This document shows, piece by piece, positions 1-49,591 of a stretch of 49,591 bases of DNA (positions are counted from its first letter, which is position 1; each line of letters begins with the position of its first letter). The stretch lies in contig CALKFR010000014.1 of the NCBI GenBank assembly GCA_938084555.1, positions 1 through 49,591 of the forward strand, in the 5' to 3' direction. Position numbers and translations under genes: made by a program. Below the pieces are notes generated by a model. It ran no database searches, had not been told where the DNA came from, and saw only the letters and a list, made by a program, of their open reading frames with translations. This stretch comes from an uncultured Flavobacteriaceae bacterium (GTDB lineage Bacteria > Bacteroidota > Bacteroidia > Flavobacteriales > Flavobacteriaceae).

Positions 1-219
1 TGCTGCTTTCACAGATAACATTTTTTCCATAGAATCATTATCAATTTCAATATCAAACTCATCTTCTACATCTAAAATAACATCTACCAAATTCGCTGAA
101 TTAATCTTTAAGTCATTAATAAAATCTGTTTCCTCAGATAGGTTATTAAATGCATTTTGATCTTGAACATAGGGCTTTACAATTTTTTGTAATGAAATAA
201 TAAGGTCTTCTCTTGTCAT
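1..219 (-). CDS. Acyl carrier protein (3' end outside window)
   Basis: Reads leftwards from an ATG at 219 and stays open to the window edge, so 73 residues are visible and the C-terminus is missing. The visible part has the ACP four-helix pattern: an amphipathic first helix (residues 1-15), then the phosphopantetheine site in the INSANLVDVIL stretch, where Ser is the expected attachment residue, followed by the acidic helix VEDEFDIEI. The usual DSL around the serine is NSA here, so it is a divergent ACP rather than the fatty-acid AcpP. It starts 10 nt after the ketosynthase stop and is the last visible gene of the polyketide operon. It probably carries the acyl chain for the neighbouring ketosynthase, dehydratase and enoyl reductase. 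The ACP call is firm; its private role in this operon is inferred from position. Confidence 0.82.
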   Translation of the reverse strand, partial: MTREDLIISLQKIVKPYVQDQNAFNNLSEETDFINDLKINSANLVDVILDVEDEFDIEIDNDSMEKMLSVKAA

Positions 220-229
220 GAATTCTTTT

Positions 230-1498
230 TTAATATTTCTTAAAAATAACACATCCATTTACATCTCCAAAACCAAAACTTGCTTTTGCAATGATCTGTA
301 GTTTTTTTGGTGTGTATTTGGTTGGTATTTTTTCTTTTGAAATTAATTTTAAAATAGCTGGATGCACTTCCTCGCAATTAATGTTTGGAAAAATAAATTG
401 GTGTTTTAATTGCAAAATTGTTGCCACATTTTCTATAGCGCCCGCTGCAGCAAGACAATGACCAACCATAGATTTTAAAGAGTTAATCATTGGAAAATTT
501 AGTCCGGTTCTTCCTAGGGCTTTTGTCCAATTTTCTATTTCTATGGGATCTTTTATAGTGGCTGTTAGATGCCCATTAATTGCATCAATTTCTGATGGTG
601 CTATATTTGCGTTATTTATTGCGTCTACAATACATTTTTGCACCGCTTCAGAATTTGGAGCTGTCATGGTTCCGCCATTTCTTTGCCCTCCAGAATTGAT
701 GTTTCCTCCCAATACCTCAGCATAAATAGTTGCTTTTCTTTCCAAAGCACTCTCTAAAGTTTCTAATACCAGTGCTCCAGCCCCACTTCCAGGCACAAAG
801 CCTGATGCATCTGCACTCATGGGCCTAGATCCTTCTTCTGGGTTTTCGTTGTGCTTGTAGGTCATCACTCTCATTGCATCAAATCCACCCCATATATAGG
901 CTCCGTCATCACTACAGCTTCCAACTAGCATTCTTTTTGCCTTTCCTGTCTGAACACGTTCAAAGCCCATTAGTAAAGCTTCTGTGCCAGTAGTACAGGC
1001 AGATGAATTGGTAGTTACTTGATTTCCCACTCCTAGAATACCCCCTAAATAAGCACTAATGCCGCTTGCCATGGTTTGAACAACAACGGTGCTCCCTAAT
1101 CTTTTTACCTTTTGATCGTCTAGTTTATACACAGCCTCTCTAAATTTTTCTACTCCAGAGGTACCTGCTCCAAAGACCAATCCAGAGTCATAGTCAACAG
1201 GTAGGTTTGTATCAATATCAAAGCCTGCATCTTTCCATGCGTCTATACCTGCAATACATCCATATAAAATTCCAGCACTATCAAAACCACGAAGTTGAAG
1301 AGGTGTTAAATACTTATTTTTCATCTCCTCTGAAACGGGAGGAATTCCTCCAATACAGCAAGAAAATTTTAAATCTTGGAGTTTTTGATGAAATGTAATT
1401 CCAGATCTTCCTGCTTGAATTGCTGCTAAAAAGTTGTCTAAGCCAACAGCGTTTGGTGCTACAACCCCCATCCCTGTAATGACAACTCTATGTTTCAT
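230..1498 (-). CDS. Beta-ketoacyl-ACP synthase (FabF-like)
   Basis: A 422-residue thiolase-fold condensing enzyme of the FabF/KAS II type. The catalytic triad is visible: Cys168 in SSACTTG, His310 in the NGHLTAT loop (normally AHGT.T) and His347 in SMVGHCLAAAG, with Lys342 just before it. Length is typical of FabF. It should condense malonyl-ACP with an acyl chain, extending the chain by two carbons. The modified first-histidine loop and the position between a divergent dehydratase and a divergent ACP argue for a specialised synthase, not the housekeeping FabF. Its ATG at 1498 lies 11 nt inside the end of the dehydratase gene, so the two are probably translationally coupled. Substrate chain length cannot be read from the sequence. 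Confidence 0.88.
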   Translation of the reverse strand: MKHRVVITGMGVVAPNAVGLDNFLAAIQAGRSGITFHQKLQDLKFSCCIGGIPPVSEEMKNKYLTPLQLRGFDSAGILYGCIAGIDAWKDAGFDIDTNLPVDYDSGLVFGAGTSGVEKFREAVYKLDDQKVKRLGSTVVVQTMASGISAYLGGILGVGNQVTTNSSACTTGTEALLMGFERVQTGKAKRMLVGSCSDDGAYIWGGFDAMRVMTYKHNENPEEGSRPMSADASGFVPGSGAGALVLETLESALERKATIYAEVLGGNINSGGQRNGGTMTAPNSEAVQKCIVDAINNANIAPSEIDAINGHLTATIKDPIEIENWTKALGRTGLNFPMINSLKSMVGHCLAAAGAIENVATILQLKHQFIFPNINCEEVHPAILKLISKEKIPTKYTPKKLQIIAKASFGFGDVNGCVIFKKY

Positions 1499-1940
1499 TA
1501 TTCATTGATTTTAACATGCCTGAAATAGTTCCTCTACAAACCAACTCATTATTATCATTAAACAATTCTACCTTACATTTTAGTTTGTTAAATCTAAAAT
1601 AAATTTTTTCTGAAACTACTTTTACACGTTCTTGTGGACGAACTGGTAAAAAGAAATCAATATGATTTGAGGTTAATGCAATTTGTGGTTTTTTTGAAGT
1701 AGTAATTTCATCTCTTAATAAATATATCCCTAAACAAACCACCCCGATTTGGGCCATTACCTCTGTTAAAATAACACCTGGTGTTATTGGATTATTTTTA
1801 AAGTGTCCTTGGTAAAAATACTCGTCTTTTTTAAATGTATAAAATCCCTCCGCACCATGTTCTGATAAAGACCCTATTTCGTCTACAAACAAAAAGGGTG
1901 TTTGATAGGGTAAGAGCCGTATGATATTTTTGTTGTTCAA
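1488..1940 (-). CDS. FabZ/FabA-like 3-hydroxyacyl-ACP dehydratase
   Basis: A 150-residue hot-dog-fold protein. The catalytic histidine is His46 in the YQGHFKNNPITPGV loop (FabZ: FxGHFPxxPIMPGV) and the catalytic acid is Glu60 in EVMAQ (FabZ: EAMAQ). The N-terminal LPYQTPFLFVDE matches the FabZ LPHRYPFLLVD signature, with His changed to Gln at a non-catalytic place. It should dehydrate 3-hydroxyacyl-ACP to the trans-2-enoyl form. The start is a TTG at 1940, 5 nt after the preceding stop; the next in-frame ATG would delete the active site, so the TTG is required. The 3' end overlaps the ketosynthase gene by 11 nt. In the operon it fits the dehydration step between ketosynthase and enoyl reductase. 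Confidence 0.82.
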   Translation of the reverse strand: MNNKNIIRLLPYQTPFLFVDEIGSLSEHGAEGFYTFKKDEYFYQGHFKNNPITPGVILTEVMAQIGVVCLGIYLLRDEITTSKKPQIALTSNHIDFFLPVRPQERVKVVSEKIYFRFNKLKCKVELFNDNNELVCRGTISGMLKSMNNET

Positions 1941-1945
1941 ATTGT

Positions 1946-2740
1946 TTAGCTTATATGTTCTCCTCCGTCTACAGGAATAATTGCACCATTAATCCATGAA
2001 GCTTCATCTTTTGATAAAAGATAGACCACATTGGCAACATCTTCTGGAGCTGTTAATTTATGAAATGGATTGCGTAATAAAGAATGTTTTTTTATTTCAT
2101 CGCTACCAGGAATCATTCTTAAAGAAGCTGTATCTGTAACTCCTGCTTGAATACAATTTGCCCTTATCCCGAAGGGTGCAAACTCTAAAGCAATGTTTCT
2201 TGTAATGGCTTCTAGCGTAACTTTTGCTGCGGATACAGCAGCATAATTTTTCCATGCTTTTGAGTTTCCTTCACTGGTAAAACTAAGTATTCGTGCATCA
2301 TCTGAAAACAATTTAGCTTCAAAAATAGCTTTAGTCCAATCATATAAACTAATCCCCATGGCTTGGATTGTTAATTGAAAATCATCTGTCTGTAAAGTTG
2401 GTGTTGTTTCTGAAATCATGGGCTTTAGATTTCCTTTAGCCACACTGTGTACAAGTGTTTTAATAGAGCCACCTTTTAATTCTTTTTCTAAATCTTCTAT
2501 CAACGCAACTCTCTTTTCTGAGTGAAAAGCATCTGTATTATAACTAATAAAATCAATACCTTCTTTGGTAATTTTTTTAAATTCTTTTTCTATTTCTTCT
2601 CGTTGTGACCTAGAATTTCTATGTACAATACAAATATTCATCCCATGACTCGCTAACTTTTTCGCCGTTGCTAGACCTAAGCCGCTAGAGCCCCCTAAAA
2701 TTAGAGCCCATTCATTTTTATCTTTAAATTCTTTTACCAT
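1946..2740 (-). CDS. SDR-family oxidoreductase resembling FabL enoyl-ACP reductase
   Basis: A 264-residue Rossmann short-chain dehydrogenase. The glycine-rich cofactor motif GGSSGLG is at about residues 16-22. The active site is Tyr166-x6-Lys173 (NYAAVSAAK), not the YxxxK of classical ketoreductases. A Y-x6-K spacing is the hallmark of enoyl-ACP reductases FabI and FabL, and the downstream LEAITRNIALEFAPFGIR and VTDTASLRMIPG segments resemble FabL. It therefore probably reduces trans-2-enoyl-ACP to the saturated chain. The final VDGG motif is normal for SDRs. The ATG at 2740 overlaps the end of the type III PKS gene by 7 nt. Automated annotation would likely label this simply SDR; enoyl reductase is my inference from the spacing. 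Confidence 0.72.
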   Translation of the reverse strand: MVKEFKDKNEWALILGGSSGLGLATAKKLASHGMNICIVHRNSRSQREEIEKEFKKITKEGIDFISYNTDAFHSEKRVALIEDLEKELKGGSIKTLVHSVAKGNLKPMISETTPTLQTDDFQLTIQAMGISLYDWTKAIFEAKLFSDDARILSFTSEGNSKAWKNYAAVSAAKVTLEAITRNIALEFAPFGIRANCIQAGVTDTASLRMIPGSDEIKKHSLLRNPFHKLTAPEDVANVVYLLSKDEASWINGAIIPVDGGEHIS

Positions 2741-3786
2741 TCTAATAGTATTCTTTGTGCAGAAAAGCCTGGCCCAAAACTTAGCATCAGTCCTTTTTCT
2801 CCGGGTTGTCTATCTCTATCCATAAATCGCTCTAAAACGTATAAAACTGTTGCGCTAGACATATTTCCATACAGTCTCAGAACCTCTTTAGTGTCATTGA
2901 TGTTCTTCCCTAAAGATCCAAATAAATCTTCTACTGTCTGAACAATTTTCTTGCCTCCGGGATGAAAAATTAAAAGATTTATATCTTCAATAGTTAGATG
3001 ATTTCGCTCTAAAAAAGGATGGACAATCATTGGAAAGTGGTTGGAAATAGTTTCTGGAACAGACTTGTCTAAAATCATTTGTAAGCCTGTATTCACCAAT
3101 TTAAATCCCATCATATGGGTTGCATTATAAAAATGATACATGGCTTCATCTAAAATTTTTGGTCCCTTGTCTTCTTCATAAGATGATAAAATAACACTTG
3201 CGGCACCATCTCCAAAAATTGCAGCACTTACAATATTTACCATAGAAAAATCTTCTAGCTGAAAAGTTGCTGTTGGAGATTCTACCGCTACCACTACCGC
3301 TCTTTTATTTGGGTTGGCTTTTAAAAAGTTTTTTGCATAAATGATCCCTGAAACTCCCGCCGCACATCCCATTTCTGTAACCGGAAGTCTCACTATATCT
3401 TGTTTCATTTGCAAGCTATTAATTAGATAAGCGTCTACGGAGGGTATCATGATTCCTGTACAACTCACAGTAATAATATAATCAATATCTGTGGGTTGTA
3501 AACTTGCTTTTTCTAATGATTTTTTCAATGATTGCTCTGCCAAAACTTTGACCTCTCTAGCATAAATAGCGTTTTTTTCTTCAAAAGAAGAATTTGAAAA
3601 AACTTCTTCAGCATCCATAATAGAATACCGTCTGTCTACACCAGCTCCTTCAAAAAGTTTTAAAACTTTTCGTTGAAATCTTTTTTCCTGGCCCTGCATC
3701 CATAGTTTTACAAAAGGAATAATGTCTTTAGTTTCCCTAGTGTGTTTTGGTAGCTGTTTCGCTACAGATAATATTTTTACGCTCAT
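2734..3786 (-). CDS. Type III polyketide synthase (chalcone synthase-like)
   Basis: A 350-residue homodimeric-type ketosynthase of the chalcone/stilbene synthase superfamily. The complete Cys-His-Asn triad is visible: Cys141 in TEMGCAAGVSG, His275 in IFHPGGKK and Asn308 in LYGNMSSATV. The C-terminal SFGPGFSAQ loop corresponds to the family GFGPG loop. Length is typical for bacterial members. These enzymes take an acyl starter and condense malonyl-CoA units, then cyclise to a pyrone, resorcinol or similar ring. The FAS-like genes immediately downstream suggest a long or modified acyl starter and hence an alkyl-pyrone or alkylresorcinol type product. A methyltransferase precedes it by 27 nt and the SDR overlaps its end, so it sits at the centre of the operon. 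Ring type and chain length cannot be deduced. Confidence 0.9.
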   Translation of the reverse strand: MSVKILSVAKQLPKHTRETKDIIPFVKLWMQGQEKRFQRKVLKLFEGAGVDRRYSIMDAEEVFSNSSFEEKNAIYAREVKVLAEQSLKKSLEKASLQPTDIDYIITVSCTGIMIPSVDAYLINSLQMKQDIVRLPVTEMGCAAGVSGIIYAKNFLKANPNKRAVVVAVESPTATFQLEDFSMVNIVSAAIFGDGAASVILSSYEEDKGPKILDEAMYHFYNATHMMGFKLVNTGLQMILDKSVPETISNHFPMIVHPFLERNHLTIEDINLLIFHPGGKKIVQTVEDLFGSLGKNINDTKEVLRLYGNMSSATVLYVLERFMDRDRQPGEKGLMLSFGPGFSAQRILLEW

Positions 3787-3813
3787 AATATTTCCTAAAA
3801 AACAGGAATTCTT

Positions 3814-4536
3814 TTAATGAATAGGATCTTTTCTTAAAATCCATAAATAGCGAAAAGCCCATTTCCATTGAATAGAAAAAGGCGCTTCCACTTGTGTTAA
3901 AATAGCCTCTAACTCTTTTCTTTTAAAAGCTCTTAAAATAGATGTTAAACCATCTTCTCTAACCATCTTGTTTTTAATGAAAAGCCCTATCAGTTTAAAA
4001 AGATAGTATGCAAGTCTATGCCTATGCAAATCATTCACAACCGCTCCAATTGTAGCTTTTTGAACCGTTGGCTTTAAAAAAGAGATGAGTTCCTCGTTTT
4101 TAAAATGGTGTAAAAACAAGGTGCACAAGACAACATCATATGCCTGCTTTTTAAACTCCTCTGAAAAAATGTCAATCGTTTCAAAACTCAACTCTGGATA
4201 ATCTATAGAAAGTTCTCTTGCATATTCTATAGCTGCATCATTTGCATCTATTCCTATAAGTTTAAACTTGTAGTTGTTCTTTCTGCCAAACTTAGCAATA
4301 TCTCTTAAAATATCTCCGTGTCCACAACCTAAATCAACCAAGGTAATTGTCTTCTTTTTTGACGATGTTTTAAGTAATTTTTTTAACCCTTTAATAGTTA
4401 CTGAATTTCCTCCTAGAAACCGATTAATGGTTTCAAGTTTATCTAAGGTATCTCTAAACATATCTCCTTTAATAGAAAAATCATCCATCATTTCTGATGC
4501 TGAAGAACGGCGAGATGTATCAACTAAAAAACTCAT
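3814..4536 (-). CDS. Class I SAM-dependent methyltransferase
   Basis: A 240-residue protein with the SAM-binding motif VDLGCGHGD at about residues 67-75, followed by IGIDANDAAIEYAR (acidic loop binding the ribose) and the motif VVLCTLFLHHF. The C-terminal third is basic with a hydrophobic stretch (LAYYLFKLIGLFI), which could contact membrane or a lipid-like substrate. It lies between the FAD oxidoreductase (4-nt ATGA overlap at 4533-4536) and the type III PKS. A PKS-methyltransferase-flavoprotein trio resembles the Streptomyces srsABC phenolic-lipid operon, so O- or C-methylation of the polyketide ring is a reasonable guess. The methyltransferase fold is clear; the substrate is inferred. Confidence 0.85.
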   Translation of the reverse strand: MSFLVDTSRRSSASEMMDDFSIKGDMFRDTLDKLETINRFLGGNSVTIKGLKKLLKTSSKKKTITLVDLGCGHGDILRDIAKFGRKNNYKFKLIGIDANDAAIEYARELSIDYPELSFETIDIFSEEFKKQAYDVVLCTLFLHHFKNEELISFLKPTVQKATIGAVVNDLHRHRLAYYLFKLIGLFIKNKMVREDGLTSILRAFKRKELEAILTQVEAPFSIQWKWAFRYLWILRKDPIH

Positions 4537-5669
4537 AATGGGCGCAGCTGTTTTCCGTGGGTAAATTTGATTATTTTAGGCAATAAAGAAGGTGTTGTTT
4601 TTAAAATTGAGTATGCTATTTGAGAAATGATTTGATTTCTAAATAACCATGCGAAAAAATGGCCTGCTTTTAATCGTGTTTTAAATTCTTTATTCCAATC
4701 TCTAAGATACTGTTTTTCTAAGCCTTCTCTAGTTTTTATTTCGCCATTTAAAAACTGAAGTATTCGAGAGCTTGCTAATTTTGCGCTAGAAATAGCCATT
4801 CCCATTCCATTACCACATAGCGGGTGAATCATTCCTGCGGTATCACCACACATAATGATATGATCTTCTACTGGTTTTTTAGTTTGAAAAGAAACTTGAC
4901 TAATAGTTAGTGGTTTTTCAAAAACTGGTGTTGTTTCTTTAAATATTTTTCTAAGATGTTCATTTTTAAAAACAACTTTTTCTTGAAAATCTGTAATATT
5001 TTTATGTTTTTTAAACGAACGATATTCTGTAATATAACAAACATTAATAGCATTGTTTTCTACTTTAGATACACCACAATAGCCTCCTTTAAAATTATGT
5101 AGCCCCACCAAATTTTCTGGGAATACGCCTTTTACGTGTGTTTTCACCGCCAAGTATGGCGATTTTTTTTGAATGAATTTCCGCTTCATTTTTTGATCTA
5201 ATGAAGACCTTTTCCCAAAAGCGCCTATTGTAATTTTGCTTTGAAATACTCCTGAACTTTTTGTTAAAATTGTGAAAGAATTTTTTTTAAATTCAATAGA
5301 ATCTACCGTGTCTTTTAAAATTTTAACGCCATTTAAGCATGCTTTTTTTACCAATAAGTCATCTAAAAAATATCGGCTCATTCCAAAACCTCCCAGAGGC
5401 AATTCCCCTTTTATTAAATTGCTTTTTGTAGTACTTATATGAACTTTTGTGATCTGTTTTGCGCCTTCATGTATTGGATTAATTCCTAAAGAATTTAAAT
5501 ATGGCAGTACTTCATTAGAAATATATTCTCCACATACTTTGTGTTTTGGATACGTGTTTTTTTCAATTAACAACACCTGTTTCTTGTGTTTAGACAAATG
5601 AATAGCACTGGTTAATCCAGCCAATCCACCTCCCACTATAATTACATCAAATGTTGTTGTTGTTTTCAA
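4533..5669 (-). CDS. FAD-dependent oxidoreductase, geranylgeranyl reductase-like
   Basis: A 378-residue flavoprotein. The N-terminal dinucleotide-binding motif VGGGLAG is at residues 12-18, and the KVCGEYIS element at about residues 44-51 is characteristic of the geranylgeranyl reductase/FixC/halogenase-like branch of the PHBH superfamily. A second FAD motif, CGDTAGMIHPLCGNG, lies in the last third. Such enzymes either reduce isoprenoid double bonds or hydroxylate rings and lipids. Within a type III PKS operon, ring hydroxylation (compare SrsC) or reduction of an unsaturated chain is likely. It starts with TTG at 5669, two nt after the YceI stop, and overlaps the methyltransferase gene by 4 nt. 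There is no ATG near this position. The exact reaction is unknown. Confidence 0.8.
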   Translation of the reverse strand: MKTTTTFDVIIVGGGLAGLTSAIHLSKHKKQVLLIEKNTYPKHKVCGEYISNEVLPYLNSLGINPIHEGAKQITKVHISTTKSNLIKGELPLGGFGMSRYFLDDLLVKKACLNGVKILKDTVDSIEFKKNSFTILTKSSGVFQSKITIGAFGKRSSLDQKMKRKFIQKKSPYLAVKTHVKGVFPENLVGLHNFKGGYCGVSKVENNAINVCYITEYRSFKKHKNITDFQEKVVFKNEHLRKIFKETTPVFEKPLTISQVSFQTKKPVEDHIIMCGDTAGMIHPLCGNGMGMAISSAKLASSRILQFLNGEIKTREGLEKQYLRDWNKEFKTRLKAGHFFAWLFRNQIISQIAYSILKTTPSLLPKIIKFTHGKQLRPL

Positions 5670-5672
5670 TTG

Positions 5673-6203
5673 TTATTTGGTTGCAGAATATTCTACTTGA
5701 ATTTTTACATTATTAGACAAAACAAAACTACGCCCTCCTAAATTAAAATCTTTACGGTTTAGTAGCATTGAAGCATTTAGGTTTAGTATTGAATTGTCTT
5801 CAAAAACTTCTAAAGGAATTTCCATCTCTTTAACAATCCCTTTGATGCTTAACCCTGCAAAAAGGGTAATATTACCATTCACATCCTTTGTAATTTTAGA
5901 GGATTTTGATATAATTTTTTCATGATTTAAGGCATCAAAATAATCTGTTTCTAACAAGTGTTTATCTCTTGCTTCAATGCCAGTAAAAATTGTATTCACC
6001 ATAATGGTTGCACTAATATAGCTATTAGATAAATCTTTGGTGTTTAAATTTGTCTTTATATCTGTATTTTTAAAACCTCCGTCTACAGGTATTCCAAAAT
6101 TTTTAATTTTAAATAAAACAGTGGTTTTGTTCTTGTCTTGAACCCATTCTTGAGAGGATAAAGTTAATGTGGCTAACAAAAAAAGTATAAGTATTTTATT
6201 CAA
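5673..6203 (-). CDS. YceI-family periplasmic lipid-binding protein
   Basis: A YceI-like lipocalin-fold protein of about 176 residues. It has a short hydrophobic signal peptide (MNKILILFLLATLTLSS), then the family features: early IKNFGIPVDGGF, central ATIMVNTIFTGIEARDKHLL, the DYFDA step and a C-terminal NRKDFNLGG. I place the start at a TTG (6203), because the frame runs further upstream only through the 3' end of the preceding gene and the TTG gives a clean export signal. YceI proteins bind polyisoprenoids or other amphiphilic lipids in the periplasm. Its tight placement in the polyketide operon (2 nt before the next gene) suggests it binds or ferries the lipid product; that role is inferred. 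Confidence 0.8.
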   Translation of the reverse strand: MNKILILFLLATLTLSSQEWVQDKNKTTVLFKIKNFGIPVDGGFKNTDIKTNLNTKDLSNSYISATIMVNTIFTGIEARDKHLLETDYFDALNHEKIISKSSKITKDVNGNITLFAGLSIKGIVKEMEIPLEVFEDNSILNLNASMLLNRKDFNLGGRSFVLSNNVKIQVEYSATK

Positions 6204-6217
6204 AATTTTAATATTAT

Positions 6218-7327
6218 TTAATCTAATAGGTTTGCCAATTCTTTTCCAACCTGAGAACCAATAGCAACACCCATTCCGCCTAGACGTATACCACAATAAC
6301 TATTTTCAGAAAGTTGTTTTACGATTGGCTTTTTCTGATTTCCAACCCCCATAATTCCACTCCAACGATGTGTGATTTCAAAAGCTGTATTTGGTAAAAT
6401 AGTTGTTTTTAAAAGGTGTTCTAATTTATTTTGAATGCGTGTAGTTTCTCCAAATTGTGTTGTTTCTTCTGTCTCAAAATCTAAATTTCTTCCACCTCCC
6501 AGTAAAATTCTATTATGTATATTTCTAAAATAATAATACCCTTCCTCCAAATGAAAAGTTCCCTTAATGTGTAGGTTTTTAATTTGACTTGTAATTAACA
6601 CTTGAGCTCTTGCAGGCGAGATAGGTTCTTTGAGAAGTTCTTTAGAAAAACCATTAGTAGCAAAAAACACTTTAGAGGCTAAAACCTCTCCTTGACTTGT
6701 GTTAATCTTTACTTGATTTGTACGCTCTGAAAACCCTAGGACAGAAATGTTGTTTAAAACTTTTACTCCTTTCTCTTGTGCTTTTTTTAACAATTGTGAA
6801 ACCATTTTTCCTGTATCTATCTGGGCTTCAAATTTGTTTACCAAATAAGCTGGAACAATATTTTTGAAATTAAACTTATTGCGTACTGTAGAAAAAACGC
6901 TTTCCTTAAAAAGAGGAAGTAATAACTTGTTTAAATCTTCTGTTTTATTTTTACACTTTTCAAAAAAGCCTTCATCATTAAATAATTCATACCCGTAATT
7001 TTGTTGATAATCTATATTTGTATCTCCTAGTAAGTTTCTAAGAAGCTGAAGACCCTCCCACCTCTTCTTTATCAACTGAAATACCTCTTCTTCTGTGTGG
7101 TTTTTGAGATCACTTAACAATTCTGAAGTGCTCCCAAAACAAGCAAATCCAGCATTTTTTGTACTTGCTCCTTGTGGAAGTAATCCTTTTTCTAAGACAA
7201 TAACTTTTGATTTTGGGAAGCGTTCTTTTAAATGAATTGCACAGTTTAAACCAACAATTCCACTTCCAACAACAACAAAATCATTGTTAGTAAACCATTC
7301 TTTATATTCCCAATAACTGTAATTCAT
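6218..7327 (-). CDS. DAO-family FAD-dependent oxidoreductase
   Basis: A 369-residue flavoprotein of the D-amino-acid oxidase/glycine oxidase fold. The FAD motif VVGSGIVGLNCAIHL begins at about residue 19, GASTKNAGFACFGS follows (the family's xTxxNAGxxxG element), and the C-terminus ends in RLGGMGVAIGSQVGKELA, the usual second FAD contact. The substrate could be a secondary or primary amine. It appears to be the first gene of the lipid operon: its ATG at 7327 follows a 172-bp gap holding a GNAT remnant, and its stop is 14 nt before the YceI start. Whether it belongs to the polyketide pathway or is just co-transcribed is not clear, since DAO enzymes are not typical tailoring enzymes for type III polyketides. 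Confidence 0.72.
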   Translation of the reverse strand: MNYSYWEYKEWFTNNDFVVVGSGIVGLNCAIHLKERFPKSKVIVLEKGLLPQGASTKNAGFACFGSTSELLSDLKNHTEEEVFQLIKKRWEGLQLLRNLLGDTNIDYQQNYGYELFNDEGFFEKCKNKTEDLNKLLLPLFKESVFSTVRNKFNFKNIVPAYLVNKFEAQIDTGKMVSQLLKKAQEKGVKVLNNISVLGFSERTNQVKINTSQGEVLASKVFFATNGFSKELLKEPISPARAQVLITSQIKNLHIKGTFHLEEGYYYFRNIHNRILLGGGRNLDFETEETTQFGETTRIQNKLEHLLKTTILPNTAFEITHRWSGIMGVGNQKKPIVKQLSENSYCGIRLGGMGVAIGSQVGKELANLLD

Positions 7328-7354
7328 TACATTAATTTTTCAAAACAATTGCTG

Positions 7355-7507
7355 TTATCCATATGGGCATACTGTCAGTAATTTTGAATCCTTGTATATC
7401 CCAGACTTTTTATAAAACTTTATTGCCTCTTGCTGACGATTTCCTGTCTCTAAAATACACTTTTTAAAGCCTTGTAAAAAATGAAAAAGCTGTTTGTTTT
7501 TAAAACT
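7355..7507 (-). pseudogene. Remnant of a GNAT acetyltransferase C-terminus
   Basis: On the minus strand an open stretch of 50 codons runs to a TAA at 7357-7355 and has no start codon. It overlaps the end of dinB by 8 nt. Its translation contains LETGNRQQEAIKFYKKSGI, which matches the conserved C-terminal part of GNAT N-acetyltransferases (typically LETG..Q..A..LY...GF). The remainder of the GNAT domain, including the acetyl-CoA loop, is absent because dinB occupies the upstream sequence. This is best read as the surviving 3' end of a gene lost by deletion, lying between dinB and the lipid operon. It is too short to be functional. Confidence 0.6.
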
Positions 7508-8582
7508 CTAACTTCAATTGAACCCAAACAGGTTCTTTTTTTTCTGTGTCTAAGTTAGAAAAAGATATGCCTAATAGCCTTACAGAATTTTTAAACTTTT
7601 CTTGGTATACAAGTTCTTTTATAATATGCATAATTTCATCTTTTGTTTGCATAAAAATTCTAGCGGTTTTACTTCTTGTTTGTTGAGTAAAATCACTATA
7701 TTTTATTTTTAAAGTAAGTGTTTTCCCTCTTGTATTTGTGGCTATCATTCTTTTTTCTAATTCTTCTGCAATTTTACATAGTCTCTCTAACATAAACACT
7801 TCTGAGGAAATATTTTTAGAAAAAGTTCTTTCTGCAGCAATTGACTTTCGAACTCTATTTGGTTTTACTAAACTATTGTGAATGCCTCTCACAATATTAT
7901 AATAGAAACTTCCTGACTTCCCAAAGAGTTTTGTTAACTCCTCCAATGATTTTTCCTTTAAATCTGATCCTTTAAAGATACCTAAGTTGTTCATTTTTGC
8001 AGCAGTTACCTTACCAACTCCATAGAATTTATTAACAGAGAGTCCTTCTAAAAAAGGAATGACCTCTTCAGGGTTAATGGTTTTTTGACCATTTGGTTTA
8101 TTAATATCTGACGCTACTTTGGCTATAAATTTATTAACTGATATTCCTGCTGATGCTCTTAGCTGTAATTCATTAAAAATACGATCTCTAATTTCTTTGG
8201 CAATTAAACTTGCTGATGGGTTACCTTTTTTATTTTCAGTAACATCTAAATACGCTTCATCCAATGAAAGCGGTTCAACTAAATCTGTATAATCATTAAA
8301 GATTTGTCTAATCTTAACTGAAATTTCTTTGTATCTAGAAAATCTTGGTTTTACAAATATTAGATGAGGGCATTTTTTTTTGGCTAAGACACCACTCATT
8401 GCAGACCTTACACCAAACTTTCTAGCCTCATAGCTTGCTGCAGCAACAACCCCTCTTTCGCTACTACCGCCTACTGCAATTGGTTTTCCAATTAAATCTT
8501 TGTTATCTAACTGTTCAACTGATGCGTAAAAAGCATCCATATCTACATGAATTATTTTTCTATTTGCTAGTTTTGGTTCCAC
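7500..8582 (-). CDS. dinB: DNA polymerase IV (Y-family, DinB)
   Basis: A 360-residue Y-family translesion polymerase. Palm-domain metal ligands are visible in IHVDMDAFYAS (Asp14 and Asp16 region) and LSLDEAYLD (Asp108, Glu109). The helix-hairpin-helix thumb (about residues 178-200, FYGVGKVTAAKMNNLG) and the little-finger domain follow. Length matches the E. coli enzyme (351). It bypasses damaged bases with low fidelity. The start is a GTG at 8582; an in-frame TAA lies four codons upstream and the next ATG would cut into the catalytic site, so GTG is the only workable start. The gene is downstream of gdhA behind a terminator and looks monocistronic. I saw no obvious SOS operator. Confidence 0.93.
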   Translation of the reverse strand: MEPKLANRKIIHVDMDAFYASVEQLDNKDLIGKPIAVGGSSERGVVAAASYEARKFGVRSAMSGVLAKKKCPHLIFVKPRFSRYKEISVKIRQIFNDYTDLVEPLSLDEAYLDVTENKKGNPSASLIAKEIRDRIFNELQLRASAGISVNKFIAKVASDINKPNGQKTINPEEVIPFLEGLSVNKFYGVGKVTAAKMNNLGIFKGSDLKEKSLEELTKLFGKSGSFYYNIVRGIHNSLVKPNRVRKSIAAERTFSKNISSEVFMLERLCKIAEELEKRMIATNTRGKTLTLKIKYSDFTQQTRSKTARIFMQTKDEIMHIIKELVYQEKFKNSVRLLGISFSNLDTEKKEPVWVQLKLEF

Positions 8583-8700
8583 TTTATAAAGTTATAAAAA
8601 ATTGATTTTCCATAAGTAGAGCTTTTACATAAGATTTTAATCATTACAACAGAGAAGTATTCGTTTTTTATAAACTAGAAAATATAAATTATTAAAATAC

Positions 8701-8723
8701 AAAAAGCGCCTTAAAGGCGCTTT
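8701..8723 (-). terminator. Rho-independent terminator of gdhA
   Basis: A GC-rich hairpin: AAAGCGCC, a 5-nt loop, then GGCGCTTT, running into a T-tract when read on the minus strand. It lies about 30 nt after the gdhA stop codon. The eight-base-pair perfect stem and terminal U-run fit intrinsic termination. Confidence 0.8.
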
Positions 8724-8751
8724 CTAAAATATTTATTTCTAATTAATTTAA

Positions 8752-10095
8752 TTACACTATACCCTGAGCTAACATAGCATCTGCAACTTTAACAAATCCT
8801 GCAATATTTGCTCCCTTTATATAGTCTACTGAGCCGTCTTCATTTTTACCATAAGCAACACAAGATTCGTGAATGTCTTTCATTATATGCTTTAACTTTT
8901 CATCTACCTCTTCTCTAGTCCAACTTAAACGTAAAGAGTTTTGACTCATCTCCAAACCAGAAGTTGCAACACCACCAGCGTTTGACGCTTTTCCAGGAGC
9001 GAATAATATTTGTGCTTTTTGAAATTCATAAATTGCATCTGGGGTTGATGGCATGTTGGCTCCTTCTGCCACACAGATACATCCATTTTCTACTAACTTT
9101 TTAGCGTGTTCTCCATTTAATTCGTTCTGTGTTGCACAAGGTAAAGCAACATCACATGCTACAGACCATGGTTTTTCTCCTTTAAAAAACTTTGCATTTG
9201 GATACGTATTTATGTACTCACTAATTCTTCCTCTTTTTACATTTTTTAACTCCATAACAAAAGCTAATTTATCTGCATCTATACCATCATTGTCTAGAAT
9301 ATACCCTGAAGAATCAGATAGAGTTACCACTTTTGCCCCAAGCTGAGTTGCTTTTTCTGTAGCATATTGTGCAACATTTCCAGAGCCTGAAACCACCACT
9401 GTTTTTCCTTGAAAAGAATCTCCTTTTGTTTTCAACATATTTTCTGCAAAGTACACGTCTCCGTACCCAGTAGCTTCTGGCCTTATTAATGAACCTCCCC
9501 AAGAAGCCCCCTTTCCAGTTAAGACACCAGTAAAAGAATTTTTAAGTTTTTTATACATTCCAAACATAAACCCAATTTCTCTCCCGCCAACTCCAATATC
9601 TCCTGCAGGGACATCTGTATTATGGCCTATGTGTCTGAAAAGCTCACTCATAAAAGCATGGCAAAATCGCATAATTTCATTATCTGATTTTCCTTTAGGG
9701 TCAAAGTCTGACCCTCCTTTTCCTCCACCCATTGGGAGTGTTGTTAGAGAGTTTTTAAATACCTGTTCAAAAGCTAAAAATTTTAAAATACTTGCATTAA
9801 CTGTTGGGTGAAATCTTAAACCTCCTTTGTACGGTCCAATAGCTGAATTCATTTGAACTCGATACCCTCTATTGACTTGAATCTCTCCTAAATCATCTAC
9901 CCATGAAACTCTAAAAGAAATTAATCTTTCAGGTTCTACCATTCTAAGTAAGATGTTTTTCCCATGGTAAATATCATTTTTAACGATATATGGGATAACT
10001 GTTTCTGCAACTTCCTGAACTGCTTGTAAAAATTCTGGCTCATGATGATTTCTCTGTTTCACCAAGTCCATAAAAGCATTAATTTTTGCCTGCAT
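8752..10095 (-). CDS. gdhA: NADP-specific glutamate dehydrogenase
   Basis: Hexameric GDH of the 447-residue bacterial class I type. The substrate-binding motif LPMGGGKGGSDFDPKG carries the catalytic and substrate lysines; VPAGDIGVGGREIGFMFG and the Rossmann motif VSGSGNVAQYA (NADP domain) follow. It interconverts 2-oxoglutarate plus ammonium with glutamate and serves ammonium assimilation. I choose the ATG at 10095, which gives MQAKINAFMDLVK and exactly 447 residues, as in E. coli GdhA. An in-frame ATG 33 nt upstream (10128) would add a lysine-rich MNNLKQIKKKH not expected in the family. A TATATTTG element lies 41 nt upstream and a strong hairpin terminator follows the gene, so it is a single-gene unit. 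Confidence 0.95.
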   Translation of the reverse strand: MQAKINAFMDLVKQRNHHEPEFLQAVQEVAETVIPYIVKNDIYHGKNILLRMVEPERLISFRVSWVDDLGEIQVNRGYRVQMNSAIGPYKGGLRFHPTVNASILKFLAFEQVFKNSLTTLPMGGGKGGSDFDPKGKSDNEIMRFCHAFMSELFRHIGHNTDVPAGDIGVGGREIGFMFGMYKKLKNSFTGVLTGKGASWGGSLIRPEATGYGDVYFAENMLKTKGDSFQGKTVVVSGSGNVAQYATEKATQLGAKVVTLSDSSGYILDNDGIDADKLAFVMELKNVKRGRISEYINTYPNAKFFKGEKPWSVACDVALPCATQNELNGEHAKKLVENGCICVAEGANMPSTPDAIYEFQKAQILFAPGKASNAGGVATSGLEMSQNSLRLSWTREEVDEKLKHIMKDIHESCVAYGKNEDGSVDYIKGANIAGFVKVADAMLAQGIV

Positions 10096-10136
10096 ATGTT
10101 TTTTTTTGATTTGTTTTAAATTGTTCAAATTTGCAA

Positions 10137-10144
10137 CAAATATA
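10137..10144 (-). promoter_or_regulatory. Putative -7 promoter element of gdhA
   Basis: On the minus strand the sequence is TATATTTG, a match to the Bacteroidota housekeeping -7 consensus TAnnTTTG. It lies 41 nt before the chosen gdhA start. No clear TTTG -33 box is seen at the right distance. Confidence 0.4.
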
Positions 10145-10304
10145 TATATTTTAAGACATCTTAATCATAGTTTTTTGGTTTTGTTTTTATCCGCAGCATC
10201 AGTATTCAATCGTTTTCGTTTGGAATTTGGTTTTCAAAAGGAAAAAGAAACACTTTCTTTATAAAAAATGTAAATTTGTAGAATATTTATTATCAAAATA
10301 AAAT

Positions 10305-11324
10305 ATGTTAGACAAGGTTAAAGAGCTCATTGAGGAAGTTCATTTATTTAATACAACTTCAAAATCAGATGTTGAAGCTTTTAGAATTAAATATCTAGGA
10401 AGCAAGGGGTTGTTAAAAGGGTTGTTCTCTGAATTTAAAAATGTTGATGCTGAATTAAGAAAAGAATTTGGACAAGCTTTGAATACTCTAAAAAAGGCCG
10501 CAGAAGATAAAGTTAGTTTATTAATTAACAACCTAGAAAACACTGAAGCGAATAAACATTTTTATGGAGACTTAACAAGACCTTCTGAACCAATTTCTTT
10601 AGGTTCTAGACACCCTATCTCTCTAGTGAAAAATCAAATCATAGACGTCTTTAATAGAATTGGGTTTACTGTTTCCGAAGGTCCTGAAATAGAGGATGAT
10701 TGGCACAATTTTACAGCGCTTAACCTTCCTGAGTATCATCCAGCAAGAGATATGCAGGATACTTTTTTTATTGACAAAAACCCTGATACTTTACTAAGAA
10801 CACATACTTCATCTGTTCAAGTTCGATATATGGAAAACAATAAGCCTCCCATAAGAACCATTTCTCCTGGGAGAGTTTTTAGGAATGAAGATATTTCTGC
10901 AAGAGCACATTGCATATTCCACCAGGTAGAAGGTTTATATATTGATACAAATGTTTCTTTTGCTGATCTTAAGCAGACATTATTGTATTTCACAAAAGAA
11001 ATGTTTGGAAAATCTAAGATTCGTTTACGCCCATCTTATTTTCCTTTCACAGAGCCCAGTGCAGAAGTTGATATTTACTGGGGTTTAGAAACTGAAACAG
11101 ATTATAGAATTACAAAGGGTACTGGTTGGCTTGAAATTATGGGGTGTGGCATGGTAGATCCTAATGTGCTTAAAAACTGCAACATAGACCCAACTATTTA
11201 TAGTGGTTATGCTTTTGGAATGGGAATAGAAAGAATTGCCATGTTGCTATATCAAATACCAGACATTAGAATGTTTTATGAAAATGATATTCGTTTCCTT
11301 GAACAATTCAAATCTGTACTTTAA
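10305..11324 (+). CDS. pheS: Phenylalanyl-tRNA synthetase alpha subunit
   Basis: A 339-residue class II synthetase catalytic subunit. The N-terminal coiled coil (residues 1-90) precedes the core: motif 1 region [19 protein letters not shown], motif 2 [10 protein letters not shown] (about residues 166-175) with [21 protein letters not shown], and motif 3 [13 protein letters not shown] near residue 310. Length fits PheS. It charges tRNA-Phe together with PheT, which is not in the window; the separated pheS/pheT arrangement is common in Bacteroidota. A TAAATTTG element at 10271-10278 may be its -7 box. A small conserved protein gene follows after 53 nt and may be co-transcribed. Confidence 0.96.
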
Positions 11325-11377
11325 TACTTTTTTATCAGGCAATTCGTAAAATCATCTCAACAACGCCATTTAATTCT

Positions 11378-11773
11378 ATGAGAAAAGACATTATAATTCC
11401 TGAGGTTTCTGGTGTTGAAATGGCAATTGTATATGAATACAATAATATTTATGACACAAACGACTGGAATGTTTATCTTATAAACAATAATAATGTTCAT
11501 CTAGAAATGGTTGTCATCGTTTCTAAGGGGTTTGGTGGTAAAAAAATAAGCTCGGTTATGCGTAAAAAAATTGATGTTTTAGACGCGCGTTCATTTGCTA
11601 AAGTTGAGTGGATGCAGCCTGATTTATTTAAACTTACAAATCAATTTCAAGTTACTTTTTTTATCAATGATCGTTTATTTGACAAAACATTCACTTTTAA
11701 AAAAAATACAATTAAAGAAGGAGGCTTACGAATGATTCCTGAGCTTAAAAAGCAAGGAATTATAGCCAAATAA
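11378..11773 (+). CDS. Conserved flavobacterial hypothetical protein downstream of pheS
   Basis: A 131-residue soluble protein with no signal peptide or membrane segment. It is rich in alternating hydrophobic residues (VYLINNNNVHLEMVVIVSKG, FQVTFFINDRLFDKTFTFK), suggesting a beta-sandwich or barrel-like fold. I recognise no catalytic motif. Similar small proteins occur next to pheS in flavobacteria and are sometimes mislabelled as a phenylalanyl-tRNA synthetase subunit, but it has no synthetase motif. It begins 53 nt after pheS on the same strand, so it is probably in the same transcript. Function unknown. Confidence 0.7.
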   Translation: MRKDIIIPEVSGVEMAIVYEYNNIYDTNDWNVYLINNNNVHLEMVVIVSKGFGGKKISSVMRKKIDVLDARSFAKVEWMQPDLFKLTNQFQVTFFINDRLFDKTFTFKKNTIKEGGLRMIPELKKQGIIAK

Positions 11774-11892
11774 GTATGGTCTTTAATCTTCTCGATTAAT
11801 AATTTAGAAAAATATAATATATTTAGTTAAACCCAATTTAATTGCTCTCTCCAAAATAGGGCGCCTTTAGATTAACTTAATTAAAAGATACT

Positions 11893-13539
11893 ATGAAGCG
11901 GTTTTCTTTTTTTGATAGAGAAAATACCATAAATGAATTACAATCAATTGAATTTGATGTATTAATTATTGGAGGCGGGATTACTGGTGCAGGTATTGCT
12001 CTGGATGCGGCTTCAAGAGGCATGAAAGTGGCGCTTGTAGAGAAAAACGACTTTGCTTCTGGAACTAGTAGTAAATCTACAAAGTTAATTCATGGTGGAT
12101 TAAGGTACTTAAAACAATTTGATTTTTGGTTGGTTAAAGAAGTTGGAATGGAACGTGCAATTGTGCATAAATTAGCACCACACCTTGTTGTTCCTGAAAA
12201 AATGATTTTACCCCTTGTTGATGGTGGAACTTATGGCTCTTGGCTAACATCTGTGGGCTTGAAAGTATATGATGTTTTAGCGGCTGTTGAAGGCGAAGAC
12301 AAGCGTAAAATGTTAAACCAAAGTGAAGCTTTAGTTAAAGAGCCTCTCCTTCCTAAACATAAATTAAAGGGCGCTGGCTACTATGCTGAATACAGAACAG
12401 ATGACGCCCGTCTTACTTTGGAGCTTATTAAAACATCTTTAAATTATGATGCAAAACCTATTAATTATTTAGAAGTTTTAGAATTCTTATACGAAGATAA
12501 TCGAGTTGCGGGTGCAACAGTAAAAGATGTATTAACCAATACCGTTTTTAATATTAAATCAAAATATATAATCAATGCCACTGGACCATGGGTAGATCGT
12601 TTACGGTTGAAAAATCAAATTAACACAAGCAAAAAACTGCGATTATCTAAAGGAGTTCACCTCGTGGTTGACTATGATAAATTACCAGTAAAACAATCTG
12701 TTTATTTTGATATTCCTGATGGGCGAATGATGTTTGCAATCCCAAGGGGTAGAAGCACTTATTTTGGAACAACAGACACAAACTATCAGGGTAATAAAGA
12801 TGAAGTTAAAACAGATTTGGTAGACGCTATGTATCTTATAGCCGCAGTGAATAATATGTTTCCTGATGTGTTGATCTCCATTGATGATATAAAGTCTTCT
12901 TGGGCAGGACTTCGGCCTCTAATTCATGAAGAGGGTAAACCCGCTTCTGAACTGTCAAGAAAGGATGAAATATTTATAGCTAAATCAGAATTAATTTCTA
13001 TTGCTGGAGGAAAGCTAACGGGGTATCGTAAAATGGCGGAACGAATCGTTGATTTGGTTGCTAAAAAACACCTTAGACGATTCTCTAAAGAATTTAAAAA
13101 AACACAAACAGAACAGATCTTGCTTTCTGGCGGTAAATTTGAAAATTTTGATGACGTAAAAAATTATATAAAAGTAATTTACAAGAGAATTTTTGAGGAT
13201 AAGTTTAGTGAAAAAGATGCCCAGTATCTTGTCTATAATTATGGTAAACAAACTGAGATTATACTCAATAAATATGATGAATTCATTGAGAAACACCCTC
13301 ATGAAAAAATGATAAAAGCGGAAGTTTGGTATACAATTCATAATGAAATGGCTTGTACACCAATTGATTTTTTTATGAGAAGAACCGGAAGGTTTTATTT
13401 TGATATAGATAGTGTTCATCGTTACAAAACGATAGTTTTAAATGAATTTTCTAATTACTTTTTTTGGGATAAAGAAGAAGAAGAAAAAAAGAAGGAAGAA
13501 TTGTTAAAAAAACTGGAGGAGGTTATCTCTTTTAAATAA
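11893..13539 (+). CDS. glpD: Glycerol-3-phosphate dehydrogenase (FAD, respiratory)
   Basis: A 548-residue flavoprotein of the GlpD/GlpA type. The FAD motif LIIGGGITGAGIALDAASRG begins at about residue 25; FASGTSSKSTKLIHGGLRYL is the GlpD signature; FGTTDTNYQGN and the C-terminal cap domain (after about residue 390) complete the family. It oxidises sn-glycerol 3-phosphate to dihydroxyacetone phosphate at the cytoplasmic membrane and passes electrons to menaquinone. The C-terminal end is a lysine/glutamate-rich tail. Its stop is only 2 nt from the convergent MFS gene stop. glpF and glpK are not nearby; the biosynthetic counterpart gpsA is 5.5 kb further on. Confidence 0.92.
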   Translation: MKRFSFFDRENTINELQSIEFDVLIIGGGITGAGIALDAASRGMKVALVEKNDFASGTSSKSTKLIHGGLRYLKQFDFWLVKEVGMERAIVHKLAPHLVVPEKMILPLVDGGTYGSWLTSVGLKVYDVLAAVEGEDKRKMLNQSEALVKEPLLPKHKLKGAGYYAEYRTDDARLTLELIKTSLNYDAKPINYLEVLEFLYEDNRVAGATVKDVLTNTVFNIKSKYIINATGPWVDRLRLKNQINTSKKLRLSKGVHLVVDYDKLPVKQSVYFDIPDGRMMFAIPRGRSTYFGTTDTNYQGNKDEVKTDLVDAMYLIAAVNNMFPDVLISIDDIKSSWAGLRPLIHEEGKPASELSRKDEIFIAKSELISIAGGKLTGYRKMAERIVDLVAKKHLRRFSKEFKKTQTEQILLSGGKFENFDDVKNYIKVIYKRIFEDKFSEKDAQYLVYNYGKQTEIILNKYDEFIEKHPHEKMIKAEVWYTIHNEMACTPIDFFMRRTGRFYFDIDSVHRYKTIVLNEFSNYFFWDKEEEEKKKEELLKKLEEVISFK

Positions 13540-13541
13540 TA

Positions 13542-14816
13542 CTATTCCTTTTCGTGATCTTCTAGGTCTTTTGTTAAGTCCAGTCTTCTTAGGGTTGGAT
13601 TTGTTATTCCTGTTAGAACTACAGTTAATAAGGTCATGCTTCCGCCAAAAACTACAGCTACAACCGTACCCATTAACTTTGCTGTTAACCCGCTTTCAAA
13701 TGCCCCAAGTTCATTAGATGATCCAACAAACATAGAATTGACAGAAGAAACCCTTCCTCTCATTTCATCAGGTGTTTTTAACTGAAGAATCGTTTGTCTT
13801 ATCACCATAGAGACACCATCTGTAACGCCGCTAAAAAATAAAGCTGTAACAGAGATCCAAAATACAGAAGAGATTCCAAAAACAATTATGCAAACACCAA
13901 AGCCAAAAATGGCAACTAATAATTTTTTTCCAGCGTCTTTACTAATAGGAATATAGGCTGTTACCAACATAGTTAAAAAAGAACCAACAGATGGAGCTGC
14001 TACTAAAATTCCGAAACCTTGTGGTCCTACTTTTAAAATATCTTCAGCAAAAACTGCTAATAGGGCAATTGCACCTCCAAATAAAACAGAAAACATATCT
14101 AAAGTAAGCGCTCCTAAAATTGCTTTAGATTTAAACACAAAACGAACACCTTCTTTTAAACTTTGCAAAATAGGCTCCCCTATCTTTGGATTTAGAACAG
14201 GCTTTCTTTTGATTTTAAATACTACAAAGAAAGAAAAAGTCACTAAGAGAAAAATAACGCTTAAGGACCAATGAACGCCAATCCAATTGATAGAAAAACC
14301 AGCAAAAGAGACCCCTAAAACACGAGCCATTTGCCATAAGGAACTATTCCATGTTGCTGCATTTGGATATATTTTTTTCGGAACTATTAGAGCGACTAAA
14401 GAAAAAATAATTGGGCCAAAAAATGCGCGTAAAAAACCGCCAAAGAAAACAAATGCATAAATTATATATAAGATTGTTTGTGTTGAAAGGGTATTACTCA
14501 ATACATCTGATGTAACCCAAAAAAGACCAAAGCTTATTAATGAAAAGGCGGCAATGCATAATGCTAGTAAATTCCTTTTTTCTTTTTGATCTACAATGTG
14601 GCCTGCAAACAATGCGGTTGATAGTGCGGGAATAATTTCCATTAAACCAATAAGACCTAAATATAAAGGATCTCCTGTTAACTCATAAACCTTCCACTCA
14701 ATTACAATAAACTGCATAGACCACCCAAAAACTAAAGCAAAACGAACTAATAAAAAAACTGTAAACTCTTTTATTCTTAAAGCTGCATAGGGATCGTTTT
14801 TTCTTTTTTGGACCAT
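13542..14816 (-). CDS. MFS transporter, EntS/MFS_3-like
   Basis: A 424-residue membrane protein with about 12 hydrophobic segments spread over the whole length, for example around residues 12-35, 50-70, 105-140, 175-200 and 230-260. The central hydrophilic loop (KIKRKPVLNPKIGEP) separates two six-helix halves. The conserved loop GHIVDQKEKRN after helix 2 matches MFS motif A, and TPDEMRGRVSSVNSMFVG near helix 10 is typical of the MFS_3 (enterobactin exporter-like) group. It is probably a proton-driven exporter of unknown substrate. Gene lies downstream of the protease terminator and converges on glpD with 2 nt between stops. No substrate clue from neighbours. Confidence 0.85.
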   Translation of the reverse strand: MVQKRKNDPYAALRIKEFTVFLLVRFALVFGWSMQFIVIEWKVYELTGDPLYLGLIGLMEIIPALSTALFAGHIVDQKEKRNLLALCIAAFSLISFGLFWVTSDVLSNTLSTQTILYIIYAFVFFGGFLRAFFGPIIFSLVALIVPKKIYPNAATWNSSLWQMARVLGVSFAGFSINWIGVHWSLSVIFLLVTFSFFVVFKIKRKPVLNPKIGEPILQSLKEGVRFVFKSKAILGALTLDMFSVLFGGAIALLAVFAEDILKVGPQGFGILVAAPSVGSFLTMLVTAYIPISKDAGKKLLVAIFGFGVCIIVFGISSVFWISVTALFFSGVTDGVSMVIRQTILQLKTPDEMRGRVSSVNSMFVGSSNELGAFESGLTAKLMGTVVAVVFGGSMTLLTVVLTGITNPTLRRLDLTKDLEDHEKE

Positions 14817-14845
14817 AATAGATGAATTCGATATAAATGTAAATA

Positions 14846-14874
14846 AAAATGAGGCTACTATGTAGCCTCATTTT
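14846..14874 (-). terminator. Strong hairpin terminator after the secreted protease gene
   Basis: A perfect 13-bp inverted repeat (AAAATGAGGCTAC / GTAGCCTCATTTT) with a 3-nt loop, located 33 nt after the protease stop codon. With its flanking A and T runs it could work in both directions. Confidence 0.85.
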
Positions 14875-14906
14875 AAAGTTTATAAAAACGTTTATCTTTC
14901 AGAAAA

Positions 14907-17900
14907 TTACTTCGAAAAAATAATTCTCTTCGTTGTGCTTTTGTTTCCTTGTGACACATTTAATATATATATACCGTTAGCTAGTTTTCCTGTAGCTATA
15001 GGTTCATCAAACAACGATTGATTACTCGTGTGGTTAGAGCGATAAACTCTTCTACCTTGTAAATCAAATAATTCTATTTTTACAATATCATTAGATGATG
15101 TTTCAAAACGAACATTAATTACACCGTTTGAAGGGTTTGGATATATAGATAGGTTTGATAAACCATAAGAATTTGTACTTAATGTTGTTGCTTCTATGCT
15201 TACCTCTTGATTTGGCAACCAACCGTTTAACGAGTTAGTAATATCTACCTTAAAAGAATCTGAAAACAATGTTGTTTGTGTATTTGAATATGCAATAATA
15301 CCTGAGTCTACATCTGCTTGCGTAAATGTTCCGCCAATAGCTAAATCTGAACCGCTTTTTGTAATTACACCCTTAGTTGGAGCCACTACAATAGTGTATA
15401 ATTGTTGTGAGGCTGTCTCAGAATCTGAGGATGCTAGCATGTCTGAAGATGTAAAAACAGTGCTTTGGTTTGCGGTAACTGATACTGGATTAGATGAAAA
15501 CTCTGGAAGAGATGAGTTAGCTTCAGCTGTACAAACCGTTATCGTTGCTCCATCTAAACTTCCTGTTGTAAAAGTTCCTCCATTCTGAAAAGTTTCATCA
15601 TTTGCAATTAACAGCCAAGTTCCTAAAGAGCTTTTCCCAGCAGAACTAGCTAAACTTTGAGTCGGTATAATAGTTCCTGAAATAGCAGGGTCTGATGTTC
15701 CACATGATAACTCTACACCATTGTCATCAAATATAGCACCTGTAACATTTGCAACTTGATCACACACATTTTCTAAAAGAGTAGTTGTATTGGCTCCTAA
15801 AGCATCTGGTTCTTGTATTAAAACCTCTAATTCTCCAATAGCAACATGTGAAATATCTACACCAACTTTTAATCTACTAATTGTTAAGTCATCTGTAATC
15901 TCAATCGGTAAGAACGCTGTAACAGAAGAACCGCTTCCTAAACGATCATTATCAAAATCTGTAGCTGTATAAGTATTTGTACAGTCTTCAGATCCTGCAG
16001 TTTGAAAGCTGTAGATTACAGGGGAAACAGATAAACCACACTGATTTATTGGGTTTACTCTCCAATAGTAAACAGTGTTATCAATAAGGCCTGTAGTTGT
16101 ATATTTTAATTCAGTTTGTGTAGATGTTTCGAGGATATTTGTAAATGATGGGTTGTCAGACAACTCAAAGGTGTATGACTCGGCGTTTATATTTTCATTC
16201 CATGTTAGTTCAATCTCTGGATATAAAACACCTGCCTCCTCATTTAAAGGAGATAATAAACTCATAGGATTATCTACAAAATCTGGATGCACAACTCTTA
16301 ACTCAACTTTTTTAGTTTGTGTTTCATCACCATTTGAGGCTGTTACATTTATGTTGTATGTACCTGCCGCAACGCTTTCTAAGTTTCCTACAGTCATAAT
16401 AACCTCACCATTTGCGCTGATTGAAGAGGGTGAAAATGAAGCGGTAGCTCCTGTAGGTAAATTTTCTGCAGTAATTGTTGTAGTTGTTTGAATTTGTTGA
16501 ACATAATCAAACTTAAATTCTGCATCTGTTGTTGAACATTGAATAATTTCCGGATTTATACTTGAAAGATTAATATCAGAAAGTGATCCAGTTACTATTA
16601 GTGAATAATTTTGAGAATCGTTTACTAGTGTTCCTTTGTGAGAAACTGTAATTATATATTCTCCTGATGCATCTGTAATCTCTATTTTTTCAAATGGATC
16701 AACTAAATTATCACCTTGTTCGTTGGTGTTTACCGATGTTAATCTCCAAGGAAGGTATTCAGTTGTTTCACCGTCAACAACTTGTGAAATTCTAATGTCT
16801 AAATCATTAACAAGGGCAGGGGTTGGGTCATTTACACCATTTGTATTTTGTTCACCTGCAACATCTGTCCATGAAATTGATGCCGCCAATGGATTTACTC
16901 CATCAGATTTAATACTCATGGTAAAAATGTCTCCATTGTTTAATGTTTTCTCTTTAACAACACTCATAAAATCAACATTGTTAATTGTTTCTACAGCAAA
17001 TTTTGCGTTTAATAAGCCCCACCCTGTAGTTGCGTCTGGTCCAATAAGAGTTTGAGAATTTGTGCTAGAGTTGTCTGGTGTAATATCATCTGCGGTGTGA
17101 AGTGCCAAGCCTTTTAGTGTAGCGCCCAACATGAAAGAACCATTTACATTATTGTAATGTTGCTGAACCAATAACAATGAACCCATTACATTTGGCCCAG
17201 ACATAGAAGTTCCTGAATAATTTCCATAACCATTACTATCGCCCACTGGAGAAATAAGGCCGGATCCATTACCAGTAATATCTGGTTTCACCCTTAAATC
17301 GTCTGTTGGACCTTCAGAGCTCCCGCTGTTTCTAATCATAGAGATTAAATTTCCGTCATCATCTATCTGAGCATCTTGACCATTGGCAACAGTTAAATTA
17401 TTTTTGGCAGTTGTCATTCCAGTTAACTTGTCAAACAAACTGTTTCCTTCTAAGGGGTCTGTATTTGCTGAATTATTATTTCCATCATTCCCAGCAGAAA
17501 CTACTTGTAAATAATATGGAGCATTATACATTATAGCATCAAACTCTTTAGCATCATAACCATATATACCTGCGCCATTTTGGACATTATTTAAAGGATA
17601 CCCATAAGAATGATTAGATAAAAGCATTCCTTCTGAAGCTGCTGCTGCACCTTCTGGAATGTCTTGACTCCAACGATAAGAAACCCCTTTTGCTTGGGGC
17701 GCCATTCCTTTTGCTTCTGAGTTTACACCAGATGCTAAGATAGTACCTGTTACATGTGTTCCGTGGTCACTATATTGATTTTCATCATCTCCAATTGTAA
17801 CTCTATCATCTCCTCCTGGCCCATCAAATTCTTGATGATTGGTGAAGACCCAGCCACCATCCCAAACATGAGCTGTCATGTTTTGACCCTCAAGTTCTAA

Positions 17901-18248
17901 GCCTAAACTACCACCAGTATTAAGATGGTTAACCCTAGTTGAAATTGCAGCATTTTGGTTTAATGTTTTATAATAAATTGGTTGATTGTCTTCAGAAACT
18001 TTCATAAGTTCATAAAGATTTCCGTCTTCAACATAAGTTATTGCCCATCCTTTTAGTGAGGCCATTTCTAAAGCTTTCTCTTTTGCTTCTAGATATATTT
18101 GTCTTGAAGAATCTTCAATTTTTTTTAATTCTTGTGTATTGTTAGCTTTCTTAATTTCTCTAATTTGTTCTTCTGTTTGAGAAAAAACAAACATACTTGA
18201 TAAAAAAAAGGAAAAGATTAATAATTTATTGAAGTAATTTTTTTTCAT
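14907..18248 (-). CDS. Secreted subtilisin-like (S8) protease with T9SS sorting tail
   Basis: An 1113-residue multidomain secreted protease. Order: signal peptide (about 1-23, ending VFS-Q), a short prodomain-like region, S8 catalytic domain with Asp130 (AHVWDGG), His162 (DHGTHVTGT), oxyanion Asn254 (SAGNDGN) and Ser348 (SGTSMSGPN), a fibronectin III-like domain (about 670-760), a proprotein-convertase P-domain (about 770-920, ISRLKVGVDISH to LGTWLLIAND), and a type A T9SS C-terminal domain (last 80 residues: SIYPNPSNGVINV...LFDLQGRRVY...GIYILNV...KRIIF). All catalytic residues are intact. It is exported by Sec, then through the outer membrane by T9SS, where the tail is normally removed. It probably digests extracellular protein. 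Monocistronic, with a strong terminator after it. Confidence 0.93.
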   Translation of the reverse strand: MKKNYFNKLLIFSFFLSSMFVFSQTEEQIREIKKANNTQELKKIEDSSRQIYLEAKEKALEMASLKGWAITYVEDGNLYELMKVSEDNQPIYYKTLNQNAAISTRVNHLNTGGSLGLELEGQNMTAHVWDGGWVFTNHQEFDGPGGDDRVTIGDDENQYSDHGTHVTGTILASGVNSEAKGMAPQAKGVSYRWSQDIPEGAAAASEGMLLSNHSYGYPLNNVQNGAGIYGYDAKEFDAIMYNAPYYLQVVSAGNDGNNNSANTDPLEGNSLFDKLTGMTTAKNNLTVANGQDAQIDDDGNLISMIRNSGSSEGPTDDLRVKPDITGNGSGLISPVGDSNGYGNYSGTSMSGPNVMGSLLLVQQHYNNVNGSFMLGATLKGLALHTADDITPDNSSTNSQTLIGPDATTGWGLLNAKFAVETINNVDFMSVVKEKTLNNGDIFTMSIKSDGVNPLAASISWTDVAGEQNTNGVNDPTPALVNDLDIRISQVVDGETTEYLPWRLTSVNTNEQGDNLVDPFEKIEITDASGEYIITVSHKGTLVNDSQNYSLIVTGSLSDINLSSINPEIIQCSTTDAEFKFDYVQQIQTTTTITAENLPTGATASFSPSSISANGEVIMTVGNLESVAAGTYNINVTASNGDETQTKKVELRVVHPDFVDNPMSLLSPLNEEAGVLYPEIELTWNENINAESYTFELSDNPSFTNILETSTQTELKYTTTGLIDNTVYYWRVNPINQCGLSVSPVIYSFQTAGSEDCTNTYTATDFDNDRLGSGSSVTAFLPIEITDDLTISRLKVGVDISHVAIGELEVLIQEPDALGANTTTLLENVCDQVANVTGAIFDDNGVELSCGTSDPAISGTIIPTQSLASSAGKSSLGTWLLIANDETFQNGGTFTTGSLDGATITVCTAEANSSLPEFSSNPVSVTANQSTVFTSSDMLASSDSETASQQLYTIVVAPTKGVITKSGSDLAIGGTFTQADVDSGIIAYSNTQTTLFSDSFKVDITNSLNGWLPNQEVSIEATTLSTNSYGLSNLSIYPNPSNGVINVRFETSSNDIVKIELFDLQGRRVYRSNHTSNQSLFDEPIATGKLANGIYILNVSQGNKSTTKRIIFSK

Positions 18249-18322
18249 GTGATTATTTTTTATTTACCAGAGAACGAAGATAATACTTTGATTTATATTA
18301 TTTTATTTTTTAACATTATGTA

Positions 18323-18979
18323 TTATTTCTTCATGTCCATTAATATAGCAAATGTTTGATTAATGTCTTTCTCTTTTACAACAATTGTCATTTCGTTTGT
18401 TGTTGATATTATCTCCTGAAGAGAAATATCTGCCCACGCTAATTGTTTTAAAATAAAATAATAAAAACCGGATTGTTCCAGGTTGCCTTCTGGTAATTTT
18501 ATGGTTATAGAGGCTAAATTTTCTACACTGTGTATTAATTGTTGATATGTAAAAAATTCTTTAATATAGGGTTTTAATGGTTGGCTAATAACAATGTTTG
18601 TCTCAAAAATACCTGTAGAAACAGTGATAAAAGAATCGTCGTTATTTGCGGCAACTTCTAAAATTTTAGCAATTTCTTTTAAAAGAGATTTTGTGTTTTT
18701 ATAGGTATAATCACTAAGGTCTGAGCGAACAATAAAATCACCTAAGGAAAGTGTAAATTTTCTAATATTTTTTCTTATTCTTAATTCACTTGCTGGAGAA
18801 AGCCTGTTAATTGCCATCATTACAGCCCCTACCTTTACTTGTTTTTTTAACAATTTGTCTACTTCGGGAAGTATAATTCTAGCCAAAGAAGAAACATTTA
18901 TTAATTTTTCATGAAGTGCCTCTTCAATAAATGGTGTTTTTCGAACCGTGCTTTCCACAGCCTCTTGTATTGTTTTCAA
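18323..18979 (-). CDS. ACT-like domain protein of unknown function
   Basis: A 218-residue soluble protein. The C-terminal 60 residues (SGFYYFILKQLAWADISLQEIIS...EMTIVVKEKDINQTFAIL) have the beta-alpha-beta layout of aspartokinase-type ACT domains, and the preceding segment (ISQPLKPYIKEFFTY to NLASITIKLPE) may be a second half-ACT. The N-terminal 60 residues are helical (LINVSSLARIILPEVDKLLKKQVKVGAVMMAINRL), resembling a small DNA-binding or dimerisation unit. No catalytic kinase residues are present, so it is not an aspartokinase. The start is TTG at 18979, with no nearby ATG. It lies 38 nt after gpsA and is likely co-transcribed with it. An amino-acid sensor role is possible but unproven. 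Confidence 0.6.
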   Translation of the reverse strand: MKTIQEAVESTVRKTPFIEEALHEKLINVSSLARIILPEVDKLLKKQVKVGAVMMAINRLSPASELRIRKNIRKFTLSLGDFIVRSDLSDYTYKNTKSLLKEIAKILEVAANNDDSFITVSTGIFETNIVISQPLKPYIKEFFTYQQLIHSVENLASITIKLPEGNLEQSGFYYFILKQLAWADISLQEIISTTNEMTIVVKEKDINQTFAILMDMKK

Positions 18980-19017
18980 AGCTTATATTATTTAACTCTT
19001 AAAAATATTTAAATCAT

Positions 19018-20013
19018 TTAATTAATTAATCTAGTTAATTCTTTAAAGGTTTGTTTCGCGTCTTTTCCTTGATAAAGAACAGCAAAAACAGCATTAATAA
19101 TAGGAGTTCTTGCTCCATTCTGTTCTTTAATTTTGTAAGCACTTTCTGTAGCATAATACCCTTCTGCAACCATACTCATTTCCAACATTGCAGATTTAAC
19201 TGTATAGCCCTTACCAATCATATTTCCAAACATTCTGTTTCTACTAAAAGTGGAATATCCTGTAACTAGTAAGTCTCCTAAATATGCCGAATTATTAATA
19301 TTCCTTTTCATTTTATGAACTTTTCGAATAAACCGCTTCATTTCTCTAATAGCATTACTCATAAGAACAGATTGAAAATTATCTCCATACCCTAGCCCGT
19401 GTGCTATTCCTGCAGCAATAGCAAAAATATTTTTTAGCATTGCGGCATATTCTGTGCCTATAATGTCATCTGAAACTTTTGTTCTGATGTATCGGCTCTT
19501 TAAAAGTCCTCCTATTTGAACTGCTTTTTCTTCATCCTGGCAAGCTATTGTTAGATAAGATAGGCGTTCCATAGCCACCTCTTCCGCATGACAAGGGCCT
19601 GTAATTACACCAATATTTTTATAAGGGATGTTGTGTTTTTCATAAAAATATTCCCCGACAATTAGTCCATATTCAGGAACAATTCCTTTAATTGCAGAAA
19701 AAATTATTTTATTCTCTAAACTTTCTGTTAACTTATCAAGCTCTAAGGTTAAAAAAGCAGAAGGAATTGCAAAAATTAATACGTCATAATTAAAAACAAT
19801 TTCATTAATATCGTTTGAAAGATCTAATTGAGCAGGATGAAGCTCAGCAGAGCTTAAATAATTGGGATTATGTTTATTTATTTTAATATGTTCTGAAACA
19901 TAAACACTTCGCATATACCAACCTATGTTCTCTAGGTTTTCAGAAAGCATTTTTACAATAGCTGTTGCCCAACTACCCCCACCAAGAACGGCAACTTTTG
20001 GTTGATTTTTCAT
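19018..20013 (-). CDS. gpsA: NAD(P)-dependent glycerol-3-phosphate dehydrogenase
   Basis: A 331-residue enzyme reducing dihydroxyacetone phosphate to sn-glycerol 3-phosphate for phospholipid synthesis. The Rossmann motif VLGGGSWATAIVKML starts 6 residues in; ITGPCHAEEVAMERLSY, the catalytic-lysine region AAMLKNIFAIAAGIAHGLGYGDN and the tail domain ARTPIINAVFAVLY are all present. I use the ATG at 20013 (MKNQPKVAV), which puts the dinucleotide motif at the normal distance. An ATG at 20037 would add eight residues (MSLIKQLI). The gene heads a probable two-gene unit with the ACT-like protein. Divergent from dut, sharing an upstream gap of about 95 bp. Confidence 0.94.
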   Translation of the reverse strand: MKNQPKVAVLGGGSWATAIVKMLSENLENIGWYMRSVYVSEHIKINKHNPNYLSSAELHPAQLDLSNDINEIVFNYDVLIFAIPSAFLTLELDKLTESLENKIIFSAIKGIVPEYGLIVGEYFYEKHNIPYKNIGVITGPCHAEEVAMERLSYLTIACQDEEKAVQIGGLLKSRYIRTKVSDDIIGTEYAAMLKNIFAIAAGIAHGLGYGDNFQSVLMSNAIREMKRFIRKVHKMKRNINNSAYLGDLLVTGYSTFSRNRMFGNMIGKGYTVKSAMLEMSMVAEGYYATESAYKIKEQNGARTPIINAVFAVLYQGKDAKQTFKELTRLIN

Positions 20014-20081
20014 GATTAATTGCTTTATAAGGCTCAAAAGTAATAATTCTAATATGTAATTTATAAACTAGAGTGATTTAT

Positions 20082-20089
20082 TATATTTG
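20082..20089 (+). promoter_or_regulatory. Putative -7 promoter element of dut
   Basis: TATATTTG, a match to the Bacteroidota -7 consensus TAnnTTTG, 19 nt upstream of the dut ATG. No convincing -33 TTTG was found. Confidence 0.45.
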
Positions 20090-20108
20090 TTTCTCTTAAT
20101 ATAAAATA

Positions 20109-20540
20109 ATGGAAGTTCAAGTAATTAATAAGTCTAAACACGAATTACCTTCTTATGAGACTGTTTTCTCTGCGGGTATGGATATTAAAGCAAACATATA
20201 TGAGTCTGTAACTCTTAGGCCTTTAGAAAGAATTGTTATAAAAACTGGTTTATTTATATCATTATCTAAAGGTTTGGAGGCTCAGGTTAGGCCCCGAAGT
20301 GGTCTTGCCGCTAAAAAAGGGATAACTGTTTTAAATAGCCCCGGAACTATAGATGCCGATTATAGGGGTGAAATAGGGGTTATACTTATTAACTTATCTG
20401 CTGATAATTTTACAATAAATGATGGTGATAGAATCGCTCAATTGGTTATTGCAAAGCACGAACAAATTAAGTGGAAAAATGTTACAATACTAGATGAAAC
20501 TGTAAGAGGGGTGGGAGGATTTGGAAGTACTGGGGTTTAA
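20109..20540 (+). CDS. dut: Deoxyuridine 5'-triphosphate nucleotidohydrolase (dUTPase)
   Basis: A 143-residue trimeric dUTPase. Conserved motifs: 1 AGMDIKANI (about residue 23), 2 [11 protein letters not shown] (about residue 62), 3 [17 protein letters not shown] (about residue 78), 4 DRIAQLVI (about residue 109) and the C-terminal motif 5 [10 protein letters not shown], which closes over the active site. Hydrolyses dUTP to dUMP and PPi, keeping uracil out of DNA and feeding thymidylate synthesis. A hairpin terminator shared with the convergent recA follows directly. Complete and normal in length. Confidence 0.96.
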
Positions 20541-20547
20541 ACTACAA

Positions 20548-20572
20548 AAACCCACAATTAATTAGTGGGTTT
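20548..20572. terminator. Bidirectional terminator between dut and recA
   Basis: Inverted repeat AAACCCAC / GTGGGTTT with a 9-nt AT loop in the 57-bp gap between convergent dut and recA. A and T runs on either side let it serve both genes. Confidence 0.75.
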
Positions 20573-20597
20573 CTATAATATAAACTTCTTTTTACAT

Positions 20598-21602
20598 TTA
20601 TTGGTTATCGATAGCTTCTTTAATTTTAACTTCTAATTCTTCTGCTAAATCAGGGTTATCTTTTATTAAAGACTTAACCGCGTCTCTTCCTTGACCTAAT
20701 TTAGTTTCTCCATAACTAAACCAGGAACCGCTTTTTTTAACAATTCCTAACTCTACACCAATGTCTAAAACCTCTCCAACTTTAGAGATTCCTTCCCCGT
20801 ACATAATATCAAATTCTGCAATTTGAAAAGGTGGTGCGACTTTATTTTTTACAACTTTTACTTTTGTTTGATTTCCTATTACCCTATCGCCATCTTTTAT
20901 TTGCGTTCTTCTTCTAATATCTAATCGAACTGATGCATAGAACTTTAGAGCATTTCCTCCAGTGGTTGTTTCGGGATTCCCAAACATAACCCCTATTTTT
21001 TCTCTTAATTGATTAATAAAAATAACTGTACACTTCGTTTTACTGATTGTTCCTGTTAGTTTACGAAGTGCTTGAGACATTAAACGAGCATGCAATCCCA
21101 TTTTTGAATCTCCCATCTCTCCTTCAATTTCAGATTTTGGTGTTAATGCAGCAACAGAATCTATAACAACAATATCTATTGCGCCTGATCGAATTAGATT
21201 ATCAGCAATTTCTAACGCTTGCTCTCCATGATCTGGTTGAGAAATGATTAAATTGTCAATATCTACACCTAGGTTTGAAGCATAAAAACGATCAAATGCA
21301 TGCTCTGCATCAATAAAAGCGGCAATGCCCCCTGCTTTTTGAGCCTCAGCAATTGCATGTAAAGTAAGTGTGGTTTTCCCTGAAGATTCTGGGCCGTATA
21401 TTTCTATAACTCTACCTCTTGGATATCCTCCAACTCCAAGGGCTAAGTCTAAACCTAAAGAACCAGATGAAATTGCTTCTACCTCTTCTACAACACTATC
21501 TCCCATTTTCATAACAGACCCTTTTCCGTATGTTTTATCTAACTTATCTAAAGTTAACTGAAGGGCTTTAAGCTTTGCTTGTTTCTCTTTATCTGCTGCC
21601 AT
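20598..21602 (-). CDS. recA: Recombinase RecA
   Basis: A 334-residue RecA. Walker [14 protein letters not shown] (about residues 69-81), Walker [10 protein letters not shown] (about 143-151), [20 protein letters not shown] (loop L1 side) and the loop L2 region [20 protein letters not shown] are all intact. It forms filaments on single-stranded DNA for strand exchange and stimulates LexA-type self-cleavage. The start [10 protein letters not shown] at 21602 is typical. Upstream, at 21630-21645, there is a 6-bp direct repeat one helical turn apart that could be an operator. Convergent with dut. Confidence 0.98.
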
Positions 21603-21629
21603 AAATACTACTTATTTAATTTTTAAAAA

Positions 21630-21645
21630 GTACGACAAGGTACGA
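21630..21645 (-). promoter_or_regulatory. Direct repeat in the recA leader, possible operator
   Basis: GTACGA-CAAG-GTACGA on the plus strand: two identical hexamers with starts 10 bp apart, 28-43 nt upstream of the recA start codon. A ten-base period places both copies on the same DNA face, as for a dimeric repressor or a direct-repeat binder. Binding protein unknown. Confidence 0.35.
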
Positions 21646-21714
21646 AATTTGGTTAGTAATTATAAATGAAAAAAGATTATTTTTGAATCTATTTACAGCC
21701 CCTTCTTTGTTTAT

Positions 21715-22281
21715 ATGAATAACCACCGTCACTTTATTTTTCATAAGCCTTACGGCACAATTTCACAATTTATAAATCCACATAAAAGGAAAAAAAAATT
21801 ATTAGGTGATTTTTTTAATTATCCTAAAAAAACTATGGCAATAGGAAGGTTAGATGTAAATTCAGAAGGTCTTCTTTTGTTAACAACTAATGGGAAGGTA
21901 AGTGAAAAAATTAGAAGTAGTACTATTGAAAAAGAATATTATGTTCAAGTAGATGGATCTATTAAACAAGAAGATATTAATATTTTAAAAAGTGGTGTAA
22001 TTATTGGTTTTGAAGGAAAAAAATATACTACAAAATCTTGTAAATCTTCTTTAATACCTGTACCTAATTTTAAAGAAAGAACACAAAAAATTAGAGATGA
22101 AAGACATGGGCCAACTAGTTGGATTTCTATAACTTTAAAAGAAGGAAAATTTAAACAAGTAAGAAAAATGACAGCGGCTGTTGGTTATCCTACATTACGT
22201 TTAGTTAGAATTAGAATAGGATCTATTATTTTAGGTAATATGAAACTTGGTGAAGTAAAAGAAATAAAAAGTTTTTTTTAA
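21715..22281 (+). CDS. Pseudouridine synthase, RluE/RsuA-like
   Basis: A 188-residue RNA pseudouridine synthase of the RsuA/RluB/E/F family, lacking the N-terminal S4 domain, as in RluE. It starts with HFIFHKPYGTISQF (family motif NKPxGxxS), followed by the catalytic motif AIGRLDVNSEGLLLLTTNG, where Asp of GRLD is the catalytic residue. KEYYVQVDG and GKFKQVRKMTAAVGYPTLRLVRIRIG complete the fold. It probably modifies one uridine in 23S rRNA. Codon use is more AT-rich than in recA next door. Its stop overlaps the convergent elaA-like gene by 4 nt. Whether it is a strict RluE orthologue cannot be settled by eye. Confidence 0.85.
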   Translation: MNNHRHFIFHKPYGTISQFINPHKRKKKLLGDFFNYPKKTMAIGRLDVNSEGLLLLTTNGKVSEKIRSSTIEKEYYVQVDGSIKQEDINILKSGVIIGFEGKKYTTKSCKSSLIPVPNFKERTQKIRDERHGPTSWISITLKEGKFKQVRKMTAAVGYPTLRLVRIRIGSIILGNMKLGEVKEIKSFF

Positions 22282-22718
22282 TTTCTAAGCATTTTGATAT
22301 GTGGAATACCATCTTCTAAATATTCTTCTCCTATTTTAATAAAACCTAATGAATTATAAAATCTAGTTAGATAAGATTGTGCTGATATAAGAATTTTACT
22401 TTCTTGTAAATTATTTTCTATAAAATTGATAGCTTTTGAAACTAATTGATAGCCATGATTAAATTTTCTAAACTCTTCTTTAACAACAATTCTACCGATA
22501 CTTGGTTTTAAAAAATAATCACCAGATTTAAAGATTCTTGCATAGGCTACTATTTGATTACCTAAAACACCTAAAATATGAAATGCTAATTGATCTTTAT
22601 AATCAAGATCTTGATATACACAATCTTGTTCTACAACAAATACTTCAGATCTAAGTTGTAAAATATCATACAATTCTTGTGTAGTTAATTCATTAAATTT
22701 TTTAATAGTAAAAATCAT
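22278..22718 (-). CDS. GNAT N-acetyltransferase, ElaA family
   Basis: A 146-residue GNAT protein. The ELYDILQLRSEVFVVEQDCVYQD segment near the N-terminus is the ElaA signature, followed by the acetyl-CoA binding stretch SIGRIVVKEEFRKFNHGYQLV (about residues 75-95; consensus RVVVxxxxRGxGxG, here NHGYQ) and the C-terminal SAQSYLTRFYNSLGFIKIGEEYLEDGIPHIKM. The substrate is unknown for the family. Its ATG directly abuts the rpiB stop codon, so the two form an operon. It overlaps the convergent pseudouridine synthase by 4 nt. Confidence 0.85.
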   Translation of the reverse strand: MIFTIKKFNELTTQELYDILQLRSEVFVVEQDCVYQDLDYKDQLAFHILGVLGNQIVAYARIFKSGDYFLKPSIGRIVVKEEFRKFNHGYQLVSKAINFIENNLQESKILISAQSYLTRFYNSLGFIKIGEEYLEDGIPHIKMLRN

Positions 22719-23150
22719 TTAACAAGCAGGTATTTTGTTTACCCTATTTTGATGTCTTCCTCCTTCAAAATCAGTTTCTATGAAAGTTTCAACCATTTTT
22801 AATGCTTGAGGAATAGAAGTAAATCTAGCTGGAATACATAATATATTAGCATTATTATGCTGTCTAATTAACTCTACAATTTCCTTAGACCAACATAATC
22901 CCGCTCTTACTTCTTTATATTTATTTGCTGTCATAGCAACACCATTAGCACTTCCACATAATAAAATACCATAATGTGCTTTTTTTGAAACAATATCTTT
23001 CGCAACAGGATGAACAAAATCTGGATAATCAACACTTTCATTAAAATCAGTACCATAATTTTTAACTACAACACCTTTTTTTTCTAATAATTTAATAATC
23101 TCAAATTTATATGCTGTTGCAGCATGATCATTTCCTATAGAAATATTCAT
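22719..23150 (-). CDS. rpiB: Ribose-5-phosphate isomerase B
   Basis: A 143-residue RpiB/LacAB-family isomerase. The N-terminal ISIGNDHAATAYK contains the phosphate/substrate loop (family GxDHAG), and the catalytic cysteine is in ILLCGSANGVAMTANK (consensus CGTGxG). RHNNANILCIPAR and the C-terminal GGRHQNRVNKI follow. It interconverts ribose 5-phosphate and ribulose 5-phosphate in the pentose phosphate pathway. Very AT-rich codons. It is first in a two-gene unit with the ElaA-like gene. Immediately upstream is the 522-bp non-coding gap proposed as an origin. Confidence 0.93.
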   Translation of the reverse strand: MNISIGNDHAATAYKFEIIKLLEKKGVVVKNYGTDFNESVDYPDFVHPVAKDIVSKKAHYGILLCGSANGVAMTANKYKEVRAGLCWSKEIVELIRQHNNANILCIPARFTSIPQALKMVETFIETDFEGGRHQNRVNKIPAC

Positions 23151-23672
23151 AATAAGTTGGTTTTTATACTTTTAATTTAAACAAAAATACAAATAGATAT
23201 GGTTATCAACAGTTTTAAAAAGTAAATTTATGTTTTAATTAATAACTATTTATTTATTAGTTAGTTAACTAAATTTTTATAAATGTTAAGAAGTATAAGT
23301 AAGTTTTGAAAAGTAGATTTGATTTATTCAAATATTATTACAATGCTTTTATTATTATCACATACGCAATAAAAACTATTAATTTTTAATTACTTCTTAT
23401 TAACATTTTTTAAATGGTATTCTTATACTTATTAACTTATTTTTAATTAATAAAGTTAGTTTATAAGTTTTTACAGGTACTGTTAATAAATACAACTTAC
23501 TTCTATTTTAAAGGATAAATTTTATAATAACCTGTGAATTTTTTTTAATAAATAACATATCAAAATAAAAACATGTTTTTATGTATTAACTATTCACAAA
23601 CTATTATAATTAACTATTAAAAATAGTTTTTAAAATTTAAATAATAATAATAATATAGATTGTTAATAAAAT
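23151..23672. other. Candidate replication origin: AT-rich gap with DnaA-box-like 9-mers
   Basis: The longest non-coding stretch in the window (522 bp) and extremely AT-rich. It carries four close DnaA-box-like 9-mers: TTATCAACA at 23203-23211 (plus) and TTATTAACA at 23397-23405 (plus), 23481-23489 (minus) and 23661-23669 (minus). Near-matches are at 23429-23437 (TTATTAACT) and 23590-23598 (CTATTCACA). The perfect consensus TTATCCACA is absent. There is no protein-coding open frame, tRNA or terminator-like GC hairpin. parS-like sites lie 11-14 kb away at mnmG. It could be oriC; alternatively it is only a divergent-promoter desert that has drifted to high AT. dnaA is not in the window, so this rests on motif clustering and context. 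Confidence 0.4.
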
Positions 23673-24602
23673 TCAATTAATTAAAAATTGAATCGCATTA
23701 TGATGAATAGTTACATCTAAAGATCCAGTTCCTACTATTTCTCCATCAGCTTCTATAATTGAATTATAATTATCTATAATTTTAATATCTTTTACTTTAT
23801 AATTATCTATCTTTTTATGATGAACTATAGTTCCATTATATAATTTTGGAAGATTAATAATTAAATCCAAAAATGATATATTTTTAACAACAGTTATATC
23901 TAACAAGCCATCTTTTGGATTTGGATTTTTTGTTACTCTTAACCCTCCCCCTGAATATGTACAAATACCAAATAATATCATTAAACATTCTTTATGAAGT
24001 GTCTTATTTTTAATTCTAATGGTATATTTAGATTTCTTATAGGTAAATAAACTATATAAACCACTTAATAAAAACGCTACTGCACCTATTTTTTTTAAAT
24101 AATTTAAATTTTTAACAACATAACCATCATATCCTATTCCAGCGAGATTATTAAAGTATTCTTTCTTTCCATTAAATAAAGTAATACACCCTATATCTTG
24201 AAGAGTTGTCGTATTTTTTAATATAACATCTATTGATTTTTCAATTGAATTAGGAATATTATATGTTCTTATCCAATCGTTTCCTGTTCCTAATGGAATT
24301 ACACCAAGTTTTATTTTTGAAGTCTTAATGTATGGTTGTGACATTATACCATTAATAATATGATGTAAAGTACCATCACCACCAACAGAAATTATATTTT
24401 TATATCCTCTTTTTATAGCATTTTTAATTAGTATAATCTCATGTTTTGTATATTGAGTAAAAGCAAAAGAATATTTAATATTATTTAACTTTAATAAATA
24501 TTTAATTTTATCCCATGATTTTTTAAAATTTTTATTTCCTGAAGAAGGGTTAACAATTAAAAACCATGTATTTACATTTTTAGGTTGATGCAAATCACAC
24601 AT
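23673..24602 (-). CDS. Diacylglycerol kinase-family lipid kinase (DagK/YegS-like)
   Basis: A 309-residue lipid kinase. N-terminal LIVNPSSGNKNFKKSW, the nucleotide motif SVGGDGTLHHIINGI (about residues 75-89; family GGDGTLxEVxNG) and PLGTGNDWIRTYNIPNS are diagnostic. The C-terminal beta-sandwich ends in IIEADGEIVGTGSLDVTIH. It phosphorylates diacylglycerol or a similar lipid for recycling into phospholipid. Length is normal. Very AT-rich. It is divergent from rnr and reads toward the candidate origin; it is probably monocistronic. Confidence 0.9.
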   Translation of the reverse strand: MCDLHQPKNVNTWFLIVNPSSGNKNFKKSWDKIKYLLKLNNIKYSFAFTQYTKHEIILIKNAIKRGYKNIISVGGDGTLHHIINGIMSQPYIKTSKIKLGVIPLGTGNDWIRTYNIPNSIEKSIDVILKNTTTLQDIGCITLFNGKKEYFNNLAGIGYDGYVVKNLNYLKKIGAVAFLLSGLYSLFTYKKSKYTIRIKNKTLHKECLMILFGICTYSGGGLRVTKNPNPKDGLLDITVVKNISFLDLIINLPKLYNGTIVHHKKIDNYKVKDIKIIDNYNSIIEADGEIVGTGSLDVTIHHNAIQFLIN

Positions 24603-24684
24603 AAAAAATTAAATTAAAATAGTTAGCTGTTTAATGAATATAAAATACGTATTTTTCTAAATATAATAAATTAAAGAAAGTAGT

Positions 24685-26880
24685 ATGAGTAGAAAGAAAA
24701 AAATCTACAAGAAGAAAGGTAGAATAATAAAAAATTTAACAAGAGATATTTTAAAAATTTTTAATAATAATAATTCTAAACATTTTAATTATAAACAAAT
24801 AGCTAGCATATTAGAAATTACAAATTCGGATGGTAAAACGCAAATACTTAAAAAATTAGCAGAACTTAAAGAAAATAAAAAAATAAAAGAAGTTGATCGA
24901 GGAAAATATCAAATTATTAAAGATGAAAAATATCATATAGGAACTCTAGATATTACATCAAATGGTAATGGTTATTTTATATCAGATGATTTTGAAAAAG
25001 ATATTTTTATTCCTTCTAATAATTTAGGAAAAGGATTGCATAATGACACTGTAAAAGCTTATATATATAAAAGGAATAGAAGTAATAAATTAGAAGCCGA
25101 CATTATTGAAATTATAGAAAGAAATAAAACTTCTTTTGTTGGTGTTCTTCAGATGAATAAAAATTTTGGTTTTGTTTTATGTGATAATCAAAAAATGTAT
25201 GTAGATATTTTTATATCTAAAGCAAGAGTTAATGGAGCAGAGCATGGAGATAAAGTTCAAGTAAAAATAACAGACTGGCCAGAAAACTCAAAAAATCCAT
25301 TTGGTAAAATCACACAAGTTTTAGGAAAACCAGGTGATCATAATACAGAAATTCATTCTATTTTATTAGAATATGGTTTACCATATAAATTTGAAACAGA
25401 GGTTGAAAAAGATGCAGGCTCTTTATCACTAGAAATAACAAAAGAAGAAATATCTAAAAGAAGAGATATGAGAGAGGATCTAACATTTACAATTGATCCT
25501 AAAGATGCTAAAGATTTTGACGATGCTTTATCTTTTACAAAATTAAAGAATGGTAATTATGAAATAGGAATACATATTGCCGATGTTTCTCATTACGTTC
25601 AACCAAATACTATTTTAGATAATGAAGCATATAATAGAGCAACATCAGTATATTTAGTTGATAGAGTAGTTCCTATGTTACCAGAGATTTTATCTAATGG
25701 TGCTTGTTCTTTAAGACCAAATGAGGAAAAACTAACTTTTTCTGCTGTTTTTGAGATAAATGAAAATGCTCAAATTTTAAATGAATGGTTTGGAAGAACT
25801 GTTACTTACTCAGATAAACGCTTTGCTTATGAAGAAGCGCAAGCTATCATTGAAACAAAGAAAAATTTTATCCCTGAAAACATATCTATTACAAACGAAT
25901 CTTATTATGTTTCTGATGTTATAGTTGAAGGGATATTAAAACTAAATGAACTAGCAAAAGTTCTCAGAAAGAAAAGAATGAATGAAGGAGCTATATCTTT
26001 TGATAGGGTTGAGGTTAAATTTAATTTAGATGAGAATGCTAATCCAACAGGTGTGTTTTTTAAAGAATCAAAAGATGCTAACAAACTAATAGAAGAATTT
26101 ATGTTGTTAGCAAATAAAAAAGTTGCAGAATTTATAGGTAAAGAAAAGAATAAACCAACAAATAAAACTTTTATTTACAGGGTTCATGATGAACCAGATA
26201 TTGAAAAGTTAGCCGCTTTACAGAATATAGTTCATAATTTTGGTTATAAGATGAACACTCTTACTAGAGAAAGTACAACAGAAAGTTTAAATAAGTTATT
26301 AAATGATGTTCATGGTAAACCAGAGTCTAATATGATAGAAACTTTAGCTATCAGAACAATGAGTAAGGCAGTTTATACTACTAATAATATAGGTCATTAT
26401 GGATTAGCCTTTGATTATTATTCTCATTTTACTTCTCCAATACGTCGATATCCAGATGTTATGACTCATCGTTTATTACAGCACTATCTTAATGGTGGAA
26501 AATCTCCAAAACAAGATGATTATGAAATAAAATGTAAGCATGCTTCTAAACAAGAAGAATTAGCCTCTAAAGCTGAAAGACAATCCATTAAATATATGCA
26601 AGTTAAATATATGCAAGATCATAAAGATGAAGAGTTTTCAGGTGTTATATCTGGCGTTACTGAATGGGGTATTTATGTTGAAATTACCTCAAATAAATGT
26701 GAGGGTATGGTTAGAATAAGAGATATAAAAAATGATTACTATATTTTTGATGAAAAACAATTTGCTATCATTGGTCAATCAACTAAACATAGTTATCAAT
26801 TAGGTGATTTTGTTACTGTAAAAGTTAAACACACAGATTTAGAAAGAAAACATTTAGACTTTACTCTTATAGAACAATAG
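24685..26880 (+). CDS. rnr: Ribonuclease R
   Basis: A 731-residue RNase II/R-family 3'-5' exoribonuclease. The N-terminal winged-helix region (about residues 15-80) is followed by two cold-shock domains (about 85-230), the RNB catalytic domain with FTIDPKDAKDFDDALSF (metal-binding aspartates) and YSHFTSPIRRYPDVMTHRLLQHYL, and a C-terminal S1 domain (about 655-728, GVISGVTEWGIYVEI). It degrades structured RNA. The N-terminus is lysine-rich (MSRKKKIYKKKGRI). Codon choice is strikingly AT-rich: arginine is almost always AGA. The gene reads away from the candidate origin. Confidence 0.96.
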   Translation: MSRKKKIYKKKGRIIKNLTRDILKIFNNNNSKHFNYKQIASILEITNSDGKTQILKKLAELKENKKIKEVDRGKYQIIKDEKYHIGTLDITSNGNGYFISDDFEKDIFIPSNNLGKGLHNDTVKAYIYKRNRSNKLEADIIEIIERNKTSFVGVLQMNKNFGFVLCDNQKMYVDIFISKARVNGAEHGDKVQVKITDWPENSKNPFGKITQVLGKPGDHNTEIHSILLEYGLPYKFETEVEKDAGSLSLEITKEEISKRRDMREDLTFTIDPKDAKDFDDALSFTKLKNGNYEIGIHIADVSHYVQPNTILDNEAYNRATSVYLVDRVVPMLPEILSNGACSLRPNEEKLTFSAVFEINENAQILNEWFGRTVTYSDKRFAYEEAQAIIETKKNFIPENISITNESYYVSDVIVEGILKLNELAKVLRKKRMNEGAISFDRVEVKFNLDENANPTGVFFKESKDANKLIEEFMLLANKKVAEFIGKEKNKPTNKTFIYRVHDEPDIEKLAALQNIVHNFGYKMNTLTRESTTESLNKLLNDVHGKPESNMIETLAIRTMSKAVYTTNNIGHYGLAFDYYSHFTSPIRRYPDVMTHRLLQHYLNGGKSPKQDDYEIKCKHASKQEELASKAERQSIKYMQVKYMQDHKDEEFSGVISGVTEWGIYVEITSNKCEGMVRIRDIKNDYYIFDEKQFAIIGQSTKHSYQLGDFVTVKVKHTDLERKHLDFTLIEQ

Positions 26881-26922
26881 AATTATTTTTTTATAGTTAT
26901 TAATTTAAATAGTGTAAGTAAA

Positions 26923-27600
26923 ATGAAAAACTCCATCATCATATTTCTTTTAATAATAAGCAACACGTTATTTTCTCAATCAATAACCACAGAAAAAATA
27001 AAAGAATTTTATAAAATTAAAGTGTATAATGGTATACATTTAGAATTAATTAGGTCTAACGAAAATAAAATAGAAATTACAGGATCTAAATCAAATAAGG
27101 TGAAAATTAAAAACATCGAAGGTGTTTTAAAAGTAAGTCTAAGGTTTCCTGAATTGTTGGCAGGAGACAAAGTAAGTGTAAGGTTATTCTACAATAAAGA
27201 TATTCAAACAATAGACGGAAATGAAGGCTCAAAAATTATTGGAAAAGAAATAAATCAAACACACTTAGAGGTGAAGGCTCAAGAAGGAGCTTCAATAAAT
27301 TTAAACATTAGCACCAAACACCTCAAGGTTAAATCAATATCGGGCAGTGTAGTTGAGTTAAGTGGAAAAACAAAAAATCAAGATGTAGAGTTAGATTTAT
27401 ATGGCATTTATAAAGGGTATGGTCTTCAAGCTTCAAATAGTAGTACGGTTAAAGCAGGAACTGGTTCAAAAGCTGAGGTATATGCCGGAGAAACCCTATT
27501 TGCAAAAGTTAGTTTTGGAGGGTCTATACTCTATAAAGGAGCCCCAGAAGTTATTAAAAACAAAAAGACGGCTGGGGGAATTATAAAACAAATGAATTAA
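26923..27600 (+). CDS. Secreted GIN-domain (DUF2807) protein
   Basis: A 225-residue exported protein. A signal peptide (about 1-18, IIIFLLIISNTLFSQ) precedes a DUF2807 head-GIN domain: FYKIKVYNGIHLELIRSNENKIEI, then repeating short strands such as GSKIIGKEINQTHLEVKAQEGASINLNIS and KVKSISGSVVEL. This family forms a beta-helix and is often called a putative autotransporter adhesin, although no autotransporter barrel is present. It is likely periplasmic or surface-attached. It follows rnr by 42 nt and precedes tatA on the same strand. GC content returns to normal here after the AT-rich stretch. Function unknown. Confidence 0.82.
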   Translation: MKNSIIIFLLIISNTLFSQSITTEKIKEFYKIKVYNGIHLELIRSNENKIEITGSKSNKVKIKNIEGVLKVSLRFPELLAGDKVSVRLFYNKDIQTIDGNEGSKIIGKEINQTHLEVKAQEGASINLNISTKHLKVKSISGSVVELSGKTKNQDVELDLYGIYKGYGLQASNSSTVKAGTGSKAEVYAGETLFAKVSFGGSILYKGAPEVIKNKKTAGGIIKQMN

Positions 27601-27618
27601 ATCATTGAAACCTTTTTG

Positions 27619-27626
27619 TATATTTG
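27619..27626 (+). promoter_or_regulatory. Putative -7 promoter element of tatA
   Basis: TATATTTG, a match to TAnnTTTG, 19 nt upstream of the chosen tatA ATG and 19 nt after the stop of the GIN-domain gene. It suggests tatA has its own promoter and supports the ATG at 27646 over the upstream TTG at 27616. Confidence 0.45.
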
Positions 27627-27645
27627 TATATCTAAATTTAATGAA

Positions 27646-27843
27646 ATGAATATTTTAAATACTTTTTTACTAGGAATGCCAAGCCCACTATCTATGGCTC
27701 TTATTGTTGGGGCATTATTGCTTTTATTTGGAGGAAAGAAAATACCCGAATTAATGAAAGGCATCGGCGGTGGTATAAAAGAATTTAAGAAGGCTTCAAA
27801 AGATGATAAAAAAGAAGATGATAAAATCGATGAAAAGAAATAA
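27646..27843 (+). CDS. tatA: Sec-independent translocase component TatA
   Basis: A 65-residue protein with the TatA/E layout: a short N-terminal transmembrane helix (about residues 10-28, [17 protein letters not shown]), the hinge [20 protein letters not shown] (amphipathic helix, conserved FGxxKxPEL) and an acidic/lysine-rich tail. It oligomerises to form the passage for folded twin-arginine substrates with TatC. I use the ATG at 27646; the frame also opens at a TTG at 27616, but that would place ten polar residues ahead of the membrane helix. No tatC is nearby. A second TatA-like gene occurs at 41.3 kb. A bidirectional hairpin follows. Confidence 0.9.
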
Positions 27844-27850
27844 TATATAA

Positions 27851-27880
27851 AAAAACCTAAGTAATTAAACTTAGGTTTTT
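27851..27880. terminator. Bidirectional terminator between tatA and ybjQ-like gene
   Basis: Inverted repeat AAAAACCTAAGT / ACTTAGGTTTTT with a 6-nt AT loop between the convergent tatA and YbjQ-family genes. A-run and T-run flanks make it usable in both directions. It touches the stop codon of the minus-strand gene. Confidence 0.8.
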
Positions 27881-28197
27881 TATAGTTTAACAGCAGTTCC
27901 AGAAGCTGTTACCATTAACATTCCCCCTCCTTTACCGACAGTTTCGTAATCTAAATCAATACCAATAATTGCATCTGCATTTAGTTTACTGGCGTTTTCT
28001 TTCATTTCTTTTAAAGCAGTATCCTTAGCCTCTCTTAACACCTTTTCGTAAGAACCAGACCGACCTCCAACAACATCTCGTATACTAGCAAAGAAATCTT
28101 TAAAAATATTAGCCCCTATAATTGTTTCACCGGTAACAATTCCTATGTAGTCTTTTACAGGATTACCATCAATATTATTAGTTGTGGATAATATCAT
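27880..28197 (-). CDS. YbjQ/DUF74 family protein
   Basis: A 105-residue protein of the YbjQ family (DUF74, sometimes called heavy-metal-binding). The [33 protein letters not shown] segment and the later [27 protein letters not shown] are the two family signatures. The family forms pentamers; its biological role is not established. No signal peptide. The gene starts directly after the stop of the SPFH gene, so the two are translationally linked in the gltX operon. Confidence 0.88.
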
Positions 28198-29121
28198 TTA
28201 TTTATCTAATTTTTTCTTATTGTTTTTCATCGCCTCTCCAATTTGATTACTAGCCGTGAAGCTTGCTACCATATCATTAAGCATCTGACTTCCTGCCTGT
28301 GGAGAGTTAGGAAGTAATATCAAATTACTATTTGTTTCTTGACCAATAGATTGCAGGGTATCATAATGTTGGGTTACTACAATTAAAGCAGAAGCCTCTT
28401 GAGAGTTAATTCCCACTTTATTTAATACTTCAACAGATTCCTCTAATCCTCTTGCAATTTCCCTTCTTTGATCAGCGATACCTTGTCCTTGAAGTCGCTT
28501 ACTTTCAGCCTCAGCCTTTGCCTTTTCAACAATTAAAATACGTGCAGCGTCACCTTCGTATTGAGCAGCTGTTTTTTCTCTCTCTGCAGCATTAATTCTA
28601 TTCATAGCAGCTTTAACCTGAGCATCAGGGTCTATATCTGTTACTAATGTTTTAATGATGTCATAACCGTAATTAAACATAGCATCATTCAATTCAGATT
28701 TTACAGCTATTGCTATATCATCTTTTTTTACAAAGACATCATCTAATTTCATTTTAGGCACCTCTGCCCTTACTACATCAAAAACATAAGACGTTATTTG
28801 GTCATGAGGATAGTCTAACTTATAGAAAGCATCTTCTACTTTATTTTTAATAACCTTAAATTGTACAGAAACTTTTAGTTTAACAAATACATCATCAAGA
28901 GTTTTAGTCTCAATAATAACGTCTAGTTGTTGGATTTTTAAACTTAATCTCCCTGCGATTCTTTGAACAAGAGGTATTTTAAATTGAAGTCCAGACTGCC
29001 TAATGCTTCCAAAACGACCAAATGTTTCTATAATTACAGCAGTTTGTTGTTTTACTATAAAAACAGCTCCATAAATGAGAAGAAAAGAAAGTCCTAAAAT
29101 GATTGGTAGAAATAAACTCAT
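28198..29121 (-). CDS. SPFH/band-7 membrane protein (stomatin/QmcA-like)
   Basis: A 307-residue stomatin-type protein. A single N-terminal membrane segment (about residues 3-25) is followed by VKQQTAVIIETFGRFGSIRQSGLQFKIP, the classic band-7 opening. The SPFH domain extends to about residue 180, then a coiled coil rich in Ala/Glu (AAEREKTAAQYEGDAARILIVEKAKAEAE). It probably forms membrane-microdomain cage complexes; family members often regulate proteases. No NfeD partner gene is adjacent. It is followed without gap by the YbjQ-like gene. Confidence 0.9.
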   Translation of the reverse strand: MSLFLPIILGLSFLLIYGAVFIVKQQTAVIIETFGRFGSIRQSGLQFKIPLVQRIAGRLSLKIQQLDVIIETKTLDDVFVKLKVSVQFKVIKNKVEDAFYKLDYPHDQITSYVFDVVRAEVPKMKLDDVFVKKDDIAIAVKSELNDAMFNYGYDIIKTLVTDIDPDAQVKAAMNRINAAEREKTAAQYEGDAARILIVEKAKAEAESKRLQGQGIADQRREIARGLEESVEVLNKVGINSQEASALIVVTQHYDTLQSIGQETNSNLILLPNSPQAGSQMLNDMVASFTASNQIGEAMKNNKKKLDK

Positions 29122-29192
29122 AATTTTTTTTTAAGTTAATATTGAAAATGTTTTATTTATAAGACGTAAAATTTTAAAAATGTTACAACAGC

Positions 29193-29732
29193 TTACTTTT
29201 TCTTTAAATTTTCTTTATATTTTATCCATTTTTTATATTGCTTTTCTGATAAAATTTCTTTCAGCGTAATTTCTAATTTTTTTTCCTTATCGTCAATAAC
29301 TTTTATAATAGGTTTAAAAGACTCTGTTACTTCTTTATTTGCTTTCCGGAGTGCATTAAAGTCTCTATTTTTCATTGATTCTTTTTGAGCTGCCTCCATT
29401 TTTGATTTTCCTTCAGAAAATAAAAAGGTGTTGATTCTTTTAATTTGTTTTAATTCCTTATTAAATGAATTAAAAACAGAAGCCATTTCTTTAAAGGCAT
29501 CAGATGATTTTTTAACCCCTACTTTTTTACCAATTTTTTCTATGTTATAGAAAATTAAACCAACAGCTTTCTCTACGTTTATTTCTGGAGCTCTAGGCTG
29601 TTGTACTGCTCGTGGTTCTCTAGGTTGCATGCTCTGCCTTCTATTATATTGAGAGCCATAACGCGAACCGTACTGAGCTTCTGTTGTAATAGATAACAAG
29701 AGAAAAGTAATTATAATAACTTTTTTAATCAT
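29193..29732 (-). CDS. Secreted hypothetical protein with basic low-complexity segment
   Basis: A 179-residue exported protein: signal peptide about 1-19 (IIITFLLLSITTEAQ), then a Gly/Ser/Tyr/Arg/Gln/Pro-rich stretch (about 20-50, with YGSRYGSQYNRR and QPREPRAVQQPRAPE), and a mostly helical lysine/glutamate-rich remainder ending in EILSEKQYKKWIKYKENLKKK. That ending resembles small Spy/CpxP-like or DUF-type periplasmic helical proteins seen in flavobacteria, but no firm family match. The ATG overlaps the gltX stop by 4 nt (ATGA), so the gene is coupled to gltX translation. Function unknown. Confidence 0.6.
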   Translation of the reverse strand: MIKKVIIITFLLLSITTEAQYGSRYGSQYNRRQSMQPREPRAVQQPRAPEINVEKAVGLIFYNIEKIGKKVGVKKSSDAFKEMASVFNSFNKELKQIKRINTFLFSEGKSKMEAAQKESMKNRDFNALRKANKEVTESFKPIIKVIDDKEKKLEITLKEILSEKQYKKWIKYKENLKKK

Positions 29733-31258
29733 GATAGTTTATTTATAATATTATTTATACGAAAAAGAGTCTCTTCTTTTCCAATCATATGAATAATGTC
29801 AAACAAATGAGGGCCCTTCATTTCTCCTACAACAGCCAACCTAAGCGGTTGCATAATCTTTCCAAAACCAATTTCCTTTAAAGAAATCCATTCTTTTGTT
29901 TCTTTTTCAATTGATTCTGAAGAAAAGTCATTTATTGAGCCAAGAACAGTTGTTAGTTCAAGCATTAGGTCTTTAGTATCTGCTTTCCATTGTTTTTTTA
30001 CAGCCTTTTCATTGTATTCTTTTGGATGCTCAAAGAAATAACTACTTAAATTCCAAAAGTCTTTTACAAATATAGCCCTGTCTTTTACTAATGAAACTAC
30101 ATCTTCGATATAGTTTAGAGACGGTAAAGGGTTAATTTTTTTGTTTTTCAAGATTTCTAAGTATAGTGCTGCTAATTCCGCACCTGTTCTTTTTTGAAGG
30201 TATTGTTGGTTAAACCACTTTGTTTTATCTAAGCTAAATTTTGCTCCAGATTTACTTACTCTTGAAAGGTCAAAAGCACTAATTAATTCTTCTAACGAAA
30301 AGATTTCCTGTTCGGTTCCTGGGTTCCATCCTAACAATGAGAGCATATTTATGAAAGCATCAGAAAAATAACCACTTTCTCTGTAGCCACTAGATATCTC
30401 TCCTGACGATTCGTTTGTATATTCTAAGGGAAATACAGGAAAACCTAATTTATCACCGTCTCTTTTGCTAAGTTTTCCTTTTCCTTCTGGTTTTAATATA
30501 AGCGGAAGGTGAGCAAATTTAGGAACTTGCCATCCAAAAGCACGATACAATAAAACATGTAAAGGCATTGAAGGTAACCACTCCTCGCCACGAATAACAT
30601 GACTAATTTTCATAAGGTGATCATCTACAATGTTTGCTAAATGATATGTTGGCATACCGTCAGATTTAAAAAGAACTTTATCATCAAGGGTATTTGAATC
30701 TATAGAAATATTACCCCTAATTTCATCATTTAACAACAATGTTTCATTTTGAGGAGTCTTAAAGCGAATGACATAACTATCACCCTCTTTTATCCTTTTA
30801 TTTGTTTCTTCTTTTGATAAAACCAAAGAATTTTTTAATCGTCCTTTTTCTCTGTTGTGCCAGTTATAAATAAAAGTTTTACCATTAGCTTCATGTTGTT
30901 TTCTGTGTGCATTTAATTCTTCAGAGGTGTCAAATGCATAATAAGCTTTTTCTTTCTCAATTAAAATATTTACATAATCTTTGTAAATGTTTTTTCTTTC
31001 AGATTGCCTGTAAGGTCCAAAACGCTCATTTTTACCAGGTCCTTCGTCAAAAGGAATACCACACCAATTTAAAGAATTGGTTATATATTCTTCAGCATTA
31101 TCAACATATCTTGATTGATCCGTGTCTTCTACTCTCAAGATAAAAACACCATTATTTTTTTTGGCAAATAAATAATTATATAGAGCCGTCCTTATTCCAC
31201 CAATATGGAGAGGACCTGTTGGGCTAGGCGCAAAACGAACACGAACATCAGACATCAT
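29729..31258 (-). CDS. gltX: Glutamyl-tRNA synthetase
   Basis: A 509-residue class I synthetase. The HIGH-type motif is in RFAPSPTGPLHIGGIRTALYN near the N-terminus, the KMSKS-type motif is GKLSKRDGDKLGFPVFP (about residues 265-281), and the anticodon-binding alpha-helical domain fills the rest. It charges tRNA-Glu (and possibly tRNA-Gln where gatCAB is present). Two adjacent ATG codons at 31258 and 31255 can start it; the frame also has a GTG at 31264. It is the first gene of an operon with the secreted protein, SPFH and YbjQ-like genes. A TATATTTG element lies 20 nt upstream. Confidence 0.96.
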   Translation of the reverse strand: MMSDVRVRFAPSPTGPLHIGGIRTALYNYLFAKKNNGVFILRVEDTDQSRYVDNAEEYITNSLNWCGIPFDEGPGKNERFGPYRQSERKNIYKDYVNILIEKEKAYYAFDTSEELNAHRKQHEANGKTFIYNWHNREKGRLKNSLVLSKEETNKRIKEGDSYVIRFKTPQNETLLLNDEIRGNISIDSNTLDDKVLFKSDGMPTYHLANIVDDHLMKISHVIRGEEWLPSMPLHVLLYRAFGWQVPKFAHLPLILKPEGKGKLSKRDGDKLGFPVFPLEYTNESSGEISSGYRESGYFSDAFINMLSLLGWNPGTEQEIFSLEELISAFDLSRVSKSGAKFSLDKTKWFNQQYLQKRTGAELAALYLEILKNKKINPLPSLNYIEDVVSLVKDRAIFVKDFWNLSSYFFEHPKEYNEKAVKKQWKADTKDLMLELTTVLGSINDFSSESIEKETKEWISLKEIGFGKIMQPLRLAVVGEMKGPHLFDIIHMIGKEETLFRINNIINKLS

Positions 31259-31278
31259 TAACACATATATTTAAACAA

Positions 31279-31286
31279 CAAATATA
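31279..31286 (-). promoter_or_regulatory. Putative -7 promoter element of gltX
   Basis: TATATTTG on the minus strand, 20 nt upstream of the gltX ATG. A TTG at 31314-31312 (minus) is a possible -33 box, but the 25-nt spacing is slightly long for the Bacteroidota consensus. Confidence 0.4.
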
Positions 31287-31395
31287 CCTTACTAATATTA
31301 CATAAAAAAAGCAATTTGTTTTAGACTTAGCTAAAAACAATCTTTAACAAAAAATCTTTCTCAAGCTCTTTTAAATATCTTATTTTTATTTGTTA

Positions 31396-34300
31396 ATGAG
31401 CGCTTTTTTAAACATAGAACAAAAACTATCACTTTTCTATAAAAAGTACTACACAAATGAACTTATTAAAGGGGGAATTTTGTTTAGTTTGTTAGGTGTT
31501 TTGTATTTTATTTTAACCTTATCTATTGAATATTTTCTGTGGTTAAAACCAAATTACAGGGTTATTTTATTAATAGTGTTTATAGCGATAGAGCTTTTTT
31601 TATTTATTAAACTGATAATCACTCCTGTCATTCATTTAATAAAGTTTAAAAAAGGCATAAATGAAATAGAATCTTCAAAGATTATTGGAGCTTATTTTCC
31701 TGAGGTTCAAGATAAATTATTAAATGTATTACAATTAAAGAATGAGCAAAAAGCCACAGAACTTATACTTGCAAGTATTCAACAAAAATCCTTAGAACTT
31801 CAACCAATTAAGTTTTCAAAGGCCATTAATTTTAAGAAAAACCGTATTTATTTAAAATACTTGATGTTTCCATTATTATTATGGGTTGTTTTTTTTATAA
31901 CTGGAATAGATATCGGTTTATATAAAAGTTTTCAAAGGGTTGCAAACCCAAAAACTGTATATGCTCCACCACCCCTATTTTCATTTCAGGTAGAAACAAA
32001 AAATTTAAACGTAATAGAAGGTGACTCATACACTGTTCTTGTTTCTACAAAAGGAGATGTTATTCCTAAAGAGGTTAAAATTCAATTTGGTGAGCAGGCC
32101 TATTATATGCAAGAGACAACAAAAGGGAAATTCTCTTTTACTTTTACAAACGTAAGAGAATCCTTTTTCTTTCAACTTTACTCAAGTAATGTTTTTTCCA
32201 AACGTTATTCTCTTAATGTTATAAATACTCCTTTAATTCAAAACTTAGACATTGATATAGATTACCCTACTTACACGAAAAAAAAAGATGAAAAAATAAC
32301 AACTACTGGTAATCTTTCGGTGCCTATAGGGTCAAAAATAAAGTGGAATGTTACAACATATCAAACAGACAGTATTGCTTTTATAGACAACAAACAAAGA
32401 GATTATTTTATTCAGACTAAAAAAAATAATTTTAAGTATAAGAAAACAGCACTCAATAATTTAAATTATCAGATAAGTTCATCAAATAAACAATTGCAAG
32501 ATTTTGAAATACTTTCTTATACGTTAAAGGTTGTTAAAGATGAATATCCATCAATAACTGTAGCGTCTAATATTGATAGCACAAGTATTGAAAATATTCA
32601 ATTTATCGGCCAAATCTCAGACGATTACGGAATTAAGGCCTTAGAAATGATTTATTATCAGCAAGACCTTCCTAATCAAAAGTATAGTGCCTCATTAGAG
32701 ATTAGTAAAGAAATGACACAAACCTTTTATTATCGTTTTCCAAAAGAGATTAATCTTGTAAAAGGGGTCAACTACGAGTTTTATTTTCAGGTAACAGACA
32801 ACGATGCAATTCACGGAAATAAAACCACAAAAAGCAAAAAATATAGTTATCGATATAAAACAAAAGATGAGCATGTAGAGGATCAATTAAATAACCAAAA
32901 AGAAACGATTAAACGTTTAGAAAATACGTTTCATAACCAAACTCAACAAAACCAAAGTTTTTTACAAATTCAGGAAGAAATACAAAAGAAAAAAGTTTTC
33001 AATTGGAATGACAAGAAAAAAGTTGAAGAGTTTATTCGTATGCAAAAGCAACATCAACAAATGATGGAGCGACAAACAGAAAACCTACAACAAACATTTG
33101 ATGAGAATAAAGGAGATAAAGAAACGCTCAAGAATAAAAAACATCAGCTTCAAAAGCGAATAGAGGAACTACTAGCGTTAAATAAGCAAAAGAAATTATT
33201 GGATGAACTTAACAAAATAGCAGAAAAATTTGACAAAGAAGAGTTGGTTAAAAAAACAAAAGCGATAGCTCAAAAAAACAAACAACAGCAAAGAAGTTTA
33301 GAGAGAATATTAGAGTTAACAAAACGATTTTATGTTGAAGAAAAAGCGCTACAAATAGCAAACAGATTAAAAAAATTAGCTAAAAGACAAGACACAATTA
33401 ATAACATCGACGAGAAGGCAATTTATGATCAACAAAGAATCTCAGAAAACTTTGATAAAATTTCAAAAGAATTAGATAATCTAACTAAAGATAATCAACA
33501 ATTAAAAACACCTCTAGAGATACCTAAAATGTTAGAGGATATTAAAGAGACTAAAGAATCTCTATCGAAAAGCAAAGACAATTTAACAAAGAACCAAAAT
33601 CAAGACGCAAAGAGGTTTCAAAAACAAGCCTCAAAAAAAATGAAAAAAATGAGTCAGCAAATGCAAAAAGCAATAGCTGATATACAAGAAAACACCATAG
33701 ACGAAAACATAGACGATCTGAGAAAAATATTAGAGAATCTTATAATTTTTTCATTTAAACAAGAGGGCTTACTTGTTAAGTTTAACGATATTTCAGTTAG
33801 TCATCCTGATTTCGGAAAGGAACTTATAAACCAAAACGAACTAAAAACATATTTTGAGCATATAGACGATAGTTTGTTTGTTTTGTCTATGAGACTTCCT
33901 CAATTAACAGCTAAAATTCAAACAGAACTTTCAAATACTCACTATAATTTGGTTGAATCATTAGAAAACTTGTCGAATAATAAATTTGATGTTGCTGGGT
34001 CAAACCAACAGTATGTTATGACCTCAGCAAACAACCTAGCAGATGTATTAAGCAATCTCTTAAATGACCTGCAAAACAATATGGGTTCTTTTGGGAAAAA
34101 AGGCAAAGGAAATTCATTTAGTTTGCCTACACTAATTGAGAAGCAAAAAGGTCTTTCAAAAAAATTAAAAGAGGGGTTAAAGAGCAAGCGAGATTCTAAA
34201 AATAACAATCTAGGTAAGGGAAGCGGAAGAAAGAAAGAGAGCGGTGATCTTGAAGAACAATACAGTGGAGATTTATATCAAATATATCAACAACAAAACC

Positions 34301-34674
34301 AATTAAAAAAACAACTTGAGGAAGCTCTTAACAGGCTGGGTGAAAATGCTAAAATTAAAAAGGTGTTGAAGACAATGGAGCAATTGGAAAATGATATCCT
34401 TGAAAAAGGATTTAGCCAAGAAACTATTCAAAGAATTCAACAACTTGAATATCAATTATTAAAACTCAATAACGCTTTTTTTGAGCAAGGAAAAGATAAA
34501 GAAAGAAAATCCAACATAAGTACGCTCAGTTCTCAAAGAAAACAGCTTAAAGCACTTCAATTTAAAAAACGGTTTTATAATCAAATGGAGATATTAAATA
34601 GACAATCATTACCTTTGCATGAGGATTTTGAAAAGAAAGTTAAAAAGTATTTTTTAAAAAAAAGTAAAGATTGA
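31396..34674 (+). CDS. DUF4175-type large membrane-anchored coiled-coil protein
   Basis: A 1092-residue protein. Two hydrophobic helices at about residues 27-50 and 55-75 and a third at about 155-172 anchor it; a beta-rich region (about 180-500, including SYTVLVSTKGDVIP and GINYEFYFQVTDND-like segments) follows, and the last 550 residues are Gln/Lys/Glu-rich coiled coil (for example QQHQQMMERQTENLQQ and KMKKMSQQMQKAIAD). This matches the DUF4175 family found next to ybeY and mnmG in flavobacteria. The orientation suggests a large periplasmic domain; function unknown. I take the ATG at 31396; a TTG two codons upstream is also open. Its stop overlaps the ybeY TTG start. Confidence 0.8.
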   Translation: MSAFLNIEQKLSLFYKKYYTNELIKGGILFSLLGVLYFILTLSIEYFLWLKPNYRVILLIVFIAIELFLFIKLIITPVIHLIKFKKGINEIESSKIIGAYFPEVQDKLLNVLQLKNEQKATELILASIQQKSLELQPIKFSKAINFKKNRIYLKYLMFPLLLWVVFFITGIDIGLYKSFQRVANPKTVYAPPPLFSFQVETKNLNVIEGDSYTVLVSTKGDVIPKEVKIQFGEQAYYMQETTKGKFSFTFTNVRESFFFQLYSSNVFSKRYSLNVINTPLIQNLDIDIDYPTYTKKKDEKITTTGNLSVPIGSKIKWNVTTYQTDSIAFIDNKQRDYFIQTKKNNFKYKKTALNNLNYQISSSNKQLQDFEILSYTLKVVKDEYPSITVASNIDSTSIENIQFIGQISDDYGIKALEMIYYQQDLPNQKYSASLEISKEMTQTFYYRFPKEINLVKGVNYEFYFQVTDNDAIHGNKTTKSKKYSYRYKTKDEHVEDQLNNQKETIKRLENTFHNQTQQNQSFLQIQEEIQKKKVFNWNDKKKVEEFIRMQKQHQQMMERQTENLQQTFDENKGDKETLKNKKHQLQKRIEELLALNKQKKLLDELNKIAEKFDKEELVKKTKAIAQKNKQQQRSLERILELTKRFYVEEKALQIANRLKKLAKRQDTINNIDEKAIYDQQRISENFDKISKELDNLTKDNQQLKTPLEIPKMLEDIKETKESLSKSKDNLTKNQNQDAKRFQKQASKKMKKMSQQMQKAIADIQENTIDENIDDLRKILENLIIFSFKQEGLLVKFNDISVSHPDFGKELINQNELKTYFEHIDDSLFVLSMRLPQLTAKIQTELSNTHYNLVESLENLSNNKFDVAGSNQQYVMTSANNLADVLSNLLNDLQNNMGSFGKKGKGNSFSLPTLIEKQKGLSKKLKEGLKSKRDSKNNNLGKGSGRKKESGDLEEQYSGDLYQIYQQQNQLKKQLEEALNRLGENAKIKKVLKTMEQLENDILEKGFSQETIQRIQQLEYQLLKLNNAFFEQGKDKERKSNISTLSSQRKQLKALQFKKRFYNQMEILNRQSLPLHEDFEKKVKKYFLKKSKD

Positions 34675-35084
34675 TCACGTTTAATTCTGAAACACCTTTT
34701 AGTCTTAAAAACGAAGTTAAAATAGCTTTATGGATTCAGCATATAATTGTTTCTGAAGGGTATTCTGTTGGAGATATAAATTATGTGTTTTGTAATGACT
34801 CGTATCTTAAACGCATTAATAAAGAGTTTCTTAAACACGACACTCTAACAGATATAATTAGTTTTGATTATTGTCTTGGAAAAGAAGTTAATGGAGAGAT
34901 TTATATTTCAATAGATCGTGTATTAGACAATGCTAAATCATATCAAGTGTCGTTTGAAAATGAACTTAGTCGGGTTATGATTCATGGTGTTTTGCATTTT
35001 CTAGGCTATAAAGATAAAACACCAGAAGAAAAAAAAGTTATGAGATTGAAGGAAAATTCATCTTTAATGGAGTTAAACACTTAA
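34671..35084 (+). CDS. ybeY: Endoribonuclease YbeY (rRNA maturation)
   Basis: A 137-residue UPF0054 metalloprotein needed for 16S rRNA 3' processing and ribosome quality control. The central LKHDTLTDIISFDY and EIYISIDRV segments and the metal motif IHGVLHFLGYKDKTPEEKKVM are typical. The third zinc-ligand position (His in GYDH of E. coli) is Lys-Asp here, a variant that is usual in Bacteroidota rather than a defect. The start is TTG at 34671, overlapping the TGA stop of the preceding gene (TTGA); the MITFNSE opening matches flavobacterial YbeY, so translation is probably by re-initiation. It is followed after 39 nt by a parS-like site and mnmG. Confidence 0.92.
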   Translation: MITFNSETPFSLKNEVKIALWIQHIIVSEGYSVGDINYVFCNDSYLKRINKEFLKHDTLTDIISFDYCLGKEVNGEIYISIDRVLDNAKSYQVSFENELSRVMIHGVLHFLGYKDKTPEEKKVMRLKENSSLMELNT

Positions 35085-35104
35085 TTAACAGGAAGTTATA
35101 TAAT

Positions 35105-35120
35105 AGTTTCACGTGAAACC
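35105..35120. promoter_or_regulatory. parS-like ParB binding site upstream of mnmG
   Basis: AGTTTCACGTGAAACC: the inner 14 bases GTTTCACGTGAAAC are a perfect palindrome and equal the core of the universal parS sequence TGTTTCACGTGAAACA; only the two outer bases differ. It ends 3 nt before the mnmG ATG. parS sites cluster near the replication origin in most bacteria. Confidence 0.75.
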
Positions 35121-35123
35121 ACA

Positions 35124-36998
35124 ATGAGTTTATTCAATACAACATATGATGTAATAGTAATAGGAGGGGGTCATGCAGGTAGCGAAGCGGCTGCTGCAAG
35201 TGCAAATATGGGTGCATCAACCCTACTCATTACGATGAACCTCCAAAATATTGCTCAAATGAGTTGTAATCCAGCTATGGGTGGAATTGCAAAAGGGCAA
35301 ATCATTCGAGAAATTGATGCTCTCGGAGGCTATAGTGGTATTGTAACTGACAAAACAGCGATTCAGTTCAAAATGCTTAATAAATCAAAGGGACCAGCAA
35401 TGTGGAGTCCTCGAGCCCAATCTGACAGAATGATGTTTGCGGAAACTTGGAGGACGATGTTAGAGAACACTACAAATCTTGATTTTTACCAAGATTCAGT
35501 AAACGGATTACTTTTTAATGATTCAAAAATTGTCGGGGTAAAAACAGCATTAGGCCTTCATATAAAAGCCAAGTCTGTTATTGTTACAGCGGGTACTTTT
35601 CTAAATGGCCTTATCCATATAGGCGATAAAACTTTTGGAGGAGGTAGGGCTGGTGAAAGCTCTTCAACAGGAATAACAGAAGACCTGGTATTAAAAGGTT
35701 TCGAATCAGGAAGAATGAAAACTGGCACACCCCCAAGAGTTGATGGTAGATCTTTAGATTATTCTAAAATGGAAGAACAACCTGGCGACCAAATCCCCGA
35801 AACATTTTCATATTTAGACACTAAACCACTTGTTAAACAACGTTCTTGTTATTTAACTCATACCAATTCAAAAGTTCACGAAGTATTACGTGATGGTTTT
35901 GATAGGTCACCTATGTTTAATGGTCGAATCCAATCTACTGGTCCTAGATATTGCCCTTCTATAGAGGACAAAGTAGATAGGTTTGCTTCTAAAGACAGGC
36001 ATCAAGTTTTTGTTGAACCGGAGGGTTGGACTACCGTTGAAATTTATGTTAATGGTTTTTCAACGTCTATGCCAGAGGATATTCAAGATAAAGCCATACG
36101 ACTCATCCCAGGGTTTGAAAACGTAAAGTTTTTTAGATACGGCTATGCAATTGAATACGATTATTTTCCTCCTACACAATTAAAACATTCATTAGAAACG
36201 AAACTTGTGGAGAATCTTTTCTTTGCGGGTCAAATAAATGGTACAACCGGTTACGAGGAAGCTGCTGCTCAAGGTCTTATGGCTGGTGTTAATGCAGCAC
36301 TTAAAGTTCAGGGGAAAGCTCCTTTTATTCTTAAGAGGAATGAAGCTTATATAGGGGTTTTAATAGATGACCTAATAACCAAGGGAACAGAAGAGCCTTA
36401 TAGAATGTTTACTTCTAGGGCAGAATATCGCACTTTGCTAAGACAGGATAATGCTGATATAAGATTAACTCCTCTTGGCTATAAAATAGGTTTAGCTTCT
36501 CAAGAACGTTTAGATAAAGTAAACTCAAAAATTCTTAAAACAGAAAAATTAATTAATTTTTTATCTCAAACGAGTGTAACACAAGATCAAATTAACCCAA
36601 TATTGGAAAAAAATAATTTATCTTTAATTAACCAATCTGTTAAACTTTATAAGATTGCTTCTAGGCCCCAACTTTCATTAATTGACTTTAAAGACTTGGA
36701 AGTTCTTCAATCTTTTTTTCAAAAAGAAGGGATAGATAAAACGATCTTAGAGCAAGTAGAAATACATTTAAAATATTCTGGATATATCAATAAGGAGCGC
36801 TCTAATGCAGATAAATTAAATAAATTAGAAAATGTTATTATTCCCAAAACCTTTAACTATAATAAGGTAAACTCCTTGTCTTATGAAGCTAAAGAAAAGT
36901 TAAGCAAGATTCAACCAACAAGCATTTCACAGGCAAGTAGAATAAGCGGTGTTTCTCCAAGCGACATTTCTGTTTTACTTGTTTATATGGGCAGATAA
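35124..36998 (+). CDS. mnmG: tRNA uridine-5-carboxymethylaminomethyl modification enzyme MnmG (GidA)
   Basis: A 624-residue FAD protein. FAD motif VIGGGHAGSEAAAASANMG at residues 12-30, SCNPAMGGIAKGQIIREIDALGG, GTFLNGLIHIGDKTFGGGRAGE, GTPPRVDGRSLDYSKM and the C-terminal helical domain (ISQASRISGVSPSDISVLLVY) are all diagnostic. With MnmE it installs the cmnm5 group at U34 of several tRNAs. gidA is classically origin-proximal. Here it is flanked by two parS-like sites and lies in an operon with DUF4175, ybeY and a methyltransferase gene. rsmG and parAB, often neighbours elsewhere, are absent. Confidence 0.97.
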   Translation: MSLFNTTYDVIVIGGGHAGSEAAAASANMGASTLLITMNLQNIAQMSCNPAMGGIAKGQIIREIDALGGYSGIVTDKTAIQFKMLNKSKGPAMWSPRAQSDRMMFAETWRTMLENTTNLDFYQDSVNGLLFNDSKIVGVKTALGLHIKAKSVIVTAGTFLNGLIHIGDKTFGGGRAGESSSTGITEDLVLKGFESGRMKTGTPPRVDGRSLDYSKMEEQPGDQIPETFSYLDTKPLVKQRSCYLTHTNSKVHEVLRDGFDRSPMFNGRIQSTGPRYCPSIEDKVDRFASKDRHQVFVEPEGWTTVEIYVNGFSTSMPEDIQDKAIRLIPGFENVKFFRYGYAIEYDYFPPTQLKHSLETKLVENLFFAGQINGTTGYEEAAAQGLMAGVNAALKVQGKAPFILKRNEAYIGVLIDDLITKGTEEPYRMFTSRAEYRTLLRQDNADIRLTPLGYKIGLASQERLDKVNSKILKTEKLINFLSQTSVTQDQINPILEKNNLSLINQSVKLYKIASRPQLSLIDFKDLEVLQSFFQKEGIDKTILEQVEIHLKYSGYINKERSNADKLNKLENVIIPKTFNYNKVNSLSYEAKEKLSKIQPTSISQASRISGVSPSDISVLLVYMGR

Positions 36999-37015
36999 TT
37001 TTTTAAAAAATCAAA

Positions 37016-37031
37016 TGTTCCTCGTGGAACA
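37016..37031. promoter_or_regulatory. Second parS-like site downstream of mnmG
   Basis: TGTTCCTCGTGGAACA: 15 of 16 bases equal TGTTCCACGTGGAACA, the other common form of parS. One central base breaks the palindrome. It lies in the 44-bp gap between mnmG and the next gene, 1.9 kb from the first site. Confidence 0.6.
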
Positions 37032-37042
37032 ATATAATTTAT

Positions 37043-37924
37043 ATGTCACAAAAAACAGACTTTTTTAAAAATTTAAAACCGTATTTAAATTGTAAAGATC
37101 ATACTGTTTCAGGTGAGGATTATCGTGTTATGTTTAACGAAGAGTATCATATGTTGGTAACAAACCCAGTTCCTAAAAACCTATCTAATTATTATAAGAG
37201 TAAGGATTATATTTCTCATACAGATTCTAAAAAAACTTTTTTTGATAAAACATATCAAGTCGTAAAAAGCATTACTCTGAAACGTAAATTAAGATTAATT
37301 AATGAAAGCTTGCGTATACAAAACAGCATGTCTAGACCAGAAAGTAACATATTAGACGTTGGTGCCGGTACAGGAGAGTTTTTAAAAGTTTGTAAAAATA
37401 ATTCTTGGAACGTTTTTGGTACAGAGCCAAATAATAACGCTAGAAACATTGCTGCAAAAAAAGGAATTATACTCAAGGAAGATATTTCCAAATTTTCAAA
37501 CCAAAAATTTGAAATTATAACACTTTGGCATGTTCTAGAGCATGTAGAAAACTTATCAGAGTATATTTCAAATTTAAATCAGATGCTTTCAAGTTTTGGA
37601 AGATTGATTATTGCAGTACCTAATTTTAAAAGTGAAGACGCAAAGCACTACAAGGAATTTTGGGCAGCCTACGATGTTCCTAGGCATTTGTGGCACTTTT
37701 CTCAGCAATCAATTCATCGTCTTTTTACAGCTGAAAATATGTTGGTCGAAAAAACAATTCCTATGATTTTTGATTCTTATTATGTCTCTTTGTTGAGTGA
37801 AAAATATAAAAATGGAAAGACCAATGTTATGAGTGCCCTATACAGAGGGTTTATTTCAAACTGTAAAGCAAGGACTTCTTCTGAGTATTCCTCTTTGATT
37901 TATGTTATAAAAAAGAAAGAATAG
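37043..37924 (+). CDS. Class I SAM-dependent methyltransferase
   Basis: A 293-residue protein. The SAM motif ILDVGAGTGEFLKVCKNN is at about residues 107-124, followed by TEPNNNARNIAAKKG and TLWHVLEHVENLSEY; IIAVPNFKSEDAKHYKEFWAAYDVPRHLWHFS is a loop typical of the UbiG/Methyltransf_23-like group. The N-terminal 80 residues include VSGEDYRVMFNEEYHMLVTNPVP, which looks like an associated substrate-recognition segment. The substrate is unknown; a sugar, lipid or small-molecule acceptor is possible. Downstream of mnmG by 44 nt and probably co-transcribed; this pairing is common in flavobacteria. Confidence 0.82.
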   Translation: MSQKTDFFKNLKPYLNCKDHTVSGEDYRVMFNEEYHMLVTNPVPKNLSNYYKSKDYISHTDSKKTFFDKTYQVVKSITLKRKLRLINESLRIQNSMSRPESNILDVGAGTGEFLKVCKNNSWNVFGTEPNNNARNIAAKKGIILKEDISKFSNQKFEIITLWHVLEHVENLSEYISNLNQMLSSFGRLIIAVPNFKSEDAKHYKEFWAAYDVPRHLWHFSQQSIHRLFTAENMLVEKTIPMIFDSYYVSLLSEKYKNGKTNVMSALYRGFISNCKARTSSEYSSLIYVIKKKE

Positions 37925-38062
37925 CACCAGCAAAGCTTTTTAAGCAATTTTCTTACTATGTTAAGGCATATTGTTGTTCAAAAAAATAAAACCGCTTAAA
38001 ATAGAAGATTTGGCCAGTTTTATAATCAAGTTTTCTTATGCTTTTTCTTTGTTGTATCAGTT

Positions 38063-38461
38063 TTAACTATGCAGAAGAAATACTCCAAAAAGGGTAATGA
38101 TAAAATAGACTGCTAGCGTCATCGCTCCTGCATAATCTTTTGCCAAACGTTGGCCAATAAGTAAGAAAATTAAGGCAATAGCAGAGAGCTCTACACCTAT
38201 TAATGCAATTTCTTTGAGCCCAGAAGAGTAAATTTGATAAGTTCCAATTATCATAAAGATCCCCGCAACTATTTCAATAGTTAAAATAATAGCAAGTAAA
38301 AAAGGAACATGATTTCTTAATGGAGAATCTTTAAAATGAGACTTTATAAATCCAATATTTCCTTTCCAGTCTGTTACTTTGTCAATTCCAGATTGCATAA
38401 AAGTAATAATCAAAAAAAGTAAGATTAATATTTCTGTTGGATGGTTTGATAGAATTTTCAT
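38063..38461 (-). CDS. DoxX-family membrane protein
   Basis: A 132-residue integral membrane protein with four hydrophobic helices (about residues 10-25, 52-74, 86-104 and 112-130). The segment FLIITFMQSGIDKVTDWKGNIGFIKSHF matches DoxX/BT_3928-type proteins. Family members include a subunit of archaeal terminal oxidases, but the bacterial ones are of unknown role. It stands 140 nt downstream of the hydroxyacid dehydrogenase gene with a gap that has no promoter I can recognise. The 138-bp gap on its other side (37925-38062) shows nothing recognisable. Confidence 0.78.
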   Translation of the reverse strand: MKILSNHPTEILILLFLIITFMQSGIDKVTDWKGNIGFIKSHFKDSPLRNHVPFLLAIILTIEIVAGIFMIIGTYQIYSSGLKEIALIGVELSAIALIFLLIGQRLAKDYAGAMTLAVYFIITLFGVFLLHS

Positions 38462-38603
38462 TTGATCTAGTTCGTTAGGTTTTGCCAGCTAATTTAATGT
38501 CTTTTATTGTAATCATCGAATTGTTTATAAATTGGATGTTCGTGAGATAATTTTTTAAGTAAAAATATAAAACACTGAAATGGAGTTTTTTAATTTGTTA
38601 ATT

Positions 38604-39548
38604 TTAACTTGAAGAAAAACTTCCTTTAATTTTAGTAACAATGGTATGTGCTAATTTTTCCTTGCTTTCTTGAGTCCAACCTCCTACATGAGGCGACAAC
38701 AAAACATTTTCAGCTGAAATTAAATATTTAAATGCATCGGGCATTTGATTTTTCGAAAATAGATTTTCAAATGAGGACTTTTCATACTCTAAGACATCCA
38801 ATCCAACACCCAATATTTTTCCAGATTTTAATCCCAAAACCAAATCTTTCGTTACCACAGATTTCCCTCGAGCTGTATTGATTAACCAAAAATTCTTTGT
38901 GCAACTTTTGATAAAAGAAGTATTTATCATTTTTTCTGTAAGCACTGTTTGTGGAACATGAAGGCTGAAAACGTCTGCCTTTTCTTGCAGCTCCCCTAAA
39001 GAAACTTGCTTGCAGTTTTCATCGCCAACAGATGGTTTAATGTCGTAACACAAAACTTCAACATCAAAACCACGAAGTTTTTTAGCAAAAGATTTCCCCA
39101 TATTTCCATATCCAATTATGCCGATTGTTTTCCCATCTAATTCTACCCCCCTGTTTTCTTCTCTAAGCCAAACCCCTTGCTTTACTTCTTTATCTGCTTT
39201 ATTAAGCTTATTAAAAAGAGATAATAACATTCCTAGTGTGTGTTCTCCTACAGCATTTCTGTTCCCTTCAGGAGCAGAAATAAGTTCAATTCCTATTGAA
39301 TTGGCGTAACCACAATCAATATTCTCTAACCCAGCCCCAACTCTACCAATAAATTTAAGTTTTGTTGCCTTTTTTAAAAATAGTTTATCAATAGAAAAAC
39401 GACTTCTAATTATGATTCCCTCATAATTATGAATTTTCTTTTCAATTTCAATTTTAGAAGAAGTGTAATCTTCATGGTTTTCATGTCCTGCAGCGTTAAG
39501 CTGTTTTAGTAAAGTAGGATGGTTTGTATCTAGATGTAGAATTTTCAC
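38604..39548 (-). CDS. D-2-hydroxyacid dehydrogenase (SerA-like)
   Basis: A 314-residue NAD-dependent dehydrogenase. NAD motif TIGIIGYGNMGKSFAKKL (about residues 137-154), catalytic Arg in LINTARGKSVV (about 232), Glu in GVGLDVLEYEKSS and His in LSPHVGGWTQES (about 288) make a complete active site. It resembles 3-phosphoglycerate dehydrogenase without the C-terminal ACT domain, so phosphoglycerate is likely but not certain as substrate. It begins with GTG at 39548, four nt after the panB stop, so the two are an operon. That raises the alternative that it acts on a pantoate-pathway 2-keto acid. Confidence 0.82.
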   Translation of the reverse strand: MKILHLDTNHPTLLKQLNAAGHENHEDYTSSKIEIEKKIHNYEGIIIRSRFSIDKLFLKKATKLKFIGRVGAGLENIDCGYANSIGIELISAPEGNRNAVGEHTLGMLLSLFNKLNKADKEVKQGVWLREENRGVELDGKTIGIIGYGNMGKSFAKKLRGFDVEVLCYDIKPSVGDENCKQVSLGELQEKADVFSLHVPQTVLTEKMINTSFIKSCTKNFWLINTARGKSVVTKDLVLGLKSGKILGVGLDVLEYEKSSFENLFSKNQMPDAFKYLISAENVLLSPHVGGWTQESKEKLAHTIVTKIKGSFSSS

Positions 39549-39552
39549 AATA

Positions 39553-40371
39553 TTAATATTGTTCTTTTTCGCTAGGAAAATCTTTACTTTTTACATCGGC
39601 GATATAGTTTTTAAACGCAGAAGTCATTTCCGAATATAAATCCAGGTATCTTCTTAAAAAACGAGGGTTAAATTCATGTGTCATTCCTAGCATATCGTGT
39701 GTTACCAGCACCTGACCATCAACTCCGCCTCCTGCCCCAATTCCAATAACAGGAATAGTTATTGATTTTGCGACTCTCTCAGCTAATGCAGCAGGAACTT
39801 TTTCTAAAACTAAGGCAAAACAACCTAACCTCTCTAGCATCAAAGCATCTTCAAGCAATTTTTCTGCCTCTTCTTCTTCTTTAGCCCTAACGGTATAGGT
39901 TCCAAACTTATAAATAGATTGAGGAGTCAAGCCCAAATGACCCATAACAGGGATTCCAGCATTAAGAATTCGTTTAATAGATTCTTTAATTTCTTTTCCT
40001 CCTTCAACTTTAATTGAGTGTCCACCACTTTCTTTCATGATTCTAATGGCAGAACGAAGCGCCTCTTTAGGATCAGATTGATAGCTACCAAAAGGTAAGT
40101 CTACAACAACTAAAGAACGTTCTACCGCTCTTACTACAGAGCTAGCATGATAAATCATTTCATTTAATGTAATTGGTAAAGTTGTTTCGTGACCAGCCAT
40201 TACATTTGACGCAGAGTCTCCAACAAGAATAACATCTATTCCAGCACCATCAACAATTTTTGCCATGGTATAATCATATGCGGTTAACATAGATATTTTT
40301 TCTCCGTTTGCTTTCATTTCTACCAGAGACTTGGTAGTTATTCTCTTATATTTTTTTTTAGCTACAGACAT
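39553..40371 (-). CDS. panB: 3-methyl-2-oxobutanoate hydroxymethyltransferase
   Basis: A 272-residue TIM-barrel enzyme, the first step of pantothenate synthesis (alpha-ketoisovalerate plus methylene-THF to ketopantoate). Signature motifs: [30 protein letters not shown] (metal-binding Asp), [31 protein letters not shown], and [12 protein letters not shown] with the catalytic Glu, then [15 protein letters not shown]. Normal length, ATG start. It leads a two-gene unit with the hydroxyacid dehydrogenase. Confidence 0.96.
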
Positions 40372-40532
40372 AATGGTATTAATTAGGTTTTGTAAAAGTA
40401 CTAAATATCATCAGATATAAATCTAGTTTAGTTCAGTCATAAAAAAAAATACATTTTCGTTTAAACAAAAGGTTTTATAAGAATACAATTATTCCTTAAG
40501 ACTCAAGTTTAAGGTGAGGTTTAAAAATAATG

Positions 40533-40540
40533 TATATTTG
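40533..40540 (+). promoter_or_regulatory. Putative -7 promoter element of the O-methyltransferase gene
   Basis: TATATTTG, a match to TAnnTTTG, 28 nt upstream of the ATG at 40569. The element supports the ATG over the TTG at 40560, since a normal leader fits. Confidence 0.42.
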
Positions 40541-40568
40541 ATTTTTAGAAAAAAACGTATTGAACAGC

Positions 40569-41210
40569 ATGAATTTTTTACCAGAAAAAATAGAACAATA
40601 CTCAATTAATCATTCTCAAGAAGAGCCATTAATATTAAAAGAATTAACTAAAGAAACTTGGCAAAAAATAATTAATCCAAGAATGTTAAGTGGTGCTTTT
40701 CAAGGACGTGTACTATCAATGATTTCTAAACTTATACAACCTAAAAATATTTTAGAAATAGGCACTTATACTGGTTATTCAGCTATTTGTATTGCAGAAG
40801 GGCTGGCTGCTGATGCCAACATAGATACAATTGATAAAAATGAAGAATTAGTAGATCTTCAAAATAAGTATTTTGAAAAATCAGGATATCGAAGTAAAAT
40901 TACTCAACACGTGGGACTTGCATTAGAAATTATTCCAACTCTAGACAAGAAATTTGATTTAGTTTTTATTGATGCTGATAAATCTAATTATAGCAATTAT
41001 TTTCATTTAGTTATTGACAAAATGAATAAAGGTGGAGTAATTTTATCTGATAATGTTTTATGGAGCGGAAAAGTTGTGGAAAACTTAGACCCAAAAGATC
41101 AAGATACGAAAGCACTTTTAGAATACAATACATTATTAAATTCTGACAACAGAGTTGAAACTATTTTATTACCGATAAGAGACGGACTTACCATTAGTAG
41201 AGTATGTTAA
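40569..41210 (+). CDS. O-methyltransferase, catechol-O-methyltransferase-like
   Basis: A 213-residue enzyme of the Methyltransf_3 (CCoAOMT/TrmR-like) family. ILEIGTYTGYSAICIAEGLA (about residues 63-82) is motif I, DTIDKNEEL binds SAM ribose, FDLVFIDADKSNY carries the metal ligands and ILSDNVLWSGKV the third ligand region. In bacteria, members modify catechol-like compounds or tRNA uridine 34 (TrmR). The sequence does not decide between them. I use the ATG at 40569; a TTG three codons upstream also opens the frame. It is divergent from panB and looks monocistronic. Confidence 0.85.
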   Translation: MNFLPEKIEQYSINHSQEEPLILKELTKETWQKIINPRMLSGAFQGRVLSMISKLIQPKNILEIGTYTGYSAICIAEGLAADANIDTIDKNEELVDLQNKYFEKSGYRSKITQHVGLALEIIPTLDKKFDLVFIDADKSNYSNYFHLVIDKMNKGGVILSDNVLWSGKVVENLDPKDQDTKALLEYNTLLNSDNRVETILLPIRDGLTISRVC

Positions 41211-41306
41211 TTAATAATTATTTGACCTTTTTTCGAGTATAAGAAGTGATATTAAGTATTAGTAAATTAATTTTTAAAAAAATTTAAACGAATTTTAGAA
41301 GTAAGG

Positions 41307-41591
41307 CTACTTAAAATTTCGTTTAATTGGGCCCGACATTTCGTCTAGGCTTTCTTTTACATTACTAATTTCTTCTTTGATTCCTTTTGCTAAATCGGTA
41401 TCTATGCCTTGGTCTTTAGCGCTATTATTTATTTCTTTTTTAATGTCGTTTGTAGCATCTTTAACTTGACGCATACCTTTACCTAGACCTCTAGCTATTT
41501 CAGGAATTTTATCAGCACCAAAAACCATAACCACTATAAGAATTATAATAAAAATTTCTGGACCACCAATAAATAAATAACTTCCAAACAT
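41307..41591 (-). CDS. TatA/TatB-like translocase protein
   Basis: A 94-residue protein with an N-terminal membrane helix (about residues 7-24, IGGPEIFIIILIVVMVFG), the Tat hinge ADKIPEIARGLGKGMRQVKDA and a long charged helical tail (IKKEINNSAKDQGID... to SLDEMSGPIKRNFK). The tail is longer than in TatA and closer to TatB, although Bacteroidota usually have TatA-type proteins only. It could partner with TatC in recognition of twin-arginine precursors. Together with tatA at 27.6 kb the window encodes two TatA-family proteins, with no tatC. It lies 62 nt downstream of mutS on the same strand. Confidence 0.85.
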   Translation of the reverse strand: MFGSYLFIGGPEIFIIILIVVMVFGADKIPEIARGLGKGMRQVKDATNDIKKEINNSAKDQGIDTDLAKGIKEEISNVKESLDEMSGPIKRNFK

Positions 41592-41653
41592 ATGGCAAAG
41601 ATAATAAAGAATGAATATAAAAGGACAGAATAATTCTAGAACAGCAGTTGCAT

Positions 41654-44263
41654 TTATTTTTTTATTAACATGCGCTTTATTTCATTCAATTTCATGAGCG
41701 CTTCAATGGGGGTTAGGGTGTCTAAATTGGTTGTCAATATTTCTTCTCGCAAGTCTTCAAGTAACGGGTCATCTAATTGAAAAAAACTAAGCTGCATATC
41801 ATCATGCTGAATAGTATTTAAAGTGTCTTTTACCTCTTCATTTGTTTGTTTTTTTTCTAATTGCCTAAGTATTTTAGAGGCTTGGTGAATTACTTGACTT
41901 GGCATTCCTGCCAATTTTGCGACATGAATTCCAAAACTGTGATTGCTTCCTCCAGGGACAAGTTTTCTTAAGAAGATAATAGTGTCTTTTAACTCTTTTA
42001 CAGAAACATTGTAGTTTTTAATGCGCTGAAAAGTAGTTGTCATTTCATTTAACTCATGATAATGCGTGGCAAAAAGTGTTTTTGCTTTAGAAGGGTGCTC
42101 GTGTAAATATTCTGCAATTGCCCAAGCAATAGAAATTCCATCATAGGTTGAAGTTCCACGCCCAATTTCATCTAACAAAACCAAGCTTCTTATAGAAATA
42201 TTGTTTAGAATAGATGCGGTTTCATTCATTTCTACCATAAAGGTAGATTCTCCCATAGAAATATTATCACTTGCACCAACTCTTGTAAAGATTTTATCAA
42301 CTACACCAATTTTTGCATTTTGAGCAGGAACATAACTACCCATTTGAGCCAACAAAACAATTAATGCTGTTTGTCTAAGAATAGCAGATTTACCAGACAT
42401 ATTAGGACCGGTAATCATAATTATTTGTTGTTGATTTCTGTTTAATACAACATCGTTTGCGATATATTCTTCTCCAACAGGCAATTGTTTTTCTATAACA
42501 GGATGACGACCATTTTTAATTTCTATATCAGTACTTTCATCAACTAATGGACAGACATAATTGTTTGAAACAGCTAGAACAGCAAAAGATAATAAACAAT
42601 CTATTTGAGCAATTGTTTTTGCATTTTGTTGTATGGGCTGAACAAACCCAATAATATATTGAACTAATTCTGAAAAAAGCTGTTGTTCTAGCTCTTTAAT
42701 TTTTTCTTCTGCACCTAAAATTTTTGTTTCATATTCTTTGAGTTCTTCAGTAATATATCTTTCCGCATTCACCAAGGTTTGTTTTCGAACCCATTCATCA
42801 GGAACTTTATCTTTATGAGTATTCCTAACTTCGATATAATATCCAAAAACATTATTAAAAGCAATTTTTAAACTTGGAATTGCCGTTCGTTCACTTTCTC
42901 TGGCCAGCATATCATCTAGATACTCTTTTCCTGAACTAGAAATTGCTCGTAAATCGTCTAATTCTTTAGATACTCCACCGGCAATAGCACCTCCTTTACT
43001 AATACTCACAGGAGCGTTTTCAAATAAGACCGTATCTATTTTTGAAATTACATCAGAACAATCTAAAAATTGATCACCAAGTCTTTTAATGGATATATTT
43101 TTACTAGCTAAAGCCTTTTCTTTTATTGGTAAAATTGCGTTTAAAGAGTTTTTTAATAGCACAGTTTCACGTGGAGAAACTTTAGCTGTTGCCACTTTTG
43201 AAATCAAGCGCTCTATATCGCTAATTTGTTGCAATTGATATTGAATTGTATCTAGAAAATCATCATTTTCTATGCAGTATTTAACCAGTTCATGTCTGTA
43301 ACTAATTTTTTCTACATTCTTTAAAGGAAGTGCTAACCAACGTTTTAACAACCGTCCTCCCATTGGAGATATTGTTTTATCGATAACATCTAATAAGGTA
43401 ACAGCATTTGTGGAATTAGAATGATATAGTTCTAAATTTCGAACCGTAAAACGGTCCATCCAAACGTAATTATCTTCAGCAATTCTGCTAATATTTTGAA
43501 TGTGCTTTAATTGGTTGTGTTGGGTTTCGGATAAATAGTACAAAACTGCCCCAGCAGCTATAATTCCTTCAGGCAATTCTTCAACCCCAAAACCTTTTAA
43601 AGAATTGACATCAAAATGAGTATTTAAAGTCTCAAAGCCATACTCTTTTTGAAAGACCCAATCATCTAGGTAAAATGTATAATATCGATCTTCAAATAGG
43701 TCTTTAAACTTTTGCTTATTTTGTTTTTGAACCAATATTTCAGATGGACTAAAATTCTGAAGGAGTTTGTCTATATATTCTTCGTTTCCTTGAGCTACTA
43801 AATATTCTCCTGTAGAAACATCTAAAAAAGAAACTCCTAATAAACGTTTACCAAAATGAACAGCCGCTAGAAAATTATTAGATTTTGATTGTAATACTTC
43901 GTCATTTAGTGAGACACCAGGGGTTATTAATTCTGTAACCCCACGTTTTACAATGGTTTTTGTCATTTTTGGATTCTCTAACTGATCACATATAGCTACG
44001 CGCATTCCGGCTTTTACCAATTTTGGCAAATAAGTATTCAAAGAGTGGTGAGGAAACCCTGCCAAAGCAGTTTCACTCTCACTACCTGCACCTCTTTTGG
44101 TGAGAATAATACCTAAAACTCCAGCTGCTTTTTCAGCATCTTTCCCAAAAGTTTCATAAAAGTCACCAACACGAAAAAGTAACATTGCATCTGGATACCT
44201 TCCTTTGATGGTATTATACTGTTTCATTAAAGGCGTTACCTTTTTGATAGGAGATTTTGCCAA
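41654..44263 (-). CDS. mutS: DNA mismatch repair protein MutS
   Basis: An 869-residue MutS1-type protein. The mismatch-reading motif in the N-terminal domain is [17 protein letters not shown] (FxE-type Phe and Glu). The ATPase has Walker [17 protein letters not shown] (about residues 613-628), the [15 protein letters not shown]-type loop as [10 protein letters not shown], Walker [17 protein letters not shown] and [10 protein letters not shown]. It binds base mismatches and recruits MutL. Start is TTG at 44263 ([16 protein letters not shown]); an ATG 12 codons later would remove the conserved TPLMKQY lead-in, so TTG is preferred. Complete, typical length. Confidence 0.96.
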
Positions 44264-44327
44264 ATTTTAGAATTTTTCAGTTAGTTTTACTATTGTTTTT
44301 AATAAGCGTTTAAAGATAGAACTTTTT

Positions 44328-44855
44328 ATGAGAAAACTAAGAAATAACGAACTAGGACGAATCTCCATTTCTACGTTTAAAAAGATAACTAAAACACCAA
44401 TTATTGTAGTTCTTGATAACATTAGAAGTTTAAATAATATTGGTTCTGTTTTTAGAACAAGCGATGCCTTTTTAGTTGAAAAAATTTATCTATGCGGAAT
44501 AACAGCGACCCCTCCTCATAGAGACATTCACAAAACAGCCCTAGGGGCAACGGAATCTGTTGAATGGGAATATAAAGCTGATACTCTAACCCTTGTAAAA
44601 GAGCTTCAATCTCAAGGAGTTAAAGTAGCTGCTATAGAGCAAGTAGAAAACAGTATAATGTTAGAAAAGTTCATTCCAGATCCAATAAAAAGAATTGCTG
44701 TTGTATTTGGAAATGAAGTGAAAGGGGTACAACAAGAGGTTGTTTCTAATGCAGATTATTGTGTAGAGATTCCTCAAAAAGGAACTAAACACTCTTTAAA
44801 TATTTCCGTTAGCTGTGGAGTTGTTCTTTGGGATCTGTATCAAAAAATACAGTAA
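44328..44855 (+). CDS. SpoU/TrmH-family RNA methyltransferase
   Basis: A 175-residue SPOUT methyltransferase. Motif 1 NIRSLNNIGSVFRTSDAF (about residues 28-45), motif 2 IAVVFGNEVKGV (about 124-135) and motif 3 IPQKGTKHSLNISVSCGVVLWD (about 148-169) are intact and form the knotted SAM site. It 2'-O-methylates a ribose in tRNA or rRNA. No N-terminal L30e-like domain, unlike RlmB. It is divergent from mutS and ends 5 nt from the convergent mgtE stop, with no terminator between them. Confidence 0.88.
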   Translation: MRKLRNNELGRISISTFKKITKTPIIVVLDNIRSLNNIGSVFRTSDAFLVEKIYLCGITATPPHRDIHKTALGATESVEWEYKADTLTLVKELQSQGVKVAAIEQVENSIMLEKFIPDPIKRIAVVFGNEVKGVQQEVVSNADYCVEIPQKGTKHSLNISVSCGVVLWDLYQKIQ

Positions 44856-44859
44856 TTAT

Positions 44860-46209
44860 TTATATACCTAGAATAATTTTTGCAATCATAAAATAAATTA
44901 AAATTCCAAAAATATCATTACTCGTTGTAATAAAAGGGCCTGTGGCAATTGCAGGGTCAATTCCTCTTTTATTTAGGAAAAGAGGCACAAAGGTTCCTAT
45001 TAAACCTGCAACAATAATAACCGCCACAAGAGAGGCTGAAATTGCTAAAGCAGTATTCATTTTACCTTCACATAACCATACAAAACCAAATAAAAACACA
45101 GCTAAGACGAGCCCGTTAAGAGCAGCTAATAACATTTCTTTAATTAATCGGCTATTAATACTTCCTTTTACATCATCATTTGCCAATCCTTGAACAATAA
45201 TCGCTGAAGATTGAACACCAACGTTTCCTGCCATTGCCGCAATTAAAGGTGTGAAAAAGAACAACACTGCATTTTCCTCAAAAGTATTTTCAAACATTTG
45301 CATGATTAAGAAAGCACCCACACCTCCCAATAGCCCTAAGAACAACCAAGGTAATCGAGCTTTTGTTAACTGTAAAATACTATCATCTGCTTCAACATCT
45401 TGGGTTAAACCAGCAGCTAATTGATAATCTTTATCTGCTTCTTCTTTGATAATATCTACAATATCATCAATTGTAATTCTACCCAACAGAACACCATCAT
45501 TATCTACAACAGGAATTGCCTCTAAATCATATTTTCGCATTTTATTTGATACTTCGTCAAGATCATCATGAACATTTACAAAGTCTACTTTAGGAATATA
45601 AACTTCTGAAATTGCTGTTTTTGTTGAGGTTATTAGGAGGTCTTTTAAAGACAATCGTCCTTTCAACTTTTCATTATCGTCTACAACATATATAGAATGA
45701 ACTCTTGTTACCTCTTCTGCTTGTGAACGCATTTCTCTCACACATTTAAGAACGTTCCAGTTTTCATTAACCTTTACCAGCTCTTTTGCCATCAATCCAC
45801 CTGCAGAATCCTCGTCATAGGAAAGTAGCTCTTCAATTTCCTTTACATGCTCCTCGTCTTCAATTTGAGACATTACCGCCTCTTGCCGTTCTTCTGATAG
45901 TTCACCTATGATATCTGCGGCATCGTCAGAATCTAATTCTTCAACCTGCTCTGCAATTTCTTTAGCCGAAAGTTTTTGAAGAATCTTTTCACGAATATCT
46001 TCATCAAGCTCCATCAAAACAGCAGAAGTTTTTTCGCTATCGATAAGTTTTATAATGTAGATGATGTCATCAAAAGAAAGTTCATCTAGAATTTCAGCAA
46101 CATCAGCGTAATGCATTTCCTCAAACAAAGCGATAATTGGCTTGTCATTAGAGGCTTCTATATAAGAAGTAATGTTTGCTAATAGTTCGTTAGTGATTTC
46201 AAATGACAT
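44860..46209 (-). CDS. mgtE: Magnesium transporter MgtE
   Basis: A 449-residue MgtE. Acidic N domain (about residues 1-130, with repeated [23 protein letters not shown]), tandem CBS domains (about 130-255, including LISTKTA-like and [17 protein letters not shown]), and five transmembrane helices in the last 170 residues, with [26 protein letters not shown] forming the pore-lining signature. It takes up Mg2+ (or Co2+) and is closed by cytosolic Mg2+ via the N-CBS region. Its ATG lies 11 nt inside the end of rsmA, so the two are co-translated. Last gene of a five-gene operon. Confidence 0.94.
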
Positions 46210-47002
46210 CTGTTGCTATTTTTTGCGTGAGTTTGATAAACTCGCTTACAGACAATTGTTCTGGCCGCATCGCAAATATAGCATCTTCTTTTAAGGTATC
46301 CGAAAGTTTGAAAGATTTTAAACTACTTCTCAGCATTTTTCTTCGTTGATTAAATGCTGTTTTTACGACTCTAAAAAACAATTTTTCATCTACCGATAGA
46401 GAAAAATCTTTTTTTCTAATAAGCCGTATAACACCGGAATCTACTTTTGGAGGAGGATTAAAAACACTTGGAGGTACAGTAAATAAGTATTCTACATCAA
46501 AAAATGCTTGTGTCAGTACAGATATAATTCCGTAGATCTTACTTCCCTCCTTTTCTGCAATTCTTTTAGCAACTTCTTTTTGAAACATACCAGATAGTTC
46601 AGGAATGTATTCTCGATTTTCAATGGCTTTAAATATAATTTGAGAAGAAATATTATAGGGGTAATTCCCGATAACAGCAACTTGTTTTTTATTAAAAAAA
46701 GTTGGGATATCTTGTTTTAAAAAGTCTCCTTCAATAATTTTAAATTTAGTATTTGACGTGTCTAGTTTTACATGCTCATTTTTAAAATCATTATTTAAGT
46801 ATGCAACCGAATCCCTGTCAATTTCTATAACATTAATTTGTGCATCACTTTCTAATAAATACTTTGTTAAAACACCCATTCCTGGACCAATTTCTAGAAC
46901 AGTGTCATATCCAACACCTGACAAAGAATTTGCAATATTTTTTGCAGTGTCCTCATCATTTAAAAAGTGTTGCCCTAGATGTTTTTTTGCTTTAACTGTC
47001 AT
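46199..47002 (-). CDS. rsmA: 16S rRNA dimethyladenosine transferase KsgA
   Basis: A 267-residue KsgA. N-terminal [23 protein letters not shown] motif [16 protein letters not shown] (about residues 35-50), the adenine-flipping motif [17 protein letters not shown] (about 111-127) and C-terminal [15 protein letters not shown] are all family hallmarks. It dimethylates two adjacent adenines near the 3' end of 16S rRNA late in 30S assembly. The ATG overlaps the small membrane-protein gene stop by 4 nt, and its 3' end overlaps mgtE by 11 nt. Confidence 0.97.
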
Positions 47003-47184
47003 TTATTTTTTTTACTAATAATATAAAACAACAATAGACTAAGCCCTGTTCCACAGAGGAAACCTCCAATTGATTCCTGTGGCTCTACTCCCCAATACAA
47101 ATATCCCATAAAACCGCCAGTTACAAGAAGCGTGATTCCTACATAAAAAATTAAACATTTAAAAAAGTATGGCTTTATTTTCAT
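46999..47184 (-). CDS. Small membrane protein of unknown function
   Basis: A 61-residue protein with two hydrophobic helices (about residues 9-30, [22 protein letters not shown], and 39-56, [18 protein letters not shown]) and positively charged ends ([13 protein letters not shown]), consistent with an N-in C-in hairpin in the inner membrane. I recognise no family. It overlaps rsmA by 4 nt and follows the DUF4286 gene by 8 nt, so it is surely transcribed with them, and the tight overlap argues it is a real gene. Confidence 0.62.
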
Positions 47185-47192
47185 ACTTAACC

Positions 47193-47510
47193 TTATGAAG
47201 GATAAAATTTTTTAATCACTTTTAACTCTGTTCTAAAGGAAATCATCTTATCTGCAAACTTCTTCATACTTTCATTTCTAAGTTTTGGAGCACTATTGAT
47301 GTAATAATCATTCAAATCGTCTTTACTGTTTGCGGTGTATTGAACCGAATAAGTAATCCCACCCATTTCTTCCTCAACTAAAACTTGGGTAAGTTTTGCA
47401 GAAACAAAAGCGCTTGATTTTAATACGTCTTTTATGTGTTTCTGAATCCATAAAAGCCATTCTTTGTGAATGCTTTCGTCTATATTCATGGTAACGTTAT
47501 AAATATACAT
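47193..47510 (-). CDS. DUF4286 family protein
   Basis: A 105-residue soluble protein matching DUF4286. The opening YIYNVTMNIDESIHKEWLLWIQKHI and the middle YSVQYTANSKDDLNDYYINSAPKLRNE are typical of this Bacteroidota family, which has a ferredoxin-like dimeric alpha/beta-barrel appearance. Function is unknown. It sits between the TPR gene (39 nt gap) and the small membrane protein in the rsmA-mgtE operon, an order common in flavobacteria. Confidence 0.8.
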   Translation of the reverse strand: MYIYNVTMNIDESIHKEWLLWIQKHIKDVLKSSAFVSAKLTQVLVEEEMGGITYSVQYTANSKDDLNDYYINSAPKLRNESMKKFADKMISFRTELKVIKKFYPS

Positions 47511-47549
47511 ATCTTGATTTATCGTTAAAAACGGACTGCGGAAGAACCT

Positions 47550-49322
47550 TTAATGAATGTTGTCTCCACGTATTTCTCTATATTTTTTTCTTGCATCAAT
47601 TAAATGAATACTAGAAGGTTTCTCAAAGATAATTTTTTGATAGTATTCTGATGCTTTTTGAGGGTCTTTTATATTATTTTTATAGATTTCTGCCAATAAA
47701 TAATAAGAATCATCTACTAATATTCCATCAACATTAATAGAAATTATTTTTAAAAGATTATCAATAGCCTTATTGTATTGTTTTTCTTTAAGATAGATGG
47801 AAGCTTGATTAAACATGGCTTCATCTTCAATATTCTGTCCCTGATATTTTTCTAAGATCTTGTTGTATATTGTTATTGCTTCAATATTTTTATTTTGGTA
47901 GGCTAATAGGTCTGCCATAGCAAAATCAAATAAACCTGAAGGAATAGAATCTTTAGGTTCATTATCTGAAATAACTAAAAATAAATCTACAGCATCGTTA
48001 GCAATAAGTTGTGTTGTGGAACTTTTTAGAATTTTTAACTGAGATTTTGCCCATTTAAAATCACCTTTAAAATAAGATGTTTGAGCCACTTTAAAACGTG
48101 CTTCCTGAGATAGCGGATGATTTTTTAATTGAGTTTGTACCTGAGAAAAATAAAGTAGCGCTTTATTAAACTTTCCTGAAAAAACTAAAACCTCCCCAAG
48201 TTTTAATTTTATTTCTGCAGTTTTAAACTTAGAAGTAGACAAAGACATGGCTTTCTCCAATAAGTCAATTGCCTTCACAGGGTTATTTTTAATAAAAGTT
48301 AAATAGTTTGCGAATTCTAATTGAATTTCTAGAGTATTTCTATTTACACCATATTTTTGAAGTAATTTTTCAAACAAATAGGTAAAGTCATTGTCTTCAT
48401 TTTTTAGAATTATTTTTAAAAGAAATAACTCTGCATTTAATATCTCTTCAATAAAATTAGAATTTTCAAGAATAAATTCAAAACACTCTTTTGCAGTTTT
48501 TGGATCATTATTTTCAAAAGCAATTTTCCCCAATCTAAAAATAGCCTCAATATAATTTGGATCTCTCTTAAACAGAGCTTTTTCTTGAATAAAGGCTTTG
48601 TTATATTCTTTTTGTTTGGTGAAAAGCCAGCTTAATAATTCGTTCCATGCATTTTTGGGGTTACTTATAGACTTCCTTAGTAGAGATTTCTTAAAAGCAA
48701 TATTATTATTATTTGACGCATCTTCATTTATATACCTACTAACGTATCGTTGAACTCCAGCAAGATATCCTTCATTTTTATCTATAAGCGCTATATAAAA
48801 CTCAAACATTTTTTCAAATTCTCCTTTCTCTCCATAAATTTGAGCTATCTGAAATTCATAACTCGCATTTTCATTAAGTTTCATTGTTTTAGAATATGCT
48901 GCAATAGCATAATTAAGTAGATTATTTTGCTGGAACATTCTTCCCATAATTGGACCTAAACCAGGATCTGAATCGATGGCTTTAATTGCAAAATCATATT
49001 CTTCTTTTGCTAAAATTGATTTTTTTTGACGATCAAAGTTATAACCAATTTCTATTCTTAAATACTGTTGAGAAGGATTTTTGAGCAATTTTTCTCGAAG
49101 CCGATTTTCTGCCTTTTTATAATTATTTGTTTCTTGGTAACAAGTAATTAAACGTTTTAGGTACCTCGTGTTGAAAGGGTTGTTTTTCTCTAATGATTCA
49201 AATAACTGAGACGCTTTTTCATACTCTCCTTCTCGGAAATAATTCTCAGCTAAAGAAGAATTATTTTGACTATGAGCCAAATATGACACAAAGAATGTTA
49301 ATGTGAGAAAAAGGTGCTTCAT
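47550..49322 (-). CDS. Exported tetratricopeptide-repeat protein
   Basis: A 590-residue protein. Signal peptide about 1-19 (MKHLFLTLTFFVSYLAHSQ), then TPR repeats through most of its length, clear at about residues 24-60 (ENYFREGEYEKASQLFESLEK), 130-165, 240-275, 350-440 and 475-580 (MFNQASIYLKEKQYNKAIDNLLK, YYLLAEIYKNN). Such helical scaffolds bind proteins at the cell envelope. I start at the ATG at 49322; a TTG three codons upstream (49331) only adds polar residues before the signal peptide. It is the first gene of the operon running through DUF4286, the small membrane protein, rsmA and mgtE. Confidence 0.82.
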   Translation of the reverse strand: MKHLFLTLTFFVSYLAHSQNNSSLAENYFREGEYEKASQLFESLEKNNPFNTRYLKRLITCYQETNNYKKAENRLREKLLKNPSQQYLRIEIGYNFDRQKKSILAKEEYDFAIKAIDSDPGLGPIMGRMFQQNNLLNYAIAAYSKTMKLNENASYEFQIAQIYGEKGEFEKMFEFYIALIDKNEGYLAGVQRYVSRYINEDASNNNNIAFKKSLLRKSISNPKNAWNELLSWLFTKQKEYNKAFIQEKALFKRDPNYIEAIFRLGKIAFENNDPKTAKECFEFILENSNFIEEILNAELFLLKIILKNEDNDFTYLFEKLLQKYGVNRNTLEIQLEFANYLTFIKNNPVKAIDLLEKAMSLSTSKFKTAEIKLKLGEVLVFSGKFNKALLYFSQVQTQLKNHPLSQEARFKVAQTSYFKGDFKWAKSQLKILKSSTTQLIANDAVDLFLVISDNEPKDSIPSGLFDFAMADLLAYQNKNIEAITIYNKILEKYQGQNIEDEAMFNQASIYLKEKQYNKAIDNLLKIISINVDGILVDDSYYLLAEIYKNNIKDPQKASEYYQKIIFEKPSSIHLIDARKKYREIRGDNIH

Positions 49323-49394
49323 CTCTATCAAAGATAATCAACTCAAATGTTAAATTTCATTAAACTTTTTATTTTGAAAACGAATTCTAAAATT

Positions 49395-49411
49395 TTGGCA
49401 CACTTCTTGGA
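49395..49411 (+). promoter_or_regulatory. Sigma-54-like -24/-12 promoter
   Basis: TTGGCAC, five bases, then TTGGA. This matches the RpoN consensus TTGGCAC-N5-TTGCW except for G in place of C at the -12 dinucleotide. It lies 43 nt upstream of the lipoprotein ATG, giving a leader of about 30 nt. An enhancer-binding activator would be needed. Confidence 0.5.
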
Positions 49412-49454
49412 ATATTTTTTATGATTTTTTATCCTTAATTATTAAATAAACAAA

Positions 49455-49591
49455 ATGAAAAAAGTATTATTAGTGTTATTATTAACAACATTAACATCTT
49501 GTCAAGACAATGAAACGCTAAGCCAAGATCAGGCGGCTCAAGATTTACAAGATATGTTTACTGAAATAGAAAGTATGGTAAACACTATTAG
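49455..49591 (+). CDS. Putative lipoprotein (3' end outside window)
   Basis: Begins with ATG at 49455 and remains open to the window end (45 codons visible). The start MKKVLLVLLLTTLTSCQD is a type II signal peptide with lipobox LTSC, so lipidation at Cys16 is expected. The mature N-terminus is Asp/Glu/Gln-rich (DNETLSQDQAAQDLQDMF). The rest is cut off, so the family cannot be named. It is divergent from the TPR gene and preceded by a sigma-54-like promoter. Confidence 0.7.
   Translation, partial: MKKVLLVLLLTTLTSCQDNETLSQDQAAQDLQDMFTEIESMVNTI

What the first reader, a model, noticed from the sequence alone, without database searches (positions are those of the whole stretch)
1..7327. A type III PKS joined to a dedicated fatty-acid-synthase-like module in one operon
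Seen: nine same-strand genes with gaps of 28 nt or less or overlaps encode two flavoproteins, YceI, a methyltransferase, a type III PKS (intact C141/H275/N308), a Y-x6-K enoyl reductase, a dehydratase, a ketosynthase and an ACP. Known: in Azotobacter ars and Streptomyces srs, type III PKSs make phenolic lipids from fatty acyl starters, with srsB/srsC methylating and oxidising the ring. Inference: this operon makes a self-supplied acyl starter and converts it to a methylated, oxidised alkyl-pyrone, resorcinol or quinone-like lipid. I know of no characterised flavobacterial pathway with this gene set.
Basis: partly seen in the sequence, partly recalled or inferred. Interest (0 to 1): 0.75.

Follow-up and report, generated by a model that had tools for sequence, protein, structure and literature searches.

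The report
Flavobacterial resorcinol-lipid operon with acyl-supply cassette
Many marine flavobacteria share an uncharacterised operon in which a ring-forming enzyme, two ring-modifying enzymes and a private set of fatty-acid-building enzymes sit together, so they probably make an unknown phenol- or quinone-like lipid.

Summary
In detail: nine co-directional genes, junctions of at most 27 nt, cut by the contig edge inside the ACP gene. Relatives continue with a phosphopantetheinyl transferase and, in some, an MMPL exporter. The operon is a conserved unit: FAD-MT-PKS-dehydratase-ketosynthase-ACP stand in this order in 95 of 103 orthologous loci, and in 149 family genomes the dedicated ketosynthase occurs in 47, all among the 48 with this PKS. 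Best reading: the cassette supplies an acyl-ACP starter to the type III PKS, which makes an alkylresorcinol that the methyltransferase and flavoprotein turn into a methylated hydroxy/quinone lipid, as in srs, pkq and hid. YceI and the first flavoprotein are lineage-variable accessories. No chemistry was tested; the surveys I saw count type III PKS clusters but name no product.

The parts
6218..7327 (-). DAO-family FAD oxidoreductase, accessory; first gene of the operon here
   Evidence: PF01266 E 1.1e-40; present in 66 of 103 orthologous loci
5673..6203 (-). YceI-like protein with a signal-peptide-like N-terminus, accessory (listed ORF 5673-6296)
   Evidence: PF04264 E 3.2e-23; TTG start at 6203; detected in 27 of 103 loci; a lipocalin-like plus OmpA pair in 13 others
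4533..5669 (-). FAD monooxygenase-like enzyme, predicted ring hydroxylase; core
   Evidence: Pfam FAD_binding_3 E 4.4e-11; AlphaFold model mean pLDDT 88.2 matches phenol halogenases and PHBH-fold monooxygenases; 103 of 103 loci
3814..4536 (-). class I SAM methyltransferase; core
   Evidence: PF13847 E 4.6e-14, PRK06202 model E 2.2e-45, below its cut-off; 103 of 103 loci
2734..3786 (-). type III polyketide synthase; C141/H275/N308; F228 at what I take to be the ArsB W281 position; core
1946..2740 (-). SDR, probable enoyl-ACP reductase (FabL-like, Y166-x6-K173); missing in some relatives
1488..1940 (-). FabZ-like 3-hydroxyacyl-ACP dehydratase (H46, E60); core
   Evidence: PF07977 E 1.2e-13; residues invariant in 114 of 114 rows; 99 of 103 loci
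230..1498 (-). FabF-like ketosynthase (C168/H310/H347), distinct from housekeeping FabF; core
   Evidence: 99 of 103 loci
1..219 (-). acyl carrier protein, C-terminus cut by contig end (listed ORF 1-258); Ser54 of the listed ORF in an NSA motif; core
   Evidence: NCBIfam ACP models, best E 3.3e-10; Ser invariant in 109 of 109 rows; window starts at contig base 1; 97 of 103 loci

Best explanation
The operon is the type III PKS-methyltransferase-FAD-monooxygenase trio of phenolic-lipid/polyketide-quinone pathways with a dedicated type II FAS cassette attached. KS, dehydratase and (here) enoyl reductase, working on their own ACP, primed by the PPTase seen next door in relatives and helped by host FabG, FabD and FabH, build an acyl-ACP. 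The PKS takes that chain, adds about three malonyl units and closes an alkylresorcinol ring. The methyltransferase and the FAD enzyme then methylate and hydroxylate the ring to a methylated hydroquinone/quinone-like lipid, which YceI (or a lipocalin in other genera) binds in the periplasm and, in some genera, an MMPL pump exports. Shown here: gene content, order, co-inheritance, conserved catalytic residues, PKS/KS/FAD phylogeny, repeated absence of the ER. Inferred: direction of flow (cassette to PKS), number of extensions, ring type, tailoring order, quinone nature, transport.
For: Order FAD-MT-PKS-FabZ-KS-ACP in 95 of 103 loci with over 4.5 kb on both sides of the PKS midpoint. Dedicated KS orthologue (57-78% identity; next matches shown 31-37%) in 47 of 149 family genomes, all within the 48 with the PKS orthologue. 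On the PKS tree all 47 rows with the cassette fall in one clade of 49 (support 100); of 27 Bacteroidia rows outside it none has the cassette in the stretch fetched. The trio T3PKS-MT-FAD stands without a cassette in the 12-13 kb shown of plasmids of Roseomonas, Deinococcus and Psychrobacter. Literature seen as passages: srs and pkq trio gives alkylresorcinol, then benzoquinone (PMC9927152); hid trio (PMC8086630); PKSs of planctomycetal trios give alkylresorcinols in heterologous expression (PMC10896814); ArsB/ArsC accept acyl-ACP (PMC6274091). F228 (48 of 49 rows F, 1 Y) is aromatic, as Trp281 of ArsB is. FAD (and, less clearly, MT) genes of Bacteroidia operons with a different T3PKS lineage are close kin, so one tailoring pair serves two T3PKS lineages. 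The same cassette lies beside DarB in L197 and L198.
Against: No metabolite data. Linkage is not perfect: L128 shows none of FabZ, KS and ACP in the stretch fetched, and in G138 no KS orthologue was found. The cassette also occurs without this PKS: G261 has it beside DarB while its type III PKS, of another lineage, lies on another contig, and L194-196 have it beside GT2 genes with no T3PKS, so its acyl product need not go to a type III PKS. The residue rule is weak: CylI, a resorcinol maker, has Leu there; Pks11, called an alkylpyrone maker in PMC6274091 but listed among resorcinol formers in PMC5916927 (passage), has Trp. In the planctomycete study co-expression of MT and FAD gave only a methylated resorcinol and the FAD enzyme's role stayed open. 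The FAD fold also fits halogenases and a reductase-like protein. No KR, AT or KAS III in the conserved part. In L148, L150 and L152 no dedicated ACP was detected.
Confidence: 0.62

Rival explanations
1. The PKS makes a 4-hydroxy-6-alkyl-2-pyrone (as Bps/ArsC/Pks18), and MT and FAD decorate a pyrone lipid.
For: Closest PDB sequence is M. tuberculosis Pks11, deposited as alpha-pyrone synthesis PKS; in the PKS tree the clade lies in the half that also holds Pks11 and the T3PKS-ICMT (Bps-like) rows.
Against: The Bps-like loci checked carry an ICMT (L166 by Pfam, L139 by annotation), not this MT/FAD pair; the MT/FAD trio is tied to resorcinols in the passages read; the cyclisation position is aromatic, not Gly as in ArsC, though the Bps-like rows also have an aromatic residue there, Trp in 8 of 8.
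Confidence: 0.18
2. The cassette does not feed the PKS: it makes a separate fatty acid or polyene that is joined to, or co-exported with, the PKS product (as flexirubin joins a polyene acid to a resorcinol).
For: Flexirubins combine a polyene acid with a dialkylresorcinol (abstract of PMC3992019 in the listing); the ER is absent in 32 of 112 loci; the cassette occurs without this PKS beside DarB or GT2 genes.
Against: No acyltransferase, ligase or aromatic-acid gene recurs in the conserved core; in 149 family genomes the KS never occurs without the PKS.
Confidence: 0.15
3. The FAD enzyme is a phenol halogenase, so the product is a halogenated resorcinol.
For: Top Foldseek hits are the halogenases Bmp2, PltA and related proteins.
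Against: The halogenase motif GWxWxIP (recalled) is absent from the protein; 3-hydroxybenzoate 6-hydroxylase scores close behind and UbiI-type hydroxylases also match.
Confidence: 0.05

Closest known systems
srs (Streptomyces griseus) / pkq (Mycobacterium smegmatis, Streptomyces MNU77) type III PKS-methyltransferase-oxidoreductase operons
   Same: Same three enzyme types next to each other; alkylresorcinol, then methylated benzoquinone in those systems (PMC9927152, passages)
   Different: No FAS cassette or PPTase mentioned in the passages read; Trp where this clade has Phe; gene order FAD-MT-PKS here
ars operon of Azotobacter vinelandii
   Same: Type III PKSs with a private fatty-acid synthase that hands over acyl chains on ACP (PMC6274091, passage)
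   Different: Ars uses large type I FAS proteins (recalled for ArsA/ArsD) and two PKSs; here discrete type II-like enzymes, one PKS, plus MT and FAD
hid (hierridin) operon of cyanobacteria and the planctomycetal trio
   Same: Methyltransferase, oxidoreductase and type III PKS operon; C14 acyl-ACP starter proposed for HidC (PMC8086630, passage)
   Different: No FAS genes in the clusters as described in the passages read
cyl (cylindrocyclophane) cluster
   Same: Free-standing ACP and chain-building enzymes feed a type III PKS (CylI) that makes a resorcinol (PMC8086630, passage)
   Different: Type I PKS modules and chlorination; CylI only distantly related, on a long branch
dar / flexirubin clusters (DarA, DarB)
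   Same: Resorcinol lipids of Bacteroidota; two genomes carry this same cassette beside a DarB
   Different: Ring made by DarA/DarB, not by a type III PKS

Membership tests
srs/pkq/hid-type phenolic-lipid trio | Type III PKS with complete Cys-His-Asn triad | tested here: met
   119 of 119 rows
srs/pkq/hid-type phenolic-lipid trio | Adjacent methyltransferase and FAD oxidoreductase | tested here: met
   Window and 103 of 103 loci
srs/pkq/hid-type phenolic-lipid trio | Trp at the ArsB-281 position, reported conserved in several resorcinol makers (PMC5916927, PMC9927152) | tested here: not met
   Phe in 48 of 49 rows, Tyr in 1; still aromatic; not a strict rule, since CylI has Leu
srs/pkq/hid-type phenolic-lipid trio | Alkylresorcinol or quinone product | not testable with these tools
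   Needs extracts or enzyme assay
ars operon (Azotobacter) | Type III PKS fed by a dedicated FAS in the same operon | tested here: inconclusive
   Dedicated FAS-like genes present and co-inherited; feeding not testable
ars operon (Azotobacter) | Type I (multidomain) FAS subunits | tested here: not met
   Discrete KS, DH, ER, ACP genes; the type I nature of Ars FAS is recalled
bps (alkylpyrone synthase + ICMT methyltransferase) | ICMT next to the PKS | tested here: not met
   Class I SAM methyltransferase here; ICMT seen in L166 (Pfam) and L139 (annotation) of a separate T3PKS lineage
dar/flexirubin | DarA/DarB enzyme pair | tested here: not met
   The PKS matches the DarB model only at E 1e-4 and DpgA far better; no DarA model among the matches shown for the nine proteins
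aryl polyene / type II PKS | KS with a chain-length-factor partner and a ketoreductase | tested here: not met
   One KS and one SDR of enoyl-reductase type in the window; no second KS in the conserved core of relatives

The most novel reading that the evidence does not exclude
A portable acyl-supply cassette (KS, dehydratase, optional enoyl reductase, ACP, often a PPTase) has been plugged into at least three lipid pathways in Bacteroidota (type III PKS, DarB and a GT2-linked one). In marine flavobacteria it feeds a separate type III PKS lineage that makes a second, non-isoprenoid quinone or resorcinol lipid, and loss of the reductase gene switches some lineages from a saturated to a polyunsaturated chain.
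Probability: 0.25. Interest if true: 0.75.

Novelty: new variant of a known kind. Interest (0 to 1): 0.58.

Why it matters
Type III PKS clusters made up 10.74% of the biosynthetic clusters found in 2,680 Flavobacteriaceae genomes (PMC10734526, passage); two of the four surveys seen call such clusters likely novel or unlike any MIBiG entry (PMC9860996, PMC9323603) and the other two only count them. How many of those are this operon was not shown, but it is in 48 of 149 family genomes. This analysis gives its full extent, its core and accessories, its separate PKS lineage and a natural series with and without the enoyl reductase. If it makes a quinone, common marine bacteria would have a redox lipid besides menaquinone; if a resorcinol membrane lipid, its private cassette would let chain length and saturation be set apart from ordinary fatty acids.

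Tried and rejected
Chance or mis-annotation: rejected, the order is conserved over loci whose PKSs have 52-96% identity to the window's. This PKS and the other Bacteroidia MT/FAD-linked T3PKSs as one clade: rejected by AU test, p 9.8e-7 (42 rows, quick tree, group named after the first tree was seen, long branches present). ER merely moved elsewhere: no match at E<=1e-45 in 5 of 48 PKS-positive family genomes, G039, G063, G103, G119, G127 (the tool scored at most 17 SDR candidates a genome). ER remnants in the PKS-FabZ gap of the ER-less loci: none at E<=1e-3. Halogenase reading of FAD: unlikely, see rivals. PKS structure: model only fair (mean pLDDT 76, under 50 around F228), not used. Plasmids: no record with a PKS relative of 60% identity or more. 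Rfam on the window: nothing at gathering scores. Promoter search: not done after a pattern error.

15 of 118 orthologous loci had too little flank and were left out of the 103. Presence was called with HMM score cut-offs that I set. The 8 of 103 loci that miss the full order are L037 (an insertion after the ER, then the contig ends inside FabZ), L063 (several genes in broken frames), L128 (no FabZ, KS or ACP in the stretch), L148, L150 and L152 (ACP not detected), L186 (operon split, rest in L187) and L189 (FabZ not detected). Some outside T3PKS loci are short (L153, L166, L169: 6.7-8 kb). UbiA was tested by Pfam in three loci only.
Full report
OBSERVATION. Nine minus-strand genes fill 1-7327. 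Family scans identify, in transcription order, a DAO-type flavoprotein, a YceI-like protein, a FAD-binding enzyme, a class I methyltransferase, a type III PKS, an SDR whose best NCBIfam model is FabL (below cut-off), a FabA/Z-like dehydratase, a ketoacyl synthase and an ACP. All junctions are 27 nt or less, three overlap. The window begins at base 1 of a contig of a 62.84%-complete draft genome, so the ACP gene is cut by the assembly.

WHAT LIES BEYOND THE EDGE. In the closest relatives (L052, L055, L190; PKS 94-96% identical) the ACP is followed by a gene matching my PPTase model; the family was identified by Pfam (ACPS) in L039 and L045. A PPTase was found in 85 of 103 orthologous loci, an MMPL-family exporter in 14.

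CONSERVATION. The PKS was found in 49 of 149 genomes of the family at E<=1e-20; one of these (G072, 31% identity) belongs to another lineage, leaving 48, the window's own included. In 395 genomes of the class 110 had a hit, 26 of them at 52% identity or more; the other 84, at 26-37%, are other type III PKSs. In 58 genomes of the genus 29 had a close orthologue (81% or more), the window's own and one partial match included. Of 118 orthologous loci, 103 had over 4.5 kb on both sides of the PKS midpoint: FAD, MT and PKS are in 103 of 103, FabZ in 99, KS in 99, ACP in 97, ER in 75; FAD-MT-PKS-FabZ-KS-ACP stand on one strand in this order in 95 (the eight exceptions are listed under Tried and rejected). 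The neighbours vary: DAO in 66, YceI in 27, a lipocalin-like plus OmpA pair in 13. In 32 of 98 loci with enough upstream sequence an accC-like biotin carboxylase precedes the operon on the same strand; in L039 its neighbours are a KAS III and a biotinyl carrier by Pfam, so malonyl-CoA and priming genes lie next door there.

CO-INHERITANCE. The same 149 genomes were searched with the KS. Orthologues (57-78% identity) occur in 47 genomes; the next matches shown, housekeeping FabF-like, have 31-37%. All 47 lie within the 48 PKS genomes. In the 48th, G138, an insertion follows the ER, the contig ends inside FabZ, and no KS orthologue was found elsewhere. In two of the 47 PKS and KS lie on different contigs: G066, at contig ends, and G144, where the operon really looks split. 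The KS tree separates the cassette KSs from six housekeeping FabF rows of two other families (support 100).

PHYLOGENY. On a tree of 87 type III PKSs all 47 rows with the cassette fall in one clade of 49 rows (support 100); the other two are L037 (G138) and L186 (G144). The 27 other Bacteroidia rows fall elsewhere: a lineage next to an ICMT (Pfam in L166; annotated in the plasmid row L139; same-length ORFs in the others, not scanned), a larger group mostly next to MT and FAD (preceded by a UbiA prenyltransferase in the three loci scanned, L174, L177, L180), and L185, beside THNS. None has the cassette in the stretch fetched. One of these genomes, G261, does have it on another contig beside DarB. 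The tree has long branches and quick support values only. The MT/FAD-linked lineage and the cassette lineage are rejected as one clade (AU p 9.8e-7), yet their FAD enzymes join in a group of support 95 within one Bacteroidota clade (99), with most f29-family members of the cassette clade branching outside that group; the MT tree is less clear but also mixes the two. So the same tailoring pair works with two type III PKS lineages, which favours a common ring type (inference).

RESIDUES. PKS C141/H275/N308 in 119 of 119 rows, KS C168/H310/H347 in 113 of 113, FabZ H46/E60 in 114 of 114, ER Y166/K173 in 87 of 87, ACP Ser in 109 of 109. The residue that decides between resorcinol and pyrone in ArsB/ArsC (Trp281/Gly284, PMC6274091, passage) is Phe in 48 of 49 cassette-clade rows and Tyr in one; it is Trp in 19 of 19 rows of the larger Bacteroidia group and in 8 of 8 Bps-like rows (one of them a plasmid), Leu in Pks18, CylI and the Ectocarpus enzyme, Tyr in THNS and L185, Trp in Pks11 and Steely1. 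In trORAS a Phe252 to Gly change disturbs resorcinol formation (PMC8086630, passage); whether Phe252 is this very position I did not check. Equivalence to ArsB rests on my alignment and on recalled chalcone-synthase numbering, since the ArsB sequence was not at hand. The rule is not absolute (CylI; Bps-like rows with Trp).

ENOYL REDUCTASE. Of 112 loci with PKS and FabZ, 32 lack the ER; well-supported branches force at least 8 changes, parsimony gives 12. Since the deepest cassette-clade loci have it, most are simplest read as losses. In 21 of the 32 the PKS-FabZ gap is 63 nt or less; in six Polaribacter loci an IS200-like transposase relative sits there (its Pfam score is below the curated cut-off). 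Five of 48 family genomes have no ER match at E<=1e-45. One genome without the PKS, G031, keeps the ER alone at a locus whose flank matches the lipocalin/OmpA type. The cassette is thus kept without its ER, either with FabI filling in or with an unsaturated chain as result; I cannot tell which.

CASSETTE ELSEWHERE. A phylum search with the KS (395 genomes) gave 38 genomes at E<=1e-90, five of them at only 46-52% identity. All five were inspected. L197 and L198 have ER-FabZ-KS-ACP-PPTase divergent from a DarB (NCBIfam resorcinol_DarB, above cut-off; DarG also above cut-off in L197, not scanned in L198). L194-196 have FabZ-KS-ACP (L194 also an ER) with a glycosyltransferase of family 2 and no T3PKS in 18 kb; an acetyltransferase (GNAT) domain above cut-off was found only in L195. 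DarB makes dialkylresorcinols, so two different ring-forming chemistries stand beside the same cassette, which fits a role as acyl supplier; the GT2 loci show that the acyl group can also have another fate.

MECHANISM. The trio alone is known: in Streptomyces griseus and Mycobacterium smegmatis it makes alkylresorcinols that are methylated and oxidised to benzoquinones, the latter described as alternate respiratory carriers under low oxygen (PMC9927152, abstract and passages); in cyanobacteria hierridins (PMC8086630, passages); in planctomycetes the PKSs gave alkylresorcinols in heterologous expression and MT plus FAD added one methyl group, the FAD enzyme's role staying open; one of those clusters includes a lipid/isoprenoid-binding protein (PMC10896814, passages). 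ArsB and ArsC can take acyl chains from ACP (PMC6274091, passage). The FAD enzyme's predicted fold matches phenol halogenases and PHBH-type monooxygenases. I therefore propose acyl-ACP supply, alkylresorcinol synthesis, methylation and ring hydroxylation to a quinone-like lipid. That YceI proteins bind isoprenoid lipids or quinones is recalled. None of the chemistry was tested.

LITERATURE. PMC7440613 and PMC10734526 count type III PKS clusters in Flavobacteriaceae; PMC9860996 and PMC9323603 call those of Aquimarina unlike MIBiG entries or likely novel (passages only). Ten searches of open-access full text showed me no paper that characterises the flavobacterial operon; most hits were seen as listings only, and subscription papers and preprints are not held, so this is not proof.

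VERDICT. A real, conserved, apparently uncharacterised pathway; a new variant of the known trio. Interest 0.58: the kind of product is foreseeable, but the private cassette, its occurrence beside DarB, the repeated ER loss and the partner exchange are informative and directly testable.

Noticed in passing
window 7330-7474, minus strand: Remnant of a GNAT acetyltransferase gene (only the C-terminal part matches, in two frames, with a stop) between dinB (7500-8582) and the operon; the nearest relatives L052 and L190 carry an intact 149-aa copy there.
   Followed up: partly
L060, L069, L071, L090, L092, L098 between PKS and FabZ: An IS200-like (Y1_Tnp, below Pfam cut-off) transposase relative occupies the slot where other loci have the enoyl reductase.
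   Followed up: partly
L174, L177, L180: Other Bacteroidia carry UbiA prenyltransferase-T3PKS-MT-FAD runs of genes, perhaps for prenylated resorcinol or quinone lipids; no cassette there.
   Followed up: partly
L197, L198: The same ER-DH-KS-ACP-PPTase cassette stands divergent from DarB; in L197 DarG and ABC-transporter genes lie there too.
   Followed up: partly
L194, L195, L196: Cassette next to a glycosyltransferase of family 2 in another class of the phylum: a possible unknown glycolipid.
   Followed up: no
L199 7657-8451 (G031): Operon lost except for the enoyl reductase, which stays after the lipocalin/OmpA pair.
   Followed up: no
ACP rows, Ser54 of the window's listed ORF: The phosphopantetheine motif is NSA instead of the usual DSL (recalled) in nearly all 109 rows (N in 108, A in 106).
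   Followed up: no
L162 3114-8128: A Hymenobacter plasmid has a relative of the FAD enzyme beside an isonitrile synthase and a dioxygenase, with no T3PKS.
   Followed up: no
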